From Verrucomicrobiia bacterium (lineage in GTDB: Bacteria > Verrucomicrobiota > Verrucomicrobiia > Limisphaerales > DSYF01): DNA of 64,000 nucleotides. The stretch spans positions 1 through 64,000 of the forward strand of contig DASTWL010000078.1 in NCBI GenBank assembly GCA_035765895.1, in the 5' to 3' direction. The notes beneath the pieces were generated by a model. That model saw only the letters and a program-made list of their open reading frames with translations. It did not search any database and was not told the origin of the DNA. This document shows positions 1-64,000 of this stretch, in pieces (within the stretch, counting starts at the first letter, position 1; each line of letters begins with the position of its first letter). The position numbers and the translations under genes are program-made.

Positions 1-589
1 GGCCGGCAACAAGTTGTCCATCGCGGCGGAAGCGACCGGCGGTGTGTCGTCCACCACGCAGCTCAACGGCGCAACCTTCGTGGATGCGACCGTGAAACTG
101 GGTGATCGCGGCGACCGGCTGACGGCCATCGCGCTGCACTCGGCGACGGAAGCCGCGCTGCGCAAGCTGGACCTGATCGACATGATTCCCGACAGCGAAG
201 GCAAGGCGCAGATTGCGACCTTCCAGGGCCGCCGGGTCATCGTGGACGATTCCATGCCGGTGCGGGCGGGCACGACCAGTGGCTTGGTTTACACCAGCTA
301 CCTGTTCGGTCCGGGCGCGTTCGCCAAGGGCGCTGCTCCGCTGGATTCGACGCCGTTGCAGGGCGGCATCGGCACGGAGGGCGTGGAGATCGCGCGGCAG
401 GCGTTGGACAGCGACACGCTGCTCATCAATCGCCGCCGCTACATCCTGCATCCTCGCGGGGTGAAGTTCACTTCGGCTGCGGTGGCGGGCGACAGCCCGA
501 CCAATGCGGAACTGGAGAACGGCGCGAACTGGACGCGGGTGTTCGAGAACAAGAACGTCCGCATCGTCGCGATTGATCACAACAACTGA
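1..589 (+). CDS. Phage major capsid protein, 5' partial
   Basis: The frame runs in from the left edge, so the N-terminus is missing and about 195 codons are visible. Stretches such as GDRGDRLTAIALHSAT, LDLIDMIPDSEG and the closing VRIVAIDHNN resemble the C-terminal half of Gp13-like phage major capsid proteins (HK97-type shell fold). Such a protein would form the icosahedral head lattice. The following genes are small structural or membrane proteins, which fits the head-completion part of a phage late operon. The family call rests on remembered sequence style, not on a search. Confidence 0.75.
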   Translation, partial: AGNKLSIAAEATGGVSSTTQLNGATFVDATVKLGDRGDRLTAIALHSATEAALRKLDLIDMIPDSEGKAQIATFQGRRVIVDDSMPVRAGTTSGLVYTSYLFGPGAFAKGAAPLDSTPLQGGIGTEGVEIARQALDSDTLLINRRRYILHPRGVKFTSAAVAGDSPTNAELENGANWTRVFENKNVRIVAIDHNN

Positions 590-642
590 GTCACGGCGCG
601 GGGCATGGCCTGAAACCATGCCTCGCGCTTCTTGGTGTTTCC

Positions 643-870
643 GTGAACCGCTTCTTCGCCATCTATCACGGTCTGACACCTGCCGCGCCGTGGGGCGTCG
701 CAGTCGAACGTGAGTTTGGCTCGCCCAAGGTGGAGTTGCTGATGCTCTGCCGGACGGAGAAGGAAGCGGTTCAATTCGCGAATCTGACCAGCCTCGGTCA
801 TGGATTGAAAAAGTATCGCGACGAGAAGGTGGCCTCGGGTGAAGGGCAATCGGTAGGAGCAAAACGATGA
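643..870 (+). CDS. Small phage protein of unknown function
   Basis: This is a 75-residue open frame starting with GTG, 53 nt after the capsid stop. Its stop overlaps the next start (ATGA at 867-870), the usual sign of coupled phage genes. The product has no membrane segment and ends in a charged, Gly/Ser-rich tail. I do not recognise a family. It is kept because of the tight packing with its neighbours, although the GTG start is not backed by a clear ribosome binding site. Confidence 0.5.
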   Translation: MNRFFAIYHGLTPAAPWGVAVEREFGSPKVELLMLCRTEKEAVQFANLTSLGHGLKKYRDEKVASGEGQSVGAKR

Positions 871-1052
871 ACACACTTTATCCCATCATCCGGCGCAAGC
901 GTCGCCCACTGTTTGTGGCCGACAAGCCGCCGGTCATCGCGGGCAATGTTGAGCCGGCGAAAGCCGTGGCGACGAAGCCCGCTGAAGCCATCCCGACGGC
1001 AGGCAAACCGCAGACAAGCGATGACCAAACCGATCCAACTTCTGAGTCGTAG
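867..1052 (+). CDS. Small Pro/Ala-rich phage protein
   Basis: This 61-residue frame starts at an ATG that overlaps the previous stop by 4 nt. The product begins with a basic patch (IIRRKRRP) and continues into a low-complexity Ala/Pro/Lys/Thr tail, so it is probably mostly disordered. Its 3' end overlaps the following gene by 32 nt. No family is recognised. It could be a minor head or scaffold-like protein, but nothing in the sequence shows that directly. Confidence 0.45.
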   Translation: MNTLYPIIRRKRRPLFVADKPPVIAGNVEPAKAVATKPAEAIPTAGKPQTSDDQTDPTSES

Positions 1053-1668
1053 CCGCTGGCTGGCAACGTGGCTTCAACGCCGTCGCCGCAAGCGGCAGCA
1101 TGGTCTGTTGCCCGCGCCGGTGCTGCGAGCCGCCTATCCAACCCTGCTGCAATGGGATTGGAATCTGGCGAATCCCTACAAGTGGAACGTCTGGACTAGC
1201 CTTGACGGCGGGATCTCTTTCTTTTTGACCGAGGACTACTGGCACTATGGCGACTCCCGTCAATTTGCGCCGGATGGTGGTAGCGAATTCTATCTCATTG
1301 TTGGCGTTGATTCGACCGGCAAGGAGATAACGCATCGCAGTAATGCCGTGCGGCCTGACGACGCGATTGCACCGCCAGAGATCGCTGGTGGCAATGCCGA
1401 ATGGGAGTCCACCGAACCGGGCTGGTGGGACGTTTACATTGACTGGACTTTCAACCATGCCGGCCATCCGGTCGCGCAAATCGAAATCTGGCAGAGCATC
1501 AACAACGGGCCGTTTGAATTGCGAGACACGGTCACGAGTGAGGAAGTCAGTCACTACTACCCGATGGCTGCCAACAGCGAGACGACTTTCGACTTCAAGG
1601 TGCGTTACCGCAACGGCGCGACGGTCGGGCCGTTCTCGAACGTGTATCGCATCGACATCCAAGTTTGA
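1021..1668 (+). CDS. Phage structural protein with fibronectin-III-like domain
   Basis: The ATG at 1021 gives a 215-residue product. The frame stays open upstream to 913, but that would overlap the previous gene almost completely. After a basic N-terminus (about residues 1-30) the protein is beta-rich and Trp/Tyr-rich. The C-terminal half (about 115-215) reads like a fibronectin type III or Ig-like module, with WDVYIDWTF, QIEIWQSINNGPFEL and FKVRYRNGATVGPFSNVYRI. Such modules decorate phage virions. A decoration or adhesion protein is likely; the exact role is unknown. Confidence 0.6.
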   Translation: MTKPIQLLSRSRWLATWLQRRRRKRQHGLLPAPVLRAAYPTLLQWDWNLANPYKWNVWTSLDGGISFFLTEDYWHYGDSRQFAPDGGSEFYLIVGVDSTGKEITHRSNAVRPDDAIAPPEIAGGNAEWESTEPGWWDVYIDWTFNHAGHPVAQIEIWQSINNGPFELRDTVTSEEVSHYYPMAANSETTFDFKVRYRNGATVGPFSNVYRIDIQV

Positions 1669-1671
1669 TTT

Positions 1672-2202
1672 ATGGCTCTGACACTTATCAAAGAGGACGG
1701 CACGGGCCGCAGCGACGCGAACGCTTACGCCAATGCGGCGGATGGCGACGCCTACCACGATGGGCATTTGTATGCGACGGCGTGGACCGCTGCTACTGCC
1801 GTCAAGAAGGATGCCGCGCTCGTGATGGCAACGCGGCTGATTGATTCACAATTCCAGTTCGACGGCGGCAAGCTGAACGAGGCGCAAGCGCTCCAGTGGC
1901 CGCGTGAGAACTGCCACGATCCGGACGCCGACGGCTGGGGCGGCGGCACGGTCGCCAGCAACGTCGTGCCGAAGCTGGTCATTCAGGCGACATGCGAGAT
2001 GGCGCGTGAACTGATCGTCGCTGATCGCACCGCCGCGCCTGCGGGTGAGGGCATCAAGTATGCAAACGTCGGCACGACCCAGACCGGTTACGACAAGAGC
2101 GACACGCGCCCGGTGATTTCGCGCGTCGCCCAGGCGATGCTTTCCAAATACGGCACGCTGCTCAATCGCAAGGGCGGCACAGTGCGACTCGTGCGTAGCT
2201 GA
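1672..2202 (+). CDS. DnaT-like / head-tail connector-type phage protein
   Basis: This 176-residue protein starts 4 nt after the previous stop. It opens with MALTLIKEDGTGRSDANAYA and continues with a helical region containing ALVMATRLIDSQFQFDGGK, ALQWPRENC and MARELIVAD. That pattern (an 'ANSY' start, then helices with LQWPR) matches the small phage family often labelled putative DnaT-like ssDNA-binding protein, which sits beside the capsid gene and is thought to act as a head-completion or connector protein. The position two genes after the capsid fits the connector role better than a DNA-binding one. Confidence 0.65.
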   Translation: MALTLIKEDGTGRSDANAYANAADGDAYHDGHLYATAWTAATAVKKDAALVMATRLIDSQFQFDGGKLNEAQALQWPRENCHDPDADGWGGGTVASNVVPKLVIQATCEMARELIVADRTAAPAGEGIKYANVGTTQTGYDKSDTRPVISRVAQAMLSKYGTLLNRKGGTVRLVRS

Positions 2203-2205
2203 CCC

Positions 2206-2526
2206 ATGACGAACATGAATCCCAACGAATTTCTCAAGGCTGTGGACCATGCCGCCGGCATGAATGACCGCTGGTTGTTCCTCGCCGCGTTCCTGCTGCT
2301 ACTGATTGGCGGCGGCATTGTGATTTATTGGCTGGTGCGCCAACTGCAAGTTGTCCTCGCCGATCACAAGGAGTTGCGCGAGTCGCATCACGCGGCGCTG
2401 GCGCAAATCATCGAGAAGCAAAGTGAGACTTCACTCAAGCTCGCCGTCTGCATTGACCACAACACCGCCGCGCTGAATGAGTGCGCTTTCGAGTTGCGGC
2501 GATTCCAGGAAAGGAAGGAAGCATGA
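2206..2526 (+). CDS. Small membrane protein with coiled tail (phage)
   Basis: This is a 106-residue product with one strong membrane segment (about residues 24-45: LFLAAFLLLLIGGGIVIYWL) and then a polar, helical, probably coiled-coil tail. It starts 3 nt after the connector-type gene and overlaps the next start (ATGA). The size and layout fit an inner-membrane lysis accessory, for example a holin or i-spanin-like protein, paired with the lipoprotein encoded next. No motif proves this. Confidence 0.55.
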   Translation: MTNMNPNEFLKAVDHAAGMNDRWLFLAAFLLLLIGGGIVIYWLVRQLQVVLADHKELRESHHAALAQIIEKQSETSLKLAVCIDHNTAALNECAFELRRFQERKEA

Positions 2527-3221
2527 AGCGATTGAACCACACACTGATTGATGTCGCCGTGATGGCATCTGTTGGCCTGCTGTGCGGCTGTTCCGGCACT
2601 GCACCACTCAAGGGCGGCAAGGCCACAACGCTGAGCAAACCTACTCAGGGCATTGAGCAAACCGTCGTGCAATCCGACAACCCGGCGGCCGTGTCGCGGC
2701 AGGATCAAGAGACGGTGCGGACACGGAGCTATACCGTGCCGACGGGTTCGCGACTGGAATCCGGCGCAACGAATGCCCCGGCTGTGGTCGTGAGTGCGCC
2801 CATGCCCGTTGTCGAGCGCGAGGAGACACGGGCCAAGACGGAGTTGGGTGCGGCACAGAAAGACACGGCCCGCGAACTCGGCGCGAAACTCGCCAGCCTG
2901 AAAGGCATCGTGTGGGTCGGTGTCGCCATGTTCGTGTTCGGCCTGGCATCCATTTTCTATCCGCCGCTGAAGCTGCTCATTGGCAGCGTGACGACGAGCG
3001 CTGCCATCACGGTCGGCGGTTTGACACTCATGGTTTTGCCAAGCATGATTGTGGGCAATGAACTGCTGATTTTGAGTGGCGTTGCGGTTGCCGTGGGTGG
3101 TTGGTTCTTGGCACATCGCCACGGTCAGTTACGGGGTATGATTGATGCGAACAACAATGGCGTGGATGATCGGATTGAAGCGGTCCTGGAGAAGTGGCGA
3201 AATGAGAGCAATCCTCACTAA
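2523..3221 (+). CDS. Phage-encoded putative lipoprotein with membrane segments
   Basis: The ATG at 2523 overlaps the previous stop. The frame is open upstream to 2481, but the ATG gives a clean signal peptide ending in GLLCGCS, a plausible lipobox with Cys near residue 24. The 232-residue product then has a polar Thr/Val/Glu-rich region (about 25-125), three hydrophobic segments (about 130-200) and a C-terminal DANNNGVDDRIE stretch resembling a calcium-binding loop. Membrane protein plus lipoprotein at the end of a late operon recalls spanin pairs, but this protein is larger and has several membrane spans, so its function stays open. Confidence 0.55.
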   Translation: MKRLNHTLIDVAVMASVGLLCGCSGTAPLKGGKATTLSKPTQGIEQTVVQSDNPAAVSRQDQETVRTRSYTVPTGSRLESGATNAPAVVVSAPMPVVEREETRAKTELGAAQKDTARELGAKLASLKGIVWVGVAMFVFGLASIFYPPLKLLIGSVTTSAAITVGGLTLMVLPSMIVGNELLILSGVAVAVGGWFLAHRHGQLRGMIDANNNGVDDRIEAVLEKWRNESNPH

Positions 3222-3240
3222 TCCTCACACGGCGGACATG

Positions 3241-3272
3241 GTTTCGAGGTGGTCTAAAGACGTTCTCGAAAC
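3241..3272. terminator. Long hairpin at the end of the prophage operon
   Basis: GTTTCGAG (3241-3248) pairs perfectly with CTCGAAAC (3265-3272), and inside the loop GTCT/AGAC pairs again. It lies 20 nt after the last prophage stop. There is no T-run, so it may be a rho-independent-like terminator without a U tract or a structure linked to the attachment region. Confidence 0.45.
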
Positions 3273-3352
3273 AGGGCGAAAGTGCTATTTCAACCAATAG
3301 AATAGGCCTTCCGCACCACTCCGACCGCATACCGTCGAAAAACACGGTCTTA

Positions 3353-3377
3353 GGTTCGAATCTCACCGCCCCGACCA
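3353..3377 (+). other. Attachment site: 3' end of a tRNA-Pro-like gene
   Basis: The 25 bp contain G53, a TTCGAAT T-loop (3355-3361), the T-stem 3' strand CTCAC, an acceptor strand CGCCCCG (3367-3373), discriminator A and the CCA end (3375-3377). The T-stem 5' strand just upstream does not pair, and no tRNA 5' half is present, so this is a tRNA tail rather than a gene. An acceptor starting CGGGGCG with A73 is usual for tRNA-Pro. Phages often integrate in tRNA 3' ends and leave such a duplicate at the far border. Confidence 0.75.
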
Positions 3378-3890
3378 TTCTCCAGTTTGATACTTTCATT
3401 AATGGTGTATTTTTTCGCGAACATCTCCGATCGACAAACATTTCAGAGATGCAACCGAGCGGCTTCGATGCTATTCGATTCGGCAACGCAAGCGCCGCCT
3501 GACGGGCATGGGAGTGCACCGGTGAGCTCCAGGCTGTCCGATCGACTACACGGATGCACGCTGTCATTTGAATTGGCTTCCGAGATCGGCAATCGGGTGT
3601 GTTCACAAGAGTCCCATCGCCTGGGCGAACCTTCCCCAAGGCAGCACTTGTTCGCCGCCGACAACATTGTGCCTTGCCGAAGACTCCTCTGCGCCACGAG
3701 CAGTTTTCTCCCGTTCTGTAAATGCGAAAGGATGCCGCCATGGGAAAGTGCCGGGCACCGTGACGACAGGCGTCCAGCCCACTCCGTAAACAGGGGCGCC
3801 AAGAAATTCGCAGAATGCACCAGCGCCGCCGTTGAAGCCGACACCAAACGCTTGCGCCAGGTCCACGTTAACGGCAGCTTGCGCCCCATT
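3378..3890. other. Gene-poor stretch right of the attachment site
   Basis: No convincing gene is seen in these 513 bases. Open frames exist on both strands. The least unlikely is a minus-strand frame at 3603-3866 (87 codons, Gly/Phe-rich, no recognisable family and no ribosome binding site). Composition is close to that of the neighbours. It may be decayed chromosomal or phage DNA. Confidence 0.5.
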
Positions 3891-3894
3891 TTAA

Positions 3895-4530
3895 ATGATG
3901 AGTTCACCGTTTCAGCCGTCTTCGATAACCGCAGCGCCCGGACTTGTCCATGAACTCCCGAGCATTCTCGAATGCATCGAACTGAAGACCCTTTTCGCCA
4001 AGCCGCAGCCGGTCGAAGTGGAGCTGGGTTGTGGTGACGCATCGTTCCTCGTCGCTTACGCCGAAGCGAATCCACAACACAATTTCATCGGCATCGAGCG
4101 CCTGCTGGGGCGCATAAAAAAGCTGGATCGCAAGGGACGCCGGCACGGGCTGACCAACCTGCGCGGCATCCGGATCGAATCCGGCTATTTCCTGGAATAT
4201 TTGCTCGCTGAACATTCGGTCGAGGCGTTGCATGTGTATTTTCCGGATCCGTGGCCGAAGCTTAAACATCGTCGCCATCGCTTCATCAACGAGCGCTTCC
4301 CGAACCTTGCCTGGCGGGCGCTCAAGCCGTGCGGCGTGGTTTACCTCCGCACGGACGACGCCGATTATTTTGAGCAGATGCAACGCATTTTTGCCGGCGA
4401 TTCTCGCTTCAAGAAGTTCGAAACACCACCGGCCTTGCTCGCATTGAAGACAGACTTCGAGAGGGATTTCAACGCGCGGGGCGTGCCCACGCTGGCCGTT
4501 GCCTACCAGAAGCACGACCAAAGCGCTTAA
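3895..4530 (+). CDS. trmB: tRNA (guanine-N7-)-methyltransferase
   Basis: TrmB makes m7G46 in the variable loop of tRNAs using S-adenosylmethionine. The 211-residue product has the SAM-binding motif VELGCGDASFLV (about residues 37-48) and the family hallmark VYFPDPWPKLKHRRHR (about 111-126). The closing region has LKTDFERDFNARGVP, typical of the family's tRNA-binding C-terminus. Two adjacent ATGs (3895, 3898) can serve as start. The 3' end meets the convergent holin-like gene with a few nt of overlap. Length is normal for the family. Confidence 0.93.
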   Translation: MMSSPFQPSSITAAPGLVHELPSILECIELKTLFAKPQPVEVELGCGDASFLVAYAEANPQHNFIGIERLLGRIKKLDRKGRRHGLTNLRGIRIESGYFLEYLLAEHSVEALHVYFPDPWPKLKHRRHRFINERFPNLAWRALKPCGVVYLRTDDADYFEQMQRIFAGDSRFKKFETPPALLALKTDFERDFNARGVPTLAVAYQKHDQSA

Positions 4531-4985
4531 ACGTCGATGACGGGGCCGTCGCCATCGTCATGACGGCCCGGCGGGTTGCGTTTTTTGCCGAAGCGCTGGA
4601 TTTGGATGCGGGAACGACCGGTGCCGGTCAATGAATTCAGCACGAGTGAGACAAAGCTGATGATGAGCGATCCGAAGAAGGCCGACCAAAAGCCGGCCAC
4701 TTCGAAGCCGTGCACGATCTGCCCCACCAACATCAGCAAGAGGGCGTTGATGACGAGCATGAACAATCCCAACGTGAGAATCAGCAGCGGCAACGCTACC
4801 AGCATCACCAAGGGGCGGACGAACGCATTGAGCAGTCCAAGCAGGAGCGAAGCGAGCAGCAAGACCTCCCAGTCGTGGTTGTAGGAAATCCCGGGCAGCA
4901 GACACGCTGCCACCAGCACCGCGAAGGTGTTGATGATCCAGCCTTGCAGGAATCGTTTGATTGTGCCTCCGCTCTTGTAATCCAT
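4527..4985 (-). CDS. Phage holin family 4-type (YvlD-like) membrane protein
   Basis: This 152-residue protein has four hydrophobic segments within its first 115 residues (for example FAVLVAACLLPGI, LLLLASLLLGLLNAFVRPL, LILTLGLFMLVINALLLMLVG, AFFGSLIISFVSLVLN). The NAFVRPL and NALLLML patterns mark the 'mycobacterial 4 TMS phage holin, superfamily IV' / YvlD group. Despite the name, these are common chromosomal inner-membrane proteins of unclear role. The last 35 residues are charged and probably cytoplasmic. It is convergent with trmB. Confidence 0.85.
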   Translation of the reverse strand: MDYKSGGTIKRFLQGWIINTFAVLVAACLLPGISYNHDWEVLLLASLLLGLLNAFVRPLVMLVALPLLILTLGLFMLVINALLLMLVGQIVHGFEVAGFWSAFFGSLIISFVSLVLNSLTGTGRSRIQIQRFGKKRNPPGRHDDGDGPVIDV

Positions 4986-5045
4986 CTCGCGCAGCCAAAA
5001 TGCGTCAGGCGCCGGAGCAACTCAAGCCCTACGGAACCGGTCGTT

Positions 5046-6017
5046 TCAACGGCCCGCCTCGGCGCGCAAAAACGTGACGGGCGCACCGGACCGAACCTCG
5101 GCTTTGACAGCGGCGGGAACCAGTGCAAAGTCACCGGCTTTCAACTCCAGGTTTCCGGCGGCGGACGCCACGGTCATTTCGCCTGCGACCATGCCGAGAA
5201 TGTGCATGACGCCGGCGGGCAGCGCCGTGCGACCAGCGTGTTCCAGACTCACGTGCTCAACCTTGAACAGGGAACACCCGGCGAGCGCCCGGATGCTCGC
5301 ATCGCCAGCTTTGACGGCGTCACGCGGTGCCAGCGGCGGTTCAAAGTCTGCAAAGTCAATGCTCGCCAGCGACTGCGGCACATGCAGTTCGCGCGGCCGG
5401 CCATCCAGCCCGACCCGGTTCCAGTCAAAAACCCGATACGTCGTGTCCGAGTTCTGCTGGATTTCGAAGATAACATTGCCCGCGCCGATGGCGTGAACAC
5501 GCCCGCTGGGCAGGAACATCGCGTCGCCCGCCCGGACGTTGTGCCGGTGAAAACATTCAGCCACCGTGCCGTCCGCGATCTTCCGCTCAAAATCACTCCG
5601 CGTGACCCCTTTCCGCAGGCCAACAAAAAGCGCCGCGTCGGGTTGCGCTTCGGTGATAAACCACATCTCGGTCTTGGGATCGCCTTTCAGTTCGGCTGCC
5701 TTGGCTGACGGTGGATGCACTTGCAGGGAAAGCGTGTCCTTGGCGTCGAGAATTTTAACCAACAGCGGGAACCGGCCGTTCAGTGCCCGCGCTTCGCCGA
5801 GCAGTTCGCGGACGTGGTGTTCCATCAGCCATCGCAAATCGCGTCCGGCCAGCGGGCCGTTGACGATGACACTCACGTCGCCCGGCCGGTCCGTGATTTC
5901 CCACGATTCGCCGATGGGCACCCCGGCCGGGAGTGGCTTGCGGTAAAGACGTTCAAGATTGCGCGCTCCCCAGACACGCTCCTTGAAAATGGGAGTGAAC
6001 TTGAGCGGATAAAGCAT
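5046..6017 (-). CDS. manA: Mannose-6-phosphate isomerase, class I
   Basis: This enzyme interconverts mannose-6-phosphate and fructose-6-phosphate and feeds GDP-mannose (and GDP-fucose) synthesis. The 323-residue product starts with FTPIFKERVWGARNL and GESWEITDRPGDVS and has the zinc ligands in LQVHPP and KTEMWFI and the active-site GRVHAIGAG. It is the short bacterial form, with a degenerate second cupin at the C-terminus. It sits 15 nt downstream of accA on the same strand and may be cotranscribed. The fucose kinase/pyrophosphorylase elsewhere in the window suggests active deoxysugar metabolism. Confidence 0.92.
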   Translation of the reverse strand: MLYPLKFTPIFKERVWGARNLERLYRKPLPAGVPIGESWEITDRPGDVSVIVNGPLAGRDLRWLMEHHVRELLGEARALNGRFPLLVKILDAKDTLSLQVHPPSAKAAELKGDPKTEMWFITEAQPDAALFVGLRKGVTRSDFERKIADGTVAECFHRHNVRAGDAMFLPSGRVHAIGAGNVIFEIQQNSDTTYRVFDWNRVGLDGRPRELHVPQSLASIDFADFEPPLAPRDAVKAGDASIRALAGCSLFKVEHVSLEHAGRTALPAGVMHILGMVAGEMTVASAAGNLELKAGDFALVPAAVKAEVRSGAPVTFLRAEAGR

Positions 6018-6032
6018 GGTTTGGAAGAAGGG

Positions 6033-7028
6033 TCACACCGCCGCCAAGCTGGCCTTGGCGGGACGTTCCGGTTCCTGAAAATGTCCAAAAGCCCGGAACT
6101 TGGCGTAGCGATCCTTCAAACGATCAGCCACGCTCATCCGCGCGACTTCAGCCAAATGCTTCAGCACCTGTTCCTTGAGATTGGCGGCCGTTGTCTTCGG
6201 ATCGGTATGAGCACCGCCCAACGGCTCGGGAATGATGCCATCCACCAGTCCCAATTCCAGCAGGTCGTTGGCGGTGATGCGCAACGCCTCCGCGGCTTTT
6301 GCCGCCGCCGTGCGGTCCTTCCACAGGATCGCCGCACAGCCTTCGGGGCTGATGACAGAATAGTAGGCGTTCTGGAGGATCAACACCCGGTTGGCCACAC
6401 CAATGCCCAAAGCGCCGCCAGAGCCGCCTTCGCCGATGACGACGGCGATGATCGGGACTTCCAGCAGCGTCATTTCCCGCAAATTCACCGCGATGGCCTC
6501 AGCAATGTGCCGTTCTTCGGCGCCGATGCCAGGATACGCGCCGGCCGTGTCGATGAGGGAAATGATGGGCAGACCGAATTTGTCGGCCATTTGCATCAAG
6601 CGCAGCGCCTTGCGATACCCTTCCGGATGCGCGGAGCCGAAGTTCCGCAGGATGTTCTCCTTCGTGTCTCGACCTTTTTGCGTGCCGATGACCATGACCC
6701 GCTGGTCGGCAATTTTGGCAAATCCGCCCACCACGGCGCGGTCATCGGCAAACCGGCGGTCGCCATGCAGCTCATGAAAGTCGGTGAATGCGGTGTTGAT
6801 GTAATCGAGCGCGAAGGGACGCTTGGGATGGCGTGCCAGTTGAACGCGCTGCCAGGGCGTGAGATTGGTAAAAATTTGTTTCCGCGTTTCCTCGATCTTG
6901 CTCTGGATGAGCGCGATTTCCTCCTCAAATTCGATTCCGATGGCGTGCTTTTCCGGATGCGCCTTGAGTTCGTTGAGTTTGTTTTGCAGTTCAACAATCG
7001 GCTTCTCGAAGTCGAGAACGTGTTTCAT
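6033..7028 (-). CDS. accA: Acetyl-CoA carboxylase carboxyltransferase subunit alpha
   Basis: AccA, with AccD, transfers the carboxyl group from biotin to acetyl-CoA to make malonyl-CoA, the first step of fatty acid synthesis. The 331-residue protein has the family start MKHVLDFEKPIVELQNK, then WQRVQLARHPKRP and the crotonase-fold core with PIIAVVIGEGGSGGALGIG and YSVISPEGCAAILWKD. The ATG at 7028 is chosen over an upstream in-frame extension because homologues begin here and a promoter-like pair ends 8 nt before it. manA follows on the same strand. Confidence 0.96.
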   Translation of the reverse strand: MKHVLDFEKPIVELQNKLNELKAHPEKHAIGIEFEEEIALIQSKIEETRKQIFTNLTPWQRVQLARHPKRPFALDYINTAFTDFHELHGDRRFADDRAVVGGFAKIADQRVMVIGTQKGRDTKENILRNFGSAHPEGYRKALRLMQMADKFGLPIISLIDTAGAYPGIGAEERHIAEAIAVNLREMTLLEVPIIAVVIGEGGSGGALGIGVANRVLILQNAYYSVISPEGCAAILWKDRTAAAKAAEALRITANDLLELGLVDGIIPEPLGGAHTDPKTTAANLKEQVLKHLAEVARMSVADRLKDRYAKFRAFGHFQEPERPAKASLAAV

Positions 7029-7036
7029 GGCCGCGC

Positions 7037-7065
7037 AGGTTAAACGCCCCTGCCATGGGTGGCAA
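7037..7065 (-). promoter_or_regulatory. Candidate accA promoter, leaderless type
   Basis: On the minus strand TTGCCA (7060-7065) is followed after 17 nt by TAACCT (7037-7042), which ends 8 nt before the accA ATG. It lies downstream of the 7117-7142 terminator, so accA would have its own start site there. Confidence 0.5.
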
Positions 7066-7106
7066 ACGGGATTTCCAAAACATACCCGGCCAGAAAACAC
7101 CAGAGG

Positions 7107-7142
7107 GAAAAAGGCAGAGGGCCGGATTTGCATCCGGCCCTC
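7107..7142 (-). terminator. Intrinsic terminator on the minus strand
   Basis: A perfect 11-bp stem, GAGGGCCGGAT (7117-7127) with ATCCGGCCCTC (7132-7142), has a 4-nt loop. On the minus strand it is followed by TGCC and a run of five U. It would stop transcripts coming from zwf-pgl, or from an RNA encoded at 7143-7457, before accA. Confidence 0.85.
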
Positions 7143-7186
7143 GGTGACGATGAGGTTTATACGCCGTCGTCCCGGCGCTCAGAAGG

Positions 7187-7265
7187 GTAATGCGGCCAAC
7201 TTGGGGGTCGCTGTTCGAACCGCATTACGAGCAAAACCTCTCTGCCAACCCTAAACGAACAGCGA
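7187..7265 (-). ncRNA. Candidate pseudoknotted RNA in the pgl-accA gap
   Basis: Two perfect inverted repeats interlock: GTAATGCGG (7187-7195) with CCGCATTAC (7220-7228), and TCGCTGTTCG (7208-7217) with CGAACAGCGA (7256-7265). The order A-B-A'-B' with a 2-nt junction is the plan of an H-type pseudoknot. The strand is set by the terminator with a U tract at 7107-7142. The gap (7143-7457) has no supported gene and also holds a tandem TGACGTA repeat (7079+200 to 7093+200, that is 7279-7293). It could be a stand-alone RNA, the 3' UTR of zwf-pgl, or a leader. No known family is recognised. Confidence 0.5.
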
Positions 7266-7457
7266 AATTTCAAACATCTGACGTATTGACGTAGCAAATC
7301 AATTGCCCGTTCAAAACTTTCTCACATTCGTCAAAGAGCCTCAAAACCGCAGCGTTTTTTCGCTGACAGAACTGCTCGCAAAGTGGACTCGAAGCCATGA
7401 ATTGTCAAAAAACTGGACCCAGTTGGCAGAGGCAGAACGGCTTGGGCGCTCTGAGGG

Positions 7458-8183
7458 TCAAGCCAGAGAGATATCAGTGAAGATTTTCGTTCGGCCGCGC
7501 CCCTGAATCACCTTCGCCAGCGGCGTTTGCCCCGTCGTAGCAATCGATTGTGCCAGCGCTGCTTGCTTGCCGGCGCCCGCAACCAATACCCAGACTTCGC
7601 GGGCCGCCGCAATCAAACCGTGACTCATCGTGATCCGGGACGGTGGAGGTTTGGGCGAATTGAACACGGCCCGAAAGACGGAAACGTTGTCGACTTCTGT
7701 CGACAGGTCGCCCGGAAATAACGACGCGACATGGCCGTCTTCGCCCATGCCCAGCAAGATCAAATCCAAACCCGGCATTTGCGGCGCAGGCAAGCCGGCG
7801 ACCCGACGCAGTTCAGCCGTGGCCCGTTCGGCGGCGACCAGGGGATCCAGTTCCCCTTGGATTCGGTGGATCGCCTTGGCCGGCACGGCCGCCGGGCGGA
7901 ACAAGTGTTCGCGCGCCAGCAAGTAATTGCTTTCCGCGTCGTCGGGCGGAACACATCGTTCATCGGCCCAAAAAAATTCCGTCCCGTCGAACGTGAGGTT
8001 TTGCTGGTGAGCCGTCGCCACGGCTGCGGCATAAAACGCCCGGGCAATGCGCCCGCCGGAAAGGGCAACCAAATGCTTTCGGCCTGCGGCGCGGGCCGCC
8101 GCGAGCTGTTCCAACCACGCGCCGGCCGCTGCTTTGGCCAGCGCGGCATCGTCCGCGAAATGACTGACTTCGACCTGTCCCAT
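7458..8183 (-). CDS. pgl: 6-phosphogluconolactonase
   Basis: Pgl hydrolyses 6-phosphogluconolactone to 6-phosphogluconate, the second step of the oxidative pentose phosphate pathway. The 241-residue product (MGQVEVSHFAD...) shows the DevB/SOL motifs VALSGGRIARAFY, FFWADERCVPPDD and LILLGMGEDGHVASLFPG. An in-frame extension to 8387 exists, but it lies inside zwf and does not look like the family. The start at 8183 is 4 nt downstream of the zwf stop, so the two genes form an operon in pathway order. Length matches the family. Confidence 0.95.
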   Translation of the reverse strand: MGQVEVSHFADDAALAKAAAGAWLEQLAAARAAGRKHLVALSGGRIARAFYAAAVATAHQQNLTFDGTEFFWADERCVPPDDAESNYLLAREHLFRPAAVPAKAIHRIQGELDPLVAAERATAELRRVAGLPAPQMPGLDLILLGMGEDGHVASLFPGDLSTEVDNVSVFRAVFNSPKPPPSRITMSHGLIAAAREVWVLVAGAGKQAALAQSIATTGQTPLAKVIQGRGRTKIFTDISLA

Positions 8184-8187
8184 CGAA

Positions 8188-9747
8188 TTACTTGAGCGGC
8201 TGTGGCTCGCGCCAGGCGTGGCCGGAGCGGGCCAGAAGTTCATGAGCCAGTTGCGGTCCCCAACTGCCGGCCGGATAAAATTCGCGATCGTCCAGCCCGA
8301 TGCCGTTCCAACCGGCACGGATGGAATCCACAATCTGCCAGGCCTGTTCCACTTCATCGCGGCGGATGAACAACGTGGCGTCACCACTCACCGCGTCCAG
8401 CAGCAGACGTTCGTAGGCTTCCGGGGTGTAGGCACCAAACTCCGCATCGTAGCTGAAATGCATGCGCACCGGCCGCAGTCCGTAGCCAACGCCCGGCACC
8501 TTGCCGTTGAAGCGCAGGGAAATGCCCTCGTTCGGTTGCAACCGCAACGTCAACGCGTTGGCGTCCAGCCGCGGACCGCATTGGGCCGCGAACAGCACGT
8601 TGGGAGTTTGCCGGAACTGCACGCGCACTTCGCTGGCGCTGATGGGCAGTGCCTTGCCGGTGCGCAGATAAAACGGCACGCCTGACCAGCGCCAGTTGTC
8701 CACGAACAACTTTAACGCCACGAAGGTTTCCACGTTGGAGTGCGGATTGACTTTTTCTTCCTCGCGGTAGGACTTGATCGCCTCCCCGCCGACGCTGCCC
8801 GCGGTGTATTGACCGCGCACCACCATCCGCGCCACCTGCTCCGGCACCATGCGGCGGACGGAGGACAAGAGCTTCACCTTTTCGTCGCGAATCGGTTCGG
8901 CATCCAGCGAAACCGGCGGCTCCATCGTCACCAGCGAAAAGACCTGCAGCAGGTGGTTCTGCACCATGTCACGCAACGCACCCGCCTCCTCGTAGTAGCC
9001 TCCGCGGGAGCCGACGCCCAGTTTTTCGCTGACGGTAATCTGCACGTGGTCCACCGCGTCGCGATGCCAGACGCGCTCGAAGATGGAATTGGAAAAGCGG
9101 AAGGTGAGGATGTTCTGCACCGTCTCCTTGCCCAGATAGTGGTCGATGCGGAAGACCTGCTGTTCCGAGGCAAACTTGGTCAGTTCGTGGTTCAGGGCGC
9201 TGGCCGAGGCGAGGTCGTGCCCGAACGGTTTCTCCACCACCAGGCGTTGCCAGCCTTCGTTCCCTCCGCGATGCAACAATTTGGCGTTGTGGAGCTGCTC
9301 GGCGACGATGCTGAACTGGCTCGGCGACGTCGCGAGGTAAAACAGCAGATTCCCCCGCAGCTGCGGCTTGGGAAAGGCGGATATGACTTGGGAAAGCTTG
9401 GCATACGCCGCCGCGTCCGCGATGTCGCCCCGGCAATAGTGAACATTCGCGGCGAAGGCCGTCCACACCGCGTCGTCCACGGGCTTGGTGCGGGAAAAAC
9501 TGTCCAGCGCCATCCGCAGTTCCTGGCGCCAGGAATCGTCGGTCTTGTCGCGGCGCGCAAAGCCCACGATGCGGAATTCGGGCGGCAGTTGCTTGTCCTT
9601 GAACAAATGGTAAAGCGCAGGGATGAGTTTGCGGGACGTCAGATCACCGCTGGCGCCAAAGATGACGATGGTGCAGGGCTCCACCACCTTGCGGATGCTG
9701 TCCAGCCGGCACGTCATCAGCTCGTCCAAATCTTGATTCACTTCCAT
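8188..9747 (-). CDS. zwf: Glucose-6-phosphate 1-dehydrogenase
   Basis: Zwf oxidises glucose-6-phosphate to 6-phosphogluconolactone with NADP+ or NAD+. The 519-residue protein has the Rossmann motif IVIFGASGDLTSRKLIPAL (about residues 27-45), the substrate-binding FRIDHYLGKETVQN (about 200-213) and FSNSIFERVWHRDAVDHVQI. The C-terminal beta domain is full length. It is followed by pgl after 4 nt. The coupled operon ends at the terminator at 7107-7142. Confidence 0.97.
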   Translation of the reverse strand: MEVNQDLDELMTCRLDSIRKVVEPCTIVIFGASGDLTSRKLIPALYHLFKDKQLPPEFRIVGFARRDKTDDSWRQELRMALDSFSRTKPVDDAVWTAFAANVHYCRGDIADAAAYAKLSQVISAFPKPQLRGNLLFYLATSPSQFSIVAEQLHNAKLLHRGGNEGWQRLVVEKPFGHDLASASALNHELTKFASEQQVFRIDHYLGKETVQNILTFRFSNSIFERVWHRDAVDHVQITVSEKLGVGSRGGYYEEAGALRDMVQNHLLQVFSLVTMEPPVSLDAEPIRDEKVKLLSSVRRMVPEQVARMVVRGQYTAGSVGGEAIKSYREEEKVNPHSNVETFVALKLFVDNWRWSGVPFYLRTGKALPISASEVRVQFRQTPNVLFAAQCGPRLDANALTLRLQPNEGISLRFNGKVPGVGYGLRPVRMHFSYDAEFGAYTPEAYERLLLDAVSGDATLFIRRDEVEQAWQIVDSIRAGWNGIGLDDREFYPAGSWGPQLAHELLARSGHAWREPQPLK

Positions 9748-9816
9748 GAGGCGAAACGATGCGGGAGTTTGGCCGAAAATACAATGGGCGTGTTTAATCC
9801 GGTCCGTGAATTGAAC

Positions 9817-10743
9817 TCATCCACGTCCGCCGGCCGGTTCATGGCGGAACCGCGTCTGCCCCAGCACCACGCCCGTTCCAATCAACAGGATCGCCAGCCA
9901 GAAGGTAGGAGTGACTTTTTCGCCGAGGGTGAAATGCGCCCAGGTCATGGTGCTGAGCGGAATCAAATTATTGAACAAATACACCTTGCTGGTCGGCCAC
10001 CGGCGCAACGCCATGTTCCAAATCCCGAACGCCGCCACGCCGCCCGCCAGCACGCAGTAGCCCTGCACGCCCAGTTGCCAGCCCGTGGGATGCCAGCCGC
10101 GCACGCCGATTTCGCCCGCGCCCGCCAGCGTGAGCAACAGCCCCGCGCGCCACATGGTTTTGGCCGAGACTTCCGCGCCACTCAACCCTTGCGTCAACGT
10201 GCGGCACTGCCGGCCGTAGTTCGTCCAGAGCACGCTGCTGCTGATGCCCAGCACTTCGCCCAGCAAATGAAAACCGCTGTTGCCCAAGGCGGGCCAGAGC
10301 AGCACCAACACGCCCGTCAGCGCCAGCAACGCCGCGCCATAACGTTGCCCGGCAATGCGCGCATCGACCGGCCGGCCCTCCCACAACAGCGCCCAGACCG
10401 GTGCCGCGCCCAGATAAAGCGCCACGTGTGAGGCGGATGTGAAACGCAGGGCCCAGTTAAACGCCATGATGTAGGCCGCCAAACTCAGGCCGCCGCGCCA
10501 CCACAAGCGGCGCCGCAACCCGACGTCCACGGGATGCGCCACGCCAAACCATCGTGTCCACCGCAGCAGCGCCTCCATCACCAGGCCGGCACACAGGAAG
10601 CGCGTTCCGCCGGTCCAGAGGGGCGGCCAGGGCGAGACGGGATGCGAAACCAGATACTTGGTTCCGGCATTGTTCCCGCCCCAAAGAATCACGGCAAAGA
10701 CGATGGCGGCGGCAATGGCAGTGTTGGACGGCCTGCGAAGCAC
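9817..10743 (-). CDS. EamA/DMT-superfamily transporter
   Basis: The 308-residue inner-membrane protein has about ten hydrophobic segments arranged as two EamA repeats. It opens with AIAAAIVFAVILWGGNNAGTKY, where the first repeat's 'WG.N' signature is seen, and ends with WLAILLIGTGVVLGQ. Members export or import amino acids, nucleosides or other metabolites; the substrate cannot be told. The frame is open to 10902, but that overlaps the divergent ispH start. The GTG at 10743 is preferred because it sits just before the first membrane segment and 5 nt after a promoter-like pair. Confidence 0.85.
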   Translation of the reverse strand: MLRRPSNTAIAAAIVFAVILWGGNNAGTKYLVSHPVSPWPPLWTGGTRFLCAGLVMEALLRWTRWFGVAHPVDVGLRRRLWWRGGLSLAAYIMAFNWALRFTSASHVALYLGAAPVWALLWEGRPVDARIAGQRYGAALLALTGVLVLLWPALGNSGFHLLGEVLGISSSVLWTNYGRQCRTLTQGLSGAEVSAKTMWRAGLLLTLAGAGEIGVRGWHPTGWQLGVQGYCVLAGGVAAFGIWNMALRRWPTSKVYLFNNLIPLSTMTWAHFTLGEKVTPTFWLAILLIGTGVVLGQTRFRHEPAGGRG

Positions 10744-10748
10744 GCGCC

Positions 10749-10777
10749 TAGCTAGGGGAACGCGCCCGGCATTGCAA
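10749..10777 (-). promoter_or_regulatory. Candidate promoter of the EamA transporter gene
   Basis: On the minus strand TTGCAA (10772-10777), a 17-nt spacer and TAGCTA (10749-10754) end 5 nt before the GTG start at 10743. This supports the GTG start and a transcript with almost no leader. Confidence 0.5.
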
Positions 10778-10810
10778 TGGCAATCTGGCCCCGGCCGTCC
10801 GGCTTTCGGC

Positions 10811-10838
10811 TCGACGCTGCGCCCGTGCATGATAGATT
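10811..10838 (+). promoter_or_regulatory. Candidate ispH promoter
   Basis: TCGACG (10811-10816), a 16-nt spacer and TAGATT (10833-10838) end 8 nt before the ATG at 10847. The -35 match is modest. It overlaps the alternative upstream ATG at 10829 and so favours 10847 as the start. Confidence 0.4.
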
Positions 10839-10846
10839 GGGCGCGT

Positions 10847-12067
10847 ATGGCAGTTGAAGCTCCCGCCGCCCAAAAAATCAACCTGCGCCGCCCCGACGTC
10901 ATGGAAACGGTTCAGGCGCAGGTCGAACAACATTACCGCAGCGAAATCGTCGAACGCGTCCGCGCCAGCGGCCATCAAATTCGCGCCGGCGAACTGACCA
11001 TCAAACTCGCCAAGGAATTTGGTTTCTGTTACGGCGTCGAGCGGGCCATCGACCTGGCCTACGCCGCCCGCAAGGTGTTTCCCGATCAGCCGCTCTACAT
11101 CCTTGGCGAGATCATTCACAACCCCGAGGTGAACGACCAGATCCGCGCCATGGGCATCAAATTCCTCTCCGGCAAGGACAAGGATGCCGACATCAATGAT
11201 CTCAAGAAGGACGATGTGGTGATCATTCCCGCCTTTGGCACGGAGGTGTCCACCCGCAAGCTGCTCGAGGCCAAAGGCTGCCGCTTCGTGGACACCACGT
11301 GCGGCGACGTCATGAGCGTGTGGAAGCGCGTCCGGCAGTATTCCCGGGACAAGGTCACCAGCATCATTCACGGCAAGGCCTGGCACGAAGAAACCAAGGC
11401 CACCAGTTCGCAGGCCAACCCCGGCAACGGCGGTCACTATCTGGTGGTGTTTACGCTGGCGGAAACGGATTACGTTTGCGACTACATTGAGCACGGCGGT
11501 GACAAGGCGGCCTTCCTGAAAAAATTTGAAGGGGCCTGTTCACAAGGATTCGATCCCGATGTTCATCTCAACGCCATCGGCGTGGCGAATCAGACCACCA
11601 TGCTGCGCGGCGAAACCGAGGAGGTGCAACGCCGGTTGCGGGCGGCCATGGTGCGCCGTTACGGAGCAGCCGAAATCGACCAGCACTTCCGCTTCTTCGA
11701 CACGATCTGCGGCGCCACGCAGGAGCGTCAGGACGCGCTGCAAAAGCTGCTGAACGATCCGCTCGACCTGCTGCTTGTCATTGGCGGCTACAATTCCTCC
11801 AACACCTCGCACCTGGCGGAAATGGGTGAAGCCAAGCTGCCGACCTATTTCATCAAGAATGCCAGCAAAATGATTTCGGACGACGTCATCGTGCATTACA
11901 ACCTGCACCACACCAAGGAGGTCGAATCCCGCGGCTGGCTGCCCAAGGGCCCGGTCACCATCGGCGTCACCGCCGGCGCGTCCTGCCCCAACAATCTCAT
12001 CGAAGACGTCATCCGTCGTTTGTTTGAACTGCGCGGCCTGTCCGCCCAGGAAGTTCTGGCCGCTTGA
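10847..12067 (+). CDS. ispH: 4-hydroxy-3-methylbut-2-enyl diphosphate reductase, long form
   Basis: IspH is the last enzyme of the MEP isoprenoid pathway and makes IPP and DMAPP with a [4Fe-4S] cluster. The three cluster cysteines are seen in EFGFCYGVERAID, FVDTTCGDVMSVW and GASCPNNLIEDV, and the substrate histidines in GEIIHNPEVN and SIIHGKAWHEET. At 406 residues it is about 90 longer than the E. coli enzyme. Its N-terminal extension and inserts match the cyanobacterial/plant-type form. An in-frame ATG at 10829 would add six residues. dgt follows after 4 nt. Confidence 0.95.
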   Translation: MAVEAPAAQKINLRRPDVMETVQAQVEQHYRSEIVERVRASGHQIRAGELTIKLAKEFGFCYGVERAIDLAYAARKVFPDQPLYILGEIIHNPEVNDQIRAMGIKFLSGKDKDADINDLKKDDVVIIPAFGTEVSTRKLLEAKGCRFVDTTCGDVMSVWKRVRQYSRDKVTSIIHGKAWHEETKATSSQANPGNGGHYLVVFTLAETDYVCDYIEHGGDKAAFLKKFEGACSQGFDPDVHLNAIGVANQTTMLRGETEEVQRRLRAAMVRRYGAAEIDQHFRFFDTICGATQERQDALQKLLNDPLDLLLVIGGYNSSNTSHLAEMGEAKLPTYFIKNASKMISDDVIVHYNLHHTKEVESRGWLPKGPVTIGVTAGASCPNNLIEDVIRRLFELRGLSAQEVLAA

Positions 12068-12071
12068 CCCC

Positions 12072-13223
12072 ATGCCCCGCACCCGCACCGAGCTGGAAGA
12101 ACAGGAGCGCCTCATTCTGGCGCCTTACGCACAATTCAGCGCCAATACGCGCGGGCGCAAATACAAGGAAGACCCGCCCGAGTGGCGCACGCATTACCAG
12201 CGCGATCGTGATCGCGTCATCCACTCCAGGGCTTTTCGCCGGCTGGAATACAAGACGCAGGTCTTCCTGAATGGCAGCGGCGATCATCTGCGCACGCGGC
12301 TCACCCACACCATCGAAGTGGCGGCCATCTCACGGAACATCGCCCGGGCGCTGCGGCTCAACGAGGATTTGTGCGAGACCATCGCGCTTGCCCACGACCT
12401 GGGGCATTCCCCTTTCGGTCACAAGGGCGAAACGGTGCTGGCCAAACTGATGAAGGGCCACGGCGGCTTTGAACACAACCGCCAAAGCCTGCGCCTCGTG
12501 GAGGAACTGGAGCAAAAATACCCCGGCTTCCCGGGCCTGAATCTCACGTGGGAAGTCCGCGAAGGCCTGGTGAAGCACTACACCGCCTACGACCACCCGA
12601 GCAAGCGCAAGGGCTTTGACGCAAAGTCCTCCTCGCTGGAGGCGCAGGTCGCCAATCTCGCCGACGAAATCACTTACTACAGTCACGACCTGGACGACGG
12701 CATCGATTCCGGATTGCTGGACGAAAAAGCCCTGCGCCGGGATGTTCATCTTTGGAATGTTGCCGCCCGCATGGTGGCCAAGGAACACGGCCCGCTGGCA
12801 GCCGAGAGCCGGCGCTACTTCACGATCCGTTGCATCATTGATCTGCAGGTGAAGGACGTGGTGGAAACCACCGAGGAACGCCTGGCCGATGCGGGCGTCC
12901 AGAGTGCGGACGAAGTCCGGCTCCAGTCCAGCCCGCTCGTCCAGCACAGCCCCACGCGCCGCAAGCAAAACCTGGAATTGCGCGAGTATCTTTATAAAAA
13001 CCTTTACTACAACCCCGTCGTGCACCAGCCGAACGTGCGCGCCGTGCGGATGCTGGAGCAGTTGTTCAACCACTTCCTCGAACACCCGGAGCAAATCGGC
13101 GCACTGAGCCGCAAGCGCATCCGCAAGGACGGCGTGCACCGTGCGGTGTGCGATTACCTGGCCGGCATGACGGACCGCTACGCGATCATGGAGCACCAGC
13201 GACTGTTCGGCGTGCAGATTTAG
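12072..13223 (+). CDS. dgt: dGTPase-like HD phosphohydrolase
   Basis: Deoxyguanosinetriphosphate triphosphohydrolase-like proteins remove triphosphate from dNTPs and so adjust dNTP pools. The 383-residue product has the N-terminal IHSRAFRRLEYKTQVF, the HD-domain metal site (RLTHTIEVA, then AHDLGHSPFGHKGE) and HNRQSLRLVE, all typical of the type-2 Dgt family. The ATG at 12072 is 4 nt after the ispH stop; a longer frame would start inside ispH. Catalytic histidines and aspartate are present. Cotranscription with ispH is likely. Confidence 0.92.
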   Translation: MPRTRTELEEQERLILAPYAQFSANTRGRKYKEDPPEWRTHYQRDRDRVIHSRAFRRLEYKTQVFLNGSGDHLRTRLTHTIEVAAISRNIARALRLNEDLCETIALAHDLGHSPFGHKGETVLAKLMKGHGGFEHNRQSLRLVEELEQKYPGFPGLNLTWEVREGLVKHYTAYDHPSKRKGFDAKSSSLEAQVANLADEITYYSHDLDDGIDSGLLDEKALRRDVHLWNVAARMVAKEHGPLAAESRRYFTIRCIIDLQVKDVVETTEERLADAGVQSADEVRLQSSPLVQHSPTRRKQNLELREYLYKNLYYNPVVHQPNVRAVRMLEQLFNHFLEHPEQIGALSRKRIRKDGVHRAVCDYLAGMTDRYAIMEHQRLFGVQI

Positions 13224-13278
13224 CCTGACGCCGGGACGGTCCAAGGCAGCGCCCCCACCATTGCTGCTCCGCCAGCCT

Positions 13279-13295
13279 CTTCAGGAGCGCTGAAG
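13279..13295. terminator. Small hairpin after dgt
   Basis: CTTCAG (13279-13284) and CTGAAG (13290-13295) form a perfect 6-bp stem with a 5-nt loop, 56 nt after the dgt stop, followed by AAATC. No U tract is present, so the terminator role is weakly supported. Confidence 0.3.
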
Positions 13296-13305
13296 AAATC
13301 ACGAG

Positions 13306-13334
13306 TTGACACGATTCTGGGTTAGATTTACGAA
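13306..13334 (+). promoter_or_regulatory. Candidate promoter of the lipoprotein gene at 13365
   Basis: A consensus TTGACA (13306-13311) is followed after 17 nt by TACGAA (13329-13334), a weak -10. The ATG at 13365 has a good ribosome binding site (GAAGGAG about 13348-13354), so this transcript would have an ordinary leader of about 25 nt. Confidence 0.45.
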
Positions 13335-13364
13335 TCAATCGAATCCTGAAGGAGCAGGTCTCTT

Positions 13365-13976
13365 ATGAACAGCAACTCTGTCATCCTCACCGCCGCGCTC
13401 GCGTTTCTCCTCGTTTCGACCAATGGATGTGCTTTCGGAACGCGCCACGCCAAAATCACCTATCCGCCCGACACCAAGGCAGCGAAAACCGCCACGAACA
13501 GCCAGCCAGCCGGTGTTCTCGGCCGCATTGCCGTCCAGCATTTCGACGATGACCGCGCGGACAAGCGTGTCGTCGGGCACGTGCGCAATGGCTTCGGCAT
13601 GAAGACCGCCGAGGTCGTTTGCGACACTGAGGACATCAATTCGCTGGTCACCGAGGCGGTGCGGTGCGAGCTGCAAAAGGCCGGTTATGAAGTCGTGAAT
13701 GCTGACGCCGCCGTTGATGCGAGCACACCGGTGCTGGTGGGTTCGCTGACTTCGCTCTACTGCGACGCATACATGAGTTACGACGGGTCCGCGACGCTCG
13801 TCGTCAGGGTGAGCCGCGCAGGAAAGGAAGTGTTCAAGAAGTCCTACGAGGGCAAAGGCAGCGTGGGCATCAACTGGGGAGCGTCGGGCACCAGTTACGG
13901 GCGGTCGCTTTCGTTGGCGCTGCTGGATGCAATTGAGGTCATGAAGCGCGATCTGCCCACTGCGTTGAAGCAATAA
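13365..13976 (+). CDS. Putative lipoprotein, YajG-like
   Basis: This 203-residue protein has a signal peptide ending in a lipobox (LLVSTNGC, Cys about residue 22). The mature part has an alpha/beta pattern with INSLVTEAVRCELQKAGYEVV, TPVLVGSLTSLYCDAYM and LVVRVSRAGKEVFKKSYEGKG. This resembles the YajG/LptE-like lipoprotein fold in which a helix packs on a sheet. A role at the outer membrane is inferred only. A clear GGAG ribosome binding site precedes the ATG, and the gene stands alone. It is convergent with glgA. Confidence 0.7.
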   Translation: MNSNSVILTAALAFLLVSTNGCAFGTRHAKITYPPDTKAAKTATNSQPAGVLGRIAVQHFDDDRADKRVVGHVRNGFGMKTAEVVCDTEDINSLVTEAVRCELQKAGYEVVNADAAVDASTPVLVGSLTSLYCDAYMSYDGSATLVVRVSRAGKEVFKKSYEGKGSVGINWGASGTSYGRSLSLALLDAIEVMKRDLPTALKQ

Positions 13977-14023
13977 TCGGCGCGCCCCCGGAGAAAATGG
14001 CCGTGGGACTTCTGCGCGGCCCT

Positions 14024-15466
14024 TCAATGCCGCCCATACAATCCCACGTATCGTTCCGCCGTCCGGTCCCACGAGAAATCGGCCACCATCCCGTTCTGCC
14101 GGAACCGTTGCAGCGCGGCCGGCGCGGCGTAAAGCGCCAGCGCCTTGCGGATGGCCTGCGCCAGGGCCGCGGGGCTGTATTCGCAAAACTTGATGCCCGT
14201 GGCCGCCGCGGCGTTTTCTTGTGCATCCACCACCGTGTCATCCAAACCACCCACCGCGCGCACGACGGGCACCGTGCCGTAGCGCAGACTGTAAAGCTGG
14301 TTCAAGCCGCACGGCTCGAACCGTGACGGCATGAGGTAAAAATCACATCCGGCTTCGATGCGATGCGCCAGGCCCGGATCGTAGCCGATGCGAATGGCCA
14401 CCCGGCCGGGATGTCGCTTCTCCAGTTGATGCATGGCGCGCTCGTAACCGGGATCGCCGCTCCCCAGCATCACAAACTGCATCGGCTCGCGCGCCAGCAT
14501 TTCGTCGAGCGCCGGCACCAGCAAATCGATGCCCTTTTGTTCCGCAAGCCGCGTGATGCTGCCGAACAGCGGCACGCCGGCGGTCTTGACCAGTCCCAGT
14601 TCCGCCAGCAAAGCCGCCTTGTTCGCTTCCTTGCCGCGCCAGTTTGCCGCCGAATAATGCGCCGGCAAAAACGGATTCTGGGCCGTGTTCCAGTCGTCGT
14701 AATCGACGCCGTTGATGACGCCGTGCAAAACGCCGATGCGCTCCCGCAAAAGCCCGTCGAGGCCACAACCGAATTCTTCCGTCGTAATCTCGCGCGCATA
14801 CCGCGGGCTCACGGTCGTGATCACGTCGGCGCAGGCGATGCCGCACTTCAGGCAGTTCATCGCGCCGTAAAACTCGGCGGTCTGGATGGTGAACTGGCTC
14901 CACGGCAGGTTCGTCAGTTGAAATGCACCCGCGGCAAACGTTCCCTGGTAGGCCAGGTTGTGAATGGTCAGCATCACCGGCGGACGCGCGTCCCAGCCCC
15001 GCGTCCGCTGCTCGTGCTGCGCCAGGATCGGAATCAGCCCCGTCTGCCAGTCGTGCGCGTGCACGACCTCCGGCTGCCACGGGAGATAACGCGCCAGATG
15101 CACGGCGGCCTTGGAAAGAAAGACAAACCGGTCTGCGTTGTCGGCGTAGTCGGAGCCGCTCTCGCTGTAGATGCCGTGCCGGTCGAAAAACTGCGGCTGC
15201 TGCACGAAGTAAAGCGTGAGCCCAGGCACCGGTTCCTCGATCCAGATTTCACCCGTGACCGTCCGCGGCCCCAGTTCCAGCGCCAGCCGCCAGTCCAGTT
15301 TGCGCAGCTGCGCATGCCGGCTGCGGATGCCGCGATAGAGCGGCGTCACGATGCCGACTTGATGCCCCAGGCGCGCCAGGGTCTTGGCAAGGCCCGCAAC
15401 CATGTCACCCAGCCCACCCGTCTTGGAATACGGATGCACTTCGCTGCTGGCCATCAGGATTTTCAT
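14024..15466 (-). CDS. glgA: Glycogen synthase, GT5 family
   Basis: GlgA elongates alpha-1,4-glucan from ADP-glucose. The 480-residue product has the N-terminal ADP-glucose-binding motif SKTGGLGDMVAGL, HAHDWQTGL in the acceptor region and the C-terminal nucleotide site with PSRFEPCGLNQLYSLRYGTVP and VGGLDDTV. The start is taken at ATG 15466 (MKILMASSEVHPY, the family's usual start). A GTG at 15481 would add five residues. It lies between the lipoprotein gene and serS, with no other glycogen gene in view. Confidence 0.95.
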   Translation of the reverse strand: MKILMASSEVHPYSKTGGLGDMVAGLAKTLARLGHQVGIVTPLYRGIRSRHAQLRKLDWRLALELGPRTVTGEIWIEEPVPGLTLYFVQQPQFFDRHGIYSESGSDYADNADRFVFLSKAAVHLARYLPWQPEVVHAHDWQTGLIPILAQHEQRTRGWDARPPVMLTIHNLAYQGTFAAGAFQLTNLPWSQFTIQTAEFYGAMNCLKCGIACADVITTVSPRYAREITTEEFGCGLDGLLRERIGVLHGVINGVDYDDWNTAQNPFLPAHYSAANWRGKEANKAALLAELGLVKTAGVPLFGSITRLAEQKGIDLLVPALDEMLAREPMQFVMLGSGDPGYERAMHQLEKRHPGRVAIRIGYDPGLAHRIEAGCDFYLMPSRFEPCGLNQLYSLRYGTVPVVRAVGGLDDTVVDAQENAAAATGIKFCEYSPAALAQAIRKALALYAAPAALQRFRQNGMVADFSWDRTAERYVGLYGRH

Positions 15467-15542
15467 CGCGGGCTGTTCCACCGAGTATTGCGCGCGTCGC
15501 CCAGCTTCTGACGATTGGCGGGCGCGGCGGCCGGGGCAAATC

Positions 15543-16844
15543 TCACGCCGTAATGCGGTCGGTCTTCAGATACGGCCGCAAGGCCTCAGGCACGAGGACA
15601 CTGCCATCTGCCTGCTGATGCGTTTCGATGAGCGCGACAAACAACCGCGCCAGCGCCGTGCCGCTGCCGTTCAGGATGTGCGGGAACTTGTTGGTGCCAT
15701 CCTCGGCCTTGAAACGCAGGTTCATCCGCCGCGCCTGGAAATCCTCGCAGTTCGAGCAGCTCGACACTTCGAGGTAGCTCCCCTGCCCGGGCGCCCAGAC
15801 TTCAAGGTCGTAGGTCTTCGCGCTGCCGAAGCCCATGTCGCCCGTGCAAAGGGAAATGACGCGGTAATGCAGCCCCATCAATTGCAGGATGCGTTCGGCA
15901 TTCGCGACCATCTTTTCCAGTTCGTCGTAACTGCTCTCGGGCTTCACCACCTTGATCAGTTCCACCTTGTCGAACTGGTGCACGCGAATCATGCCGCGCG
16001 TCCCAACACCCGCCGCGCCCGCCTCGCCACGGAAGCACGGCGTGTAGGCACAATAGCGAATCGGCAGTTGTTCGGCCTTGAGAAGCTCCTCACGATGAAT
16101 GTTCGCCACCGGCGTTTCCGCGGTGGGAATCAGGTAAAGCTTGCCCAGGTTCTCCGCCACGTCGCCTTCGGCCACGCCGTAGTATTGATCCTTGAACTTC
16201 GGAAACTGGCCGACGCCCACGAGGCAATGTTCACCGACCATGAACGGCGGCGACACCTCGGTGTAACCGTGCTCGGTCGAATGCAGGTCGAGCATGAACT
16301 GAATCAGCGCGCGTTCCAGCTTTGCGCCCCAATGCGTGTAGAGCAGGAAGCCGCTGCCCGAAAGTTTCGCCGCCCGCGCGAAATCAACGAGCTTCAGACT
16401 CTCGCAGAGTTCCACGTGCGACTTGGGCTGAAACGCGTAGTTCGGCTTCTCCCCATGAACCCGGACGACGGGATTATCCTCCGCCGATTTGCCAATCGCC
16501 ACGGATGCGTGCGGCAGGTTCGGCAGCCCGAGCATCAGCTTGTCGCGGCCCGCTTCCGCCTCGCCCGCCTGCTTGTCCAGCGCCGCAATCTTGTCGCCCA
16601 AATCCTTGGTCTCCGCTTTCTTGGCATTGGCCTCCTCGATTTTCTTTTGCCCCATCAACGCGCCGATTTCCTTCGACACCTTGTTGCGCAGCGCCTTCAA
16701 GGCCTCCACCTCGGCCAGCGCCTTGCGCCGCTGTTCATCGAGCTGAAGAATCGCCTCAATGTGCGCTTCATCGCCACCCTGCCGCGTGGCGAGGCGTTCT
16801 TTGACAAAATCAGGCTGCTTCCGAATCAGATTGATGTCGAGCAT
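15543..16844 (-). CDS. serS: Seryl-tRNA synthetase
   Basis: SerS charges tRNA-Ser and also supplies Ser-tRNA for selenocysteine. The 433-residue class II enzyme begins MLDINLIRKQPDFVKERLA. It has the long N-terminal coiled-coil arm (about residues 30-105, KALAEVEALKALRNKVSKEI) that grips the tRNA variable arm. Catalytic motifs are seen in YLIPTAETPVAN (motif 1 region), YTPCFRGEAGAAGVGTRGMIR (motif 2 region) and LNGSGTALARLFVALIE (motif 3). Length is normal. A promoter-like pair (TTGCTG-17-CATACT) ends 6 nt before the ATG. Confidence 0.97.
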   Translation of the reverse strand: MLDINLIRKQPDFVKERLATRQGGDEAHIEAILQLDEQRRKALAEVEALKALRNKVSKEIGALMGQKKIEEANAKKAETKDLGDKIAALDKQAGEAEAGRDKLMLGLPNLPHASVAIGKSAEDNPVVRVHGEKPNYAFQPKSHVELCESLKLVDFARAAKLSGSGFLLYTHWGAKLERALIQFMLDLHSTEHGYTEVSPPFMVGEHCLVGVGQFPKFKDQYYGVAEGDVAENLGKLYLIPTAETPVANIHREELLKAEQLPIRYCAYTPCFRGEAGAAGVGTRGMIRVHQFDKVELIKVVKPESSYDELEKMVANAERILQLMGLHYRVISLCTGDMGFGSAKTYDLEVWAPGQGSYLEVSSCSNCEDFQARRMNLRFKAEDGTNKFPHILNGSGTALARLFVALIETHQQADGSVLVPEALRPYLKTDRITA

Positions 16845-16850
16845 CGGTCA

Positions 16851-16879
16851 AGTATGGGAAAGCCCCCCCGCAGCAGCAA
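16851..16879 (-). promoter_or_regulatory. Candidate serS promoter, leaderless type
   Basis: On the minus strand TTGCTG (16874-16879), a 17-nt spacer and CATACT (16851-16856) end 6 nt before the serS ATG at 16844. No Shine-Dalgarno sequence is visible. Confidence 0.4.
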
Positions 16880-16965
16880 GCGGGCATTGGACTGCGAAAC
16901 GGCGTGAGGGCAATGCGACCAAGCTGCCGCACGGCCGGAGTTCGCCCGCCCGGACCTCCCCATTA

Positions 16966-16978
16966 TGTGGTATCCACA
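16966..16978. promoter_or_regulatory. Palindrome between serS and the secreted-protein gene
   Basis: TGTGG-TAT-CCACA is a perfect 13-bp inverted repeat in the divergent intergenic region, 30 nt before the GTG at 17008. The size fits an operator, but no regulator can be assigned. Confidence 0.3.
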
Positions 16979-17007
16979 GCGGGTCATTTGTCGCCAATCA
17001 TGACCGC

Positions 17008-17766
17008 GTGCCAGCCACATCACTGCTTCTGCCCCGAAACATCCTCGCCGGCCTCGTCGCATTGTCCCTCGCGCATGCGGCGGCTGCCCCCAACACCGTT
17101 CCGAACATCGCCATCGGCGGCGGGGAGACGGACCCGCACACGCACCTGCGCTTTGAAGGCATTCCGAAGGACGCCAAGCTCGTGCGCGTCAGCACGCATC
17201 TCATCGTGGAGCGGGCGGCTACGAACGGGCTGAACTTCTTCGCCGTCCAGGTGAATTTCCCCAACCAGACCTGGGCGCACGGCGGACCGCAGGTGAATTC
17301 CGGCGCCGAGAAAGCCAACTGGGGCGGACTCGTCAACCGTGGTGGCGGCTCCAAGGATTACGAGGAGGTGAATTGGCAGGAGGATTTGAAGCTCATCGAG
17401 TGCGGCATCGACAAGCCCAACACCGTGCCCTGGAAATGGGAACGAGACCGGGAATACATCCTGACCGTCGAACGCGGCCAGCAGGTCAAACTGCCGGCGG
17501 GAACCAATGCGCATTTCAAGGTCAGCGTGCCGGAGCGCACCATGTGGCGGTGGAACTTCACCATCCAGCCTGTGGACGGGAAAGAGCAGGATAGCTACAG
17601 CGCGTTCATCTACGATTCGGCGGACCACTTCCGCAGCTTCTACCTCTGGAACGAGTCCGGCTACGGCTCGACCAGCAAGGAACAACACACCAAATGGTCC
17701 CTGCCGACCTACCGGACCGCCGACGACCCCGAAGACAAAGTGCCTGCTGGCTGGAAAAGATTCTGA
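17008..17766 (+). CDS. Secreted protein of unknown function
   Basis: A GTG at 17008 gives a 252-residue product with a clear signal peptide (SLLLPRNILAGLVALSLAHAAAA) and a 225-residue mature part. An open extension to 16759 runs over serS and is not credible. The mature part is beta-rich with many Trp and aromatic residues (DPHTHLRFEGIPKDAK, FFAVQVNFPNQTWAHGG, WKWERDREYILTVERG, SAFIYDSADHFRSFYLWNES). The pattern recalls extracellular beta-sandwich domains such as those in DUF3472-type proteins, but I cannot place it in a family. The start codon is the main uncertainty. Confidence 0.65.
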   Translation: MPATSLLLPRNILAGLVALSLAHAAAAPNTVPNIAIGGGETDPHTHLRFEGIPKDAKLVRVSTHLIVERAATNGLNFFAVQVNFPNQTWAHGGPQVNSGAEKANWGGLVNRGGGSKDYEEVNWQEDLKLIECGIDKPNTVPWKWERDREYILTVERGQQVKLPAGTNAHFKVSVPERTMWRWNFTIQPVDGKEQDSYSAFIYDSADHFRSFYLWNESGYGSTSKEQHTKWSLPTYRTADDPEDKVPAGWKRF

Positions 17767-17888
17767 CCGGCTGGCTCAAGTCAAAACAATCTGGCTTGCG
17801 ATGGCGACCAGCAACTCCAACGCCTGTGCGACGCACACTGCCGGTTTGCCTGCCTTCTCTTTTTTCGAGAATGGCCACATTGCTTTAC

Positions 17889-18010
17889 GTAGCGCAGCCG
17901 TCCCCGCCTGCGAGTTCCGGCGGCGTCTCGCCGCCAGAACGTGCCTGTTGCGTGGCGCGAACTGGCACCGGGACGGTGCCCGAACTCGCAGCCGAGGGCG
18001 GCCGCGCTAC
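17889..18010. repeat. Cloverleaf-like palindromic repeat element
   Basis: Outer arms of 29 nt, 17889-17917 (GTAGCGCAGCC...GAGTTC) and 17982-18010, are inverted copies with 25 of 29 positions matching. The interior holds two further perfect 7-bp hairpins: GGCGGCG/CGCCGCC (17919-17935) and GGCACCG/CGGTGCC (17964-17980). The whole 122-bp element can fold into a three-armed structure. It fills most of the 356-nt gap between two convergent genes. The form suggests a dispersed REP/BIME- or MITE-like unit, but only one copy is in the window. Confidence 0.7.
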
Positions 18011-18122
18011 ACCCGCTGGGGCGAACCACAACGCTCAGGCTCTCGCCGGGCAGAAGCCGGGCCGTGGCCAGCGAGTTGACTCACGGTTGATTGCAGCAGC
18101 ACAACGTGACACCGGCTGCCGC

Positions 18123-19901
18123 TCACTGCACCGCCCGGAGAATTCCGTTCATGAAAACCAGGTTCTTCGTCCCCGAAGGCACGGTCACGGTGAGATTCGT
18201 GCTCAGGCCGCCAACGATGGCATTGGCATTCAGTCCGGTCAGCCCACCGCCGTCGCCGCTGAGCGTGTTGGCGAAAACGAACGTGGATGACGTGCTGTTG
18301 GTCAGCAGAGTCAGGTTGTTGTTGCCCGAATTCACGCACGCCAGGTCGGGTCTGCCATCGTTGTTGGCGTCGAGGGAAACGACCGAATACGGACTGGAGC
18401 CCGTGACCGGGGAGGCCCCCACGATGAACCCGCCCTGGCCATCGTTGAGCAGCACGGTCAACGAAGCGGCGTTGTAGTTGGCGCTGATGATATCCATTTT
18501 GCCGTCGCCATTGAGGTCGGCAGCAATCACGCAATAGGGCTGGCTCCCGACCGCAGGCGAGGCGGCCACGGCAAAACCGCCGAGGCCATTGTTCGTCAGC
18601 ACGGTCAACGAGTCGCTGAACACATTCGCGCTGATTAAATCCATCTTGCCGTCGCCGTTGATGTCCGCTGCGGTCACCGAAATGGGCGAAAGGCCCACGA
18701 CGGGTGAGGAACTCAACACAAAGCCGCCGCTGCCGTTGTTGGTGAGAATGGTCAGCGAGTTGGCGTTCGCGTTCGCGCTGATGAGATCCATCTTGCCGTC
18801 GTTGTTCACGTCCGCCGTGGTCACGGAATACGGCGACAGGCCAACGGCCGGAGTCGAAGCAACCACGAAACCGCCGAGGCCGTTGTTCGTCAGGACCGTC
18901 AAGGCATTGGAGCTGGTGTTGGCTGTGATGATGTCCTTTTTGCCATCGCCGTTGACGTCCGCTGTGATGACGGAGCGCGGGCTGCCGCCGATGATGACCT
19001 GACTGGGACTCCCATAGCCGCCGCTGCCATTGTTGGTCAGCACCGACAGGCTGCCGACCGTGAGATTGACGCTGATGAGGTCAGGCTTGCTGTCGCCATT
19101 CACATCGTCTGCGGTCACCGCATAAGGGCCGTTGCCAGAAAGCGGTGAGGACGAGAGAACAAACCGGCCGCCACCCGCGTTCGTCAATACCGTGAGCGAG
19201 AAGTCGCTGAAGTTGGCGCTGATCAGGTCCATCTTTCCGTCCTGGTTGACGTCCGCCTTTGTGACCGAAAGCGGCGTGGGGCCAACGCCCGGCGCAGATG
19301 CGAAGACGAAATTGGCCCGATTGGTCACGATGGTGATGAGCCCGCCGGAATTCACATTCATGAAGCTCAGATTCGTCACGCCCGAACCATCACCGTAGAA
19401 CGTGCCGGTAATGTTCACCCCGCTCGCACCGTTCGTCAGCACGCCCGACGGCAATCCGGACAACGGAATAACCCCGCTCACCTGGCTGCCGGACACCGTT
19501 CCGCTGATGTTGCTGGCCGTGTTGGCGAACATGGCGTAAGGCGCGGGCGTGAGCGGCTGGCGCGGGCTCAAGTTGGTGAAGGCGCCACCGTTCTTCTGCA
19601 CCGCGATTTCCAGCCAGCGCGGGCCGCCATCGAACACGCTCCCGAAGTTGAGCGGCACTGTGAACACACCATTGCTGACCGCGACGCTGGCCGGCCCCTG
19701 GTTGCCCAGCAAATTGCCGTTGGTCGGCGCATCATAGAGATAAAACGCCATGCCGTAGTTCGTGCCATTGGCGGCGCTGCCATCTTCAGTCAGGCGCCCC
19801 TGATAGGTAAACGTTGTGCCTTGGGCGAAAACCGTCAGAGGCACCCACGCGCCGGCAAAACCCATCCCCACGAGAAGTTTGAGCATTGGTTTCATAAGCA
19901 T
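18123..19901 (-). CDS. Secreted FG-GAP/VCBS repeat protein
   Basis: This 592-residue protein has a signal peptide (residues 1-26, ending TVFAQG). A domain of about 150 residues follows (FTYQGRLTEDGSAANG, LYDAPTNG, PLTPAPYAMFANTA), which is common at the start of verrucomicrobial surface proteins. Residues of about 215-560 form seven repeats with a period of exactly 49 residues. Each holds a calcium-loop motif such as ADVNGDGKKDIITAN followed by LTVLTNN. These FG-GAP-like units build a beta-propeller and bind calcium. The C-terminus returns to the LSGDGGGLTGLNANAI type. A surface or secreted binding role is inferred. Confidence 0.85.
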   Translation of the reverse strand: MLMKPMLKLLVGMGFAGAWVPLTVFAQGTTFTYQGRLTEDGSAANGTNYGMAFYLYDAPTNGNLLGNQGPASVAVSNGVFTVPLNFGSVFDGGPRWLEIAVQKNGGAFTNLSPRQPLTPAPYAMFANTASNISGTVSGSQVSGVIPLSGLPSGVLTNGASGVNITGTFYGDGSGVTNLSFMNVNSGGLITIVTNRANFVFASAPGVGPTPLSVTKADVNQDGKMDLISANFSDFSLTVLTNAGGGRFVLSSSPLSGNGPYAVTADDVNGDSKPDLISVNLTVGSLSVLTNNGSGGYGSPSQVIIGGSPRSVITADVNGDGKKDIITANTSSNALTVLTNNGLGGFVVASTPAVGLSPYSVTTADVNNDGKMDLISANANANSLTILTNNGSGGFVLSSSPVVGLSPISVTAADINGDGKMDLISANVFSDSLTVLTNNGLGGFAVAASPAVGSQPYCVIAADLNGDGKMDIISANYNAASLTVLLNDGQGGFIVGASPVTGSSPYSVVSLDANNDGRPDLACVNSGNNNLTLLTNSTSSTFVFANTLSGDGGGLTGLNANAIVGGLSTNLTVTVPSGTKNLVFMNGILRAVQ

Positions 19902-20064
19902 TGAAGGAAGACGCCATTAGGTCGGGTGACCGGGGCGGTTGTGGCAGATTTCCGCCGGCGCGTCAATGAGCCTGATGACTTATCGCTCAGGTCAGGTGTT
20001 CGAACTGATTGTGGTCGGTGCCCGACACGCCACATTCTGAACGCCAGCCGGACCATTCCTCGCT

Positions 20065-20092
20065 TTGACTCCCCCGCGCCAATTCTTATCCT
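20065..20092 (+). promoter_or_regulatory. Candidate aroB promoter, leaderless type
   Basis: TTGACT (20065-20070), a 16-nt spacer and TATCCT (20087-20092) end 6 nt before the GTG start of aroB at 20099, so transcription would begin at or next to the start codon. Confidence 0.55.
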
Positions 20093-20098
20093 GCGGGC

Positions 20099-21211
20099 GT
20101 GCGCACTGTTCAAGTCCCGCTGGGCCAACGCAGTTACCCGATCAAGATCGCTCCGAAGTTTCTGTCCCGCCTCGGCGAAGAATGCCGGCGCCGGCAACTC
20201 GGCCAGCGCTGCGCCGTCATCACCGACGCGACCGTCGGGCCGCTGTTCGCCCCGCGGGTGCTGACCAGCCTGAAACGCGCGGGCTTTGCGCCCGTGCTCA
20301 TCACCGTCCCCGCCGGTGAAACCGCCAAACGTCTCACGAACGTCCAGCGCTGCTACGATCAGCTGGCGGCCAACCGATTGGAACGGCAGTCGTTCATTGT
20401 GGCGCTCGGGGGCGGCGTGGTGGGCGACCTCGCGGGTTTTGTGGCGGCCACGTATTTGCGCGGCATTCCGTTCGTGCAAGTGCCCACCACGTTGCTGGCG
20501 CAGGTGGACAGTTCGGTCGGCGGCAAGACCGGCGTGAATCTCAAGGCGGGCAAAAATCTCGTCGGCGCCTTCCATCAGCCGCGGCTTGTGTTGTGCGACC
20601 TGGACACGTTCCGCACGTTGCCGCCGCGCGAATACCGGGCCGGCCTCGCCGAAGTCATCAAATACGGCATCATTTACGACGAACCGCTTTTCCGGCGGCT
20701 CGAGCGCGACCTGCCGCAACTCCTGCGCCGGCAAACGGCCCGGCTGGAACCTGTCATCGCCCGATGCTGCGAAATCAAAGCGGAAGTCGTGGCACAGGAT
20801 GAAACCGAGGGCGGGTTGCGGGCGATTTTGAATTTCGGCCACACGATTGGCCACGCGCTCGAGGCGATTTCGAGTTACGGCCAATATCTCCACGGCGAGG
20901 CCATCTCGATTGGCCAGATCGCGGCCGCTCAATTGTCGGTGACACTGGTCGGGTTGCCCGCCGCCGACGCCGCGCGGATCACGACGTTGTTCCGGCGCGC
21001 GGGATTGCCCACCAGGGTGACGCTGTCCGCCCGCCGGCGCCGCGCCCTGTTTGACGCGATGCGGCTCGACAAAAAGGTCAGTGCCGGCGAGGTGAAATTC
21101 GTGCTGGCCCGGCGCATCGGAAATGTGGTCTGGGGCCAGCGCGTGAGCGACGCGCAGATTCACGCCGCATTGGACGCCGTCGGCGAACGTCAACCGCAAC
21201 GCCACACATGA
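20099..21211 (+). CDS. aroB: 3-dehydroquinate synthase
   Basis: AroB converts DAHP to 3-dehydroquinate, step two of the shikimate pathway, using NAD+ and a divalent metal. The 370-residue product has ALGGGVVGDLAGFVAATYLRGI, QVPTTLLAQVDSSVGGKTGVN and the metal ligands in LAEVIKYGII, FGHTIGHALE and LHGEAISIG. The start is GTG, placed by family length and a promoter-like pair 6 nt upstream. The stop overlaps the next gene's ATG by 4 nt, so at least three genes (aroB, the 198-residue protein, the fucokinase) look cotranscribed. Confidence 0.96.
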   Translation: MRTVQVPLGQRSYPIKIAPKFLSRLGEECRRRQLGQRCAVITDATVGPLFAPRVLTSLKRAGFAPVLITVPAGETAKRLTNVQRCYDQLAANRLERQSFIVALGGGVVGDLAGFVAATYLRGIPFVQVPTTLLAQVDSSVGGKTGVNLKAGKNLVGAFHQPRLVLCDLDTFRTLPPREYRAGLAEVIKYGIIYDEPLFRRLERDLPQLLRRQTARLEPVIARCCEIKAEVVAQDETEGGLRAILNFGHTIGHALEAISSYGQYLHGEAISIGQIAAAQLSVTLVGLPAADAARITTLFRRAGLPTRVTLSARRRRALFDAMRLDKKVSAGEVKFVLARRIGNVVWGQRVSDAQIHAALDAVGERQPQRHT

Positions 21212-21804
21212 GCTCGGTCAGCGAAACCATCGTCCGCGAATACTTCGAGCTGCACGAGTTCCTCGTGCGGCAGCACCGCAAATACATCGCGCAGACCAAA
21301 CGCGAGGATGACGACATTGATTTCTTCGTCCTCAATCCGCACCCGCAAAAATCCGCGGCGCCACTGCCCTTCGTGCTGAGCTCGGGGGATTTGCCGCGCG
21401 TGGAGCGCGCCATCGTCGTGGTGAAGGGCTGGCACACGGAGACATTCAGCCCGGCGGTCCTGATGAATGCGCCCGAAATTTTTCGCTTCGTTGAACCGGC
21501 CACGTTCAAACAGGCGGCCCGGGCGTTTGGCGAGGAGGGGACGCCGCTGAAAATCCTCGTTGTGCCGGCGCTGCCACAGGGCGCCGAGGCGCGCGACCAA
21601 AGCGTTGCGCTGCTGCGCGCCAAGGGCATTGATGCCGTGATCCCCTTCCGCACCATGCTCGCAGAATTGATCGAGAAGACCGAAACGAACCGCAACTATC
21701 AGAAGTCGGACCTGCTCCAGGTGGTGCGCATTCTGAAGAACTACGAGTTCTTCAAGGAACCGCAGATGGAGTTGTTCAAGCCGCGGAAGGCCCGGCGCTC
21801 CTGA
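21208..21804 (+). CDS. Conserved-looking protein of unknown function
   Basis: This 198-residue soluble protein is coupled to aroB by an ATGA overlap and precedes the fucokinase gene by 6 nt. It opens with helical ETIVREYFELHEFLVRQHRK and continues with alternating strands and helices (IDFFVLNPHPQ, RAIVVVKGWHTETFSP, LKILVVPALPQGAEARDQSV, GIDAVIPFRTMLAELIE). The pattern 'I.FF(V/L)LNP' plus 'VKGWHTE' may define a small family, possibly nuclease-like or Rossmann-like. I do not recognise it and assign no function. Confidence 0.75.
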   Translation: MSSVSETIVREYFELHEFLVRQHRKYIAQTKREDDDIDFFVLNPHPQKSAAPLPFVLSSGDLPRVERAIVVVKGWHTETFSPAVLMNAPEIFRFVEPATFKQAARAFGEEGTPLKILVVPALPQGAEARDQSVALLRAKGIDAVIPFRTMLAELIEKTETNRNYQKSDLLQVVRILKNYEFFKEPQMELFKPRKARRS

Positions 21805-21810
21805 GTTCGC

Positions 21811-24702
21811 ATGGCTTGTCCCATCCAGCGCCTGCTTTCCCTGCCGCCGGGCATGGCCCGCGAGTTCGAAACGCTCGAAGCCAAACCGCGTCCAGCGTGG
21901 TTTGCCACCAGCGATCCCGCCGGGCACAAGCTCGGCTCGGGCGGCGGCACCGCGCATTTGCTGGCCGAGGCCTGGCGGCAAACCGGCGCGAGCCGGAGCT
22001 TCGGTGACTGGCTGGCGGCCAGCCGCAAGCTGCTCATCCACGGCGGCGGCCAGAGCCGGCGCCTGCCCAGCTACGCGCCGGTGGGCAAACTGCTGCTGCC
22101 CGTGCCCGTGTTCCGCTGGTCCTACGGCCAGCGCCTCGACCAGACCCTGCTCGACGTGCAATTGCCCGATTATGAGCGGGTGCTGGCGCACGCCGGTCCC
22201 CGAACCGCCGCCATGATCACCAGTGGCGACGTGCTGCTGCGTTTCGCGCGCGAGCTGCCGCCGTTTCCGGACGTGGATGTGTTGGGCCTTGGCATGTGGG
22301 TGACGCCCGAGAAGGCCCGGGATTTTGGCGTTTTCTTTTCCCCGCGCGCCCGGCCCACGGAACTCGCGTTCTTTCTGCAAAAGCCGGAGCCGGCGACAAT
22401 TCGGAGCCGTGCCGGACAGTTCTTTCATCTTGTGGACACGGGCATGTGGCTGCTCAGCGGACGCGCGGTGCGGGTGCTGATGGCGAAGTGCGGCTGGCAG
22501 GAGGCGGGGCAGCAATTTGCCGGCGCGACCGCAAGTCAATATGAGCTGTATGCGCAATTCGGCCTCTCGCTGGGTTCGCAACCGCAGGTGCCCGATCCGG
22601 AAATCGCGTCACTGACCTCCGCCGTCCTGCCGCTGCCTGAGGCGGAGTTCTATCACTTCGGCACCAGCCGACAGTTGATCGAGTCGGTGGCTGCGCTGCA
22701 AAATCTCGAACTGGATGAAACCAAACTCGGCCTCGTGGGCGCCAAACGCCATCCGGACCAGTTCGTGCAGAATGCGCAGTTCGACTATCCGCTGAAACTG
22801 GAGGAGAACCATACCCTGTGGATTGAAAACAGCGCGGTGCCGGCAACGTGGCGGCTTGCCCACGAACATGTATTCACCGGCGTGCCGCCGAACGCCTGGG
22901 ATTTGCGGCTGGAGCCGGGCGTGTGTCTGGATTTTGTGCCCGTGGGCGGGACAGAAGTCTGCCTGCGCGCCTACGGTTTTGAAGACACCTTCAGCGGCGC
23001 GTTGAGCCACGCCGGAACCCAATGGTTTGGACGCCCGGCGGCCCAATGGTTTGCGGCCCGTGGCATTGCTCCCACAAACGCTGGCGAGGGCGACATCCAA
23101 CTCGCAAAGCTTTTTCCAGTCCTCACGCCGGACGCCATCGATCCCCGGTTCATCGAATGGCTCTTTGCCGCGCAGCCCGTCGCCAATCCACAGTTTGCGC
23201 AGCGCTGGCTCGGCGCGCGCCGGCTTTCGGCGCAGGATCTCGGTGAGCAGGCCAATCTGCGCCGGCTTTACCAGCAGCGCGACCACCGCCGCCGCGCCTG
23301 CCTCGAACCGCTGCTGCGCAATGGCCGCTGGAGCGTTTTTTACCGGCTCGACCTGCAGCAGACCGCCCGCGATTTTGCCCAAACCGGCGAACCGTTGCCG
23401 CCGGCCGATTTGCACGACGACGATGAGCCGCTGCATTTCGTGCATGACGAAATGTTTCGCGCCGCGGTGCAGCGGGAACGGCAGGACCCAAACTGGCCGG
23501 CACACGAGGCGAAGGCCTTTGCGCTGCTGCGGGAGATGATCATCCGCGAGACGCAACTTTCGCCCGCGGTGCCCCGTGCGTGTGTGCAGGAAGACCAGAT
23601 TGTCTGGGGCCGCAGTCCGGTGCGGCTGGACCTGGCGGGCGGCTGGACGGACACGCCGCCCTATTGTCTGGAGCACGGTGGGCAGGTCCTCAACCTGGCC
23701 GTGGACCTGAACGGGCAGCCGCCGATTCAGGTATTCGCCAAGCTGAGCGCGCGTCTCGAACTGGTGGTGCGCTCGATCGATCTGGGCGTGGAGCAGCGGC
23801 TCACCTCCTACGAGCAACTGGACACGTTCGCGGAACCGGGCAGCGAGTTTGGTCTGGCCAAGGCGGCCCTGGCGCTGGCCGGTTTTCTGCCCCGGTTTCA
23901 CGGCGACAGCGAATTCCGTTCGCTGCCCGAACAACTCCGCACTTTTGGGGGCGGCATCGAGCTGTCCATGCTGTCCGCCGTGCCGAAGGGCTCGGGGCTC
24001 GGCACAAGCAGCATTCTCGCCGCCACGCTGCTTGCCACGCTCGGCGATTTGTGCGGGCTGGGCTGGGACCGGCACGCGCTGTTTCAACGCACCCTGGCCC
24101 TGGAACAGATGTTGACCACTGGCGGCGGCTGGCAGGATCAGGCGGGCGCCATCTTCGGCGGCGTGAAGCTGATCGAGACATCCGCCGGGCTGGCGCAAAC
24201 GCCCAAGGTCCGCTGGCTGCCGAGCACCTTGTTTGGCGCCGGTCACGCGAACACAACCGTGCTGCTCTACTACACCGGCCTGACCCGCCTGGCGAAAAAC
24301 ATCCTGCAAGAAATCGTGCGTGGCATGTTCTTGAACTCGCCCGCGCATCTCCGGATTCTGGAAGAGATTGGCGCCAATGCCGGCCGTTGCTTCAACGCCA
24401 TCCAGCACTGTGATCGGGCCGGGCTTGAAGCAGCCATCCGCACCAGCTGGCGGCTGAACCAGGAACTCGACGCCGGCACGAACCCGCCCGAAGTCGCCGC
24501 CGTCCTTGAATGCATCGCCCCGTGGATGGCTGCCGGCAAATTGCTGGGCGCCGGCGGTGGCGGCTTCCTGCTGATTCTGGCGCACGTCGAAACCGCGGCC
24601 CGGCACATCCGGCAGACATTGACCAGCGCCCCGCCCAATCCGCGCGCCCGCTTCGTGGACGTGACCTTGTCGGAAGCCGGACTGGAATTGACGCGCAGTT
24701 GA
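21811..24702 (+). CDS. fkp: Bifunctional fucokinase / fucose-1-phosphate guanylyltransferase
   Basis: Such enzymes turn free L-fucose into fucose-1-phosphate and then GDP-fucose, the salvage route known from Bacteroides Fkp and plant FKGP. The 963-residue length matches Fkp. The N-terminal half has the nucleotidyltransferase signature ([35 protein letters not shown]). The C-terminal half is a GHMP kinase with [54 protein letters not shown] and [13 protein letters not shown]. The linker carries [21 protein letters not shown]. It is downstream of aroB in the same run of genes. It implies fucosylated surface glycans or fucose scavenging. Confidence 0.92.
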
Positions 24703-24795
24703 AGCGGTTGCGGGTCGGCCGATATTCACCGGCTTCTCATTACCGGCTCCCGGAGGCCGGATTTCCCCGGCGCGAGGTCAAGGGTTTCTCCGGGA

Positions 24796-24823
24796 TTGCA
24801 ACGACGCTTTTCGCAGGTAAATT
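24796..24823 (+). promoter_or_regulatory. Candidate promoter of the glutamine amidotransferase gene
   Basis: TTGCAA (24796-24801), a 16-nt spacer and TAAATT (24818-24823) end 7 nt before the ATG at 24831. No ribosome binding site is visible, so this is the leaderless pattern. Confidence 0.5.
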
Positions 24824-24830
24824 CCCAACC

Positions 24831-25397
24831 ATGTTGCTGGTCATCGATAACTACGATTCGTTCACCTATAACATCGTCCAGTATCTGGGCGAGATGCAGG
24901 TGAAGATGGAGGTTTTCCGCAATGATCAGATCAGCATTGACCAGATTCGGGCGCTGAAGCCGGAGCGCATTTTGGTGTCGCCCGGCCCGTGCTCACCGCG
25001 CGAGGCGGGATTGTCCAACGAAATCATCCGCGCGTTTGGCCCGACGACGCCGCTGTTTGGCGTATGCCTGGGCCATCAATGCATCGGCCATGCCTACGGG
25101 GCCAACGTCATCGTCAACAACCGCATGATGCACGGCAAAACCTCGCCCATCCGGCATAATGGGAAGGATTTGTTCGAGGGGATGCCGAATCCGTTCGAGG
25201 CCACGCGCTACCATTCGCTGGTGATCGAGCGCAGCACCCTGCCGGACTGCCTTGAAATCACGGCCGAAACGCAGGAAGGCGAAATCATGGGCGTGCGGCA
25301 CAAGGAATTTCCGGTCTGGGGCGTCCAATTCCATCCGGAAAGCATCCTGACCGAGAACGGTCGCACCATTCTGCGGAACTTTTTGAAACTGCGCTGA
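24831..25397 (+). CDS. Anthranilate/aminodeoxychorismate synthase glutamine amidotransferase
   Basis: This 188-residue class I amidotransferase supplies ammonia from glutamine to anthranilate synthase (TrpG) or aminodeoxychorismate synthase (PabA). Motifs are [35 protein letters not shown], the nucleophile loop [15 protein letters not shown] and the His-Glu dyad in [10 protein letters not shown]. The partner TrpE/PabB is not next to it, so trpG and pabA cannot be separated here; a shared subunit is possible. The ATG at 24831 is the family start; the frame opens much earlier, inside the fucokinase gene. Confidence 0.93.
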
Positions 25398-25430
25398 CCC
25401 ATCCCGGCGCGCCAGCGTCTTAATATTGCC

Positions 25431-26225
25431 ATGAAGCGGCTCATCTTGATTTGCACCCTGCTCTGCCTTTGCCTGTCGGCCTGGGCGGAGCAGGTGAAGC
25501 TGGACACGCTGAAGGTGGGCTCACGGACTTACAAGAAGGTGACGGTGCTGGGCTTCAATGCGACGGATCTTTATTTCACGCACTCCAAGGGCATCAGCAA
25601 CGTCAAGCTCAAGCATCTCCCGCCCGAGCTGCAAAAACGCTTCAACTACGACGAGGCCACCGCCACCGCGGCTGAACAGCAGCAAATCACGGACAACGCG
25701 GAGTTCAACAAACAGTTGGTGGTCGCCATCGAACAGAACGCCGCCCGCGAGAAGCAGGCCGAACGCCGGAAGGAGATGACCACGGAAGCGAACCTGGCCG
25801 ACCCGCTGTCCGATAAATCCCCCATCGGCCGGCCCCTGCCCGAGTTGAAGGTCGAGCGCTGGATCGGCGGCAAGCCCGACGCGCGCGAGAAGTTTCAACT
25901 GATTTACCTGTGGGCGCCGTGGAGCTACGCCTCCCGAACGTTTCTGCCCGATTTCAATGCATTGCAGGAAAAGTTCTCCAAGGAGATCGCCTTCTCTGGT
26001 CTCGTATCCGAAAAGACAACCACCGATCCCGAAATCGAGGCCGGCGTGCATGCGGAATTCCCAGTCGCCATCGACCCGACGGAAAAATTCATCGACGCCC
26101 TGGGGGTGACCAGCCTGCCCCAGGCCGTCCTCGTGGATCCCAAAGGCATCGTCCGCTATCTCGGTCATCCCGCAGCGCTGAACGAAAAGCGCCTGCAGAC
26201 GCTGGTGGCGCGCTTCGCTCAATAG
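25431..26225 (+). CDS. Exported thioredoxin-fold protein lacking the CXXC motif
   Basis: This 264-residue protein has a signal peptide (LILICTLLCLCLSAWA, cleavage near residue 20). Next comes a small beta domain (about 21-70), a charged coiled region (about 75-125) and a TlpA/AhpC-like thioredoxin fold (about 130-264; IGRPLPELKVERWIGG, LIYLWAPWSYASRTFLPDF, LGVTSLPQAVLVDPKGIVRYLG). The active-site WCxxC is replaced by WAPWSYAS, so it cannot do dithiol chemistry. It may bind a partner or cofactor instead. The cis-Pro loop (SLPQ) is kept. It is a single gene between the amidotransferase and a small-protein gene. Confidence 0.8.
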   Translation: MKRLILICTLLCLCLSAWAEQVKLDTLKVGSRTYKKVTVLGFNATDLYFTHSKGISNVKLKHLPPELQKRFNYDEATATAAEQQQITDNAEFNKQLVVAIEQNAAREKQAERRKEMTTEANLADPLSDKSPIGRPLPELKVERWIGGKPDAREKFQLIYLWAPWSYASRTFLPDFNALQEKFSKEIAFSGLVSEKTTTDPEIEAGVHAEFPVAIDPTEKFIDALGVTSLPQAVLVDPKGIVRYLGHPAALNEKRLQTLVARFAQ

Positions 26226-26240
26226 GCCATCGCCTCGTCT

Positions 26241-26267
26241 TGAACGTTTGTTCACCTGTTCAGAACA
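26241..26267. promoter_or_regulatory. Pair of palindromes, operator-like
   Basis: TGAAC-GTTT-GTTCA (26241-26254) and TGTTC-A-GAACA (26257-26267) are two perfect inverted repeats 2 nt apart in the 96-nt gap before the small gene at 26322. They share the half-site TGTTC/GAACA. The spacing does not equal the TGTTC-N4-GAACA motif reported for verrucomicrobial LexA, so the regulator is unknown. Confidence 0.45.
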
Positions 26268-26321
26268 TATGGTTGCGGCATGCTCATCCCCCGTTAAGCC
26301 CGTCAATTCCAACGTCACTCC

Positions 26322-26597
26322 ATGAATGCCGCGCCCGCCTCGTTCGCTGTTGCCGCCAGTTCCTGCACATCCCCGGCCCTGCCCCCCGGGACGGCCAACA
26401 CCGTCTGGTTGCAGCGGACGGCCCTTTACCGGGAATTCCTGGCCGAGCGCGAAGAAATCCTGCGGCTAAAGTGGATTGAATCGGAAAAAGCCGGCCGCGA
26501 CATCGGCTTTGAAAGCGCGCTGACCGAATGGGTGGTCCGGCACCGGGCACACTGGCGCAAAGCCCGCCAGCACGGACGAACCGCTCCCCCTGGCTGA
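26322..26597 (+). CDS. Small helical protein of unknown function
   Basis: This is a 91-residue product. After a flexible Ala/Ser/Pro N-terminus (about 1-25) it has a basic-acidic amphipathic core: LYREFLAEREEILRLKWIES, then EKAGRDIGFESALTEWVVRH and RAHWRKARQ. The segment 'KWIESEKAG.DIGFE.AL..W' looks like a conserved module also found attached to other proteins, but I cannot name its family with confidence. The upstream gap holds two operator-like palindromes, so it may be regulated. No membrane segment is seen. Confidence 0.65.
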   Translation: MNAAPASFAVAASSCTSPALPPGTANTVWLQRTALYREFLAEREEILRLKWIESEKAGRDIGFESALTEWVVRHRAHWRKARQHGRTAPPG

Positions 26598-26646
26598 AGC
26601 CGCCCCCGTTCCTTTCAGCCGGCACTGGGCCGCGGCGGAAGACCGG

Positions 26647-26674
26647 TTGAGTCCTGTCGGCGTTCCGGTATTCT
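26647..26674 (+). promoter_or_regulatory. Candidate promoter of the ATP-cone kinase gene
   Basis: TTGAGT (26647-26652), a 16-nt spacer and TATTCT (26669-26674) end 9 nt before the ATG at 26684, with no ribosome binding site in between. Confidence 0.5.
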
Positions 26675-26683
26675 CGGCCAGCC

Positions 26684-28144
26684 ATGGCTGTGGAGAATCG
26701 CATCATCAAGGTGCAGAAACGGAACCGGGCGCTGGTCCGGTTCGATCTGGCGCGCATCCGCAACGCCATCCTCCGGGCGGCCGCGTCGATTGGAGGTTTT
26801 GCGCGCGACCATCATCCCGGCATCAACGACCGGATTTTCCAGGCGTGCGGAGATGACGCGGCGATTGCGGATTTTCTGACCGACATCGTGGTGGTCTGTT
26901 TGAATTCCGAGCCGCATCACCTCATCGCCAATTTCCCGCCCACCATCGAGATCATCCAGGATGAAGTGCTGCACGCCTTGCGCAGCCACGGCTTTCAACA
27001 CACGGCGGACGCCTACGCCTGCTACCGCTGGTGCCGTCACTGGTTGCGCGAGGGAGCCATCACGTCCGGGCAATTCGTCGGGAACGGCTTCCCTCATGAA
27101 CATCTGCGCACGGTCGATGCGTGGAATCAGGAACACGGCTGCGCTTCGGTGGCCGCCTTGAATGAGATCACGCGCGCCGGGCGCATCCGGCAGCTCATCG
27201 AAGCCTCCCTCGCCCGTTACGAAGCCGCGCTGGACGACGCAGCGCAACGGATGACCAAGCGGCTGGCGGACGGCGACCGCATCCGGTTGATGTGGATCAG
27301 CGGGCCGAGTTCCTCGGGCAAGACGACCACCACCGTCAAGCTGACGGAGCGGCTGCGTCGGCACGGACTCGAGTTCTTGATGCTGAACCTGGATGATTAT
27401 TTCTGGCCGCTGGTGGAACACCCCACCGACTGGATCAATGACCGCAATTACGAAACTCCCGAGGCCCTGGACATCCAGTTGCTGAACGCGCACCTGACGG
27501 CGTTGCTGGCCGGCGAAACAGTGGAGAAACCCCAGTTCGATTTCAAGGAGGGGCGACGCACCGGCACGAAGCGTGTCAAGCTGGAGCCCGGCCAGATTCT
27601 GCTGCTGGACTGCCTGCACGGGTTGTATCCGCCCATCACTGAAGGCATTCCCGCCCGGGTTCAGTTCCGCGTTTACATTGAGAATCTGAATGTCATCCAC
27701 GAAGGCGATGGTTCCAACGGCCGGCGCATTCCGTTCACCGACCTTCGGCTGATGCGCCGCATGTTGCGGGATGCGCGGCATCGGAATCACAGCCCCTTGC
27801 GCACAATTCTGCACTGGCACTACGTGCGGGCCGGCGAACTGTTCAGCATCATTCCGCTCCGCGGCCTGGCCGATGTGGTGATCGACGGCGGATTTCCCTT
27901 CGAACTGGCCGCGCTCAAGCCGTTGTTCATGCAGAACGACGGCATGCTTCCGGCGGAAGCGGACTTTCACGATTATCCCGGATTTGTCGATGCGCGGATT
28001 CGGTTCAACCGGCTGCGCGTGCTGCTCGAATCCGTCACCGGCCTGGGCGCGGCCGAGGTCGCGTCCGCGGACCTGATCCCCGGGGACGCCGTCCTCCGCG
28101 AGTTCATCGGCGGCAGCACCATCCGCATCCCGCACAACGAGTAA
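26684..28144 (+). CDS. ATP-cone domain fused to a uridine-kinase-type NTPase
   Basis: The 486-residue protein begins with an ATP-cone (about residues 5-95: IIKVQKRNRALVRFDLARIR, then HHLIANFPPTIEIIQDEVLHAL), the nucleotide-sensing domain of ribonucleotide reductases and NrdR. A linker of about 100 residues is followed by a P-loop kinase of the uridine kinase/phosphoribulokinase group: LMWISGPSSSGKTTTTVKLTERL (Walker A about 207-214), LMLNLDDYFWP and LLLDCLHGLYPP. It lacks the N-terminal TGS/ThrRS-like module of Thermotoga-type relatives. The substrate is unproven; nucleotide-controlled nucleoside phosphorylation is an inference. Confidence 0.85.
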   Translation: MAVENRIIKVQKRNRALVRFDLARIRNAILRAAASIGGFARDHHPGINDRIFQACGDDAAIADFLTDIVVVCLNSEPHHLIANFPPTIEIIQDEVLHALRSHGFQHTADAYACYRWCRHWLREGAITSGQFVGNGFPHEHLRTVDAWNQEHGCASVAALNEITRAGRIRQLIEASLARYEAALDDAAQRMTKRLADGDRIRLMWISGPSSSGKTTTTVKLTERLRRHGLEFLMLNLDDYFWPLVEHPTDWINDRNYETPEALDIQLLNAHLTALLAGETVEKPQFDFKEGRRTGTKRVKLEPGQILLLDCLHGLYPPITEGIPARVQFRVYIENLNVIHEGDGSNGRRIPFTDLRLMRRMLRDARHRNHSPLRTILHWHYVRAGELFSIIPLRGLADVVIDGGFPFELAALKPLFMQNDGMLPAEADFHDYPGFVDARIRFNRLRVLLESVTGLGAAEVASADLIPGDAVLREFIGGSTIRIPHNE

Positions 28145-28153
28145 GGTTCCGCG

Positions 28154-28177
28154 GGAACGGCTCGTTCTGGCCGTTCC
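28154..28177. terminator. Hairpin after the ATP-cone kinase gene
   Basis: GGAACGGC (28154-28161) and GCCGTTCC (28170-28177) make a perfect 8-bp stem with an 8-nt loop, 9 nt after the stop. There is no U tract on either side, so the terminator call is tentative. The rest of the 206-nt gap to 28351 shows nothing else. Confidence 0.4.
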
Positions 28178-28350
28178 AGGGAAGGACCATTTTCAAACGC
28201 TTTGCGGCGCAGGCTGTCAATGTCTCCAAATGCCGAAGGTGGGCAGCCCAATTGGTCCGGTCTTTTTGAATGGACAAACCGGGGGGTTCTCCCTCAACTG
28301 GACCGCTCGAATTTTGCGCGCCGTCTAGCCACATCAATTGAATCAATCGC

Positions 28351-31300
28351 ATGGATAAATCGAAGTCAGCCAAGGAAAAGACTTTGAACGCACCCGCCCA
28401 ACCGGTCGCGCCGGCCGGCAAACCAGCTTTGTTTAGGCGGATTGACTGGCTGACGTTCCTGATCGTCACGGTCATCGTCATGACCGGCTACTGGCTGACC
28501 ATCGCGCCGGACCTGACGCTGGAGGACTGCGGTGAACTCGCCACCGGCTCCTTTTACGCGGGCATTCCGCATCCGCCCGGCTATCCGGTCTGGACCCTTT
28601 ACACATATCTGTGGGCGAACTTCGTGCCGTTCCACAACATCGCGTGGCGCGTGGCCATGGGCGAAGCCCTGGCCGGCGCGCTGGCCTGCGGTCTGGTTGG
28701 CTTGGTTGTCTCGCGCGGCAGCAGCATGATGATCGAAGGCATCGAGGGGCTCAAAAACATCGATCGCCGCTGGGAAAACGCCATTTGCATGGTTTCGGGG
28801 TTCGTGGCCGGCATGTTGCTCGGTTTCAACGGCTACATGTGGAGCCAGTCGGTCATTGTCGAGGTGTATGCATTCAGTTTGTTGTCGTTCATGGGCGTGC
28901 TCGCCTGTTTGTTGCGCTGGATTTATACCCCGCAGAAGCGGCGCTACCTTTACTGGGCCTTTTTCATCTACGGCATCTGCTTCACCAACCACCAAACCCT
29001 GATCGTGGCCGCAATGGGGTTGGAAGTCGCCATCGCCGCGGCGGATTTCCGCATGGGCCGGAGCCTCTTCCTGTGGAACAGCGTCGCCTATCTCTGCGGC
29101 CTCATTCTGCGGGGTGAGCAGATGATGTTCGTGGACACCACCCAGATGGTCTTCATTATTTTCAATGTGGTGGGCGTCTGCTCCATTGCCGCCTACCTCG
29201 CGTTTGCGGTGTTGACCCGGATCTCCTTCCCGGAACTCGCGCGCGATTTCGCGTTGCTGGCTTTTTTCGCCTTGCTGGTCAGCATTCCCGGCCTGGGTGG
29301 CATGGCCCTGCTCCTGGCGGCGGTCGCCCTGGCCGGCCTGATCAAGTTTGGCTGGGACTCGCGCAAGCAAGGTCAGGAATGGCTGGTCGTGGCCGGTTGC
29401 GGCGCCTTGTGGCTGGCCGGCGCCTCCTTCTACCTCTACATGGCGCTCGCCGGCATGAGCACCCCGCCCATGCAATGGGGCTACCCGCGAACGGTGGAGG
29501 GTTTCATTCACGCCCTGACCCGCGGCCAATACGAAAAGATCAGCCCGACGGATGTTTTCGGCGATCCACTGCGGTTCATCATGCAGTTGGGCATCGTGGG
29601 CGAAGGGGTCGTGGATGAATTCAACTGGGTCTATACGTTGCTGGCGCTCGTGCCGCTGCTGTTCTTCTTCCGCATGCAAAAACGGGAGCGGGCGTGGATG
29701 CTGGGCCTGGTCGCGGTTTACCTGTGTCTCGCCGTGTTGCTGGTGGTGCTTGTCAATCCCTCCACGGACCGCCAGTCGGTGGAAATTTCCCGCGTCATCT
29801 TCACCGCGTCGCATGTTTCGGTGGTCATTGCCATCGGCTACGGCCTGACATTGATTGCCGCCAGCCTGCTCGCCGAATACCGCACGTTCCGGCTGTGGGG
29901 GCTGATTGGTGGTGCGCTCGGGGCGGCCCTGGCATTGTATGCGCTGGCCAACGTGGCGCATGACATGTCCGCCGGTCTCACCGGCATGAGCGCCATCCAG
30001 ACGTTCTTCCACGCCATCGGCCGCGCCTTCCAGCCGCATCAATACGGACTGCCGGTTTTTGCGGGCCTGCTGTTGCTGGGCCTGACCGTGGTATTCCTGA
30101 TCAATCTGCTCCTCGGCCGCGAACGGCCGCATCTGGGCGTTGTGCTGGCCGTGTTCGCCATCATGCCACTCCATTCGGTGATGTCCCACTGGGCGGACAA
30201 CGAACAGCGCAACCACCTGTTCGGCTACTGGTTTGGCCACGACATGTTCACCCCGCCCTTCGTCGGCAAGGACCACAAGCTGACCTATGATACCAAGGAG
30301 CGGACCGCGTTGATGAAGGACCCCAAACAGGCCAGCCTCATCTATCCCGAAATGGACCGCAATGCGGTGTTGTATGGCGGCACGGATCCAGGCCGCTTCT
30401 GCCCGACCTACATGATTTTCTGCGAGAGCTTCATCCCGCCGAGTTGCAAGCCGCGCGATCCGAATTTCGACCGGCGCGATGTTTACATCATCACCCAGAA
30501 CGCCCTCGCGGACGGCACTTACCTGATGTATATCCGCTCGCAATACAACAAGAGCGCGCAGATTCAATACGACACGCCGTTCTTCGAGGACGTTTTCCAA
30601 CGCCTGACCATCCGCGATCCCAAGGAGCGCGAATACCGGACGAACTGGCTGTCCAAAATCGCCTACGATTACCTGGACAAGCCGTTCATCGCGCTGGGCG
30701 ACAAGATTGAGAAGCGCCGCCGCGAGGAGGGCGTTTATCCGAAGAACGAAATCTACATCGCCACGCCCGAGGATTCCGCGCGCTGCTTTCAGGAATACAT
30801 GAGCGATGCGCAACGGCGCATGCAGTTGAACCAGCTCCGCCCCGGTGAGGATGTGCGCGTGGTCAAGGATCCGAACGGCGTGGATCGCGTGCAGGTCTCC
30901 GGACAAGTGGCGGTCATGGCCATCAACGGGCTGCTGACCAAGGTGATGTTCGACCACAATCCCACGAACGAATTCTTCGTCGAAGAGAGCTTCCCGCTGG
31001 ACTGGATGTATCCGCACCTGACGCCCTACGGCATCATCATGAAAATCAACCGGCAGGAACTCCCCACGCTGTCGGAGGACGTCCTGAAGCGTGACCACGA
31101 GTTCTGGGCGAATTATTCCGAACGCCTGATCGGCAACTGGATCACCGACGACACGCCCATCAAGGACATCGTGGACTTCGTTGAAAAAGTTTATCTGCGG
31201 CACGACTTCACGGGCTTCAAGGGCGACCTGAAATTCGTCCGTGACGATCAGGCGCAGAAGGCCTTTTCCAAGCTCCGCAGCTCGATTGCCGGCATCTACG

Positions 31301-32073
31301 CGTGGCGCCTCGGGTTGTCCGCCAATTCCCCCACGCCGCCGGAATACGTGGCCAAGTCGCCCGCCGAACGCGAGCGCCTGCTGAAGGAGGCGGACTTCGC
31401 CTTCAAACAGGCCTTCGCCTTCTGTCCTTACAGCCCCGAAGCCGTGTTCCGCTACATGCAGGTGCTGCTCGGCAACAACCGCCTCGACGACGCCATCTTG
31501 GTCGTGCAGACGGCGTTGAAGCTCGACCCGTATAACTCGCAGCTGGCCGACACGCTCAAGCGCCTGGAAGGCTTCAAAGGCAACGCGGGCAAGATCAGCG
31601 AGGTGCAGTCGAACATTCAAAAGCTCACGGTCGAATATCAAAAGAATCCGACCAACTTCCAGACGGCACTGAATCTCGCCGGCGCCTATTTCAGCATCGG
31701 CCAGACGAGCGCAGGCGCCACCGTGCTGGACGAAATCGTGAAAAGTCCGCACGCCACGCCGGAAGCCATTCTCGCCGTCGCCCAATACCAGGTGCAATCC
31801 CGCAACTATCCCAAGCTCGAAGAAGCGCTCGAACGCCTGACCCAGGTGGAACCGGATTCGCCGGAGGCGTGGTATGACCTCGCCGCGTTGAAAGCCACGC
31901 TGGGCAAAATGCCCGACGCCACGGCCAACCTGAAACAAGCCATTCAACTCAGTGACGCCCGCCTGGCCACGAACACGCAATCGCGCGACCTCCGCGGGGA
32001 GGCGGCCAAGGATCCGCGCTTCCAGATGATGAAGGACTTGCCGGAATTCAAGGCGCTGCTGACGAAGCCTTGA
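28351..32073 (+). CDS. GT117 (DUF2723) membrane glycosyltransferase with C-terminal TPRs
   Basis: This 1240-residue protein has about a dozen membrane segments in its first 620 residues. They begin with LTFLIVTVIVMTGYWL and the GT117 hallmark LEDCGELATGSFYAGIPHPPG. DUF2723 proteins are GT-C enzymes related to TMEM260, a protein O-mannosyltransferase, so an envelope protein or lipid glycosylation role is likely. Residues of about 630-960 form a soluble extracytoplasmic region. The last 280 residues carry TPR-like repeats (SPEAVFRYMQVLLGNNRLDDA, NFQTALNLAGAYFSIGQTSA, SPEAWYDLAALKATLGKMPD). It is monocistronic, ending at a terminator. The acceptor is unknown. Confidence 0.88.
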   Translation: MDKSKSAKEKTLNAPAQPVAPAGKPALFRRIDWLTFLIVTVIVMTGYWLTIAPDLTLEDCGELATGSFYAGIPHPPGYPVWTLYTYLWANFVPFHNIAWRVAMGEALAGALACGLVGLVVSRGSSMMIEGIEGLKNIDRRWENAICMVSGFVAGMLLGFNGYMWSQSVIVEVYAFSLLSFMGVLACLLRWIYTPQKRRYLYWAFFIYGICFTNHQTLIVAAMGLEVAIAAADFRMGRSLFLWNSVAYLCGLILRGEQMMFVDTTQMVFIIFNVVGVCSIAAYLAFAVLTRISFPELARDFALLAFFALLVSIPGLGGMALLLAAVALAGLIKFGWDSRKQGQEWLVVAGCGALWLAGASFYLYMALAGMSTPPMQWGYPRTVEGFIHALTRGQYEKISPTDVFGDPLRFIMQLGIVGEGVVDEFNWVYTLLALVPLLFFFRMQKRERAWMLGLVAVYLCLAVLLVVLVNPSTDRQSVEISRVIFTASHVSVVIAIGYGLTLIAASLLAEYRTFRLWGLIGGALGAALALYALANVAHDMSAGLTGMSAIQTFFHAIGRAFQPHQYGLPVFAGLLLLGLTVVFLINLLLGRERPHLGVVLAVFAIMPLHSVMSHWADNEQRNHLFGYWFGHDMFTPPFVGKDHKLTYDTKERTALMKDPKQASLIYPEMDRNAVLYGGTDPGRFCPTYMIFCESFIPPSCKPRDPNFDRRDVYIITQNALADGTYLMYIRSQYNKSAQIQYDTPFFEDVFQRLTIRDPKEREYRTNWLSKIAYDYLDKPFIALGDKIEKRRREEGVYPKNEIYIATPEDSARCFQEYMSDAQRRMQLNQLRPGEDVRVVKDPNGVDRVQVSGQVAVMAINGLLTKVMFDHNPTNEFFVEESFPLDWMYPHLTPYGIIMKINRQELPTLSEDVLKRDHEFWANYSERLIGNWITDDTPIKDIVDFVEKVYLRHDFTGFKGDLKFVRDDQAQKAFSKLRSSIAGIYAWRLGLSANSPTPPEYVAKSPAERERLLKEADFAFKQAFAFCPYSPEAVFRYMQVLLGNNRLDDAILVVQTALKLDPYNSQLADTLKRLEGFKGNAGKISEVQSNIQKLTVEYQKNPTNFQTALNLAGAYFSIGQTSAGATVLDEIVKSPHATPEAILAVAQYQVQSRNYPKLEEALERLTQVEPDSPEAWYDLAALKATLGKMPDATANLKQAIQLSDARLATNTQSRDLRGEAAKDPRFQMMKDLPEFKALLTKP

Positions 32074-32091
32074 ACGGCAAACGGCTTGCAC

Positions 32092-32128
32092 ACGGCTGCC
32101 ACGGTTGCCGCGGCAGCCGTTTTCGTTT
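32092..32128 (+). terminator. Intrinsic terminator after the GT117 gene
   Basis: ACGGCTGCC (32092-32100) pairs with GGCAGCCGT (32112-32120) across an 11-nt loop and is followed by TTTTCGTTT. It lies 18 nt after the stop and separates the GT117 gene from grpE. Confidence 0.75.
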
Positions 32129-32149
32129 ATCATCCGCCCGCATTTTTCG

Positions 32150-32704
32150 ATGAGCAAACAACCATCAGAACCCGCGACCAGCGGGGCGCCGGCCGGCCCG
32201 GCCGGGCTGACCCCGGAGCAAGTCAGTGAATTGCAGGCCCAGGCGGCCAAAGCCGCCGAGCATTGGGACCGCCTGCTGCGCGCCACCGCCGACTTCGACA
32301 ATTACAAGAAACGCGCCGCGCGCGAACGACAGGACGCCATCAAATACGCCAACGAAGGGCTGATGCAGAAGCTGCTGCCCGTGCTGGACAATTTCGAGGC
32401 GGCCCTGAACGCCGCGCAATCCACCAGCGGCGACAACGCCCAGTCACTGCTGACCGGCATCTCAATGATTCACCAGCAGCTCAAGTCGGTGTTGACCGAG
32501 GCCGGACTTGAGGAAATTGAGGCGCACGGCAGGCCATTCGATCCCAACCTGCACGAAGCCGTTTCGCAGGCCGAGTCCAGCGAGCATCCGGAAGGCAACG
32601 TGATGCAGCAGCTCCGGCGCGGTTACCGGCTGCGCGACCGGTTGCTCCGCCCCGCCAGTGTCGTCGTCGCCAAAGCCCCCTCCCCCGCCCATGGCCAAGC
32701 GTGA
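32150..32704 (+). CDS. grpE: Nucleotide exchange factor GrpE
   Basis: GrpE releases ADP from DnaK in the Hsp70 cycle. The 184-residue product has a disordered Pro/Gly/Ala-rich start (1-25), a long helix (about 30-70, with [20 protein letters not shown]), and the dimer head with [35 protein letters not shown] and HEAVSQAES. The ATG at 32150 is preferred to an open extension to 32105 that reaches into the terminator. The gene overlaps dnaJ by 14 nt. dnaK is not in the window. Confidence 0.93.
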
Positions 32705-33827
32705 CTATTACGAAATCCTCGGCGTGAACCGTTCGGCCAGCGACGAGGAAATCAAAAAGGCCTACCGCAAGCTGGCCGTGAAATACCACCCGGACAAAAA
32801 TCCCGGTGACAAGGTGGCCGAGGAAAAATTTAAGGAACTCGGCGAGGCTTACGAGGCCCTCAGCGACCCGCAAAAACGCGCGGCGTATGACCAATACGGC
32901 CACAGCGCCTTCGACCCGCGGACCCGGGCCAGCCGGGGCGCGGGCGGGTTTCACGATCCCTTCGACATCTTCCGTGAAGTCTTCGGCGGCGGCGGGGGCG
33001 GCAGCATCTTTGATGAATTCTTCGGCGGCGGGCGTTCGGACCCCAGCCAGCCGCAACGGGGCGACGACCTGCGGTTCGACCTGGAAATCACGCTGGAAGA
33101 AGCGGCCCACGGCTGTGAAAAGGAGATTTCCATTCCCCGCGCAGATCGCTGCGACACCTGCCGCGGCTCCGGCGGTGAGGAAGGCTCCAAAATCAAAACC
33201 TGTCCCACCTGCGGCGGCCGGGGACAGGTGCTCACGTCGCGCGGCATTTTCAGCATCGCGCAAACGTGTCCCGCCTGCGAAGGCGCGGGCCGGGTGATCG
33301 AGAAGCCCTGCCGGGCCTGTCGGGGCTCGGGCCGGCGCGAAAAGCTGACCAAAATCAACTTGCGCATTCCAGCCGGCGTGGACACGGGGGCGCGCTTGCG
33401 CTCCTCCGGCAACGGCGATGCCGGCTTGCGCGGCGGACCGCCAGGCGACCTCTACGTGGTGCTGCGACTCAAGCCGCATGATGTTTTCCATCGCGACGGC
33501 GACGACCTCCTCTGCGAGGTGCCCATCAGCTTCGTGCAGGCGGCGCTCGGTTCGGAAGTGGAAGTGCCGACCTTGGAAGGCGCTGCAACGGTGAAAATCC
33601 CACCGGGCACCCAGCCCGGCACGATCTTCCGGCTCAAGGCCCGGGGGGTCAAAAACCTGCAAGGCTACGGCCACGGCGATTTGCACGTGCGGGTGAACGT
33701 CGAAGTGCCCACGCGGCTCAACGCGGAACAAAAGCAAAAGCTTGAGGAATTCGGCGCCCTCTGCAACGGCAAGGAAAGCCCGCTGATGCAAAGCTTCCTG
33801 GAAAAGGCGAAAAAGTTCTTCCGCTGA
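32691..33827 (+). CDS. dnaJ: Chaperone DnaJ
   Basis: DnaJ delivers unfolded clients to DnaK and stimulates its ATPase. The 378-residue protein has the J domain (residues 1-65, [23 protein letters not shown] in KYHPDKN). A Gly/Phe-rich linker (about 70-115) is followed by four zinc-binding CxxCxGxG-type repeats ([32 protein letters not shown]; about 150-220) and the C-terminal substrate domain. It is a full type I DnaJ. It overlaps grpE by 14 nt and precedes rsmE by 9 nt, a stress operon with an rRNA methylase attached. Confidence 0.97.
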
Positions 33828-33836
33828 GCCATCGCC

Positions 33837-34601
33837 ATGCGCCGCTTCTTTGTCCCGCCTGAACAAAGCCGGGGAGAAGTCTTCGATCTGCCCGAGCGCG
33901 AAGCCCGTCACGCAACACAAGTGCTGCGCCTGCAGCCCGGGGACACCTTGGAAGTGCTGGATGGTTGCGGCGGTGTGTTGCGGTGCGCCGTCGAAACGGC
34001 AACCAAACGCAGCGTGCGGGTGCGGGTGCGGCAACGCGATTACCGGCCTCCCCTGGCCTGCGCGATCACGCTGGTGCAGGCGATTCCCAAAGGCCCCGCA
34101 TTCGAGACCATTGTGCAAAAGGCCACCGAACTCGGCGCCGCCCGGGTCATCCCCTTGCTCAGCGAACGCGTCGTGGCGCACTTCGCGGCCAAGGACGCCC
34201 CTGCCAAGGTGGACAAATGGCGCCAGATCGCCGTGGAAAGCATCAAACAATGCGGCTCGCCCTGGTTGCCGGAAATCACCCCGCCCGTGTCCTTTGCGGA
34301 GTTGTTGAAATCACCTCCGGCAAGGGACGTCAGCGTCGTGTGCGCGCTGCCCGAGTCACGCCGCAGCCTGCGGGCCGTGGCCGAAAACTATCGTCGGGAA
34401 AGGCACCGGGAACCGGGCAGCGCCGCGCTTTGGATTGGTCCGGAAGGTGACTTCACACCCGCCGAATACGCTGCCATTGAAAAAACTGGCGCATTGCCCA
34501 TCTCCCTGGGCCCGCTGGTGCTGCGGGCTGACACAGCGGCCATCGCATGCCTCGCTTTGGCAAATCAGGAATGGCAGACCCCGGCCTCGGCGCGCGATTG
34601 A
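33837..34601 (+). CDS. rsmE: 16S rRNA (uracil-1498-N3)-methyltransferase
   Basis: RsmE methylates U1498 of 16S rRNA in the assembled 30S subunit. The 254-residue product starts MRRFFVPPEQS with the PUA-like N-domain (ARHATQVLRLQPGD). It has the SPOUT fold with PKGPAFETIVQKATELGAAR, SIKQCGSPWLPEI, the SAM knot LWIGPEGDFTPAEYAA and SLGPLVLRADTAAIACL. The dnaJ-rsmE order is common in bacteria. Its 3' end overlaps the convergent midA-like gene by 37 nt. Confidence 0.95.
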   Translation: MRRFFVPPEQSRGEVFDLPEREARHATQVLRLQPGDTLEVLDGCGGVLRCAVETATKRSVRVRVRQRDYRPPLACAITLVQAIPKGPAFETIVQKATELGAARVIPLLSERVVAHFAAKDAPAKVDKWRQIAVESIKQCGSPWLPEITPPVSFAELLKSPPARDVSVVCALPESRRSLRAVAENYRRERHREPGSAALWIGPEGDFTPAEYAAIEKTGALPISLGPLVLRADTAAIACLALANQEWQTPASARD

Positions 34602-35689
34602 ACCAGCACCCGGAAGCTATGTCCCAAATGCGCGGGATGAGTTAACGTCTGGAACTGCCGCGTGCGCCGGGCATCCCACGCGCCAAACGCCGCGTCCGGC
34701 TGCCACGCTTCGGCCGCAATCCGCGTCAGAAACCGCTCCTGTGATTCCAGCAGGTCAGTCGTCAAACCGGCAGCCCTTCCCACGGCTTCGATGCGGCCGA
34801 AATTGACGTGCGCGGTGATGTCCTGCTCGCCGGGATTGGCCAGCACATCATCCACGTGCTGGTGGTGGCGATACGCTCGCAGCGTTCCACGGGGCCGTTC
34901 CGCGAGCACCATTTGCTCGTTCTCAAAGCCGTAATCACAGGTAACGAGTTTGCCGCAGCGCAGCCAGCCCGCCGCGCGTCGCCACCAGTGTTCCGCGGCT
35001 TCATTGACTTCCACCACGCAGCCATCCGGCAAAACCTCCAGAAGCTCCGGAGCGGAGGGCAGCCGCTGCGCCAATGACGGCGCGGGCGCGGTCAGACGCG
35101 TCCAGCGAAAACCCGCCCCCTCCACCGTGACCCCCCATTCGAACCATTGGCGGCGCACGGCATCCCAACCAAAGCGCCGCACCGGCAGCGCGTCAAGGAG
35201 TTCGTTGGCGAAGACGACCGTGAATTGCGGATCGCGGGTTGCGGATTGCGGATTGGGGAAGTCATCCCGCCATCGGACCTGTGCTGAAAAATCCGCGAGC
35301 GCTGCCTGCTGCCATTCGCGGCGGCGAAGCGAAGGTTCCAGAATGCAATACTCTGTCCGCTCCAGCAATTCCGGCCGCTGCCGCCGAAGCCAGTTCAAAA
35401 TGTCGCCGGCCAGCTTCCCGTCATGCGCGCCCGCCTCGACAATCTGCAATCCGCAATCCCCCAGTCGCAATTCCTCCCACCAGCGGGCAAACTGAAACCC
35501 CAGCAGTTCCCCAAACAGCGGCCCCACGCTGACGCTGGTATAGAAGTCCCCGCCGCGGCCAATGTTGTCCTTTTCCGTTTCATAAAATCCACATTCAGGA
35601 CAATACAGCGCCAGCTCCATGAACCGGGCAAAGGGAATTGGCCCGTGTTTGGCAATCTCATCGTTGATAATCCGGGGCAAAAGGGGCAT
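34565..35689 (-). CDS. MidA/NDUFAF7-family SAM-dependent methyltransferase
   Basis: The 374-residue protein matches the DUF185/MidA family. In mitochondria NDUFAF7 methylates an arginine of a complex I subunit; bacterial targets are unknown. Family features are PIPFARFMELALYCPECGFY, GRGGDFYTSVSVGPLFGELLG, the SAM site IVEAGAHDGKLAGDIL, FANELLDALPVRRF and FGRIEAVGRAAGL. Two segments (GDCGLQIVEAG and NPQSATRDPQ) are encoded by GCGGATT-type microrepeats and look like in-frame insertions. It is divergent from pilT and convergent with rsmE. Confidence 0.88.
   Translation of the reverse strand: MPLLPRIINDEIAKHGPIPFARFMELALYCPECGFYETEKDNIGRGGDFYTSVSVGPLFGELLGFQFARWWEELRLGDCGLQIVEAGAHDGKLAGDILNWLRRQRPELLERTEYCILEPSLRRREWQQAALADFSAQVRWRDDFPNPQSATRDPQFTVVFANELLDALPVRRFGWDAVRRQWFEWGVTVEGAGFRWTRLTAPAPSLAQRLPSAPELLEVLPDGCVVEVNEAAEHWWRRAAGWLRCGKLVTCDYGFENEQMVLAERPRGTLRAYRHHQHVDDVLANPGEQDITAHVNFGRIEAVGRAAGLTTDLLESQERFLTRIAAEAWQPDAAFGAWDARRTRQFQTLTHPAHLGHSFRVLVQSRAEAGVCHS
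35225..35257. repeat. GCGGATT-type microrepeat inside the midA-like gene
   Basis: Four imperfect 6-8 bp units around GCGGATTG follow each other. They encode the low-complexity NPQSATRDPQ stretch on the minus strand. A second, inverted copy lies at 35441-35460. Confidence 0.6.
35441..35460. repeat. Second, inverted microrepeat inside the midA-like gene
   Basis: AATCTGCAATCCGCAATCCC carries the reverse complement of the GCGGATTG unit seen at 35225-35257. It encodes the GDCGLQI part of the product, next to the SAM-binding motif. Confidence 0.55.
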
Positions 35690-35742
35690 TCCTGAAGGTG
35701 TGGTAAGGATTTAGCTAATAGCCGGGCAGCTTTCGGAGTTAT

Positions 35743-36837
35743 ATGGCAAAAATCGACGCATTCTTCAATTTGATGTTCGAGCAAAAGGCTTCGGACCTGC
35801 ACATGGCGGCCGGCAATCCGCCGATGCTCCGCATCAATGGCGAACTGCAGCGCGTGGACTACCCGCCGCTTGAGAGCGACACGCTCAAGCAAATGCTCTA
35901 CGAGATCACGCCGGAATATAAGGCAAAAATTTTTGAAGAAACCGGCGACGTGGACTTCGGCTACGAAATCCCGGGCCTGTCGCGGTTCCGCGTGAACTTC
36001 TTCAACCAGAAGAACGGCGTGGCCGCCGTGTTCCGCCAGATTCCCTCGAAGGTGCTTTCCTTTGAAGATTTCGAGAAGTTCGATGCGCCGATGCCCGCCG
36101 TATTGAAGAAGTTTGCCATGCTCCACCGCGGGCTGGTGGTCGTCACCGGACCCACGGGCTCCGGCAAATCCACCACGCTCGCCGCCATGATGGATTACGC
36201 GAACAAGAATCGCAAAGACCACATCATCACGGTGGAGGATCCGATCGAATTCGTGCATGAAAGCAAGAACTGCCTGGTGAACCACCGGGAAGTCGGCATT
36301 CACACCAAATCATTCGCCGCCGCCCTGCGCGGCGCCCTGCGCGAAGACCCGGACATCATTCTCGTCGGCGAAATGCGCGACCTGGAAACCATCGAACTGG
36401 CCCTGGTGGCCGCGAGCACGGGTCACCTGGTGTTCGGCACGCTCCACACGCCCAGCGCGGCCAAGACCGTGGATCGTATCATTGACGTGTTTCCCGCCGA
36501 CCAGCAAAACAAGGTCCGCACCACCCTTTCCGAAGCGCTCAAGGGCGTCATTGCGCAGAACCTGTTCAAGCGCGTGGACAAGAAGGGACGGGTGGCCGCA
36601 TTGGAAATCCTGGTGTTCAACACGGCCGTCGCCAACCTTGTGCGCGAAGGCAAAACGCACCAGATTCCCGGCATGATTCAGGTGGGCAAAAAATACGGCA
36701 ACATGCCGCTGGACGATTCGATCATGGAACATTTGCGCATGAAGCGCATTTCGCCCGAGGAAGCCTACGACAAAGCGATCGACAAGAAGAAATTCAAGAC
36801 CTTCCTGCCTCATCCGCCGGAGGATGACGAAACCTGA
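35743..36837 (+). CDS. pilT: Type IV pilus retraction ATPase PilT
   Basis: PilT powers depolymerisation of type IV pili, giving twitching motility and DNA uptake. The 364-residue hexameric ATPase has the N-terminal PAS-like domain (LMFEQKASDLHMAAGNPPML), Walker A GPTGSGKSTT (about residues 136-145), the Asp box ITVEDPIEF, Walker B DIILVGEMRD and the His box GTLHTPSAAKTVDRIID. The PilT-type AIRNLIRE motif is not obvious in the C-terminus. A GGAG ribosome binding site precedes the ATG. A second PilT-like gene follows after 2 nt. Confidence 0.93.
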   Translation: MAKIDAFFNLMFEQKASDLHMAAGNPPMLRINGELQRVDYPPLESDTLKQMLYEITPEYKAKIFEETGDVDFGYEIPGLSRFRVNFFNQKNGVAAVFRQIPSKVLSFEDFEKFDAPMPAVLKKFAMLHRGLVVVTGPTGSGKSTTLAAMMDYANKNRKDHIITVEDPIEFVHESKNCLVNHREVGIHTKSFAAALRGALREDPDIILVGEMRDLETIELALVAASTGHLVFGTLHTPSAAKTVDRIIDVFPADQQNKVRTTLSEALKGVIAQNLFKRVDKKGRVAALEILVFNTAVANLVREGKTHQIPGMIQVGKKYGNMPLDDSIMEHLRMKRISPEEAYDKAIDKKKFKTFLPHPPEDDET

Positions 36838-36839
36838 TT

Positions 36840-38042
36840 ATGCGACGCCCCGAACTTGATCATTTGTTGACCACGATGCTGGAATCCCAGCCCGAGGTCT
36901 CCGACCTGCTTTTCACCGCCGAAAAGCCGCTGCAGGTGGAATCCTTCGGCGATCTCAAGCCCGTGTTGGTGGATCCGCCGATCGAGCGCCTCACCCCCTA
37001 CCAGACGGAGATGGTCGCGCTGAACCTGGTCGGCGACAATCCGTGGCATTTGTTCGATCTGCTGCGCCACGGCTCGTGCGACGCCGCCTACACGCTGGCG
37101 GACAAGGCGCGCTTCCGCATCAACGTCTTTTCGCAGCGCGGCAACACCTCCATCGTGCTGCGCAAACTGAACACGCGCATTCCAACCTTGGAGGACCTCG
37201 GCCATCCGAGCATCCTCAAGGAGCTGCCGAAGGAAAAAACCGGCCTCATCCTCGTCACCGGCGCAACGGGCTCCGGCAAATCGACGACCTTGGCGGCGGT
37301 GCTGAACGAAATCAACAACACCCGCCCCGTCCATGTCATCACGCTGGAGGATCCGGTGGAGTTCGTGCATCCGCACCGGGTTTCCACGTTCAACCAGCGC
37401 GAACTCGGCACCGATTTTGACAATTTTGCCAACGGCCTGCGCGCCGCCCTGCGGCAGGCGCCGAAGGTGATTCTGGTGGGCGAAATCCGCGACCGCGAAA
37501 CGCTCAAGATCGCCCTGAGCGCGGCGGAAACCGGGCATTTGGTGCTCAGCACGCTGCACACCACCGATGCCGGCCAGACCATCAACCGTATTCTCGGCAT
37601 GTTCGAAACCGATGAGCAGGAGCAGATTCGGGAACGTCTCGCGGACACCCTGCGCTGGGTGGTCAGCCAGCGGCTGGCCCCCAAGGTCGGCGGCGGCCGG
37701 CATGCGCTGCTGGAAATCATGGGCTCGAACCTCCGCATCCAGGAATCGATCCGCCTCGGCGAATCCGAAGGCAAGACCTTCTACGAAATCATCGAAGCAA
37801 GCTATCCGTTTGGTTGGCGGACCTTCGACCAGGCCTGCTTGGAAGCCTACGAAACGGGCAAGATTTCGGAGGAAATTGCCATGCTTTACGCGACCAAGCG
37901 CGGCGTGCTCAACCGGAACATCGACAAACTCAAAAAGTCCCGCGGCGAAGCCATCGGGGGCGGCGAATCGCTGCGCATGAAGGCCGGCCTGACCGGCACT
38001 TCGTCTGCCGGCAGCCCACCACCCGTCCTCAAACTCAAATAA
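36840..38042 (+). CDS. Second PilT/PilU-type ATPase
   Basis: This is a 400-residue paralogue of the preceding gene. The N-domain is divergent (LLTTMLESQPEVSDLLFTAE). The ATPase core has GATGSGKSTTLAAVLNEI, HVITLEDPVEFVH, KVILVGEIRDRETLKIAL and STLHTTDAGQTINRILGMF. The last 50 residues are a Gly/Ser/Pro-rich tail. In other bacteria PilU is an accessory to PilT, and the tandem order suggests the same here. It is coupled to pilT (2-nt gap) and to the receiver-like gene (3-nt gap). Confidence 0.9.
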   Translation: MRRPELDHLLTTMLESQPEVSDLLFTAEKPLQVESFGDLKPVLVDPPIERLTPYQTEMVALNLVGDNPWHLFDLLRHGSCDAAYTLADKARFRINVFSQRGNTSIVLRKLNTRIPTLEDLGHPSILKELPKEKTGLILVTGATGSGKSTTLAAVLNEINNTRPVHVITLEDPVEFVHPHRVSTFNQRELGTDFDNFANGLRAALRQAPKVILVGEIRDRETLKIALSAAETGHLVLSTLHTTDAGQTINRILGMFETDEQEQIRERLADTLRWVVSQRLAPKVGGGRHALLEIMGSNLRIQESIRLGESEGKTFYEIIEASYPFGWRTFDQACLEAYETGKISEEIAMLYATKRGVLNRNIDKLKKSRGEAIGGGESLRMKAGLTGTSSAGSPPPVLKLK

Positions 38043-38045
38043 GCC

Positions 38046-38519
38046 ATGTCTGACAAATTTGAATTCATCAGCACGACGGACAAGCCCGCGTTGCTGGCAT
38101 TCTCCACCCCGGAATGGCTGGAGGCCGCCCGCACGGCGCTGACCGAACTCGGCTACAAAGTGCACACCGCCGCCACACACGGCGACTTTCTGGTGCGGTT
38201 CACGCAGGTGCGGTATCAGGTGGTGGTCATCGAGGAGCTGTTCGCCGCGAACGACATCTCGGAAAACCTGACGCTGCAAACGGTGCAGAAAATGCCCATG
38301 AGCCAGCGCCGGCATTGCACGTTCGTCCTCTTTGGCGACTCGTTCCAGACCTTCACGCCCATGCAGGCGTTTCAGCAAAGCGTTCACGCCGTCGTCAACA
38401 CGTCCGAACTGTTCCTGCTGAAGCAGCTCATCGAAAAAACCGTTGCGGACAACAACTTCTTTCTGAACAACTATCGCGAGGCGCAGACGCGGGTGCTCGC
38501 CGGTGATCCCCGCGAATAA
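38046..38519 (+). CDS. Degenerate receiver-like protein in the pil cluster
   Basis: This 157-residue soluble protein starts 3 nt after the second PilT gene. The alternating pattern (PALLAFSTPEWLEAARTALTEL, YQVVVIEELFAAND, HCTFVLFGDSFQTFTPMQAF, VHAVVNTSELFLLKQLIEKT) resembles a response-regulator receiver fold. The phosphoacceptor Asp after the third strand is replaced (VVIEELF), so phosphorylation is unlikely. Position suggests a regulator or adaptor of the retraction motors. The fold call is by eye only. Confidence 0.65.
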   Translation: MSDKFEFISTTDKPALLAFSTPEWLEAARTALTELGYKVHTAATHGDFLVRFTQVRYQVVVIEELFAANDISENLTLQTVQKMPMSQRRHCTFVLFGDSFQTFTPMQAFQQSVHAVVNTSELFLLKQLIEKTVADNNFFLNNYREAQTRVLAGDPRE

Positions 38520-38539
38520 CGCGCCTCGCCCAGTCACCC

Positions 38540-39280
38540 ATGCGCCTTGACCAGGCTTTGGTCGAACGCGGTCTTTGCGCCAGTCGCGAAAAGGCCCAGC
38601 GCTCAATCATGGCCGGACAGGTCCGTGTCAACGGTCACCCCGCCCGCAAAGCCAGCGACACCGTCCGCGCCCACGACACCGTGGAGTTGATGGCGCCGGA
38701 AAAATACGTCAGCCGCGGCGGCCTGAAACTGGAGCACGGCCTGCAACATTTCGGGCTGCACGTCACGGGCACCACGGCCATTGACCTGGGCGCATCCACC
38801 GGCGGTTTTACCGATTGTCTGCTGCAAGCAGGCGCCGCCCGGGTTTATGCAGTGGACGTGGGCCACGGCCAGCTGGCGTGGCGTTTACGCCAGGACCCCC
38901 GCGTGGTGGTCATGGACAAAACGAATGCCCGCAATCTGACGCCCAAATCGTTTCCTGCAGGCGCGGTTCCGGTTGATGTGGTGGTGGCCGACTGTTCATT
39001 CATTTCGCTCACGAAGATTCTTCCCGCGGCCCTGGGGCTGCTCCGGTCGGGCGGACGTCTGCTGGCGCTCATCAAACCGCAGTTCGAAGCGGGAAAGGCC
39101 GAAGTGGACCGCGGCGCCGGCGTGATTACCGACCCGTTGGTGCATCAGCGCGTCCTCCAGGAAATGCAGAACTTTGTCAGCGCCATTGACGGAGCGCGGT
39201 GGCTTGGTGTAACTCAATCTCCGGTCCTGGGTCCGGCCGGCAACAAGGAATTCCTCGCGCTGATTGAAAAGATCTGCTGA
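38540..39280 (+). CDS. tlyA: TlyA-family rRNA 2'-O-methyltransferase
   Basis: TlyA-type enzymes methylate riboses in 16S and/or 23S rRNA and affect capreomycin sensitivity. The 246-residue protein starts with an S4 RNA-binding domain (MRLDQALVERGLCASREKAQ, VRVNGHPARKASD). A FtsJ-like methyltransferase follows with KYVSRGGLKLEHGL, AIDLGASTGGFTDCLLQAGA and VVADCSFISLTKILPAAL. The old name 'hemolysin' is misleading. The 3' end overlaps nadK by 17 nt, a pairing seen in many bacteria. Confidence 0.94.
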   Translation: MRLDQALVERGLCASREKAQRSIMAGQVRVNGHPARKASDTVRAHDTVELMAPEKYVSRGGLKLEHGLQHFGLHVTGTTAIDLGASTGGFTDCLLQAGAARVYAVDVGHGQLAWRLRQDPRVVVMDKTNARNLTPKSFPAGAVPVDVVVADCSFISLTKILPAALGLLRSGGRLLALIKPQFEAGKAEVDRGAGVITDPLVHQRVLQEMQNFVSAIDGARWLGVTQSPVLGPAGNKEFLALIEKIC

Positions 39281-40157
39281 GCACATCAAACAGGTTGGCC
39301 TCGTCGGCAACGCCGGCAAGGCTGCTTGCGCCGGCGCCGTGCGCCGGGCCGCCCGGCTGATTCAGGCCACCGGCCGGAAAATTTTCTGCGACGAAGCCAC
39401 CGCCCGCATTGCCCGTTTGGATGCCGCCGCCCTGCCCAATTTTACCGCCCTGAGCCGGCACGTGGATCTGCTGCTCGTCTTCGGGGGTGATGGCACCATG
39501 CTGCGCATGGCCCGCGAAATCGCCGGTTCCCGCACCCCCATCCTCGGCATCAACATCGGCGGTCTGGGTTTTCTCACTGCGGTTTCATCAGCCGGGCTGG
39601 AAAAAGCCCTGAGCTGCATCTGGCAGGGAAAATTCCAGTTTGAGGAGCGGGCGCTGCTGCAGGCCGAGGCGGAATGCGGCGCCCAGCGCGTGCGCACGGT
39701 GGCGCTGAACGATCTGGTCGTGAGCCGGGGCAGCACGTCGCGCTTGATTGACCTGGATGTCGCGGTGGACGGCGAACCGCTTTCCCGTTACCGCTGCGAC
39801 GGATTGATCCTGAGTTCGCCCACGGGCTCAACCGCCTACTCGCTCGCCGCCGGCGGCGCGCTGATTCATCCCACGGCGCAGGTCATGTCGCTGACGCCCA
39901 TCTGCCCGCACACGCTCTCGAATCGTTCGCTCATTTTGCCCAACACCGCGACGGTGGAAATCCGCGCCGTCAACGCCCGGCCGGCCACGGTGTTGAGCGT
40001 CGATGGCGAGCTGCTGCGGGAACTGGAACAAGGCGACACGATCTGGGTGCGGCGCAGCCGCCAGACAGTGCGGCTCATGCATCTGGCGGGAAGTTCCTTT
40101 TACGAGGCCCTGCGTCGGAAATTGCACTGGCGCGGCACCAACCTGTCCGACCCCTGA
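39264..40157 (+). CDS. nadK: NAD kinase
   Basis: NadK phosphorylates NAD to NADP. The 297-residue product has the GGDGTMLRMA motif, GINIGGLGFLTAV, the NE/D-type site ALNDLVVSRG, and LSSPTGSTAYSLAAGG. The start is a TTG at 39264 that overlaps tlyA by 17 nt and gives the usual KQVGLVGNAGK first strand. No ATG fits, because the conserved region begins almost at once. The zwf enzyme in the same window would use the NADP made here. Confidence 0.93.
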   Translation: MKRSAEHIKQVGLVGNAGKAACAGAVRRAARLIQATGRKIFCDEATARIARLDAAALPNFTALSRHVDLLLVFGGDGTMLRMAREIAGSRTPILGINIGGLGFLTAVSSAGLEKALSCIWQGKFQFEERALLQAEAECGAQRVRTVALNDLVVSRGSTSRLIDLDVAVDGEPLSRYRCDGLILSSPTGSTAYSLAAGGALIHPTAQVMSLTPICPHTLSNRSLILPNTATVEIRAVNARPATVLSVDGELLRELEQGDTIWVRRSRQTVRLMHLAGSSFYEALRRKLHWRGTNLSDP

Positions 40158-40176
40158 CGCCCACCCCAAGCCGCCC

Positions 40177-41202
40177 ATGGTTCGTCTCAAAGACATTGCC
40201 GCCCAAGCGGGTGTTTCCGTCATGACGGTGTCCAAGGCGCTGCGCGACGCGCCGGACGTTTCGGCCGCCACCAAGGCGCGCATCCAGGTTCTGGCCCGCC
40301 AGCTGGGTTACGTGCCGGACACCATGGCGCAGGGATTGCGCACCCGCTCAACGCGTCTGCTCGGGTTGGTGGTTTCGTCGCTGACCAACCCCATTTATGC
40401 CCGGGCGACCCTGGCCATCGAGGAACGGGCCAATGACCTCGGCTACGAGCTCGTGCTGGCGCACACCCACAACCAGTCCGAACGCGAATCCCTCGCCATC
40501 CAGCGCATGCTGGCCCGCCGCGTGGAAGGCCTCATGATCGCGCCCGTTTACCGGCTCGCCAGCGAAGACCGCGTGTATCGCGAATTGAAAGCCGCCAAAA
40601 CGCCCGCCGTGATTCTGGGACATCTCGCCCCGTTTTGCGCGGACTTCACCAACGTGGAGTGCGACGATTTGAACGCGAGCGCGGCCGCCACGCAACATTT
40701 GCTGTCCTTGGGGCACCGCCGCATCGCTTTCCTGGCGGGACCACCCGTCACCCCCTGGACCCGTGAACGTTTCGAAGGCTATCGCCGCGCGCTGCGCGAG
40801 GCCGGGCTGGACGTTGATGACCGGCTCGTCTTCCAGGCCGGACGCACCATTGAGGACGGCGCGGCAGCCGCGCTCCAAATGATCAACGAAGGCGTCATCC
40901 CGACTGCGGTGCAGTGTGTCAATGATCTGGTGGCCGTGGGCGCGACGGAAACGCTGCTCCAGCAGGGCTTTCGCGTTCCCGAAGATGTTTCCGTGGTCGG
41001 GTTTGGGAACATTTTGATGAGCCAGCATTTTAATGTGCCGCTCACCACCGTCCGGCAGCCCAAGTTTCACCTTGGCCTCGCCGCGATGGATTTGCTGACC
41101 GCCCAACTTAAGGGGCAACCCGCCGGATCCCGCCGGCTGCCTGCCGAACTCATTGTCCGCGCCAGCACGGCCGCCGCCCAGATTGGCAAGCAAACTGCAT
41201 AA
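40177..41202 (+). CDS. LacI-family transcriptional regulator
   Basis: The 341-residue protein has the LacI helix-turn-helix and hinge at residues 1-55 (MVRLKDIAAQAGVSVMTVSKAL, LARQLGYVPDTMAQGLR). A full periplasmic-binding-like sensor domain follows (TRLLGLVVSSLTNPIYA, VEGLMIAPVYRL, HRRIAFLAGPPVTPWTRERF, FNVPLTTVRQPKFHLG). The ligand is probably a sugar or sugar derivative but cannot be told. It follows nadK after 19 nt and precedes a pseudopilin-like gene. Its own targets are not obvious. The ATG at 40177 is the family start. Confidence 0.92.
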   Translation: MVRLKDIAAQAGVSVMTVSKALRDAPDVSAATKARIQVLARQLGYVPDTMAQGLRTRSTRLLGLVVSSLTNPIYARATLAIEERANDLGYELVLAHTHNQSERESLAIQRMLARRVEGLMIAPVYRLASEDRVYRELKAAKTPAVILGHLAPFCADFTNVECDDLNASAAATQHLLSLGHRRIAFLAGPPVTPWTRERFEGYRRALREAGLDVDDRLVFQAGRTIEDGAAAALQMINEGVIPTAVQCVNDLVAVGATETLLQQGFRVPEDVSVVGFGNILMSQHFNVPLTTVRQPKFHLGLAAMDLLTAQLKGQPAGSRRLPAELIVRASTAAAQIGKQTA

Positions 41203-41211
41203 TCTCCCAGC

Positions 41212-41646
41212 ATGAATGAGTTCATGCAGAAGGTTCGTAAAATTGTCCAAATTTTAATCATCCTTGTCGTGATCACGGGCGGCATCTGGGCTTATGCCGC
41301 CTTTCGCGAGTGGCAGTCCAAGCAAAATGAACGCACGCTGGGCACGGAAGTGGACCAGCTTTTCGAGGCGTTCCACAAATACAAGCAGATCGTCGGCAAG
41401 TATCCACAGGGCAGCAACGCCGAGATTGCCAAGGCCATTCGGGAAGGCGACAACGAAAAGCACCTCATGATCATGGCGGTGAAGGACTCCCAATTGAACG
41501 CCAAGGGGGAAGTTGTCGATCCTTGGGGCACGCCGCTGAAGATTTACTTCGCGCAGAATGAAGTGCTCATCCGTTCCGCGGGGCCGAACAAGCAATTTGA
41601 AGACGCCAAGAATCCGAAGACGGACGACTACTTCCGTTCGGACTAG
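41212..41646 (+). CDS. Membrane-anchored protein with GspG-like C-terminus
   Basis: This 144-residue product has an N-terminal membrane anchor (about residues 10-30: IVQILIILVVITGGIWAYAAF), a helical spine and then a C-terminal part with VVDPWGTPLKIYFAQNEV and IRSAGPNKQFED. The 'DPWG.P..Y..RS.G.D' pattern is the calcium-loop end of type II secretion major pseudopilins. The GFTLIE prepilin-peptidase site is absent, so it would stay as an ordinary anchored protein. An ATG at 41224 is an alternative start. It ends just before a terminator. Confidence 0.75.
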   Translation: MNEFMQKVRKIVQILIILVVITGGIWAYAAFREWQSKQNERTLGTEVDQLFEAFHKYKQIVGKYPQGSNAEIAKAIREGDNEKHLMIMAVKDSQLNAKGEVVDPWGTPLKIYFAQNEVLIRSAGPNKQFEDAKNPKTDDYFRSD

Positions 41647-41672
41647 CCGCTCCCGAGCGCCGAAACGGCTTT

Positions 41673-41730
41673 GCTTCGGGCCCCGAATAATTCCACCCGG
41701 TGAGGGGAATTCGGGGCCTGAAGCATTTTT
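41673..41730 (+). terminator. Intrinsic terminator after the pseudopilin-like gene
   Basis: The arm GCTTCGGGCCCCGAAT..TTCC (41673-41694) pairs with 41704-41724 (GGGGAATTCGGGGCCTGAAGC) with one or two bulges and is followed by ATTTTTG. It sits between convergent genes and can serve both strands. Confidence 0.75.
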
Positions 41731-41733
41731 GAA

Positions 41734-42879
41734 CTACACCCGCCGCTGCCAGGCCGCCACAAACATGCCATTGCCGCCCAACTCCTGCGGCCAGAGCGTC
41801 TGGCTGGGTTGTCCTTGAATGCCAAGCTTGGCCGCATCCGTCCGCAATGGCGGCAACGGCAGCGGCAAAAAATCAGGGCAAGCTGTCGTAAACGCGCTCG
41901 CAACGCCGCTCGTTTCCGCGCGGGTCAACGTGCAAACGGCATAAAGCAAACGTCCGCCGGGCTTCAACGCCGCAGCCGCATGGGTCAGAAGCTGCAACTG
42001 CAATTGCGCGAGTTCATGAACATCCTGTGGCCGGCAAGTCCAACGGGCGTGCGGATTGCGCTGCCAGGTGCCGACGCCGCTGCACGGTGCGTCCACAAGG
42101 ATGCCGTCAAACTTTACATGGAACGGCAGCGGCGTGGTTCCCGCCCAGACCGCCGTCTGATAATTCTGCACCCCCGCTCGGGCCGCCCGTTGTCGCAGTT
42201 TGGCAAGCCGCCACTCCGCCTTGTCGCTGGCAAAGACTTGTCCCCTGCCCTGCATTTGATCCGCCAGATGCAGGGTTTTGCCGCCTTCACCGGCGCAGGT
42301 GTCCCACCAAACCTCGCCCGGCTGCGGCGCGCACAGCACTCCCACCGCCTGCGAACCGATGTCTTGCAATTCAAACGCTCCGCCCTGGAAAGCTTCCGTG
42401 GCAAACAAATCCCGGGTGCCCAAAAACTCCACCGCATCGCGCATCAACCAGCCTTTAGGCACTTTGCACTGGCCGAGCTGGTTGGCGAGCGGGCGGGCGC
42501 GACCGGGCCGGGCCCGCAACCATAGGCGCGGCTCCCATTGAAGGGAACGCAGCCACGGCTCCGGGCAATCCATCTCCTCGAGCAACCACGCCGGCACGGC
42601 CTTGTGGCGCAGCGCCTCGCCCGTCAAGGTGAAGGGATTTTTGCGGAATCGCTCCGCCAGCTCCAGCGACCAGGCAATCCGCGCTTCCACCTCGCGTTTC
42701 CGGTCATGCCAGCCGCGCCAGCGGTAATAGGCAAAAACCGCCTGCGCAACGGCCCGGCGGTCAGCCGCCGGCAACGCCGGCGCGGACTTCAACGCGTCGC
42801 GCAGGACCGCATCGGCCGGGCGGCTTTGCGTCGCCTGCCGGATCACGGCGGCGGCCATCTGGATGCATTCGGGAGCCAT
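41734..42879 (-). CDS. RsmB/NOL1-type RNA (cytosine-5)-methyltransferase
   Basis: The 381-residue enzyme belongs to the RsmB (Sun)/NSUN family that makes m5C in rRNA. The N-terminal part (about 1-100) resembles the NusB-like domain. Then come WDTCAGEGGKTLHLADQM (SAM site), VFASDKAEWRLAKLRQRAAR, the motif IV cysteine in DAPCSGVGTWQRNPHARW and the catalytic motif VI cysteine in LLYAVCTLTRAE. Both cysteines are present. The target base, probably C967 of 16S rRNA, is inferred from the family. Confidence 0.9.
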   Translation of the reverse strand: MAPECIQMAAAVIRQATQSRPADAVLRDALKSAPALPAADRRAVAQAVFAYYRWRGWHDRKREVEARIAWSLELAERFRKNPFTLTGEALRHKAVPAWLLEEMDCPEPWLRSLQWEPRLWLRARPGRARPLANQLGQCKVPKGWLMRDAVEFLGTRDLFATEAFQGGAFELQDIGSQAVGVLCAPQPGEVWWDTCAGEGGKTLHLADQMQGRGQVFASDKAEWRLAKLRQRAARAGVQNYQTAVWAGTTPLPFHVKFDGILVDAPCSGVGTWQRNPHARWTCRPQDVHELAQLQLQLLTHAAAALKPGGRLLYAVCTLTRAETSGVASAFTTACPDFLPLPLPPLRTDAAKLGIQGQPSQTLWPQELGGNGMFVAAWQRRV

Positions 42880-42891
42880 GTGGGTTCAGCC

Positions 42892-42920
42892 TTGTTGTCA
42901 GGCCACGCAAAGCTTAACTA
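42892..42920 (+). promoter_or_regulatory. Candidate promoter of the gene at 42927
   Basis: TTGTTG (42892-42897), a 17-nt spacer and TAACTA (42915-42920) end 6 nt before the ATG at 42927. Confidence 0.4.
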
Positions 42921-42926
42921 ACCCGC

Positions 42927-43802
42927 ATGCCGGCCGCACGAAACTCTTTCTTCAGGACGACGATGCACGTGTTCGGCCGGGCACGATTTCTTCTGGTCGT
43001 GCTGGCGGGCTTGTTCGGTCCGCTCAATCTCCTTCACGCGGCGGACACGAGTTACAAGCAGGTGCTCGTCGTGCCGACGAACGACGCCGTGCTCGTGCGC
43101 CTGCCGCTGACCGATGTGACCGGCAAGGTGCGGGTGAAGGAACAAGCTGCGGATGGCTTTGGTGTTCCGGTGGCGCCTTCCCGAACGCCCCTGGGCCGAA
43201 AGCACTACCTCGAATGGCAAATTGGCTACGACAGCCCGGGCACCAACAGCCCGAGCGTGGTGCCGGAAATCCACTTCACCCGCAAAGGCGAGACCAAATA
43301 CGGCCATGAGCTGTCCGCCATCCTCCTGGCGGCGGTCCGGACCGGCGTGCTTTCAACCAATGACCTGCAACGCGCGTTGACCCAGCTTCGCACCCTTGCG
43401 GAAAACACCTTTGAAGAGCACGAAACCATCAAAACGGAAACCACCCCGGAGCGCGATGCCGCCGGCTTCGCCCGTTCGGTGCAGCGCGTCCCCCAGTTCA
43501 CCAAAGTGACCGCGCACGGTTCCGTGCAAATCCAGCTCAAGCCCAAGCAGCGGGCCGTGGGTTACCAGGCGATGGTTTACGTCTGCCTCCCGATGGACCA
43601 AGTGCTCAACGCCGGCGGCGAACCGCGCAAAGCCGGCTCTGCCAAATCCAAAGAAACCGTCTTCTACCGCTTCGACCAGGCAAACGCCGACCTGCTGCTT
43701 GACGTGGTGCGCGCTTTCGGCATGGCGTCGGAACAACACAACGAGGATATGCATCACATTCTGGAGGCGATCTTGCGCGTCGCTTCCTCCGCAAGGCGGT
43801 AA
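42927..43802 (+). CDS. Secreted protein of unknown function
   Basis: The 291-residue product has a basic start and a signal peptide (FLLVVLAGLFGPLNLLHAA, cleavage near residue 41). The mature part is soluble: a beta-rich front (KQVLVVPTNDAVLVRLPL, HYLEWQIGYDSPG), a long helix (LQRALTQLRTLAENTFEEH), then strands with SVQIQLKPKQRAVGYQAMVY and a C-terminal helix. I do not recognise the family. ATG 42963 is an alternative start with an AGGA before it; 42927 is preferred because a promoter-like pair ends 6 nt upstream. The polyketide cassette begins 66 nt further on. Confidence 0.7.
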   Translation: MPAARNSFFRTTMHVFGRARFLLVVLAGLFGPLNLLHAADTSYKQVLVVPTNDAVLVRLPLTDVTGKVRVKEQAADGFGVPVAPSRTPLGRKHYLEWQIGYDSPGTNSPSVVPEIHFTRKGETKYGHELSAILLAAVRTGVLSTNDLQRALTQLRTLAENTFEEHETIKTETTPERDAAGFARSVQRVPQFTKVTAHGSVQIQLKPKQRAVGYQAMVYVCLPMDQVLNAGGEPRKAGSAKSKETVFYRFDQANADLLLDVVRAFGMASEQHNEDMHHILEAILRVASSARR

Positions 43803-43835
43803 ACGGCATCGAGTGAATATCCACGTTGGACTGCG

Positions 43836-43863
43836 TTGCGCAGAAGCAAGTCTCGACTACAGT
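43836..43863 (+). promoter_or_regulatory. Candidate promoter of the polyketide cassette
   Basis: TTGCGC (43836-43841), a 16-nt spacer and TACAGT (43858-43863) end 5 nt before the ATG at 43869. No ribosome binding site is visible. Confidence 0.45.
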
Positions 43864-43868
43864 CTGGC

Positions 43869-44927
43869 ATGTTTATCAATGGCATCGGGACCGCCGTCCC
43901 CGCCCGGCGCTACACGCAGCAGGAATGCTGGGAAGCCCTGCGCACGGAACCGCGGTTTGGCGAACTTTCACCGCGCGCCCAGGCCATCGCACGCAAGGTT
44001 CTGACCGCCAAGAACGGCATTGCCACCCGTCACCTCGCGCTCGATCCGCTGGCCGAGGCTTTCGATATCACGCCGGACGCATTGCACCGCCGATTTGCCC
44101 GCACGGCGCCCGCCCTGGCGGCGTTGGCGGCCGAACGGGCGCTGCAAACAAGCGCGATTGCGCCGGCCGAGTTGGATGGCCTGATCATCAGCACCTGCAC
44201 CGGCTATCTCTGCCCCGGCCTGACCAGCTACGTGAGCGAGCGACTGGGACTGCCGGCCAGCGCTCTGTGCCTCGATCTCGTCGGCCAGGGGTGCGGCGCC
44301 GCCCTGCCAAATCTGCGGACCGCAGAATCGCTGATTCACAGCGGCCGGGCGCAGCACGTGCTGTGTGTCTGTGTCGAAGTTTGCAGTGCCGCATTTTATT
44401 TGGACAACGATCCCGGCGTGCTGATCAGCGCCTGTCTGTTTGGCGATGGCGCCGCGGCCGCCGTGGTTTCGACCCGGCCATGTCCCCATCGACGTTCCGT
44501 TCGCTGGCGGAACAGCGAAACGGTGCTGCGACCTGAATTTCGTGACGAGCTCCGGTTCGAACAGCGTGGCGGAATGTTATTCAACGTGCTGAAGCCCTCC
44601 GTCTGCCGGCTGGCTGCCAGCGCCGCGGCGGAAGTCATGGCCCGGACATTGGGCGCTGCAGGCCGCCGTCAAGCTGACATCCGGGCCTGGGCCTGGCACC
44701 CCGGCGGCCGCGACGTGCTGCTGGCCCTGCGCGCGCAATTCGGTTTGTCCGACACCAACCTGCAACACAGCGCCGACGTGCTTCGGGACTTTGGTAATCT
44801 CAGCAGCCCCTCCGTGCTCTTCGTGCTCGACGCCATGCTGCAGAACAATTCGCCGCCGGGCCTTTGGTGGATGTCCAGCTTCGGTGCGGGCTTCAGTTGC
44901 CACGGAGCGCTCCTGGAAGTGGGCTAA
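43869..44927 (+). CDS. Type III polyketide synthase
   Basis: The 352-residue protein is a chalcone/stilbene-synthase-like enzyme. It condenses an acyl-CoA starter with malonyl-CoA and cyclises the chain. The catalytic triad is visible: Cys142 in DLVGQGCGAALPNL, His277 in AWAWHPGG and Asn310 in LRDFGNLSSPSVLFVL. The C-terminal SSFGAGFSCHGALLEVG is also typical. It leads a three-gene run with a methyltransferase (3-nt gap) and an FAD oxidoreductase (4-nt overlap). This matches the make-up of phenolic-lipid cassettes such as srsABC in Streptomyces and predicts alkylresorcinol, alkylpyrone or alkylquinone products. Confidence 0.92.
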   Translation: MFINGIGTAVPARRYTQQECWEALRTEPRFGELSPRAQAIARKVLTAKNGIATRHLALDPLAEAFDITPDALHRRFARTAPALAALAAERALQTSAIAPAELDGLIISTCTGYLCPGLTSYVSERLGLPASALCLDLVGQGCGAALPNLRTAESLIHSGRAQHVLCVCVEVCSAAFYLDNDPGVLISACLFGDGAAAAVVSTRPCPHRRSVRWRNSETVLRPEFRDELRFEQRGGMLFNVLKPSVCRLAASAAAEVMARTLGAAGRRQADIRAWAWHPGGRDVLLALRAQFGLSDTNLQHSADVLRDFGNLSSPSVLFVLDAMLQNNSPPGLWWMSSFGAGFSCHGALLEVG

Positions 44928-44930
44928 CCG

Positions 44931-45623
44931 ATGAGACGCATCGTGCAATCGGAACTGCTCGACACGCTGCCGGCCGGCGATGCCGGCGCCCGGCATTCCC
45001 GCCGCGATCTCCGGCGCATCAACGCATGGATGGGACACCGTTCCATGCTGACGCGCGCACTCCGCTCAACAACACCGGTTGCGCCCCGGCGAATCGTGGA
45101 GCTTGGAGCGGGTGATGGCACGCTGGCCCTGGCGGTGGCGACCCGGCTCAGTCGTCACTGGCCGGGGGTTGAAATCACGCTGGTCGATCAATACCACCTG
45201 GTCACCCCGGAAACGGACGCCTCATTTCGCCGGCTCGGCTGGACTCCCCGCCTCGTTCAAGCCGACGCACGCATCTGGCTCGCCACTGCAGCAGGCGCCT
45301 GCGATGTGCTATGGGCCAACTTATTTCTGCATCACTTTGACGCAGCCGATTTGCAAAGCCTGTTGCGGCGGGCTGGCGCCGCCGGCAATTCCTTTGTGGC
45401 GCTGGAGCCGCGCCGGCATCTCACGGCCCGCGCTGGCTGTGAGTTGCTGCGGTTCATCGGATGCAACCACGTCACCCGCCACGATGCCCGCCTCAGCGTG
45501 CGGGCGGGCTTTCGCGGGCACGAACTCTCGGCGCTTTGGCCCGATCAAACCGGCTGGCGGCTCTGCGAACGGCCGGCTGGCGTGTTCAGCCACCTCTTCA
45601 CCGCCACGCGGGCTCCAGCATGA
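44931..45623 (+). CDS. SAM-dependent methyltransferase of the polyketide cassette
   Basis: This 230-residue class I methyltransferase has the SAM motif RRIVELGAGDGTLALAVA (about residues 52-69), IT LVDQYHLVTPET for the second strand, DVLWANLFLHHFDAADLQSL and FVALEPRRHLTA. It sits 3 nt after the polyketide synthase gene and overlaps the oxidoreductase start (ATGA). It probably methylates the ring carbon or oxygen of the polyketide, by analogy to SrsB-like partners. Confidence 0.88.
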   Translation: MRRIVQSELLDTLPAGDAGARHSRRDLRRINAWMGHRSMLTRALRSTTPVAPRRIVELGAGDGTLALAVATRLSRHWPGVEITLVDQYHLVTPETDASFRRLGWTPRLVQADARIWLATAAGACDVLWANLFLHHFDAADLQSLLRRAGAAGNSFVALEPRRHLTARAGCELLRFIGCNHVTRHDARLSVRAGFRGHELSALWPDQTGWRLCERPAGVFSHLFTATRAPA

Positions 45624-46660
45624 ATGACGCACGAACGATCACGATCGTAGGCGGCGGTCTTGCCGGATTAACCCTCGGCATCGCGTTGCGGCGGCGCGCC
45701 GTGCCAGTGACGATCTGGGAAGCCGGCCATTACCCGCGTCACCGCGTTTGTGGGGAATTCATTTCTGGGCGGGGACGTGCCCAGTTGAACGGCCTGGGCC
45801 TGGCCACATTGCTCACGGATGCCGGTGCGCGGGAAGCCCGAACCACGGCATTCTTTACGAGCAAAACCGCCGGAGCCGTGCGAACGCTTCCCGAACCGGC
45901 TCTCTGCGTGTCCCGTCACGCCCTCGATGCGGCGTTGGCCCGGCGCTTCCGTGATTGCGGTGGTGAACTGCGCGAAGGCGAACGCTGGCCGGGATCAATG
46001 AACCACGCCGGTCTGGTGCAGGCAACCGGACGGCGCGTTCAAGCCGCGGCAAATGGGTGGCGTTGGTTTGGATTGAAGGCGCATGCGCACAATGTCGAAC
46101 TCGCCGCCGACTTGGAAATGCATCTCCACCCAGATGGTTACGTTGGGCTCTGCCGGCTGGACAAGGGTTTAATCAATGTGTGCGGACTCTTTCGCCGACA
46201 CCGAACAGCCGAGTTGTTGCCGTCCCGCACGGAAATGTTGCGCGGGCCCGTGGGTTCCCGGTTGCATCAACGGCTGACAAACGCCGTCTTCGTGCCCGAC
46301 TCGGTCTGTGCCGTTGGCGGCCTGGACTTGCGGCCGAAACTCAATTCAGACAGCGGAGACTGCCGCATCGGCGATGCGATCACGATGATCCCGCCCTTCA
46401 CGGGCAACGGTATGTCCATGGCCATCGAGTCGGCCGAACTGGCGGCCGAACCGCTCGAATGTTGGAGCCGGGGAAACTGTTCGTGGTCCGAAACTCTCCA
46501 GTCCATCGTCACGCGTTGCGATGAAACTTTCCGCCACCGGCTTGCCTGGGCCAATCGGCTGCACAAGCTGATGCTCATCGGTCCGTTGCAACCCGCCATC
46601 GTCCGCCGGCTGTCGCGTTCCAAGTGGTCGTGGAATTTTCTCTTCGCGCATACTCGCTGA
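45620..46660 (+). CDS. FAD-dependent oxidoreductase of the polyketide cassette
   Basis: The 346-residue flavoprotein starts at the ATG overlapping the methyltransferase stop. It has the dinucleotide motif TITIVGGGLAGLTLGIALRR (residues 6-25), the geranylgeranyl-reductase-like HRVCGEFISGRGRAQL, and the second FAD motif RIGDAITMIPPFTGNGMSMA. By position it is a ring hydroxylase or a reductase acting on the polyketide, as SrsC does in streptomycetes. Its protein sequence looks closer to the geranylgeranyl reductase/monooxygenase group, so the exact reaction is open. Confidence 0.88.
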   Translation: MNDARTITIVGGGLAGLTLGIALRRRAVPVTIWEAGHYPRHRVCGEFISGRGRAQLNGLGLATLLTDAGAREARTTAFFTSKTAGAVRTLPEPALCVSRHALDAALARRFRDCGGELREGERWPGSMNHAGLVQATGRRVQAAANGWRWFGLKAHAHNVELAADLEMHLHPDGYVGLCRLDKGLINVCGLFRRHRTAELLPSRTEMLRGPVGSRLHQRLTNAVFVPDSVCAVGGLDLRPKLNSDSGDCRIGDAITMIPPFTGNGMSMAIESAELAAEPLECWSRGNCSWSETLQSIVTRCDETFRHRLAWANRLHKLMLIGPLQPAIVRRLSRSKWSWNFLFAHTR

Positions 46661-46670
46661 CGTGATTAGA

Positions 46671-46692
46671 GCGCCGGTCTCCGCCCCGGCGC
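46671..46692. repeat. REP-like hairpin, copy 1
   Basis: GCGCCGG (46671-46677) and CCGGCGC (46686-46692) flank the loop TCTCCGCC, preceded by AGA. It shares the AGCGCCG..CTCCG..CGGCG plan with copies at 46886-46910 and 47309-47331 and lies 10 nt after the oxidoreductase stop. Confidence 0.6.
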
Positions 46693-46733
46693 GCACATCG
46701 TATTGCGTCCGGAATCACCAGCCACCGATACCC

Positions 46734-46883
46734 GTCTCTGAACCTCGCACTGCTGACCCCCCACTCTTCCGCCACCCGACACAACTTCGCCTTCACCAGA
46801 TTGCTTTCAATGTAACGGATGGCCGTCTTCTCCTGCGCCTCATTGCGCATGAAGGGGTCCCAATACTCGCGTTCCCAGAACGA
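46734..46883 (-). pseudogene. Fragment of a REP-associated tyrosine transposase
   Basis: About 50 codons on the minus strand read SFWEREYWDPFMRNEAQEKT, then AIRYIESNLVKAKLCR and EEWGVSSARFRD. This is the C-terminal signature of RAYT (Y1 transposase-like) proteins, which move REP palindromes. The N-terminal half with the HUH motif and catalytic Tyr is missing. The fragment begins exactly where REP copy 2 ends and runs out 42 nt before REP copy 1, so it is a dead remnant bracketed by two directly oriented REP hairpins. Confidence 0.7.
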
Positions 46884-46885
46884 TT

Positions 46886-46910
46886 GGAGCGCCGAACTCC
46901 GATTCGGCAC
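46886..46910. repeat. REP-like hairpin, copy 2
   Basis: GGAGCGCCGAACTCCGATTC continues into GGCAC. The stem GCCGAA/TTCGGC (46891-46896 with 46903-46908) has loop CTCCGA. It is nearly identical, in inverse orientation, to copy 3 at 47309-47331. Confidence 0.7.
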
Positions 46911-46943
46911 AATGATCAGGCTTCGCTTCACGCTCGCGTAGAA

Positions 46944-47294
46944 CTACGCTGTCAGAACTGAAATATCTGCCTCACGCTTGCTCCACGGAATGGCTTTGAT
47001 ACCGTAGGCTGTCAACGCAGATATGTGCTCTGAGTTGATTTCTCCTTCCGAATCGTTGATGAACGCGTAGGCGACCAAATCCCCTCTGCCGCGTTCGCGT
47101 TCCACATCCGAAACCATGAAAGCCAAACTAGCCGCTTTGTCCTTTGTCAAACGATTGATGGCTTGAACCACGCCTTCTGGCTTATTGCCGCGCGGAGGTA
47201 TTGCAATATCAAATTTGTGGTCGAAGCCGCTGTATCCACTGAGCTTTACATCGCGGAACAAGGGAACATTCTTCAAACGAAGAAACTTTTCCAC
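46944..47294 (-). pseudogene. Truncated DUF1829-type gene
   Basis: This is a 116-codon frame encoding SGYSGFDHKFDIAIPPRGNK, then PEGVVQAINRLTKDKAAS, SDVERERGRGDLVAYAFIND and IKAIPWSKREADISVL. The order GxSG.(Y/H)KFDF..P, a middle Asp segment and a closing IPWS.R resembles DUF1829, the C-terminal part of DUF1828/DUF1829 proteins found in phages and mobile regions. The DUF1828 half that normally precedes it is absent. Its 5' end abuts REP copy 3, so it looks cut off, although a short protein could still be made. Confidence 0.55.
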
Positions 47295-47308
47295 GTCCTT
47301 CCCTTCAC

Positions 47309-47331
47309 GCCGAACCGGAGTTCGGCGCTCC
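47309..47331. repeat. REP-like hairpin, copy 3, inverted
   Basis: GCCGAACCGGAGTTCGGCGC plus TCC is the reverse complement of the copy-2 consensus with one loop change. The stem is GCCGAA/TTCGGC (47309-47314 with 47321-47326). It lies 6 nt after the aconitase stop codon and could serve as its transcript end. Confidence 0.65.
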
Positions 47332-47336
47332 GCGGA

Positions 47337-50036
47337 CTACGCCTTCGCAATCAACTGGCGAAGCACATACGGCAGGATGCCGCCGTGCTGGTAGTAATCA
47401 ATCTCGATGGGCGTATCAATGCGGCAGCGGACGGGGACGTTCTCGACCGCGCCGTCCTTGCGCGCGATCTTGAGCGTGAGGTCTTGCTGCGGCTTGAGGT
47501 TCGCGTCGAGGCCGACAACGTCGTAGGTCTCGGTGCCGTCGAGCTTCAAGGTCTGCGCCGTGGTGCCGTCCTTGAACTGCAGCGGCAGCACGCCCATGCC
47601 GACCAAGTTGCTGCGGTGGATGCGCTCGAAGCTCTGCGCCACGACGACTTTCACGCCAAGCAGGTTCGTGCCCTTCGCGGCCCAGTCGCGCGATGAACCC
47701 GTGCCGTATTCCTGTCCGGCAATCACGATGAGCGGCGTGCCCTTGGCTTGATAGGCCATGGACGCATCAAAGATGGAAGTCTCCTGACCATCCGGCCCGA
47801 GCGTGATGCCTCCCTCTTTGCCGCCGAGCATCAGGTTCTTGATGCGGACATTGGCGAACGTGCCGCGGGTCATGATGCGGTCATTGCCGCGGCGCGAGCC
47901 GTAGCTGTTGAAATCGGCGAACTCGACGCCGTTGTCGGTGAGGAATTTTCCTGCAGGCGAAGATTTCTTGATCGCGCCGGCGGGCGAGATGTGGTCGGTG
48001 GTGACGCTGTCGCCGAAGATGCCGAGCGCGCGCGCGCCGGTGATGGGCTTGATGCTGCCGGGCGCGAGCGAGAAGTTCTCGAAGAACGGCGGCTCTTGAA
48101 TGTAGGTGGACTGGCGGTCCCACTCATAAACGTTGCCGGTGCTGGACGGGATTTCGTTCCACTTCGGATTCTGCGCGGCGAAATCCTTGTAGAGCTTGCG
48201 GAACACTTCGGGCTTGAGCGCGGATTGCATCGCGTCGCGGACTTCCTGGAGCGTGGGCCAGATGTCGGCGAGGTAAACCGCGTTGCCTTCCTTGTCGTTG
48301 CCGATGGGTTCGCAGCTCAGGTCAATGTCCACACGGCCGGCGAGCGCGAACGCGACGACGAGCGGTGGCGACATGAGGAAGTTCGACTTCACGTTCTGAT
48401 GCACGCGGGCCTCGAAGTTGCGGTTGCCCGAGAGCACGCTGGCGGTGACGAAATCGTTCTTCACGATGGCGTCCTCGATGGCTGGATCGAGCGGGCCGGA
48501 GTTGCCGATGCACGTCGTGCAGCCATAGCCGACCGTGTTGAACTTGAGCTTGTTCAGGTAAGGCTGAAGGCCGGTCTTCTTGAGGTAATCGGTCACGACG
48601 CGCGATCCGGGGGCGAGCGAGGCCTTCACGGCGGGATTCACCTTGAGGCCCTTCTCGACGGCTTTCTTCGCGAGCAAACCGGCGGCGAGCATCACGCTCG
48701 GGTTACTGGTGTTCGTGCAACTCGTGATGGCGGCGATGACAACCGAGCCTGTGCCGATGGCGGCCTTCTTCTTCGCAGCCGTCTCGACTTTGACGGACTT
48801 GCCGAAGACTTGGCGTGTCTTGCCGAAACCGTTTTCGGTGACCGGGCGTTGCACGGCGTTGAAGAATTCGCGGCGGAGATTGCCGAGTTCGATGCGGTCC
48901 TGCGGACGCTTCGGGCCGGCGACGCTGGGCTTCACGGTCGCGAGGTCGAGTTCGACGACTTGCGAGTATTCAATCTGGCCGGCCTGCGGAATGCCCCAGA
49001 GACCCTGCGCCTTGTAATAGTTCTCATACATCTTGCAGTGCGCCTCGCTGCGGCCGGTGGCGCGGAGGTAGTTCACGCACTCCTCATCAACCGGGAAGAA
49101 TCCCATCGTCGCGCCGTATTCCGGGGCCATGTTCGCGATGGTGGCGCGGTCAACCACAGGCAACGCCACCGCGCCCGGGCCGAAGAATTCGACGAACTTG
49201 CCGACGACCTTGGTCTTGCGGAGCAGTTGCGTAACAGTGAGCGCGAGATCGGTGGCGGTGACGCCTTCCTTGATCGCGCCGGTAAGATGCACGCCCACGA
49301 CATCCGGCGTGAGGAAATAAACCGGCTGACCGAGCATGCCCGCTTCCGCTTCGATGCCGCCGACGCCCCAGCCGACGATGCCGAGACCGTTGATCATCGT
49401 GGTGTGCGAGTCCGTGCCGACGAGCGTGTCCGGATAGTAAACACCGCCCGCTTCGATCACGCCCTTGGCGAGGTATTCGAGGTTCACCTGATGCACGATG
49501 CCGATGCCGGGCGGGACGACCTTGAACGTGTCGAACGCCTGCATGCCCCACTTGAGGAACTGGTAGCGCTCGCGGTTGCGGCTGAATTCCAGTTCGAGAT
49601 TCTTCTGCATCGAATCGGGCGCGCCGGCGAAGTCCACCTGCACGGAGTGGTCCACGACGAGGTCCACGGGCACGAGTGGCTCGATGATCTTGGGATTCTT
49701 GCCGATCTTGTTCACCGCGCTGCGCATCGCCGCGAGGTCCACGAGCAACGGCACCCCCGTGAAGTCCTGCAACACGATGCGCGCGACGACGAAGGGAATC
49801 TCCTCGGTGCGCGGCGCGGTGGGTTTCCAATTGGCGAGTTCGCGCACGGCGGCTTCACTGACCTTCTTGCCGTCGCAATTGCGCAGGATGGACTCCAGCA
49901 CGAGACGGATGGACACGGGCAGCCTGGAGACGGCGCCGACGCCGGCGGTTTCCAGCGCAGGCAGGGAGTAAAAATGTCCCTGCTTGCCGTTGCCGAGGTC
50001 AAACGTCTGCCGTGTGTTGAACAAGTTGTGGCTCAT
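47337..50036 (-). CDS. acnA: Aconitate hydratase A
   Basis: Aconitase isomerises citrate to isocitrate in the TCA cycle with a [4Fe-4S] cluster. The 899-residue product is the AcnA/IRP1 type, with [21 protein letters not shown], the first cluster Cys in [20 protein letters not shown], the other two in [14 protein letters not shown], and the swivel domain with GSRRGND and [14 protein letters not shown]. It stands alone on the minus strand, with a palindrome in its upstream region. Together with the fumarase genes nearby it supports an oxidative TCA cycle. Confidence 0.97.
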
Positions 50037-50063
50037 AGAATCCTGAATTGGCCGCCGGAAGTT

Positions 50064-50077
50064 GTTCCCGTCGGAAC
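50064..50077. promoter_or_regulatory. Palindrome upstream of acnA
   Basis: GTTCC-CGTC-GGAAC is a perfect inverted repeat 27 nt upstream of the acnA start, in the divergent gap with the MBL-fold gene. It has operator size, but no regulator can be named. Confidence 0.35.
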
Positions 50078-50189
50078 TTGAAAAATGAGGATTGCCGCGC
50101 AGGGTGTCAAGCGGAGCGCACCCGGCTGGCGGTTGACGGCCAAAATCACCCCGTGCGGGACGGAGAATCCATGCTATCTTGCGCCGCCG

Positions 50190-51155
50190 ATGACGAGATC
50201 ATCCCGCCGAAAATTCCTTAAAATCAGCGGCGTTGCCGCCGGCATGGCCGCGGCCAGCGCGTCCGCCTGGGTGGGCTTTTCCAATTCCCGCCTCGCACGC
50301 ATGACCCGGCAGATTGCAAAAGACACCCTGCGCAATCCCGCGCCGCCGCCGGTCGTTCCCACGCCGGCGCGATGGAATGACAACCAAGTCACGCTCACCT
50401 GGATTGGGCACGCCACGGTCCTCATCAATTTCTACGGCGTGAGGATTCTCACCGATCCGGCGTTCAGCGATCGCGTCGGGATTGATTTGGGACTGCTGAC
50501 GCTGGGCCCGAAACGTTACGTTGCGCCCGCGCTTGCGTTTGCCGAGTTGCCGCCCGTTGACTTGGTGCTGCTGTCGCATGCGCACATGGACCACATGGAT
50601 CTGCCCACCCTCGCCCGGCTCAAGTCCAATCAGACGGTGATTACCGCGCGCGAGACTTCGGAAATCCTGCAACCCACCCGCCTCACCAACGTCACGGAAC
50701 TGGATTGGGGCGAAACCAAAACGCTCCGGACGGCCAAGGGGGAATTGCGCGTGGAAGCCTTTGAAGTAAAGCACTGGGGTCGGCGCTGGCCGGGTGACAA
50801 ACCGCGCGGCTACAACGGCTATGTGCTACGGCGCGAGGGACGGGCGCTGATTTTCGGCGGCGACACGGCGTTGACGCCATTGTTCCGCAACTTGCGCACG
50901 GCCGGGCCTTACGCGGCCGCCCTCATGCCCATCGGCGCCTACAATCCCTGGATTCGCAACCATTGCACGCCCGAGGAGGCATTGCGCATGGCCGACATGG
51001 CCGGCGCGGAATGGGTGGCGCCCATCCATCACGCGACGTTCAAGCTGAGCGACGAGCCCATGCACGAACCGCTGGAACGGTTCCAGACGGCCATCGCCAA
51101 GGAACGCGACCGGCTCGTGCTCAAGGAAGTCGGCGGCACCGCGACGCTGACCTGA
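50190..51155 (+). CDS. Tat-exported metallo-beta-lactamase-fold hydrolase
   Basis: The 321-residue protein begins with a twin-arginine signal ([20 protein letters not shown]). The fold is the UlaG/NAPE-PLD-like branch of the MBL superfamily: [36 protein letters not shown] (HxHxDH metal site), [26 protein letters not shown] and APIHHATF. Relatives cleave phosphodiester or lactone bonds in membrane lipids. Tat export implies folding with metal before export. The upstream open frame to 50085 has no signal and is ignored. The -10-like TATCTT at 50175 lacks a clear -35. Confidence 0.88.
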
Positions 51156-51249
51156 TTACCCAGCAGCGCGTCGCTTGGGACCGCAGATGGAACGCGGCTA
51201 ACGCCGGCCATCAGCGCAAATTGAAAACGCGGTCGTCCCGGCGGCCCGA

Positions 51250-51278
51250 TTGACTTGCCCGGCGCGCGTCCGTAGCTT
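51250..51278 (+). promoter_or_regulatory. Candidate fumarase promoter, leaderless type
   Basis: TTGACT (51250-51255), a 17-nt spacer and TAGCTT (51273-51278) end 7 nt before the ATG at 51286. No ribosome binding site is present. Confidence 0.55.
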
Positions 51279-51285
51279 GCCTCCA

Positions 51286-52164
51286 ATGAAGTTGCTGCAA
51301 GATTCCCTGCTGGAGCTGATCCGTCGCACCTCCGCTGAAATTCCCGACGACGTCCATCGCGCCACGCTCGCCGCGCTCGAAGCCGAAAAGAAGGGCACCA
51401 TCGCCGAGTCCGCGATGAAAATCATCGAGCAGAACATCGAGCTGGCGAAACGCAAATCCCAGCCCATCTGCCAGGACACCGGCAGCGTGATTTTCTACGT
51501 GGATTGCCCCGTTGGCTTCGACCAGATCGCCTTCGAGGAGGCCGCGCGACACGCGGTCGTGGAAGCGACGAAAAAGGGTTTTCTCCGCCAGAACTCCGTG
51601 GATTCCCTCACCGGCAAGAACGACGGCACGAATCTTGGACCCGGTGCACCCACGCTGCATTTCCATCAGCATCGCTCGCCGGAGGTCAGCGTGCGCCTGA
51701 TGCTCAAAGGCGGCGGCTGCGAAAACGTCGGTGCGCAATACTCGCTCCCGCAGGAGAAGCTCAAGGCCAACCGCGACCTCGATGGCTGCCGCAAGGCGGT
51801 CCTCGACGCGGTGTTGCAGGCGCAGGGCAAGGGCTGCGGCCCCGGCATCCTCGGCGTATGCATCGGCGGCGACCGCGCTACTGGCTACGAACATTCCAAG
51901 GTGCAACTGCTCCGCAAGATTGACGACGACAACTCCAACCCCGAACTCGACAAGCTGGAGAAGGACATCGTCGAGACCGCGAACAAACTCGGCATCGGCC
52001 CGATGGGTTTCGGCGGCAAGACGACGCTGCTTGGCTGCAAGATCGGCGTGTTGAACCGCGTGCCCGCCTCGTATTTCGTCAGCGTCAGCTACATGTGCTG
52101 GGCCTATCGCCGGCAAGGTGTAGTGCTAAGCGCAGACGGTGGGATTGGGAAGTGGCTCTACTAA
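51286..52164 (+). CDS. Class I fumarate hydratase, alpha subunit
   Basis: The 292-residue protein is the N-terminal, cluster-bearing half of a [4Fe-4S] fumarase (or the related L(+)-tartrate dehydratase). Cysteines are seen in KRKSQPICQDTGSVIFYVD, LKGGGCENVGAQYS and GCGPGILGVCIGGDRATGYE. GPMGFGGKTTLLGCKIG is also a hallmark. It is followed 22 nt later by the beta subunit gene. The two-subunit form is usual in anaerobes, archaea and many non-proteobacterial phyla. With acnA nearby, fumarase is the more likely activity. Confidence 0.92.
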   Translation: MKLLQDSLLELIRRTSAEIPDDVHRATLAALEAEKKGTIAESAMKIIEQNIELAKRKSQPICQDTGSVIFYVDCPVGFDQIAFEEAARHAVVEATKKGFLRQNSVDSLTGKNDGTNLGPGAPTLHFHQHRSPEVSVRLMLKGGGCENVGAQYSLPQEKLKANRDLDGCRKAVLDAVLQAQGKGCGPGILGVCIGGDRATGYEHSKVQLLRKIDDDNSNPELDKLEKDIVETANKLGIGPMGFGGKTTLLGCKIGVLNRVPASYFVSVSYMCWAYRRQGVVLSADGGIGKWLY

Positions 52165-52186
52165 ACACCAACCATTTCAGATATCG

Positions 52187-52762
52187 ATGATCAAACTTAC
52201 CACTCCGATTTCCGAAGCCACCATCCGTTCGCTCAAAGTCGGCGACGAGGTGCAAATCACCGGCACGCTGTTCACTGGACGCGACGCCGTTCACAAGTAT
52301 CTGCACGAAGGCGGCAAGCTGCCCGCCGGCGTGAACCTCGCCAACGGCGTGCTCTATCATTGCGGTCCCGTCGTCATCAAGGACGAGCAGGGCCAGTGGA
52401 AATGCGTCGCCGCCGGCCCGACCACGTCCATCCGCGAGGAGCCGTATCAATGGCAGGTCATCCGCGACTGCCGGCTGCGCGGCGTCATCGGCAAGGGCGG
52501 CATGGGCGACAAGACTGTCGCAGCATGTCAGGAGCATGGCTGTGTTTATCTTCACGCCGTCGGTGGTGCGGCGCAGGTGCTCGCCGAGTGCGTCAGCCGT
52601 GTGAAGGGCGTTTACATGATGGAAGAATTCGGTGCGCCCGAAGCCATCTGGGAATTCGAGGTGAAGGACTTCCCCGCCGTTGTCACGATCGATTCGCACG
52701 GCGGTTCACTGCACAAGGAAGTCTTCGCCGCCAGCCAGGCCGAACTGGCGAAGCATGTGTGA
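52187..52762 (+). CDS. Class I fumarate hydratase, beta subunit
   Basis: The 191-residue protein is the C-terminal half of the split class I fumarase. It starts IKLTTPISEATIRSLKVGD and has GTLFTGRDAVHKYL, YHCGPVV, AAGPTTSIREEPYQW, GVIGKGGMGDKTVAACQEHG and VYLHAVGGAAQVLA. It pairs with the alpha subunit immediately upstream to form the active site. The ATG at 52187 is 22 nt after the alpha stop; an in-frame start at 52139 would overlap the alpha gene. Confidence 0.92.
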   Translation: MIKLTTPISEATIRSLKVGDEVQITGTLFTGRDAVHKYLHEGGKLPAGVNLANGVLYHCGPVVIKDEQGQWKCVAAGPTTSIREEPYQWQVIRDCRLRGVIGKGGMGDKTVAACQEHGCVYLHAVGGAAQVLAECVSRVKGVYMMEEFGAPEAIWEFEVKDFPAVVTIDSHGGSLHKEVFAASQAELAKHV

Positions 52763-52869
52763 GGCCGCGATTTGCTACAGAAGTTACACGAGTGAAGGGT
52801 GAAGGGGCGGCAGCGAACTCCCCCTCCACCCTGTAACGACTTCCCCATTTAACTCGTTTAACCGCCACC

Positions 52870-53331
52870 TCACGTCGTAAACGCGAGGACCTTCGGCTTC
52901 ACGAGGCGTTCAAAGTCGTCGTAGCTCATGCGAATGACCTCGACGTGCGAGCCGGCGTTGAAGGCGATTTCCTTGTTCAACGTCAGCTCGTCGGCCACAT
53001 AAACGTCCATGTTGTAAAGGTTGCCGAACGGCGGCATCGCCCCCACCTCGCAGTCGGGGAAGCGCGCCTTGAACTCAGCTTCGGAGGCAAACTTCACATC
53101 TTCGCAGCCGGTCAACTCGCGCATGTCCTGCACGACCACTTTGCGCGTGGCCGGCAGCACCGCCATTGCCATTTTGCCGTCAAGTTCGATAATCACGACC
53201 TTCGCCATCGCGCGGCCGGGCATGTGCAGCGATTGGGCGACTTCTTGAGCCGTGTAAGCCGCCGAGTGAATGATGCTCACGTATTTGATGCGGTTCGCAT
53301 CGAGAAACTGCTTCAGCGTTTGGACTGGCAT
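52870..53331 (-). CDS. YbaK/ProX-type aminoacyl-tRNA deacylase
   Basis: The 153-residue protein has the YbaK fold (LKQFLDANRIKYVSIIHSAA, AQEVAQSLHMPGRAMAKVVI, GKMAMAVLPATRKV, VGAMPPFG, AFNAGSHVEVIRMSYDDFER). These domains hydrolyse mischarged tRNAs such as Ala- or Cys-tRNA-Pro. The catalytic Lys is likely the one in MAKVVI. A GGAAGGAG ribosome binding site precedes the ATG at 53331, which rejects the open extension to 53520. The exact tRNA specificity cannot be told. With dtd at 57105 it adds to translation proofreading. Confidence 0.88.
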   Translation of the reverse strand: MPVQTLKQFLDANRIKYVSIIHSAAYTAQEVAQSLHMPGRAMAKVVIIELDGKMAMAVLPATRKVVVQDMRELTGCEDVKFASEAEFKARFPDCEVGAMPPFGNLYNMDVYVADELTLNKEIAFNAGSHVEVIRMSYDDFERLVKPKVLAFTT

Positions 53332-53535
53332 AATCCGCTCCTTCCTTTTGGGTTTGGTGCAACGTAAGCCCACCCACCACAGACGCGCAAGCGACCGCGT
53401 CACCGCCCGCACTGGACACATTTTCCCCGGCGCCTTTTCCGCGGCGAGCCCCCTCTTCAGCCAACGATCAGCCGCGCGCCGGAAACCAGTTGCGCAGCGT
53501 TGCGCTGGGCCGGCAAACACTTCTCCCCAGCGAGG

Positions 53536-55014
53536 TTATTTCGGCGATTCGGGCCAGACGGCGGCAGGCCAGACCACGTCCTTGCCGCTCCAGAACTCAA
53601 TCTTCGATCCCGGAACACGCGGCGTAGGATCGCCCCCGTCATCGCGACCATCTTCGCCAACGGAGTAAAGCGTGAACGTGCCGTCCGCATTCCGCCGATA
53701 ATGAAGTGGTGTGCCGCTCCAAGGGTCCATCAAAGGCTTGGCCAGATACTGTGGTGTCAGCTCAGTCAGGCTGACTGGGTAATGACCGTTTTGTCGTTGA
53801 AAACGGAGCAACGCGATGACGGTAATGGTCATGCGCCGCTGGGTTTCTTCGCGAATCACAACCTCGAACGCCTTGTTGTAGTTGGGCACAGCGACCGCAC
53901 TGAACAGGTGACGATACTTTTGCAACGGCGTGTTCATTGTGTGCTCAAAATCGTCGAATTGCGCCCGGACCCGCGCCCGGACCCTCACGCCGCTGGCATT
54001 TCTCTCCAGTTCACGAATTGTCTCCACCTGTTGTTGCGCGTGCTGGAGAAAGAACAGTTCGTCGTCGTCGATGTGCCCGTGCCAGTAAAGCCCCACGGCC
54101 CGGTCGCGCAAACCGGCCAGACTTGACGCCCGCGACGCAGTGCCCAGTGCCAACATGCTCCGCTGCGCATTCAGGTCCGCCTGGCGCATGAGCGCAAACG
54201 CTTGTTCGCCGAACAATCGCTCACCCGCGAACCCCTGCTCCAGCGCGACAAATAAATCAATCCGCTCCCAGTCCTGTTGCAAGGCCCGCAGGCTTGTCTC
54301 GTCCCAGCCGTTGGCCGGCACCGCTTCCCACGTCACAGCCAGACCAAGCCCGGAAATGGCCACGCGAATCATGGCACTGACCAGCGTCCAATCATCGCGA
54401 TGCACCAGAGCCAGTTGTGTCAGCGCGTGCAGGTCCGCCCGGGCCTCGGGCAGTTGGTTTTCATGCAAGGCGTTGAGGCAATCCGCTGCGAGAAATTGCG
54501 CCACGATCCGCTTTTGCACGTGGGGATTCCTGGGCTGATTCGGAGCGAACAGATTGGTGTAATTCCAACCGAAATGCCGCGGCGGATGCTCCAGTTCCGC
54601 GCGCAATTCGGCCAGCAACGGGGCGGCGGATTGCATGTCGCCGGCCAGGTTTTCCCAGCTCAAATGGGCAGACGCATTCGTGTTGCGGGTGATTGACGGA
54701 ACGCCGTCCTGTGCCCAAGCCACAACCGCCCGCCCCGGCGCCTCGAAGTGCATGATTTCCGTGGAACCCGGGATGCTTGATTTCGTTCGCAGGCGGTCGG
54801 CCAAGGCTGCGAAGTGTTCCAGATTGGCATTGGTTTCCAGCGGGAACGGATAACCGGCCTCCTCAAACGTCAGTTTCTCACCTTGCCCGCGCAGCTTCGC
54901 CTTGTAAGCCATCAGCGCCCGGTGCGCCTTGATGCGCTCCCTTGAAGTCATCAGCATCACCGAGCTGACCAGCACCGCGATGGCGATCAAGGCAATGATG
55001 AGCTTCTTTTTCAT
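53536..55014 (-). CDS. Large membrane-anchored protein with pseudopilin-like end
   Basis: This 492-residue product has one N-terminal membrane anchor (LIIALIAIAVLVSSVMLM) and a mostly helical body. Residues of about 405-475 (QRRMTITVIALLRFQRQNG, LTPQYLAKPLMDPWSGTPL, YSVGEDGRDDGGD) look like the calcium-loop end of type II secretion pseudopilins. Such proteins are frequent in Verrucomicrobia and Planctomycetes; no function is known. It is a single gene with a 204-nt gap on its downstream side. Confidence 0.75.
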   Translation of the reverse strand: MKKKLIIALIAIAVLVSSVMLMTSRERIKAHRALMAYKAKLRGQGEKLTFEEAGYPFPLETNANLEHFAALADRLRTKSSIPGSTEIMHFEAPGRAVVAWAQDGVPSITRNTNASAHLSWENLAGDMQSAAPLLAELRAELEHPPRHFGWNYTNLFAPNQPRNPHVQKRIVAQFLAADCLNALHENQLPEARADLHALTQLALVHRDDWTLVSAMIRVAISGLGLAVTWEAVPANGWDETSLRALQQDWERIDLFVALEQGFAGERLFGEQAFALMRQADLNAQRSMLALGTASRASSLAGLRDRAVGLYWHGHIDDDELFFLQHAQQQVETIRELERNASGVRVRARVRAQFDDFEHTMNTPLQKYRHLFSAVAVPNYNKAFEVVIREETQRRMTITVIALLRFQRQNGHYPVSLTELTPQYLAKPLMDPWSGTPLHYRRNADGTFTLYSVGEDGRDDGGDPTPRVPGSKIEFWSGKDVVWPAAVWPESPK

Positions 55015-55175
55015 CCGGCCATCAGGAGGCGCTCAGGCAATCAAAACCCGGCGCAAAGGGAAAGTTTCGATTCGGAGCGCAGACAGCTGAAACGGCGAGG
55101 TCCAATTCCCATCAGTAACTGGTCTCGCGGACCTCGGTGGTTTCAATTCCGCATTCGAGCTGCTACGCTGTCGCC

Positions 55176-56849
55176 ATGCCGGACATCGTGCTCAGCACGC
55201 TCAACGCGAAATACATTCACGCTGCGTTTGGACTGCGCTACCTCTTCGCCAACCTGGGCGAATTGCAGTCGCGCGCCGCCCTCGCCGAGTTCGACATCAA
55301 CCAGCGCCCACTCGACATTGCCGAAGCGCTGCTGGCCCGCAACCCGCGCATCATCGGGCTGGGGGTTTACATCTGGAATGTAACGCCCACCACTGAACTC
55401 GTGGCGACCCTTAAGCGCATCCGCCCGGAGATCATCATCGTGCTGGGCGGACCGGAAGTGAGCCACGAAACGGAACAGCAGCCAATCGTTCAATTGGCAG
55501 ATCACGTGATCACGGGCGAGGGCGATTTGGAATTCACGCGCGTGTGCGGCAAACTGCTGGAGTGCTGGTTTCCGGACCGCCCCAAAGACGGCGAAGCACC
55601 CGCCCGATCGGAACCTGGGGCTCCGCTGCCCAAAATTCTGCCGGCTCCCCTGCCCGACTTTTCGCAGTTGAAGTTGCCCTATGATTGCTACACAGATGCC
55701 GACATTGCGCATCGGGTGCTTTACGTCGAGGCATCACGCGGGTGCCCGTTTTCGTGTGAGTTTTGCCTCTCGTCACTGGACGTCCCCGTGCGTCAAGCGC
55801 CATTGCCTGAGTTTCTTGCCGCAATGCAACGGCTGCTGGATCGGGGGGCAACGCAACTCAAGTTCGTGGACCGCACCTTCAATCTGAACGTGGCAACGAG
55901 CCGCGCAATTCTCGAATTCTGCCTCCGGAACTGTCAACCGGGGCGTTTCTTCCACTTCGAGATGGTGCCGGACCGGCTGCCTGAAGCGTTGCGCGAGATC
56001 ATCGCGAAGTTTCCACCAGGCGCGCTCCAATTCGAGATCGGCGTGCAGACATTCGACGAGCCCACGGCAGCACGCATCAGCCGGCGGCAGAACTACGCCC
56101 GGCTGGGGGAAAACTTTTGCTGGCTGCGCAACCATACGGGCGTGCATCTCCACGCGGACCTCATTGCCGGCTTGCCGGGCGAATCGCTGGAGAGTTTTGG
56201 TGCCGGGTTCGACCGGCTCGTGGCGCTGGGGCCGCAAGAGATTCAAGTCGGCATCCTGAAACGACTGCGAGGCACGCCGATTGTTCGTCACGACTCGGAA
56301 TGGGCCATGGTTTACAACCCGCACCCGCCTTATGAAATCCTTCAAAACAGGCTGCTCGATTTCGCTGTCATGCAACGGCTGCGCCGGTTTGCACGTTACT
56401 GGGACCTGGTTGGCAACAGCGGCAACTTCGTGGCAACCACGCCGCTGATCTGGGCCGCCGGATCGAATTACCATCCTTCCGCATGCGCCAATGAACGGCT
56501 GAACATGGCCTCCGATGCCACCCCGCAGCGGACCGGCGCCTTCCCAGCCCACCCGCCATCGCCATTTCACAGTTTCCTGCGCTGGTCAGACTGGTTATTT
56601 GCGCAAATCGGGCGCACTGACAGCATTGCGTTGAACCGGCTGGCGGAGTTGTTGTTCAACTTCCTGACGGGCGAACGCAGGCTGGATGCCGGCCTCGTAG
56701 CCGAAGCGCTCTGGCGCGATTATCAGCGTGGAGGCCGGCGGGATCAGCCTGAGTTTTTGCGTCCTTTGCTGCCTTCGTCCGGACCCAAAGGCCAATCTGG
56801 CAACGGACAGCGCACATCACTCAAGCGCCAGGCCCGACACCTTGCCTGA
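55176..56849 (+). CDS. B12-binding-domain radical SAM protein
   Basis: The 557-residue protein has an N-terminal cobalamin-binding-like Rossmann domain (residues 1-130, [44 protein letters not shown]). A radical SAM barrel follows with the cluster motif [15 protein letters not shown] (CxxxCxxC, about residues 190-202), [25 protein letters not shown] and [10 protein letters not shown]. The C-terminal domain matches DUF4080-type proteins. The B12 motif DxHxxG is not evident, so cobalamin binding may be lost. The substrate is unknown. ATG 55176 is used; a short extension to 55137 is open. Confidence 0.88.
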
Positions 56850-56859
56850 CTCAGTTGGC

Positions 56860-56887
56860 TTGCGTGAGGACGCCACTTCGCTACCCT
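56860..56887 (+). promoter_or_regulatory. Candidate promoter of the small membrane-protein gene
   Basis: TTGCGT (56860-56865), a 16-nt spacer and TACCCT (56882-56887) end 6 nt before the ATG at 56894, right after the radical SAM gene. Confidence 0.4.
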
Positions 56888-56893
56888 GCAGCC

Positions 56894-57058
56894 ATGAAGT
56901 TTGCTCTGGCATTGTTCACTTATCTGGTCATGGCCGCGATCATTGCATGGGGAATTTTGGTGGCCGTTCATCCGGGCGGCAAGCCATGGTTGTTGATCGG
57001 CGCGCTCGTTGCCTACCTCGTGATCATCGCTCGCACAGGCTGCACGGAAACGCACTGA
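56894..57058 (+). CDS. Small two-span membrane protein
   Basis: The 54-residue product has two hydrophobic segments (ALALFTYLVMAAIIAWGILVAV and PWLLIGALVAYLVIIA) joined by the turn HPGGK and ends RTGCTETH. An in-frame GTG/other start near 56855 would overlap the radical SAM stop region and spoil the N-terminal span. The 'GILVAVHPGGKPWLL' turn suggests a genuine small membrane protein. No family or partner is known; dtd follows 46 nt downstream. Confidence 0.6.
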   Translation: MKFALALFTYLVMAAIIAWGILVAVHPGGKPWLLIGALVAYLVIIARTGCTETH

Positions 57059-57104
57059 GCCCGACATTCCTCGTCGAGCGAGGGGCTCCATCCGGTCATC
57101 CCGC

Positions 57105-57557
57105 ATGCGCGCCGTCATCCAACGCGTGACCGAGGGCAGCGTCACCATCGCGGGCGTCACCAAGGGCAGGATTGGGCGCGGCTTGCTGGTGTTGGTGGCC
57201 ATTGAGGAGGCGGACGCCGCGGCGGACATCGAATGGCTCAGCGGCAAGATCGCGCGGCTGCGCGTCTTCAACGACCCCAATGGCGTTCCCAACCTCTCCC
57301 TTCAAGACGTGGGCGGAGAACTGCTGGTGGTGAGTCAGTTCACCCTTTTTGCCAGCACCCGAAAAGGCAATCGCCCGTCCTACGTGCGTGCCGCGCGTCC
57401 CGAATGCGCCATACCGCTTTACGAACAATTCCTCGCCCAACTCGGCAAGGACACCGGCAAAGCCCCGCAAACCGGTGAATTTGGGGCAGACATGCAGGTG
57501 CAGCTCTGCAACGACGGTCCGATTACCATTCTCATTGATTCCAGGCGGCGGGAATGA
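57105..57557 (+). CDS. dtd: D-aminoacyl-tRNA deacylase
   Basis: Dtd removes D-amino acids (and glycine from tRNA-Ala) from mischarged tRNAs. The 150-residue protein is full length, starts MRAVIQRVTEGSVTI and has the two active-site motifs: VVSQFTLFAS (SQxxL) and NDGPITILIDS (the cross-subunit Gly-cisPro). It works as a dimer using only RNA catalysis. The gene stands between the small membrane-protein gene and the HU gene. Confidence 0.96.
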   Translation: MRAVIQRVTEGSVTIAGVTKGRIGRGLLVLVAIEEADAAADIEWLSGKIARLRVFNDPNGVPNLSLQDVGGELLVVSQFTLFASTRKGNRPSYVRAARPECAIPLYEQFLAQLGKDTGKAPQTGEFGADMQVQLCNDGPITILIDSRRRE

Positions 57558-57643
57558 CGAAAGCCATTCCACGTCAATAGCTTTTGCCTGGCTTTTGCGT
57601 CCCGTGGCGACCCTCGATCCGGGGGCCCGCCAGCCTTCTTTTC

Positions 57644-57672
57644 TTGACCGTTGGCAGTAAGAGGTTTATAGA
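57644..57672 (+). promoter_or_regulatory. Promoter of the HU/IHF-like gene
   Basis: TTGACC (57644-57649), a 17-nt spacer and TATAGA (57667-57672) make a good sigma-70-type promoter. The start site would fall about 57679, giving a leader of about 30 nt before the ATG at 57711. Confidence 0.65.
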
Positions 57673-57710
57673 GACGAAGGCAGGCACAACCTTCAACTCG
57701 CATAAAAGCT

Positions 57711-58040
57711 ATGGCACTCACGAAACGAGACTTGGTGGTTCGGATCAGCAACGAAACAGGCTTGGTGCAGCAGCAGGTGCTTGATGTGGTTCAAAAGACA
57801 CTCGATTACATCGCTGACGCGCTGGCCCATGGTGAAAAAGTTGAACTGCGGAACTTTGGGGTTTTCGAAGTGAAGATCCGCAAGGCTCGGGTGGGCCGGA
57901 ATCCCAACGCGCCGGAAACGGACGTGCCGATTCCGCAACGTGCCGTCGTGAAGTTCAAAGCAGGGAAGGAAATGCGGGCTGATGTGCTCAAGCTCTCTCC
58001 GCCCGCGCAACAACCCCCGCCCACCGCGCCGCAAGGTTAA
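57711..58040 (+). CDS. HU/IHF-family DNA-binding protein
   Basis: This nucleoid protein bends DNA as a dimer. The 109-residue product has the helical dimer base (LTKRDLVVRISNETGLVQQQ, VVQKTLDYIADALAHGEKVE) and the beta-arm region LRNFGVFEVKIRKARVGRNP, where the intercalating Pro of the RNP tip is present. The NP..ETDVPIPQRAVVKFKAGK segment follows. An extra Pro/Gln-rich tail (about 95-109) extends past the usual end. An own promoter and terminator make it a strong single transcript. Confidence 0.93.
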   Translation: MALTKRDLVVRISNETGLVQQQVLDVVQKTLDYIADALAHGEKVELRNFGVFEVKIRKARVGRNPNAPETDVPIPQRAVVKFKAGKEMRADVLKLSPPAQQPPPTAPQG

Positions 58041-58051
58041 GGTTCACCATC

Positions 58052-58077
58052 GCCCGCTGCATCCCGGCGGGCTTTTT
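58052..58077 (+). terminator. Intrinsic terminator of the HU/IHF-like gene
   Basis: GCCCGC (58052-58057) and GCGGGC (58067-58072) form a stem with a 9-nt loop followed at once by TTTTT (58073-58077), 12 nt after the stop codon. Confidence 0.85.
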
Positions 58078-58148
58078 CGTTCGTCCCGCAGCGAAGGGAG
58101 GTTTTGCCTTCTCCCCTGCCTTCGGTCCCAGTAGCTTTCCGCCGCTTT

Positions 58149-59402
58149 ATGGAACGTTTGCCCGGTTTTCGTGATTTTTTTCCCGAGCCCCTGCCGCACG
58201 GTGATGCGTGGAGTGCCGACGCGCGCCAATACATTTTCGACCGGTGGCGCACGCTCGCCCGCCGTTACGGCTTTCGCGAATACGATGGTCCGCCGCTGGA
58301 GCCGCTGGAGCTTTACACCACCAAGAGCGGTGATGAAATCGTCCGGCAGCTTTACAATTTCACCGACAAGGGAAACCGGGAGGTGGCCCTGCGGCCCGAA
58401 ATGACCCCGACCCTGGCCCGGATGGCTGGTGCCCACGAACGGAACTACAAAAAGCCCATCAAGTGGTTCGCCATCCCGCAATTGTTTCGCTACGAAAAGC
58501 AGCAAAAGGGCCGGCTGCGCGAGCACTTCCAGTTCAACGCTGACATCTTGGGCGAAACCGATCCGGCCGCGGACGCCGAGCTGATGGCACTGCTCATTGA
58601 CACACTCCGTTCGTTCGGTCTCACGGCCGAGGATTTTTGCGTCCGTCTGAGCAGTCGCCGCGCGTGGCAGGAATTCTACACGAGCCGGCATGGCGATCCC
58701 GCCAGGGCCTACGAATTCTATCAGGCCGTGGACAAACTGGAGCGTGAATCACCCGAAGCCACCGACCAGAAACTGCGCAGCGTCGGCACGTCGCTTGATG
58801 AAGTGACCCGTTTCATCGAAGCCGGGGAGCCGACGGCCGAGTTGCAGCACATTCTCGACAACCTGTCCGCCCGACAGATGGGCGAATTCGTGAAGGTGGA
58901 TTATCGCGTCATTCGCGGACTGGCCTATTATACGGGACCGGTCTTCGAGGCATTTGACAAGAAGGGCGAATTCCGCGCCATTGCCGGCGGCGGACGCTAT
59001 GACAACCTAGTCAAGTTGATCAGTGGCGGAAAGGTGGACATGCCCGCGCTCGGCTTTGGCATGGGCGACGTGGTGCTGTTTGAACTGCTGAAGGCCCGCG
59101 GCGTGCTGCCAAATTTTGACGGCCGCCTCGATGCGTTCGTGCTGGTCGAAGACGAAGCGCTGCGCGCCGAATCGATCGCCCTGGTGCAACAACTGCGCTC
59201 CGCCGGCTTCGCCGTGGACTTCGCCCTGACGCCGGCAAAGCCAGACAAGCAATTCAAACGCGCCCAGGAATTGAAGGCGCTGCGCACCGTCAGACTGGAA
59301 CGTCAAGACGACGGACTCCGCGTGCGGGTGCGGCAGCTGGCCACCCGGCAGGAAAACGTTCTGCCGCTCAGTGAACTCGTTGCCTGGCTCCGCGGCCAGT
59401 GA
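58149..59402 (+). CDS. hisS: Histidyl-tRNA synthetase
   Basis: HisS charges tRNA-His. The 417-residue class II enzyme starts MERLPGFRDFFPE and has LYNFTDKGNREVALRPEMTP (motif 2 entry), IPQLFRYEKQQKGRLREHFQ, the His-specific motif GLAYYTGPVFEAF, GGGRYDNLVKL and the anticodon-binding C-domain (AFVLVEDEALRAESIALVQQ). The ATG at 58149 is preferred; a TTG-type extension to 58104 is open but lies outside the conserved part. A strong bidirectional terminator follows. Confidence 0.95.
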   Translation: MERLPGFRDFFPEPLPHGDAWSADARQYIFDRWRTLARRYGFREYDGPPLEPLELYTTKSGDEIVRQLYNFTDKGNREVALRPEMTPTLARMAGAHERNYKKPIKWFAIPQLFRYEKQQKGRLREHFQFNADILGETDPAADAELMALLIDTLRSFGLTAEDFCVRLSSRRAWQEFYTSRHGDPARAYEFYQAVDKLERESPEATDQKLRSVGTSLDEVTRFIEAGEPTAELQHILDNLSARQMGEFVKVDYRVIRGLAYYTGPVFEAFDKKGEFRAIAGGGRYDNLVKLISGGKVDMPALGFGMGDVVLFELLKARGVLPNFDGRLDAFVLVEDEALRAESIALVQQLRSAGFAVDFALTPAKPDKQFKRAQELKALRTVRLERQDDGLRVRVRQLATRQENVLPLSELVAWLRGQ

Positions 59403-59421
59403 GCGTGATGGCAAAAAAGTT

Positions 59422-59445
59422 GAGGGCGGGGTTTCCCCCGCCCTC
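59422..59445. terminator. Bidirectional intrinsic terminator between hisS and rplS
   Basis: GAGGGCGGGG (59422-59431) and CCCCGCCCTC (59436-59445) make a perfect 10-bp stem with a TTTC loop. On the minus strand it is followed by AACTTTTTTGCC, a good U tract for the rplS operon. On the plus strand it is followed by TTCCGTG. Confidence 0.85.
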
Positions 59446-59467
59446 TTCCGTGTAAAAACTGATGGGT

Positions 59468-59833
59468 TTACTTCGCCGCCGCCGTCGCCGCTTCCTTGAC
59501 CAGCGTCGCGCCCTTGCCAATCCGTTTGCGCAAGTAGGTCAGTTTGGCCCGGCGAACGTCACCCCGACGCTCAACCTCGATTTTGTCCACACGCGGTGAG
59601 TGAACGGGGAAAATACGCTCCACGCCCTCGCCATAGCTGATGCGGCGGACGGTAAAGCTTTCGTTCAACCCGTGGCCGCGGCGGCCGATCACAACACCCG
59701 CAAAAACCTGAATGCGCTCCTTGTCGCCTTCCACAACCTTCGTATGCACGCGCACGCTGTCACCCACGTTAAACGCGGGTGTCTCCTGGCGATACTGTTC
59801 CTTCTCAATCTTGTCCAACAATGCCTGGTTCAT
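59468..59833 (-). CDS. rplS: 50S ribosomal protein L19
   Basis: L19 sits at the 30S-50S interface. The 121-residue protein has the family motifs [60 protein letters not shown] and [14 protein letters not shown]. It closes the rpsP-khpA-trmD-rplS operon; the gap to trmD is 12 nt. Confidence 0.97.
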
Positions 59834-59845
59834 ATGCTCTGCCTT

Positions 59846-60538
59846 TCAAGTCTGTCTTTTGCTTTGGTCAAAATCCGTCAAATCCGGCCGGCGCCGCGCC
59901 GTTCTGAGGCGCGCCTGCTGTTCCCGCCACCGGGCGATCTCCGCATGGTTGCCCGACAACAACACGTCGGGAACTTTCATGCCGCGAAAGTCCGCCGGGC
60001 GCGTGTAATGCGGGTATTCCAACAGCCCCTGGCTGAAGGACTCGTCCCTCGAACTTTCATCGTCGCCCAGCACGCCGGGCAGCAATCGCGTCACGGCGTC
60101 AATGACGACCATCGCCGGCAACGCGCCGTTGGTCAGGACAAAGTCGCCGATTGACAATTCGTCGTCCGCCAATCCTTCGCGAATGCGCTCGTCAAACCCT
60201 TCATAACTGCCACACACCAGCAGCAGATGCTCTTTTTGCGCCAGTTCGCGAGCCACTGACTGGTCGAACTTTCTGCCCTGCGGACAGAGCAGGATTACCT
60301 GAGTCCGCTCATCGCTGAGATGTTCCACTGCTTCAAAGATCGGCTCCGGCTTCAACAGCATTCCCGGACCGCCACCGAACGGACGATCATCCACCGTTTT
60401 GTGCCGGTCGTGCGTCCAGTCGCGGAGGTTGTGAATCCCCAGTTGCAGGATTCCCGCCTCCCGCGCCCGCTTGACGATGCTTTCATCGAGCGGCCCGGAA
60501 AACATTCCGGGAAAAAGTGTGAGCACGTCGATTTTCAT
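59846..60538 (-). CDS. trmD: tRNA (guanine-N1-)-methyltransferase
   Basis: TrmD makes m1G37 next to the anticodon and prevents +1 frameshifts. The 230-residue SPOUT enzyme has [40 protein letters not shown], the knot [13 protein letters not shown], and [20 protein letters not shown] with [12 protein letters not shown]. The catalytic Asp after the flexible loop is in this last block. ATG 60538 gives the family start. The usual rimM gene between rpsP and trmD is absent; khpA takes that place. Confidence 0.97.
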
Positions 60539-60580
60539 GCTCGCGTGATGCCCTGCTGAAGGCAAGGCATTGGCCGGCGC

Positions 60581-60826
60581 TCAGTGAGCCGGCTTTTCGT
60601 CCACCAATTCCACGGTGCAGCGCACTCCCTGCTTCGCGCTGCCCGCCTGCAACAACGTGCGGATCGCATTGATTGTCTGGCCTTGACGACCAATCACCCG
60701 GCCTGCGTCGGCCGGATTCAATCGCAATTCATAAATCGTCTGGCCGGCTCGTTCAACAGGCGTCACAGAGACGGCCTCCGGATCCTGAACCAGACCTTTG
60801 ACGACGTATTCCAGAAAAGCCTGCAT
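60581..60826 (-). CDS. khpA: KH-domain RNA-binding protein KhpA
   Basis: The 81-residue protein is a single KH domain with the GxxG loop in RVIGRQGQTINAIRTLL and the start FLEYVVKGLVQDPEAVSV. KhpA partners KhpB in post-transcriptional control of cell elongation in some Gram-positives; its position in the rpsP operon is widespread. It starts 8 nt after the rpsP stop and precedes trmD by 42 nt. Confidence 0.92.
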   Translation of the reverse strand: MQAFLEYVVKGLVQDPEAVSVTPVERAGQTIYELRLNPADAGRVIGRQGQTINAIRTLLQAGSAKQGVRCTVELVDEKPAH

Positions 60827-60834
60827 GCGCCAGC

Positions 60835-61089
60835 TCAGGCAGCCGCGGCGGCTTTGGTCGCCTTCTTGATGAAGCTGGCCACGGTGTCGCTCGGCTGTGC
60901 ACCGACACTCACCCAATAATTGGCCCGCTCCAAGTTCAGCTTGACCTTGTCCGTTTTCTGAAGCGGCAGATAGGTGCCGATTTCTTCGATAAACTTGCCG
61001 TCGCGCTTGCTCCGACCATCCGCCACCACGATGCGGTAAGCCGGCGTGTTCTTCGCACCAACGCGCTTGAGACGAATTTTGACTGCCAT
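60835..61089 (-). CDS. rpsP: 30S ribosomal protein S16
   Basis: S16 stabilises the 5' domain of 16S rRNA. The 84-residue protein starts [20 protein letters not shown] and continues [20 protein letters not shown] and [15 protein letters not shown], ending in an Ala-rich tail. It is the first gene of the operon; a promoter-like pair lies about 75-100 nt upstream. ffh, a frequent upstream neighbour, is not present. Confidence 0.97.
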
Positions 61090-61161
61090 AATCGTAATTT
61101 CTCGGCGGCCGGCCGGGCGCAACCATGCATCGGCCAATACCACCATGCCAAAGGAGCGAGG

Positions 61162-61190
61162 ACAGTAGTCATGCCCCGCGAACTTGGCAA
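61162..61190 (-). promoter_or_regulatory. Candidate promoter of the rpsP operon
   Basis: On the minus strand TTGCCA (61185-61190), a 17-nt spacer and TACTGT (61162-61167) would start transcription near 61155, about 66 nt before the rpsP ATG. Confidence 0.45.
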
Positions 61191-61946
61191 GCTCTCATTT
61201 GGCTTGAAATGATCTCCACCTACACGCCGTCTCGTGGAAAAATGCGAAAAAACTTGGTCTTCCCACCTGCCTGCCCCGCTCAATGACAACCCGGACCGGG
61301 CATGTCAAACGGGCCAGCACGGGCCAGTGAATTTCGCTCGTCCAGCGGTCCGGTGCACACGCGATTTCACGCCGCCCTCATCGGCTCAGATGGCCTGGCT
61401 AAGGCAAGTCAATGCCGGTGCAGCACTTGGTGGACTTAGGCAAATCGAGAACTTTGCCGCCGTGGCCTTGAACGTGGACTGGCTGCCGCCACGCGTAAAT
61501 GAAACCCAGCCGGCGGCGTTATTCATTAAGAATGTTCTCAGGTCACAGCCCACGCGTCGGCTTTTGGTGCGAGCACAAAAGGCAGATTGGGGGTTGTCTC
61601 CGCCAACCCGTCTGGGGATGCGAGTCATGGAGAAATGATCGAAGATCAGCCGCACAACCGGCGAAACACACAACATCACAACCATCGAGGGAACGCGATC
61701 ACCGCTGCTCCGCTTGGCGCGCTTTGCTGCAAATATTCCGCTTCCCAAACCAATCATGGGCACATCGGACTTGAGCAATGCCGCCCCCCCACACGGGCTG
61801 GAGGCATTTGACAGGTGCCACTCGACCATCGCCCGCACCGTCACGGACGCCAATTTGAAATCAGCCAACATGACTCCCGTTGATCGGGAGCGGAATTGGA
61901 ACGGACGTTGATGGGATTTGAAAAGCAGCGCGCCATAAAGTCGCCG
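61191..61946. other. Region without a supported gene
   Basis: About 750 bases lie between the rpsP promoter and the PagL-like gene. Open frames of 90-160 codons exist on both strands (for example 61234-61638 plus and 61386-61871 minus), but they overlap each other, have mixed composition and match nothing I know. It may contain a decayed gene. Confidence 0.5.
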
Positions 61947-62492
61947 CTAAAAACCGCACCCGACATAAAACATGTGCATGTTCATCCCTTGATTATCCCG
62001 GCTCAAACCCGCATTGGACATGTGTTGAAGACGGTAGCCGACCTCAAGGCGTCGGGCGATGTGCCACACCAGTCCAATATGGGAGGTAAACTGGAGTGGA
62101 ATCCCCAGATCATGCCGGCCAAAAGTGTCATGGCTAAGCCAAGTGGGGCTGACGCCGCCTTCAACGGTCACGGGAAAAGTTCCGCGCGACAATGACAGCC
62201 GCGGACCCAGCGTGCCAACGAACGCATCAGTGTGGTCGGCTCCCAGCCAGCCAAGGGAAAGATCCAGGTGCGAATCGAGCTTCCACCCGGCTCCCAGGTC
62301 CCACTGCCAAGGCAGCGAAAAACTGACAACGGCTTCCGCCTGGTGAAAAGCACTGCTGAAATCATTCGCGCCAAATCCATAGCGGGCGCCCATTGACTCG
62401 AGCCGGATCTGCGACAGGTCGCCGCCAAACGCAAGGCACGCAAAAAAGACAATTCCCACCCCGCCAGCAACAGTCATTCGCATAGTCAACAC
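61947..62492 (-). CDS. PagL-like acyloxyacyl hydrolase / outer-membrane barrel
   Basis: The 181-residue product has a signal peptide (VAGGVGIVFFACLAFGG) and an alternating beta pattern typical of an 8-strand barrel. It ends in YRLQHMSNAGLSRDNQG and an aromatic C-terminus (FYVGCGF). PagL removes the 3-O-acyl chain of lipid A. His157 and Ser159 of the active site (HMSNA) are present. The position of the third residue, Glu 12 after the Ser in Pseudomonas PagL, is Asn171, so activity is doubtful. ATG 62480 is an alternative start. It lies alone, on the same strand as the ribosomal genes on both sides. Confidence 0.8.
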   Translation of the reverse strand: MLTMRMTVAGGVGIVFFACLAFGGDLSQIRLESMGARYGFGANDFSSAFHQAEAVVSFSLPWQWDLGAGWKLDSHLDLSLGWLGADHTDAFVGTLGPRLSLSRGTFPVTVEGGVSPTWLSHDTFGRHDLGIPLQFTSHIGLVWHIARRLEVGYRLQHMSNAGLSRDNQGMNMHMFYVGCGF

Positions 62493-62611
62493 GCAGCCGC
62501 AGCGAACCGGGAGTGTCTAGAGTGATTCTACAAACTTGCAGCCGGCCTCCACGGTGAAGCACACGACGTATCCATGCTTACCGCCTCGCATCCGGTCACG
62601 AAAAGAAAAAA

Positions 62612-62636
62612 GAGGGCAGACTCAACGTCTGCCCTC
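62612..62636 (-). terminator. Intrinsic terminator after rplW on the minus strand
   Basis: GAGGGCAGAC (62612-62621) and GTCTGCCCTC (62627-62636) make a perfect 10-bp stem with a TCAAC loop. On the minus strand it runs into TTTTTTCTTTTC. It lies 20 nt after the rplW stop, so the ribosomal transcript ends after rplW here. Confidence 0.85.
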
Positions 62637-62656
62637 CTGAAGATACCTGTCAAGGT

Positions 62657-62938
62657 TCAGGTCAACTGGATTTTGTCACCTTCCTTGAGGGTGACAATGG
62701 CCTTCTTCCAGTCGCGGTCCTTGCCCGCCTGATGAGTGCGCTGGCGGCGGCTCTTGCCGCGGACATTGAGCGTGTTGCATGCGGTCACCTTGACCTTGAA
62801 GAGTTCCTCGACCGCCTTGCGGATCTGGATCTTCGTGGCGCGCCGGTCGCAAACGACCGTGTATTGGTTGTATTTTTCCCCCTGCCGCGTGCCCTTTTCG
62901 GTCAGGCGGACAGTTTTGACGATGTCGAAGCTGTTCAT
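62657..62938 (-). CDS. rplW: 50S ribosomal protein L23
   Basis: L23 lies at the polypeptide exit tunnel and docks trigger factor and SRP. The 93-residue protein shows IVKTVRLTEKGTRQ, YTVVCDRRATKIQIRKAVEE and FKVKVTACNTLNVRGKSRRQ. It overlaps rplD by 4 nt. Unusually for an S10 operon, a terminator follows at once, so rplB and the rest are not directly downstream. Confidence 0.97.
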   Translation of the reverse strand: MNSFDIVKTVRLTEKGTRQGEKYNQYTVVCDRRATKIQIRKAVEELFKVKVTACNTLNVRGKSRRQRTHQAGKDRDWKKAIVTLKEGDKIQLT

Positions 62939-63567
62939 TCGTTTTCCTTGGCGAGACGGGCTTCCACCTTCTCGAACGAGCCCTTGGTGAACACGAGCTT
63001 GTCCGGACGCAGCACGTCGTAGGTGTTGAGGTTGGCGCTCGTGGTGATCGCGAGGTCGGGAATGTTCCGCGAGGCGAGCACGAGGTTTTTGTCCACGCCC
63101 GGCTGGACGATGAGGGTGGTGCCTTCGAGCTTCAACGCAGCGAGAACCGCGACCATCTCCTTGGTCTTGGGCGCCGCAAGCTTGAGGTCGTCCACAATGA
63201 TCACGTCACCGGCCTTAAGGCGTTCGCTGAGCGCCTTGCGAAGCGCGAGGTCGCGGGTCTTCTTGTTGACCTTCTTGGAGAAGTCGCGGGGCTTGGGTCC
63301 GAAAACCACGCCACCCCCCGGCCACAGCGGTGAGCGGAACGAGCCCGCTCGGGCGCGGCCGGTGCCCTTCTGACGCCACGGTTTCTTGTTGGTGCCGGCG
63401 ACTTCGCCAACGGTCTTGGTGCAGGCGGTGCCGCTGCGTTGAGCGGCGCGATACGCGACCACAACGTCGTGAACAGCCTGCTCGCCCTTGGAGTTGTCAA
63501 TCAGCGGGAACTTCACTTCGAGTTCGCCCGCGCTGTTGCCCTTCGTGTCTTGAATTTTCAGTTTCAT
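62935..63567 (-). CDS. rplD: 50S ribosomal protein L4
   Basis: L4 binds 23S rRNA and lines the exit tunnel; in some bacteria it represses its own operon. The 210-residue product has the tunnel-loop region TKTVGEVAGTNKKPWRQKGT with GRARAGSFRSPLWPGGGVVF, then KKTRDLALRKALSERLKAGD and the closing DVLRPDKLVFTKGSFEKVEA. It lies between rplC (12-nt gap) and rplW (4-nt overlap). Confidence 0.97.
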   Translation of the reverse strand: MKLKIQDTKGNSAGELEVKFPLIDNSKGEQAVHDVVVAYRAAQRSGTACTKTVGEVAGTNKKPWRQKGTGRARAGSFRSPLWPGGGVVFGPKPRDFSKKVNKKTRDLALRKALSERLKAGDVIIVDDLKLAAPKTKEMVAVLAALKLEGTTLIVQPGVDKNLVLASRNIPDLAITTSANLNTYDVLRPDKLVFTKGSFEKVEARLAKENE

Positions 63568-63579
63568 GGCGCGTGCTCC

Positions 63580-64000
63580 TTACTTCTTCTTGTCCTTCTT
63601 GCCGGCGGACGCCACGGGCTTCTTCCAACCCTTCGGGCGCTTCTTGGATTCGCGGATGATGACGTAGTCACCTTCCGAGCCGGGCATGGAGCCTTTGATG
63701 AGAAGGATGTTGTCTTCGGGACGAACTTGAACAACTTCGAGGTTCTGCACGGTGCGGCGCACCTGGCCCATGTGACCGGGCATCTTCATACCGCGCATGA
63801 CCGTGCCGGGAAACAAACGCTGGCCGATGGCGCCGGACCGGCGGTGCCAGCCCTTCGCACCGTGCGTGGAGTCACCACCACGGAAGGCGTGACGGCCGAC
63901 AACGCCCTCAAAGCCGCGACCCTTGGTGACGCCGATGCAGTCCACGTAATCACCCACGGCGAAAACGTCCGGACCGAGCAATTCACCAGCCTTCACTTCC
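63580..64000 (-). CDS. rplC: 50S ribosomal protein L3, 5' partial
   Basis: The frame runs out of the right edge, so the N-terminal part is missing; about 140 codons are visible. The segment CIGVTKGRGFEGVVGRHAFR, GGDSTHGAKGWHRRSGAIGQ and VMRGMKMPGHMGQVRRTVQN is the conserved L3 core, including the loop that reaches the peptidyl transferase centre. A Lys-rich tail closes it. It heads the visible rplC-rplD-rplW group. Confidence 0.96.
   Translation of the reverse strand, partial: EVKAGELLGPDVFAVGDYVDCIGVTKGRGFEGVVGRHAFRGGDSTHGAKGWHRRSGAIGQRLFPGTVMRGMKMPGHMGQVRRTVQNLEVVQVRPEDNILLIKGSMPGSEGDYVIIRESKKRPKGWKKPVASAGKKDKKK

Follow-up and report, generated by a model that had tools for sequence, protein, structure and literature searches.

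A conserved structured RNA with crossing helices, not described in Rfam, between pgl and accA in Limisphaerales

Two perfect inverted repeats lie interlocked between the genes pgl and accA in the window, by which we mean the whole stretch of 64,000 nucleotides that was analysed. The first, of 9 bp, pairs 7187-7195 (GTAATGCGG) with 7220-7228 (CCGCATTAC); the second, of 10 bp, pairs 7208-7217 (TCGCTGTTCG) with 7256-7265 (CGAACAGCGA). They cross in A-B-A'-B' order with a junction of 2 nt and loops of 12 and 27 nt. The locus raises the question whether these repeats are part of an RNA fold kept by selection and, if so, whether that RNA is a leader of accA, a 3' UTR element of zwf-pgl or a gene of its own.

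A reading made from the sequence alone had proposed a plain H-type pseudoknot built from these two stems and had judged two such stems improbable by chance. Its coordinates, perfection, crossing order, junction and loops all held as given. The judgement on chance held as well: when 7143-7457 was shuffled 20,000 times with its dinucleotides preserved, comparable interlocked perfect repeats (at least 9 bp, within at most 79 nt) arose once. The plain H-type pair held only in part, the fold comprising at least five helices and a terminator. Elsewhere in the window, interlocked perfect repeats were found only at 11231-11296; these are 9-bp inverted repeats inside the open reading frame 10658-12067, which we take, judging by eye, to be ispH-like, and they probably arose by chance.

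By blastn against 58 relatives, the stretch 7109-7268 was conserved well beyond the genus, with 86% identity over 160 nt to other families of the order (range 70-88%). Named contigs carrying it were labelled Limisphaerales, Verrucomicrobia subdivision 3 or Pedosphaera, and further contigs bore other or more general Verrucomicrobia labels. On the minus strand the conserved block starts at helix P1 and ends in a terminator. Ahead of this block, relatives retained nothing but a short TTTGAAC...TC motif. The RNA and its parts, in the order in which they are read, are as follows.

7285..7315, minus strand: promoter candidate TTTGAAC-N19-TCAAT (GAAC at 7312-7309, TC at 7289-7288), conserved upstream in relatives.
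7108..7280, minus strand: whole RNA, about 170 nt long; both ends inferred, the 5' one by way of the promoter candidate and the 3' one by way of the terminator; conservation from blastn and alignment.
7256..7265, minus strand: P1 5' arm, pairing with 7208-7217; 9 of 10 pairs changed on both sides; not in the covariance model.
7241..7255, minus strand: unpaired conserved stretch TTTAGGGTTGGCAGA in the P1-P3 joint, with many near-invariant alignment columns.
7234..7240, minus strand: P3 5' arm, pairing with 7152-7158; 6 of 7 pairs changed on both sides.
7220..7228, minus strand: P2 5' arm, pairing with 7187-7195; 8 of 9 pairs changed on both sides.
7208..7217, minus strand: P1 3' arm, partner of 7256-7265.
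7187..7195, minus strand: P2 3' arm, partner of 7220-7228.
7179..7186, minus strand: unpaired conserved stretch CCTTCTGA in the P2-P4 joint, its TTCTG almost invariant.
7173..7178, minus strand: P4 5' arm, pairing with 7161-7166; the sixth pair, 7173-7166, comes from mutual information.
7167..7171, minus strand: P5 5' arm, within the P4 loop, pairing with 7146-7150; 100% paired, with 4 of 5 pairs changed on both sides; left out of the covariance model.
7161..7166, minus strand: P4 3' arm, partner of 7173-7178.
7152..7158, minus strand: P3 3' arm, partner of 7234-7240.
7146..7150, minus strand: P5 3' arm, partner of 7167-7171.
7107..7142, minus strand: intrinsic terminator, stem (7142-7117) and U tract; the stem covaries.

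The helices thus follow each other on the RNA as P1-P3-P2-P1'-P2'-P4-P5-P4'-P3'-P5', after which comes the terminator, and four crossings result (P1 with P2, P1 with P3, P4 with P5, and P3 with P5). In 26 sequences aligned without reference to structure, 42 pairs were 97.3% paired and 24 of them had changed on both sides; none of 500 shuffles reached this level, and no slid version of the pairing came near it. A covariance model was then built from P2, P3 and P4 only and used to gather 103 copies. P1, unknown to this model, was nevertheless 93.3% paired in the resulting alignment, and for P1 and P5, both outside the model, 13 of 15 pairs had changed on both sides (0/500 shuffles). Over all 36 pairs and 100 distinct sequences, 97.6% were paired, 29 pairs had changed on both sides, and 388 double-change cells were counted as against 108 in shuffles, the observed level being reached by none of 500. 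In distant copies P1 was wholly replaced and still paired, as at the loci L221 (CAGTGTCCG with CGGACACTG) and L232 (GGTGTCCA with TGGACACC). A further pairing (AGGG/CCCU) that would link the P1-P3 joint to the strand following P2 was not kept in the alignment of relatives. Both stems of the original proposal passed the test that had been attached to it, covariation in relatives. The RNA fold is under selection, and the comparative evidence for this is as strong as such evidence gets.

Matches to the covariance model were present in 113 of 245 sampled Limisphaerales genomes, and in 71 of the 129 of good quality. Elsewhere in the phylum no match was convincing: two models, run on several hundred genomes beyond the order, gave marginal scores (23-25 bits) in two of them and nothing more. 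A broader model, applied to 28 relatives without a clear match, returned three matches of 21-25 bits only, so that roughly half of the order seems truly to lack the RNA, which is therefore not essential. Most genomes carry one copy and a few carry two to five, some of them in tandem about 250 nt apart. A tandem array of three copies (G242:C72:59641-60257, locus L213) and another of two (G214:C99:18774-19136, locus L210) were seen, each copy having its own promoter-like box and terminator. For a mobile or phage origin no support was obtained, there being no match to viral patterns or to plasmid, phage or viral collections.

The minus-strand terminator (7142-7117) has an 11-bp stem closed by a loop of 4 nt, and TGCCTTTTTC comes next. 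Of 117 copies, 113 are immediately followed by a terminator; control stretches taken 600 nt beyond had none. The sequence-only reading had called a strong U-tract terminator here, which held, and had expected a minus-strand RNA ending at about 7107; the conserved terminator supports this end, in the absence of transcript data. Within the source genome, only terminator-like fragments of the element recur, among them a 40-nt stretch at G000:C54:5142-5181 that is 88% identical to the terminator region 7117-7142.

Upstream, a GAAC-type box was found within a narrow window in 101 of 116 distinct stretches. TC followed at 18-20 nt past the box in 89 of these 101, and at 18-19 nt in 83. Since the GAAC letters were fixed by the selection of the box, the informative quantities are the frequency of the box and the occurrence of TC at a set distance. 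The RpoE promoter has been given as GAACTT-16/17-TCCAAA (PMC4336711), and the GAAC-to-TC spacing of the RNA copies matches that of the RpoE promoter (PMC4336711). Assignment of the motif to the RpoE/ECF class is inferred from its geometry alone; neither promoter function nor sigma dependence has been shown. A search for a regulon with the promoter pattern returned merely 1-10 scattered sites per genome, and no regulon was evident.

The neighbouring genes, all on the minus strand and including a manA-like isomerase gene that lies downstream along with accA, are as follows.

8188..9747, minus strand: zwf, glucose-6-phosphate dehydrogenase (Pfam PF02781/PF00479).
7458..8228, minus strand: pgl, 6-phosphogluconolactonase, the upstream neighbour (Pfam PF01182, E 2e-59).
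6033..7025, minus strand: accA, acetyl-CoA carboxylase carboxyltransferase alpha, the downstream neighbour (Pfam PF03255, E 9e-144); its open reading frame can be extended to 7133, i.e. into the terminator.

Over 114 loci, pgl was found upstream in 62 and accA downstream on the same strand in 59. Both were present in 41 loci, pgl without accA in 21, and neither was close by in 34, which argues that the RNA is an independent gene and does not serve as a leader of accA. In a divergent family (f7) most copies retain pgl and not accA, from which the site behind zwf-pgl is inferred to be the old one. Where accA has no element beside it, pgl lay within 1.5 kb upstream in none of 21 loci checked; adjacency of pgl and accA therefore goes with the RNA. 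The presence of zwf does not track the RNA, zwf being nearly universal in the order, and in one genome (G043) two RNA copies were found and no zwf. The sequence-only reading had favoured a free small RNA or a zwf-pgl 3' UTR over an accA leader, and this is supported by the many copies without accA nearby. It needs correction in one respect: since the RNA has a promoter-like motif of its own downstream of pgl, a free RNA is to be preferred to the 3' UTR, read-through from pgl not being excluded.

No known family accounts for the element. The first reading knew of no family with such loops. In the whole window, no Rfam 15 family reached its gathering threshold, and a permissive search of 6000-8500 (E up to 10) yielded only sub-threshold chance matches, the best within the element being Sr006 (19.4 bits of 100) and CC0196 (19.0 of 35). 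The element represents a structured RNA family that Rfam does not contain. In large surveys of structured RNAs from bacteria, Verrucomicrobia go unmentioned and Lentisphaerae appear once; this is weak evidence, subscription papers and supplements having been outside the search. A tRNA or tmRNA remnant, suggested by GGTTCGAACC, was rejected, ARAGORN finding none in the window. 6S RNA (RF00013) was rejected as well: it has no match in the window, and 33 of 40 relatives, carriers of the RNA included, encode it separately. As a side observation, the four genomes of the source's own family (f1, G000-G003) all carry the pseudoknot RNA, and 6S RNA was found in none of them. In relatives, the 6S genes (L126-L129) are preceded at about 20-25 nt by TTCTTTG or a close form, possibly a promoter element unlike the GAAC-TC motif.

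Very likely, the element is a free-standing gene for a structured RNA of about 170 nt that acts in trans; trans action is inferred, function has not been shown, and transcript data are lacking. An ECF/RpoE-type sigma factor would transcribe it, and on that inferred dependence a stress or signal may induce its synthesis. The RNA is predicted to be stable and to act without Hfq, for which PF17209 gave no match in 40 genomes of the order, the source included, while five control genomes were positive. It would act by binding a ligand, a protein, or the machinery of transcription or translation. We consider such binding likelier than simple antisense action, given that many families of the order have retained both the sequence and the tertiary fold, and that the knotted fold and its joining stretches are kept together where no Hfq is found. 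A local role stays possible, in view of how often the RNA sits beside zwf-pgl and accA.

Four other explanations were weighed. The one that survives best is an RNA acting in trans chiefly by pairing with mRNAs, for which it would use the unpaired stretches AGGGUUGGCAGA, AGUUGG and CUUCUG, as enterobacterial RpoE-dependent small RNAs do. In its favour are the RpoE-like promoter motif and terminator that the RNA possesses, and the place of the unpaired stretches among its most conserved letters; against it are the lack of any Hfq found in the order (0/40) and a strongly covarying, knotted fold that is more than a seed needs. It remains possible, and it is compatible with the main reading: its strength applies within the case of a free trans-acting RNA, the remainder of which falls to protein or ligand binding or to something unknown.

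Less well supported is a cis-acting element, either a leader or riboswitch of accA or part of the zwf-pgl 3' UTR, with the terminator as expression platform. For this speak the frequency of accA downstream on the same strand (59/114) and of pgl upstream (62/114), together with the 0 of 21 element-less accA loci that have pgl within 1.5 kb upstream. However, the downstream gene is not fixed, with neither neighbour in 34 of 114 loci and pgl without accA in 21, and promoter motif and terminator bracket most copies, tandem ones too. The terminator stem (7142-7117) overlaps neither P5 nor any other conserved helix, so that no alternative fold is evident. We consider this explanation unlikely.

A catalytic RNA is very unlikely. 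Several crossing helices and near-invariant joining stretches could suggest a ribozyme, compact folds with multiple pseudoknots being common among self-cleaving RNAs, but no Rfam ribozyme matched and the gene-like setting offers no evident substrate. That the repeats arose by chance, or are the remains of a degenerate mobile repeat, is all but excluded; nothing speaks for it except the small size of the two stems. The covariation already refutes it, and against it stand also the shuffles (1 in 20,000), the single copy in the source genome (terminator-like stretch aside) and the lack of matches in plasmid, phage or viral collections.

The preferred reading, a free-standing trans-acting RNA, can be set beside known systems. 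The raiA motif RNA, ModT of Clostridioides difficile, is a free-standing, conserved and structured trans-acting RNA that is neither an antisense small RNA nor a riboswitch (PMC11706538); it was found first by comparison, and its function was established later by deletion (PMC11706538). The likeness is one of kind only, since the phyla differ and no Rfam model matches the window. 6S RNA is likewise a free-standing gene of similar length (about 180 nt), though it is a long hairpin with a bubble and not a pseudoknot. With RybB and MicA the Limisphaerales RNA shares a promoter-like motif of the GAAC...TC type right before an RNA gene with an intrinsic terminator. These enterobacterial RpoE-dependent small RNAs are simple stem-loops of about 70-80 nt and depend on Hfq, whereas the present RNA is knotted, about 170 nt long, and occurs in an order in which no Hfq was found. 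Pseudoknotted riboswitch aptamers resemble it in the crossing multi-helix fold and the conserved joining strands; unlike them, it has no fixed downstream gene and no overlap between terminator and fold.

A bolder reading would put the RNA in a class of its own: knotted, induced by a signal, and binding a protein or a metabolite in trans, as an RNA sponge or the core of a ribonucleoprotein, in a branch of the phylum that lacks Hfq. From its site between zwf-pgl and accA it might adjust the supply of NADPH and the synthesis of fatty acids. We offer this reading tentatively, and on balance lean against it.

Non-coding RNAs that are large, strongly conserved and built with crossing helices are few, and several of those first found by comparison proved unusual in function. 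A survey of 2022 listed only eight Rfam small RNA families in the Planctomycetes-Verrucomicrobia-Chlamydiae group (PMC9029176). Limisphaerales are common in the environment and little studied, and the RNA reported here has compensatory changes at most of its pairs. Ready to hand for the family are a covariance model, a hypothesis on its promoter and the names of the neighbouring genes.
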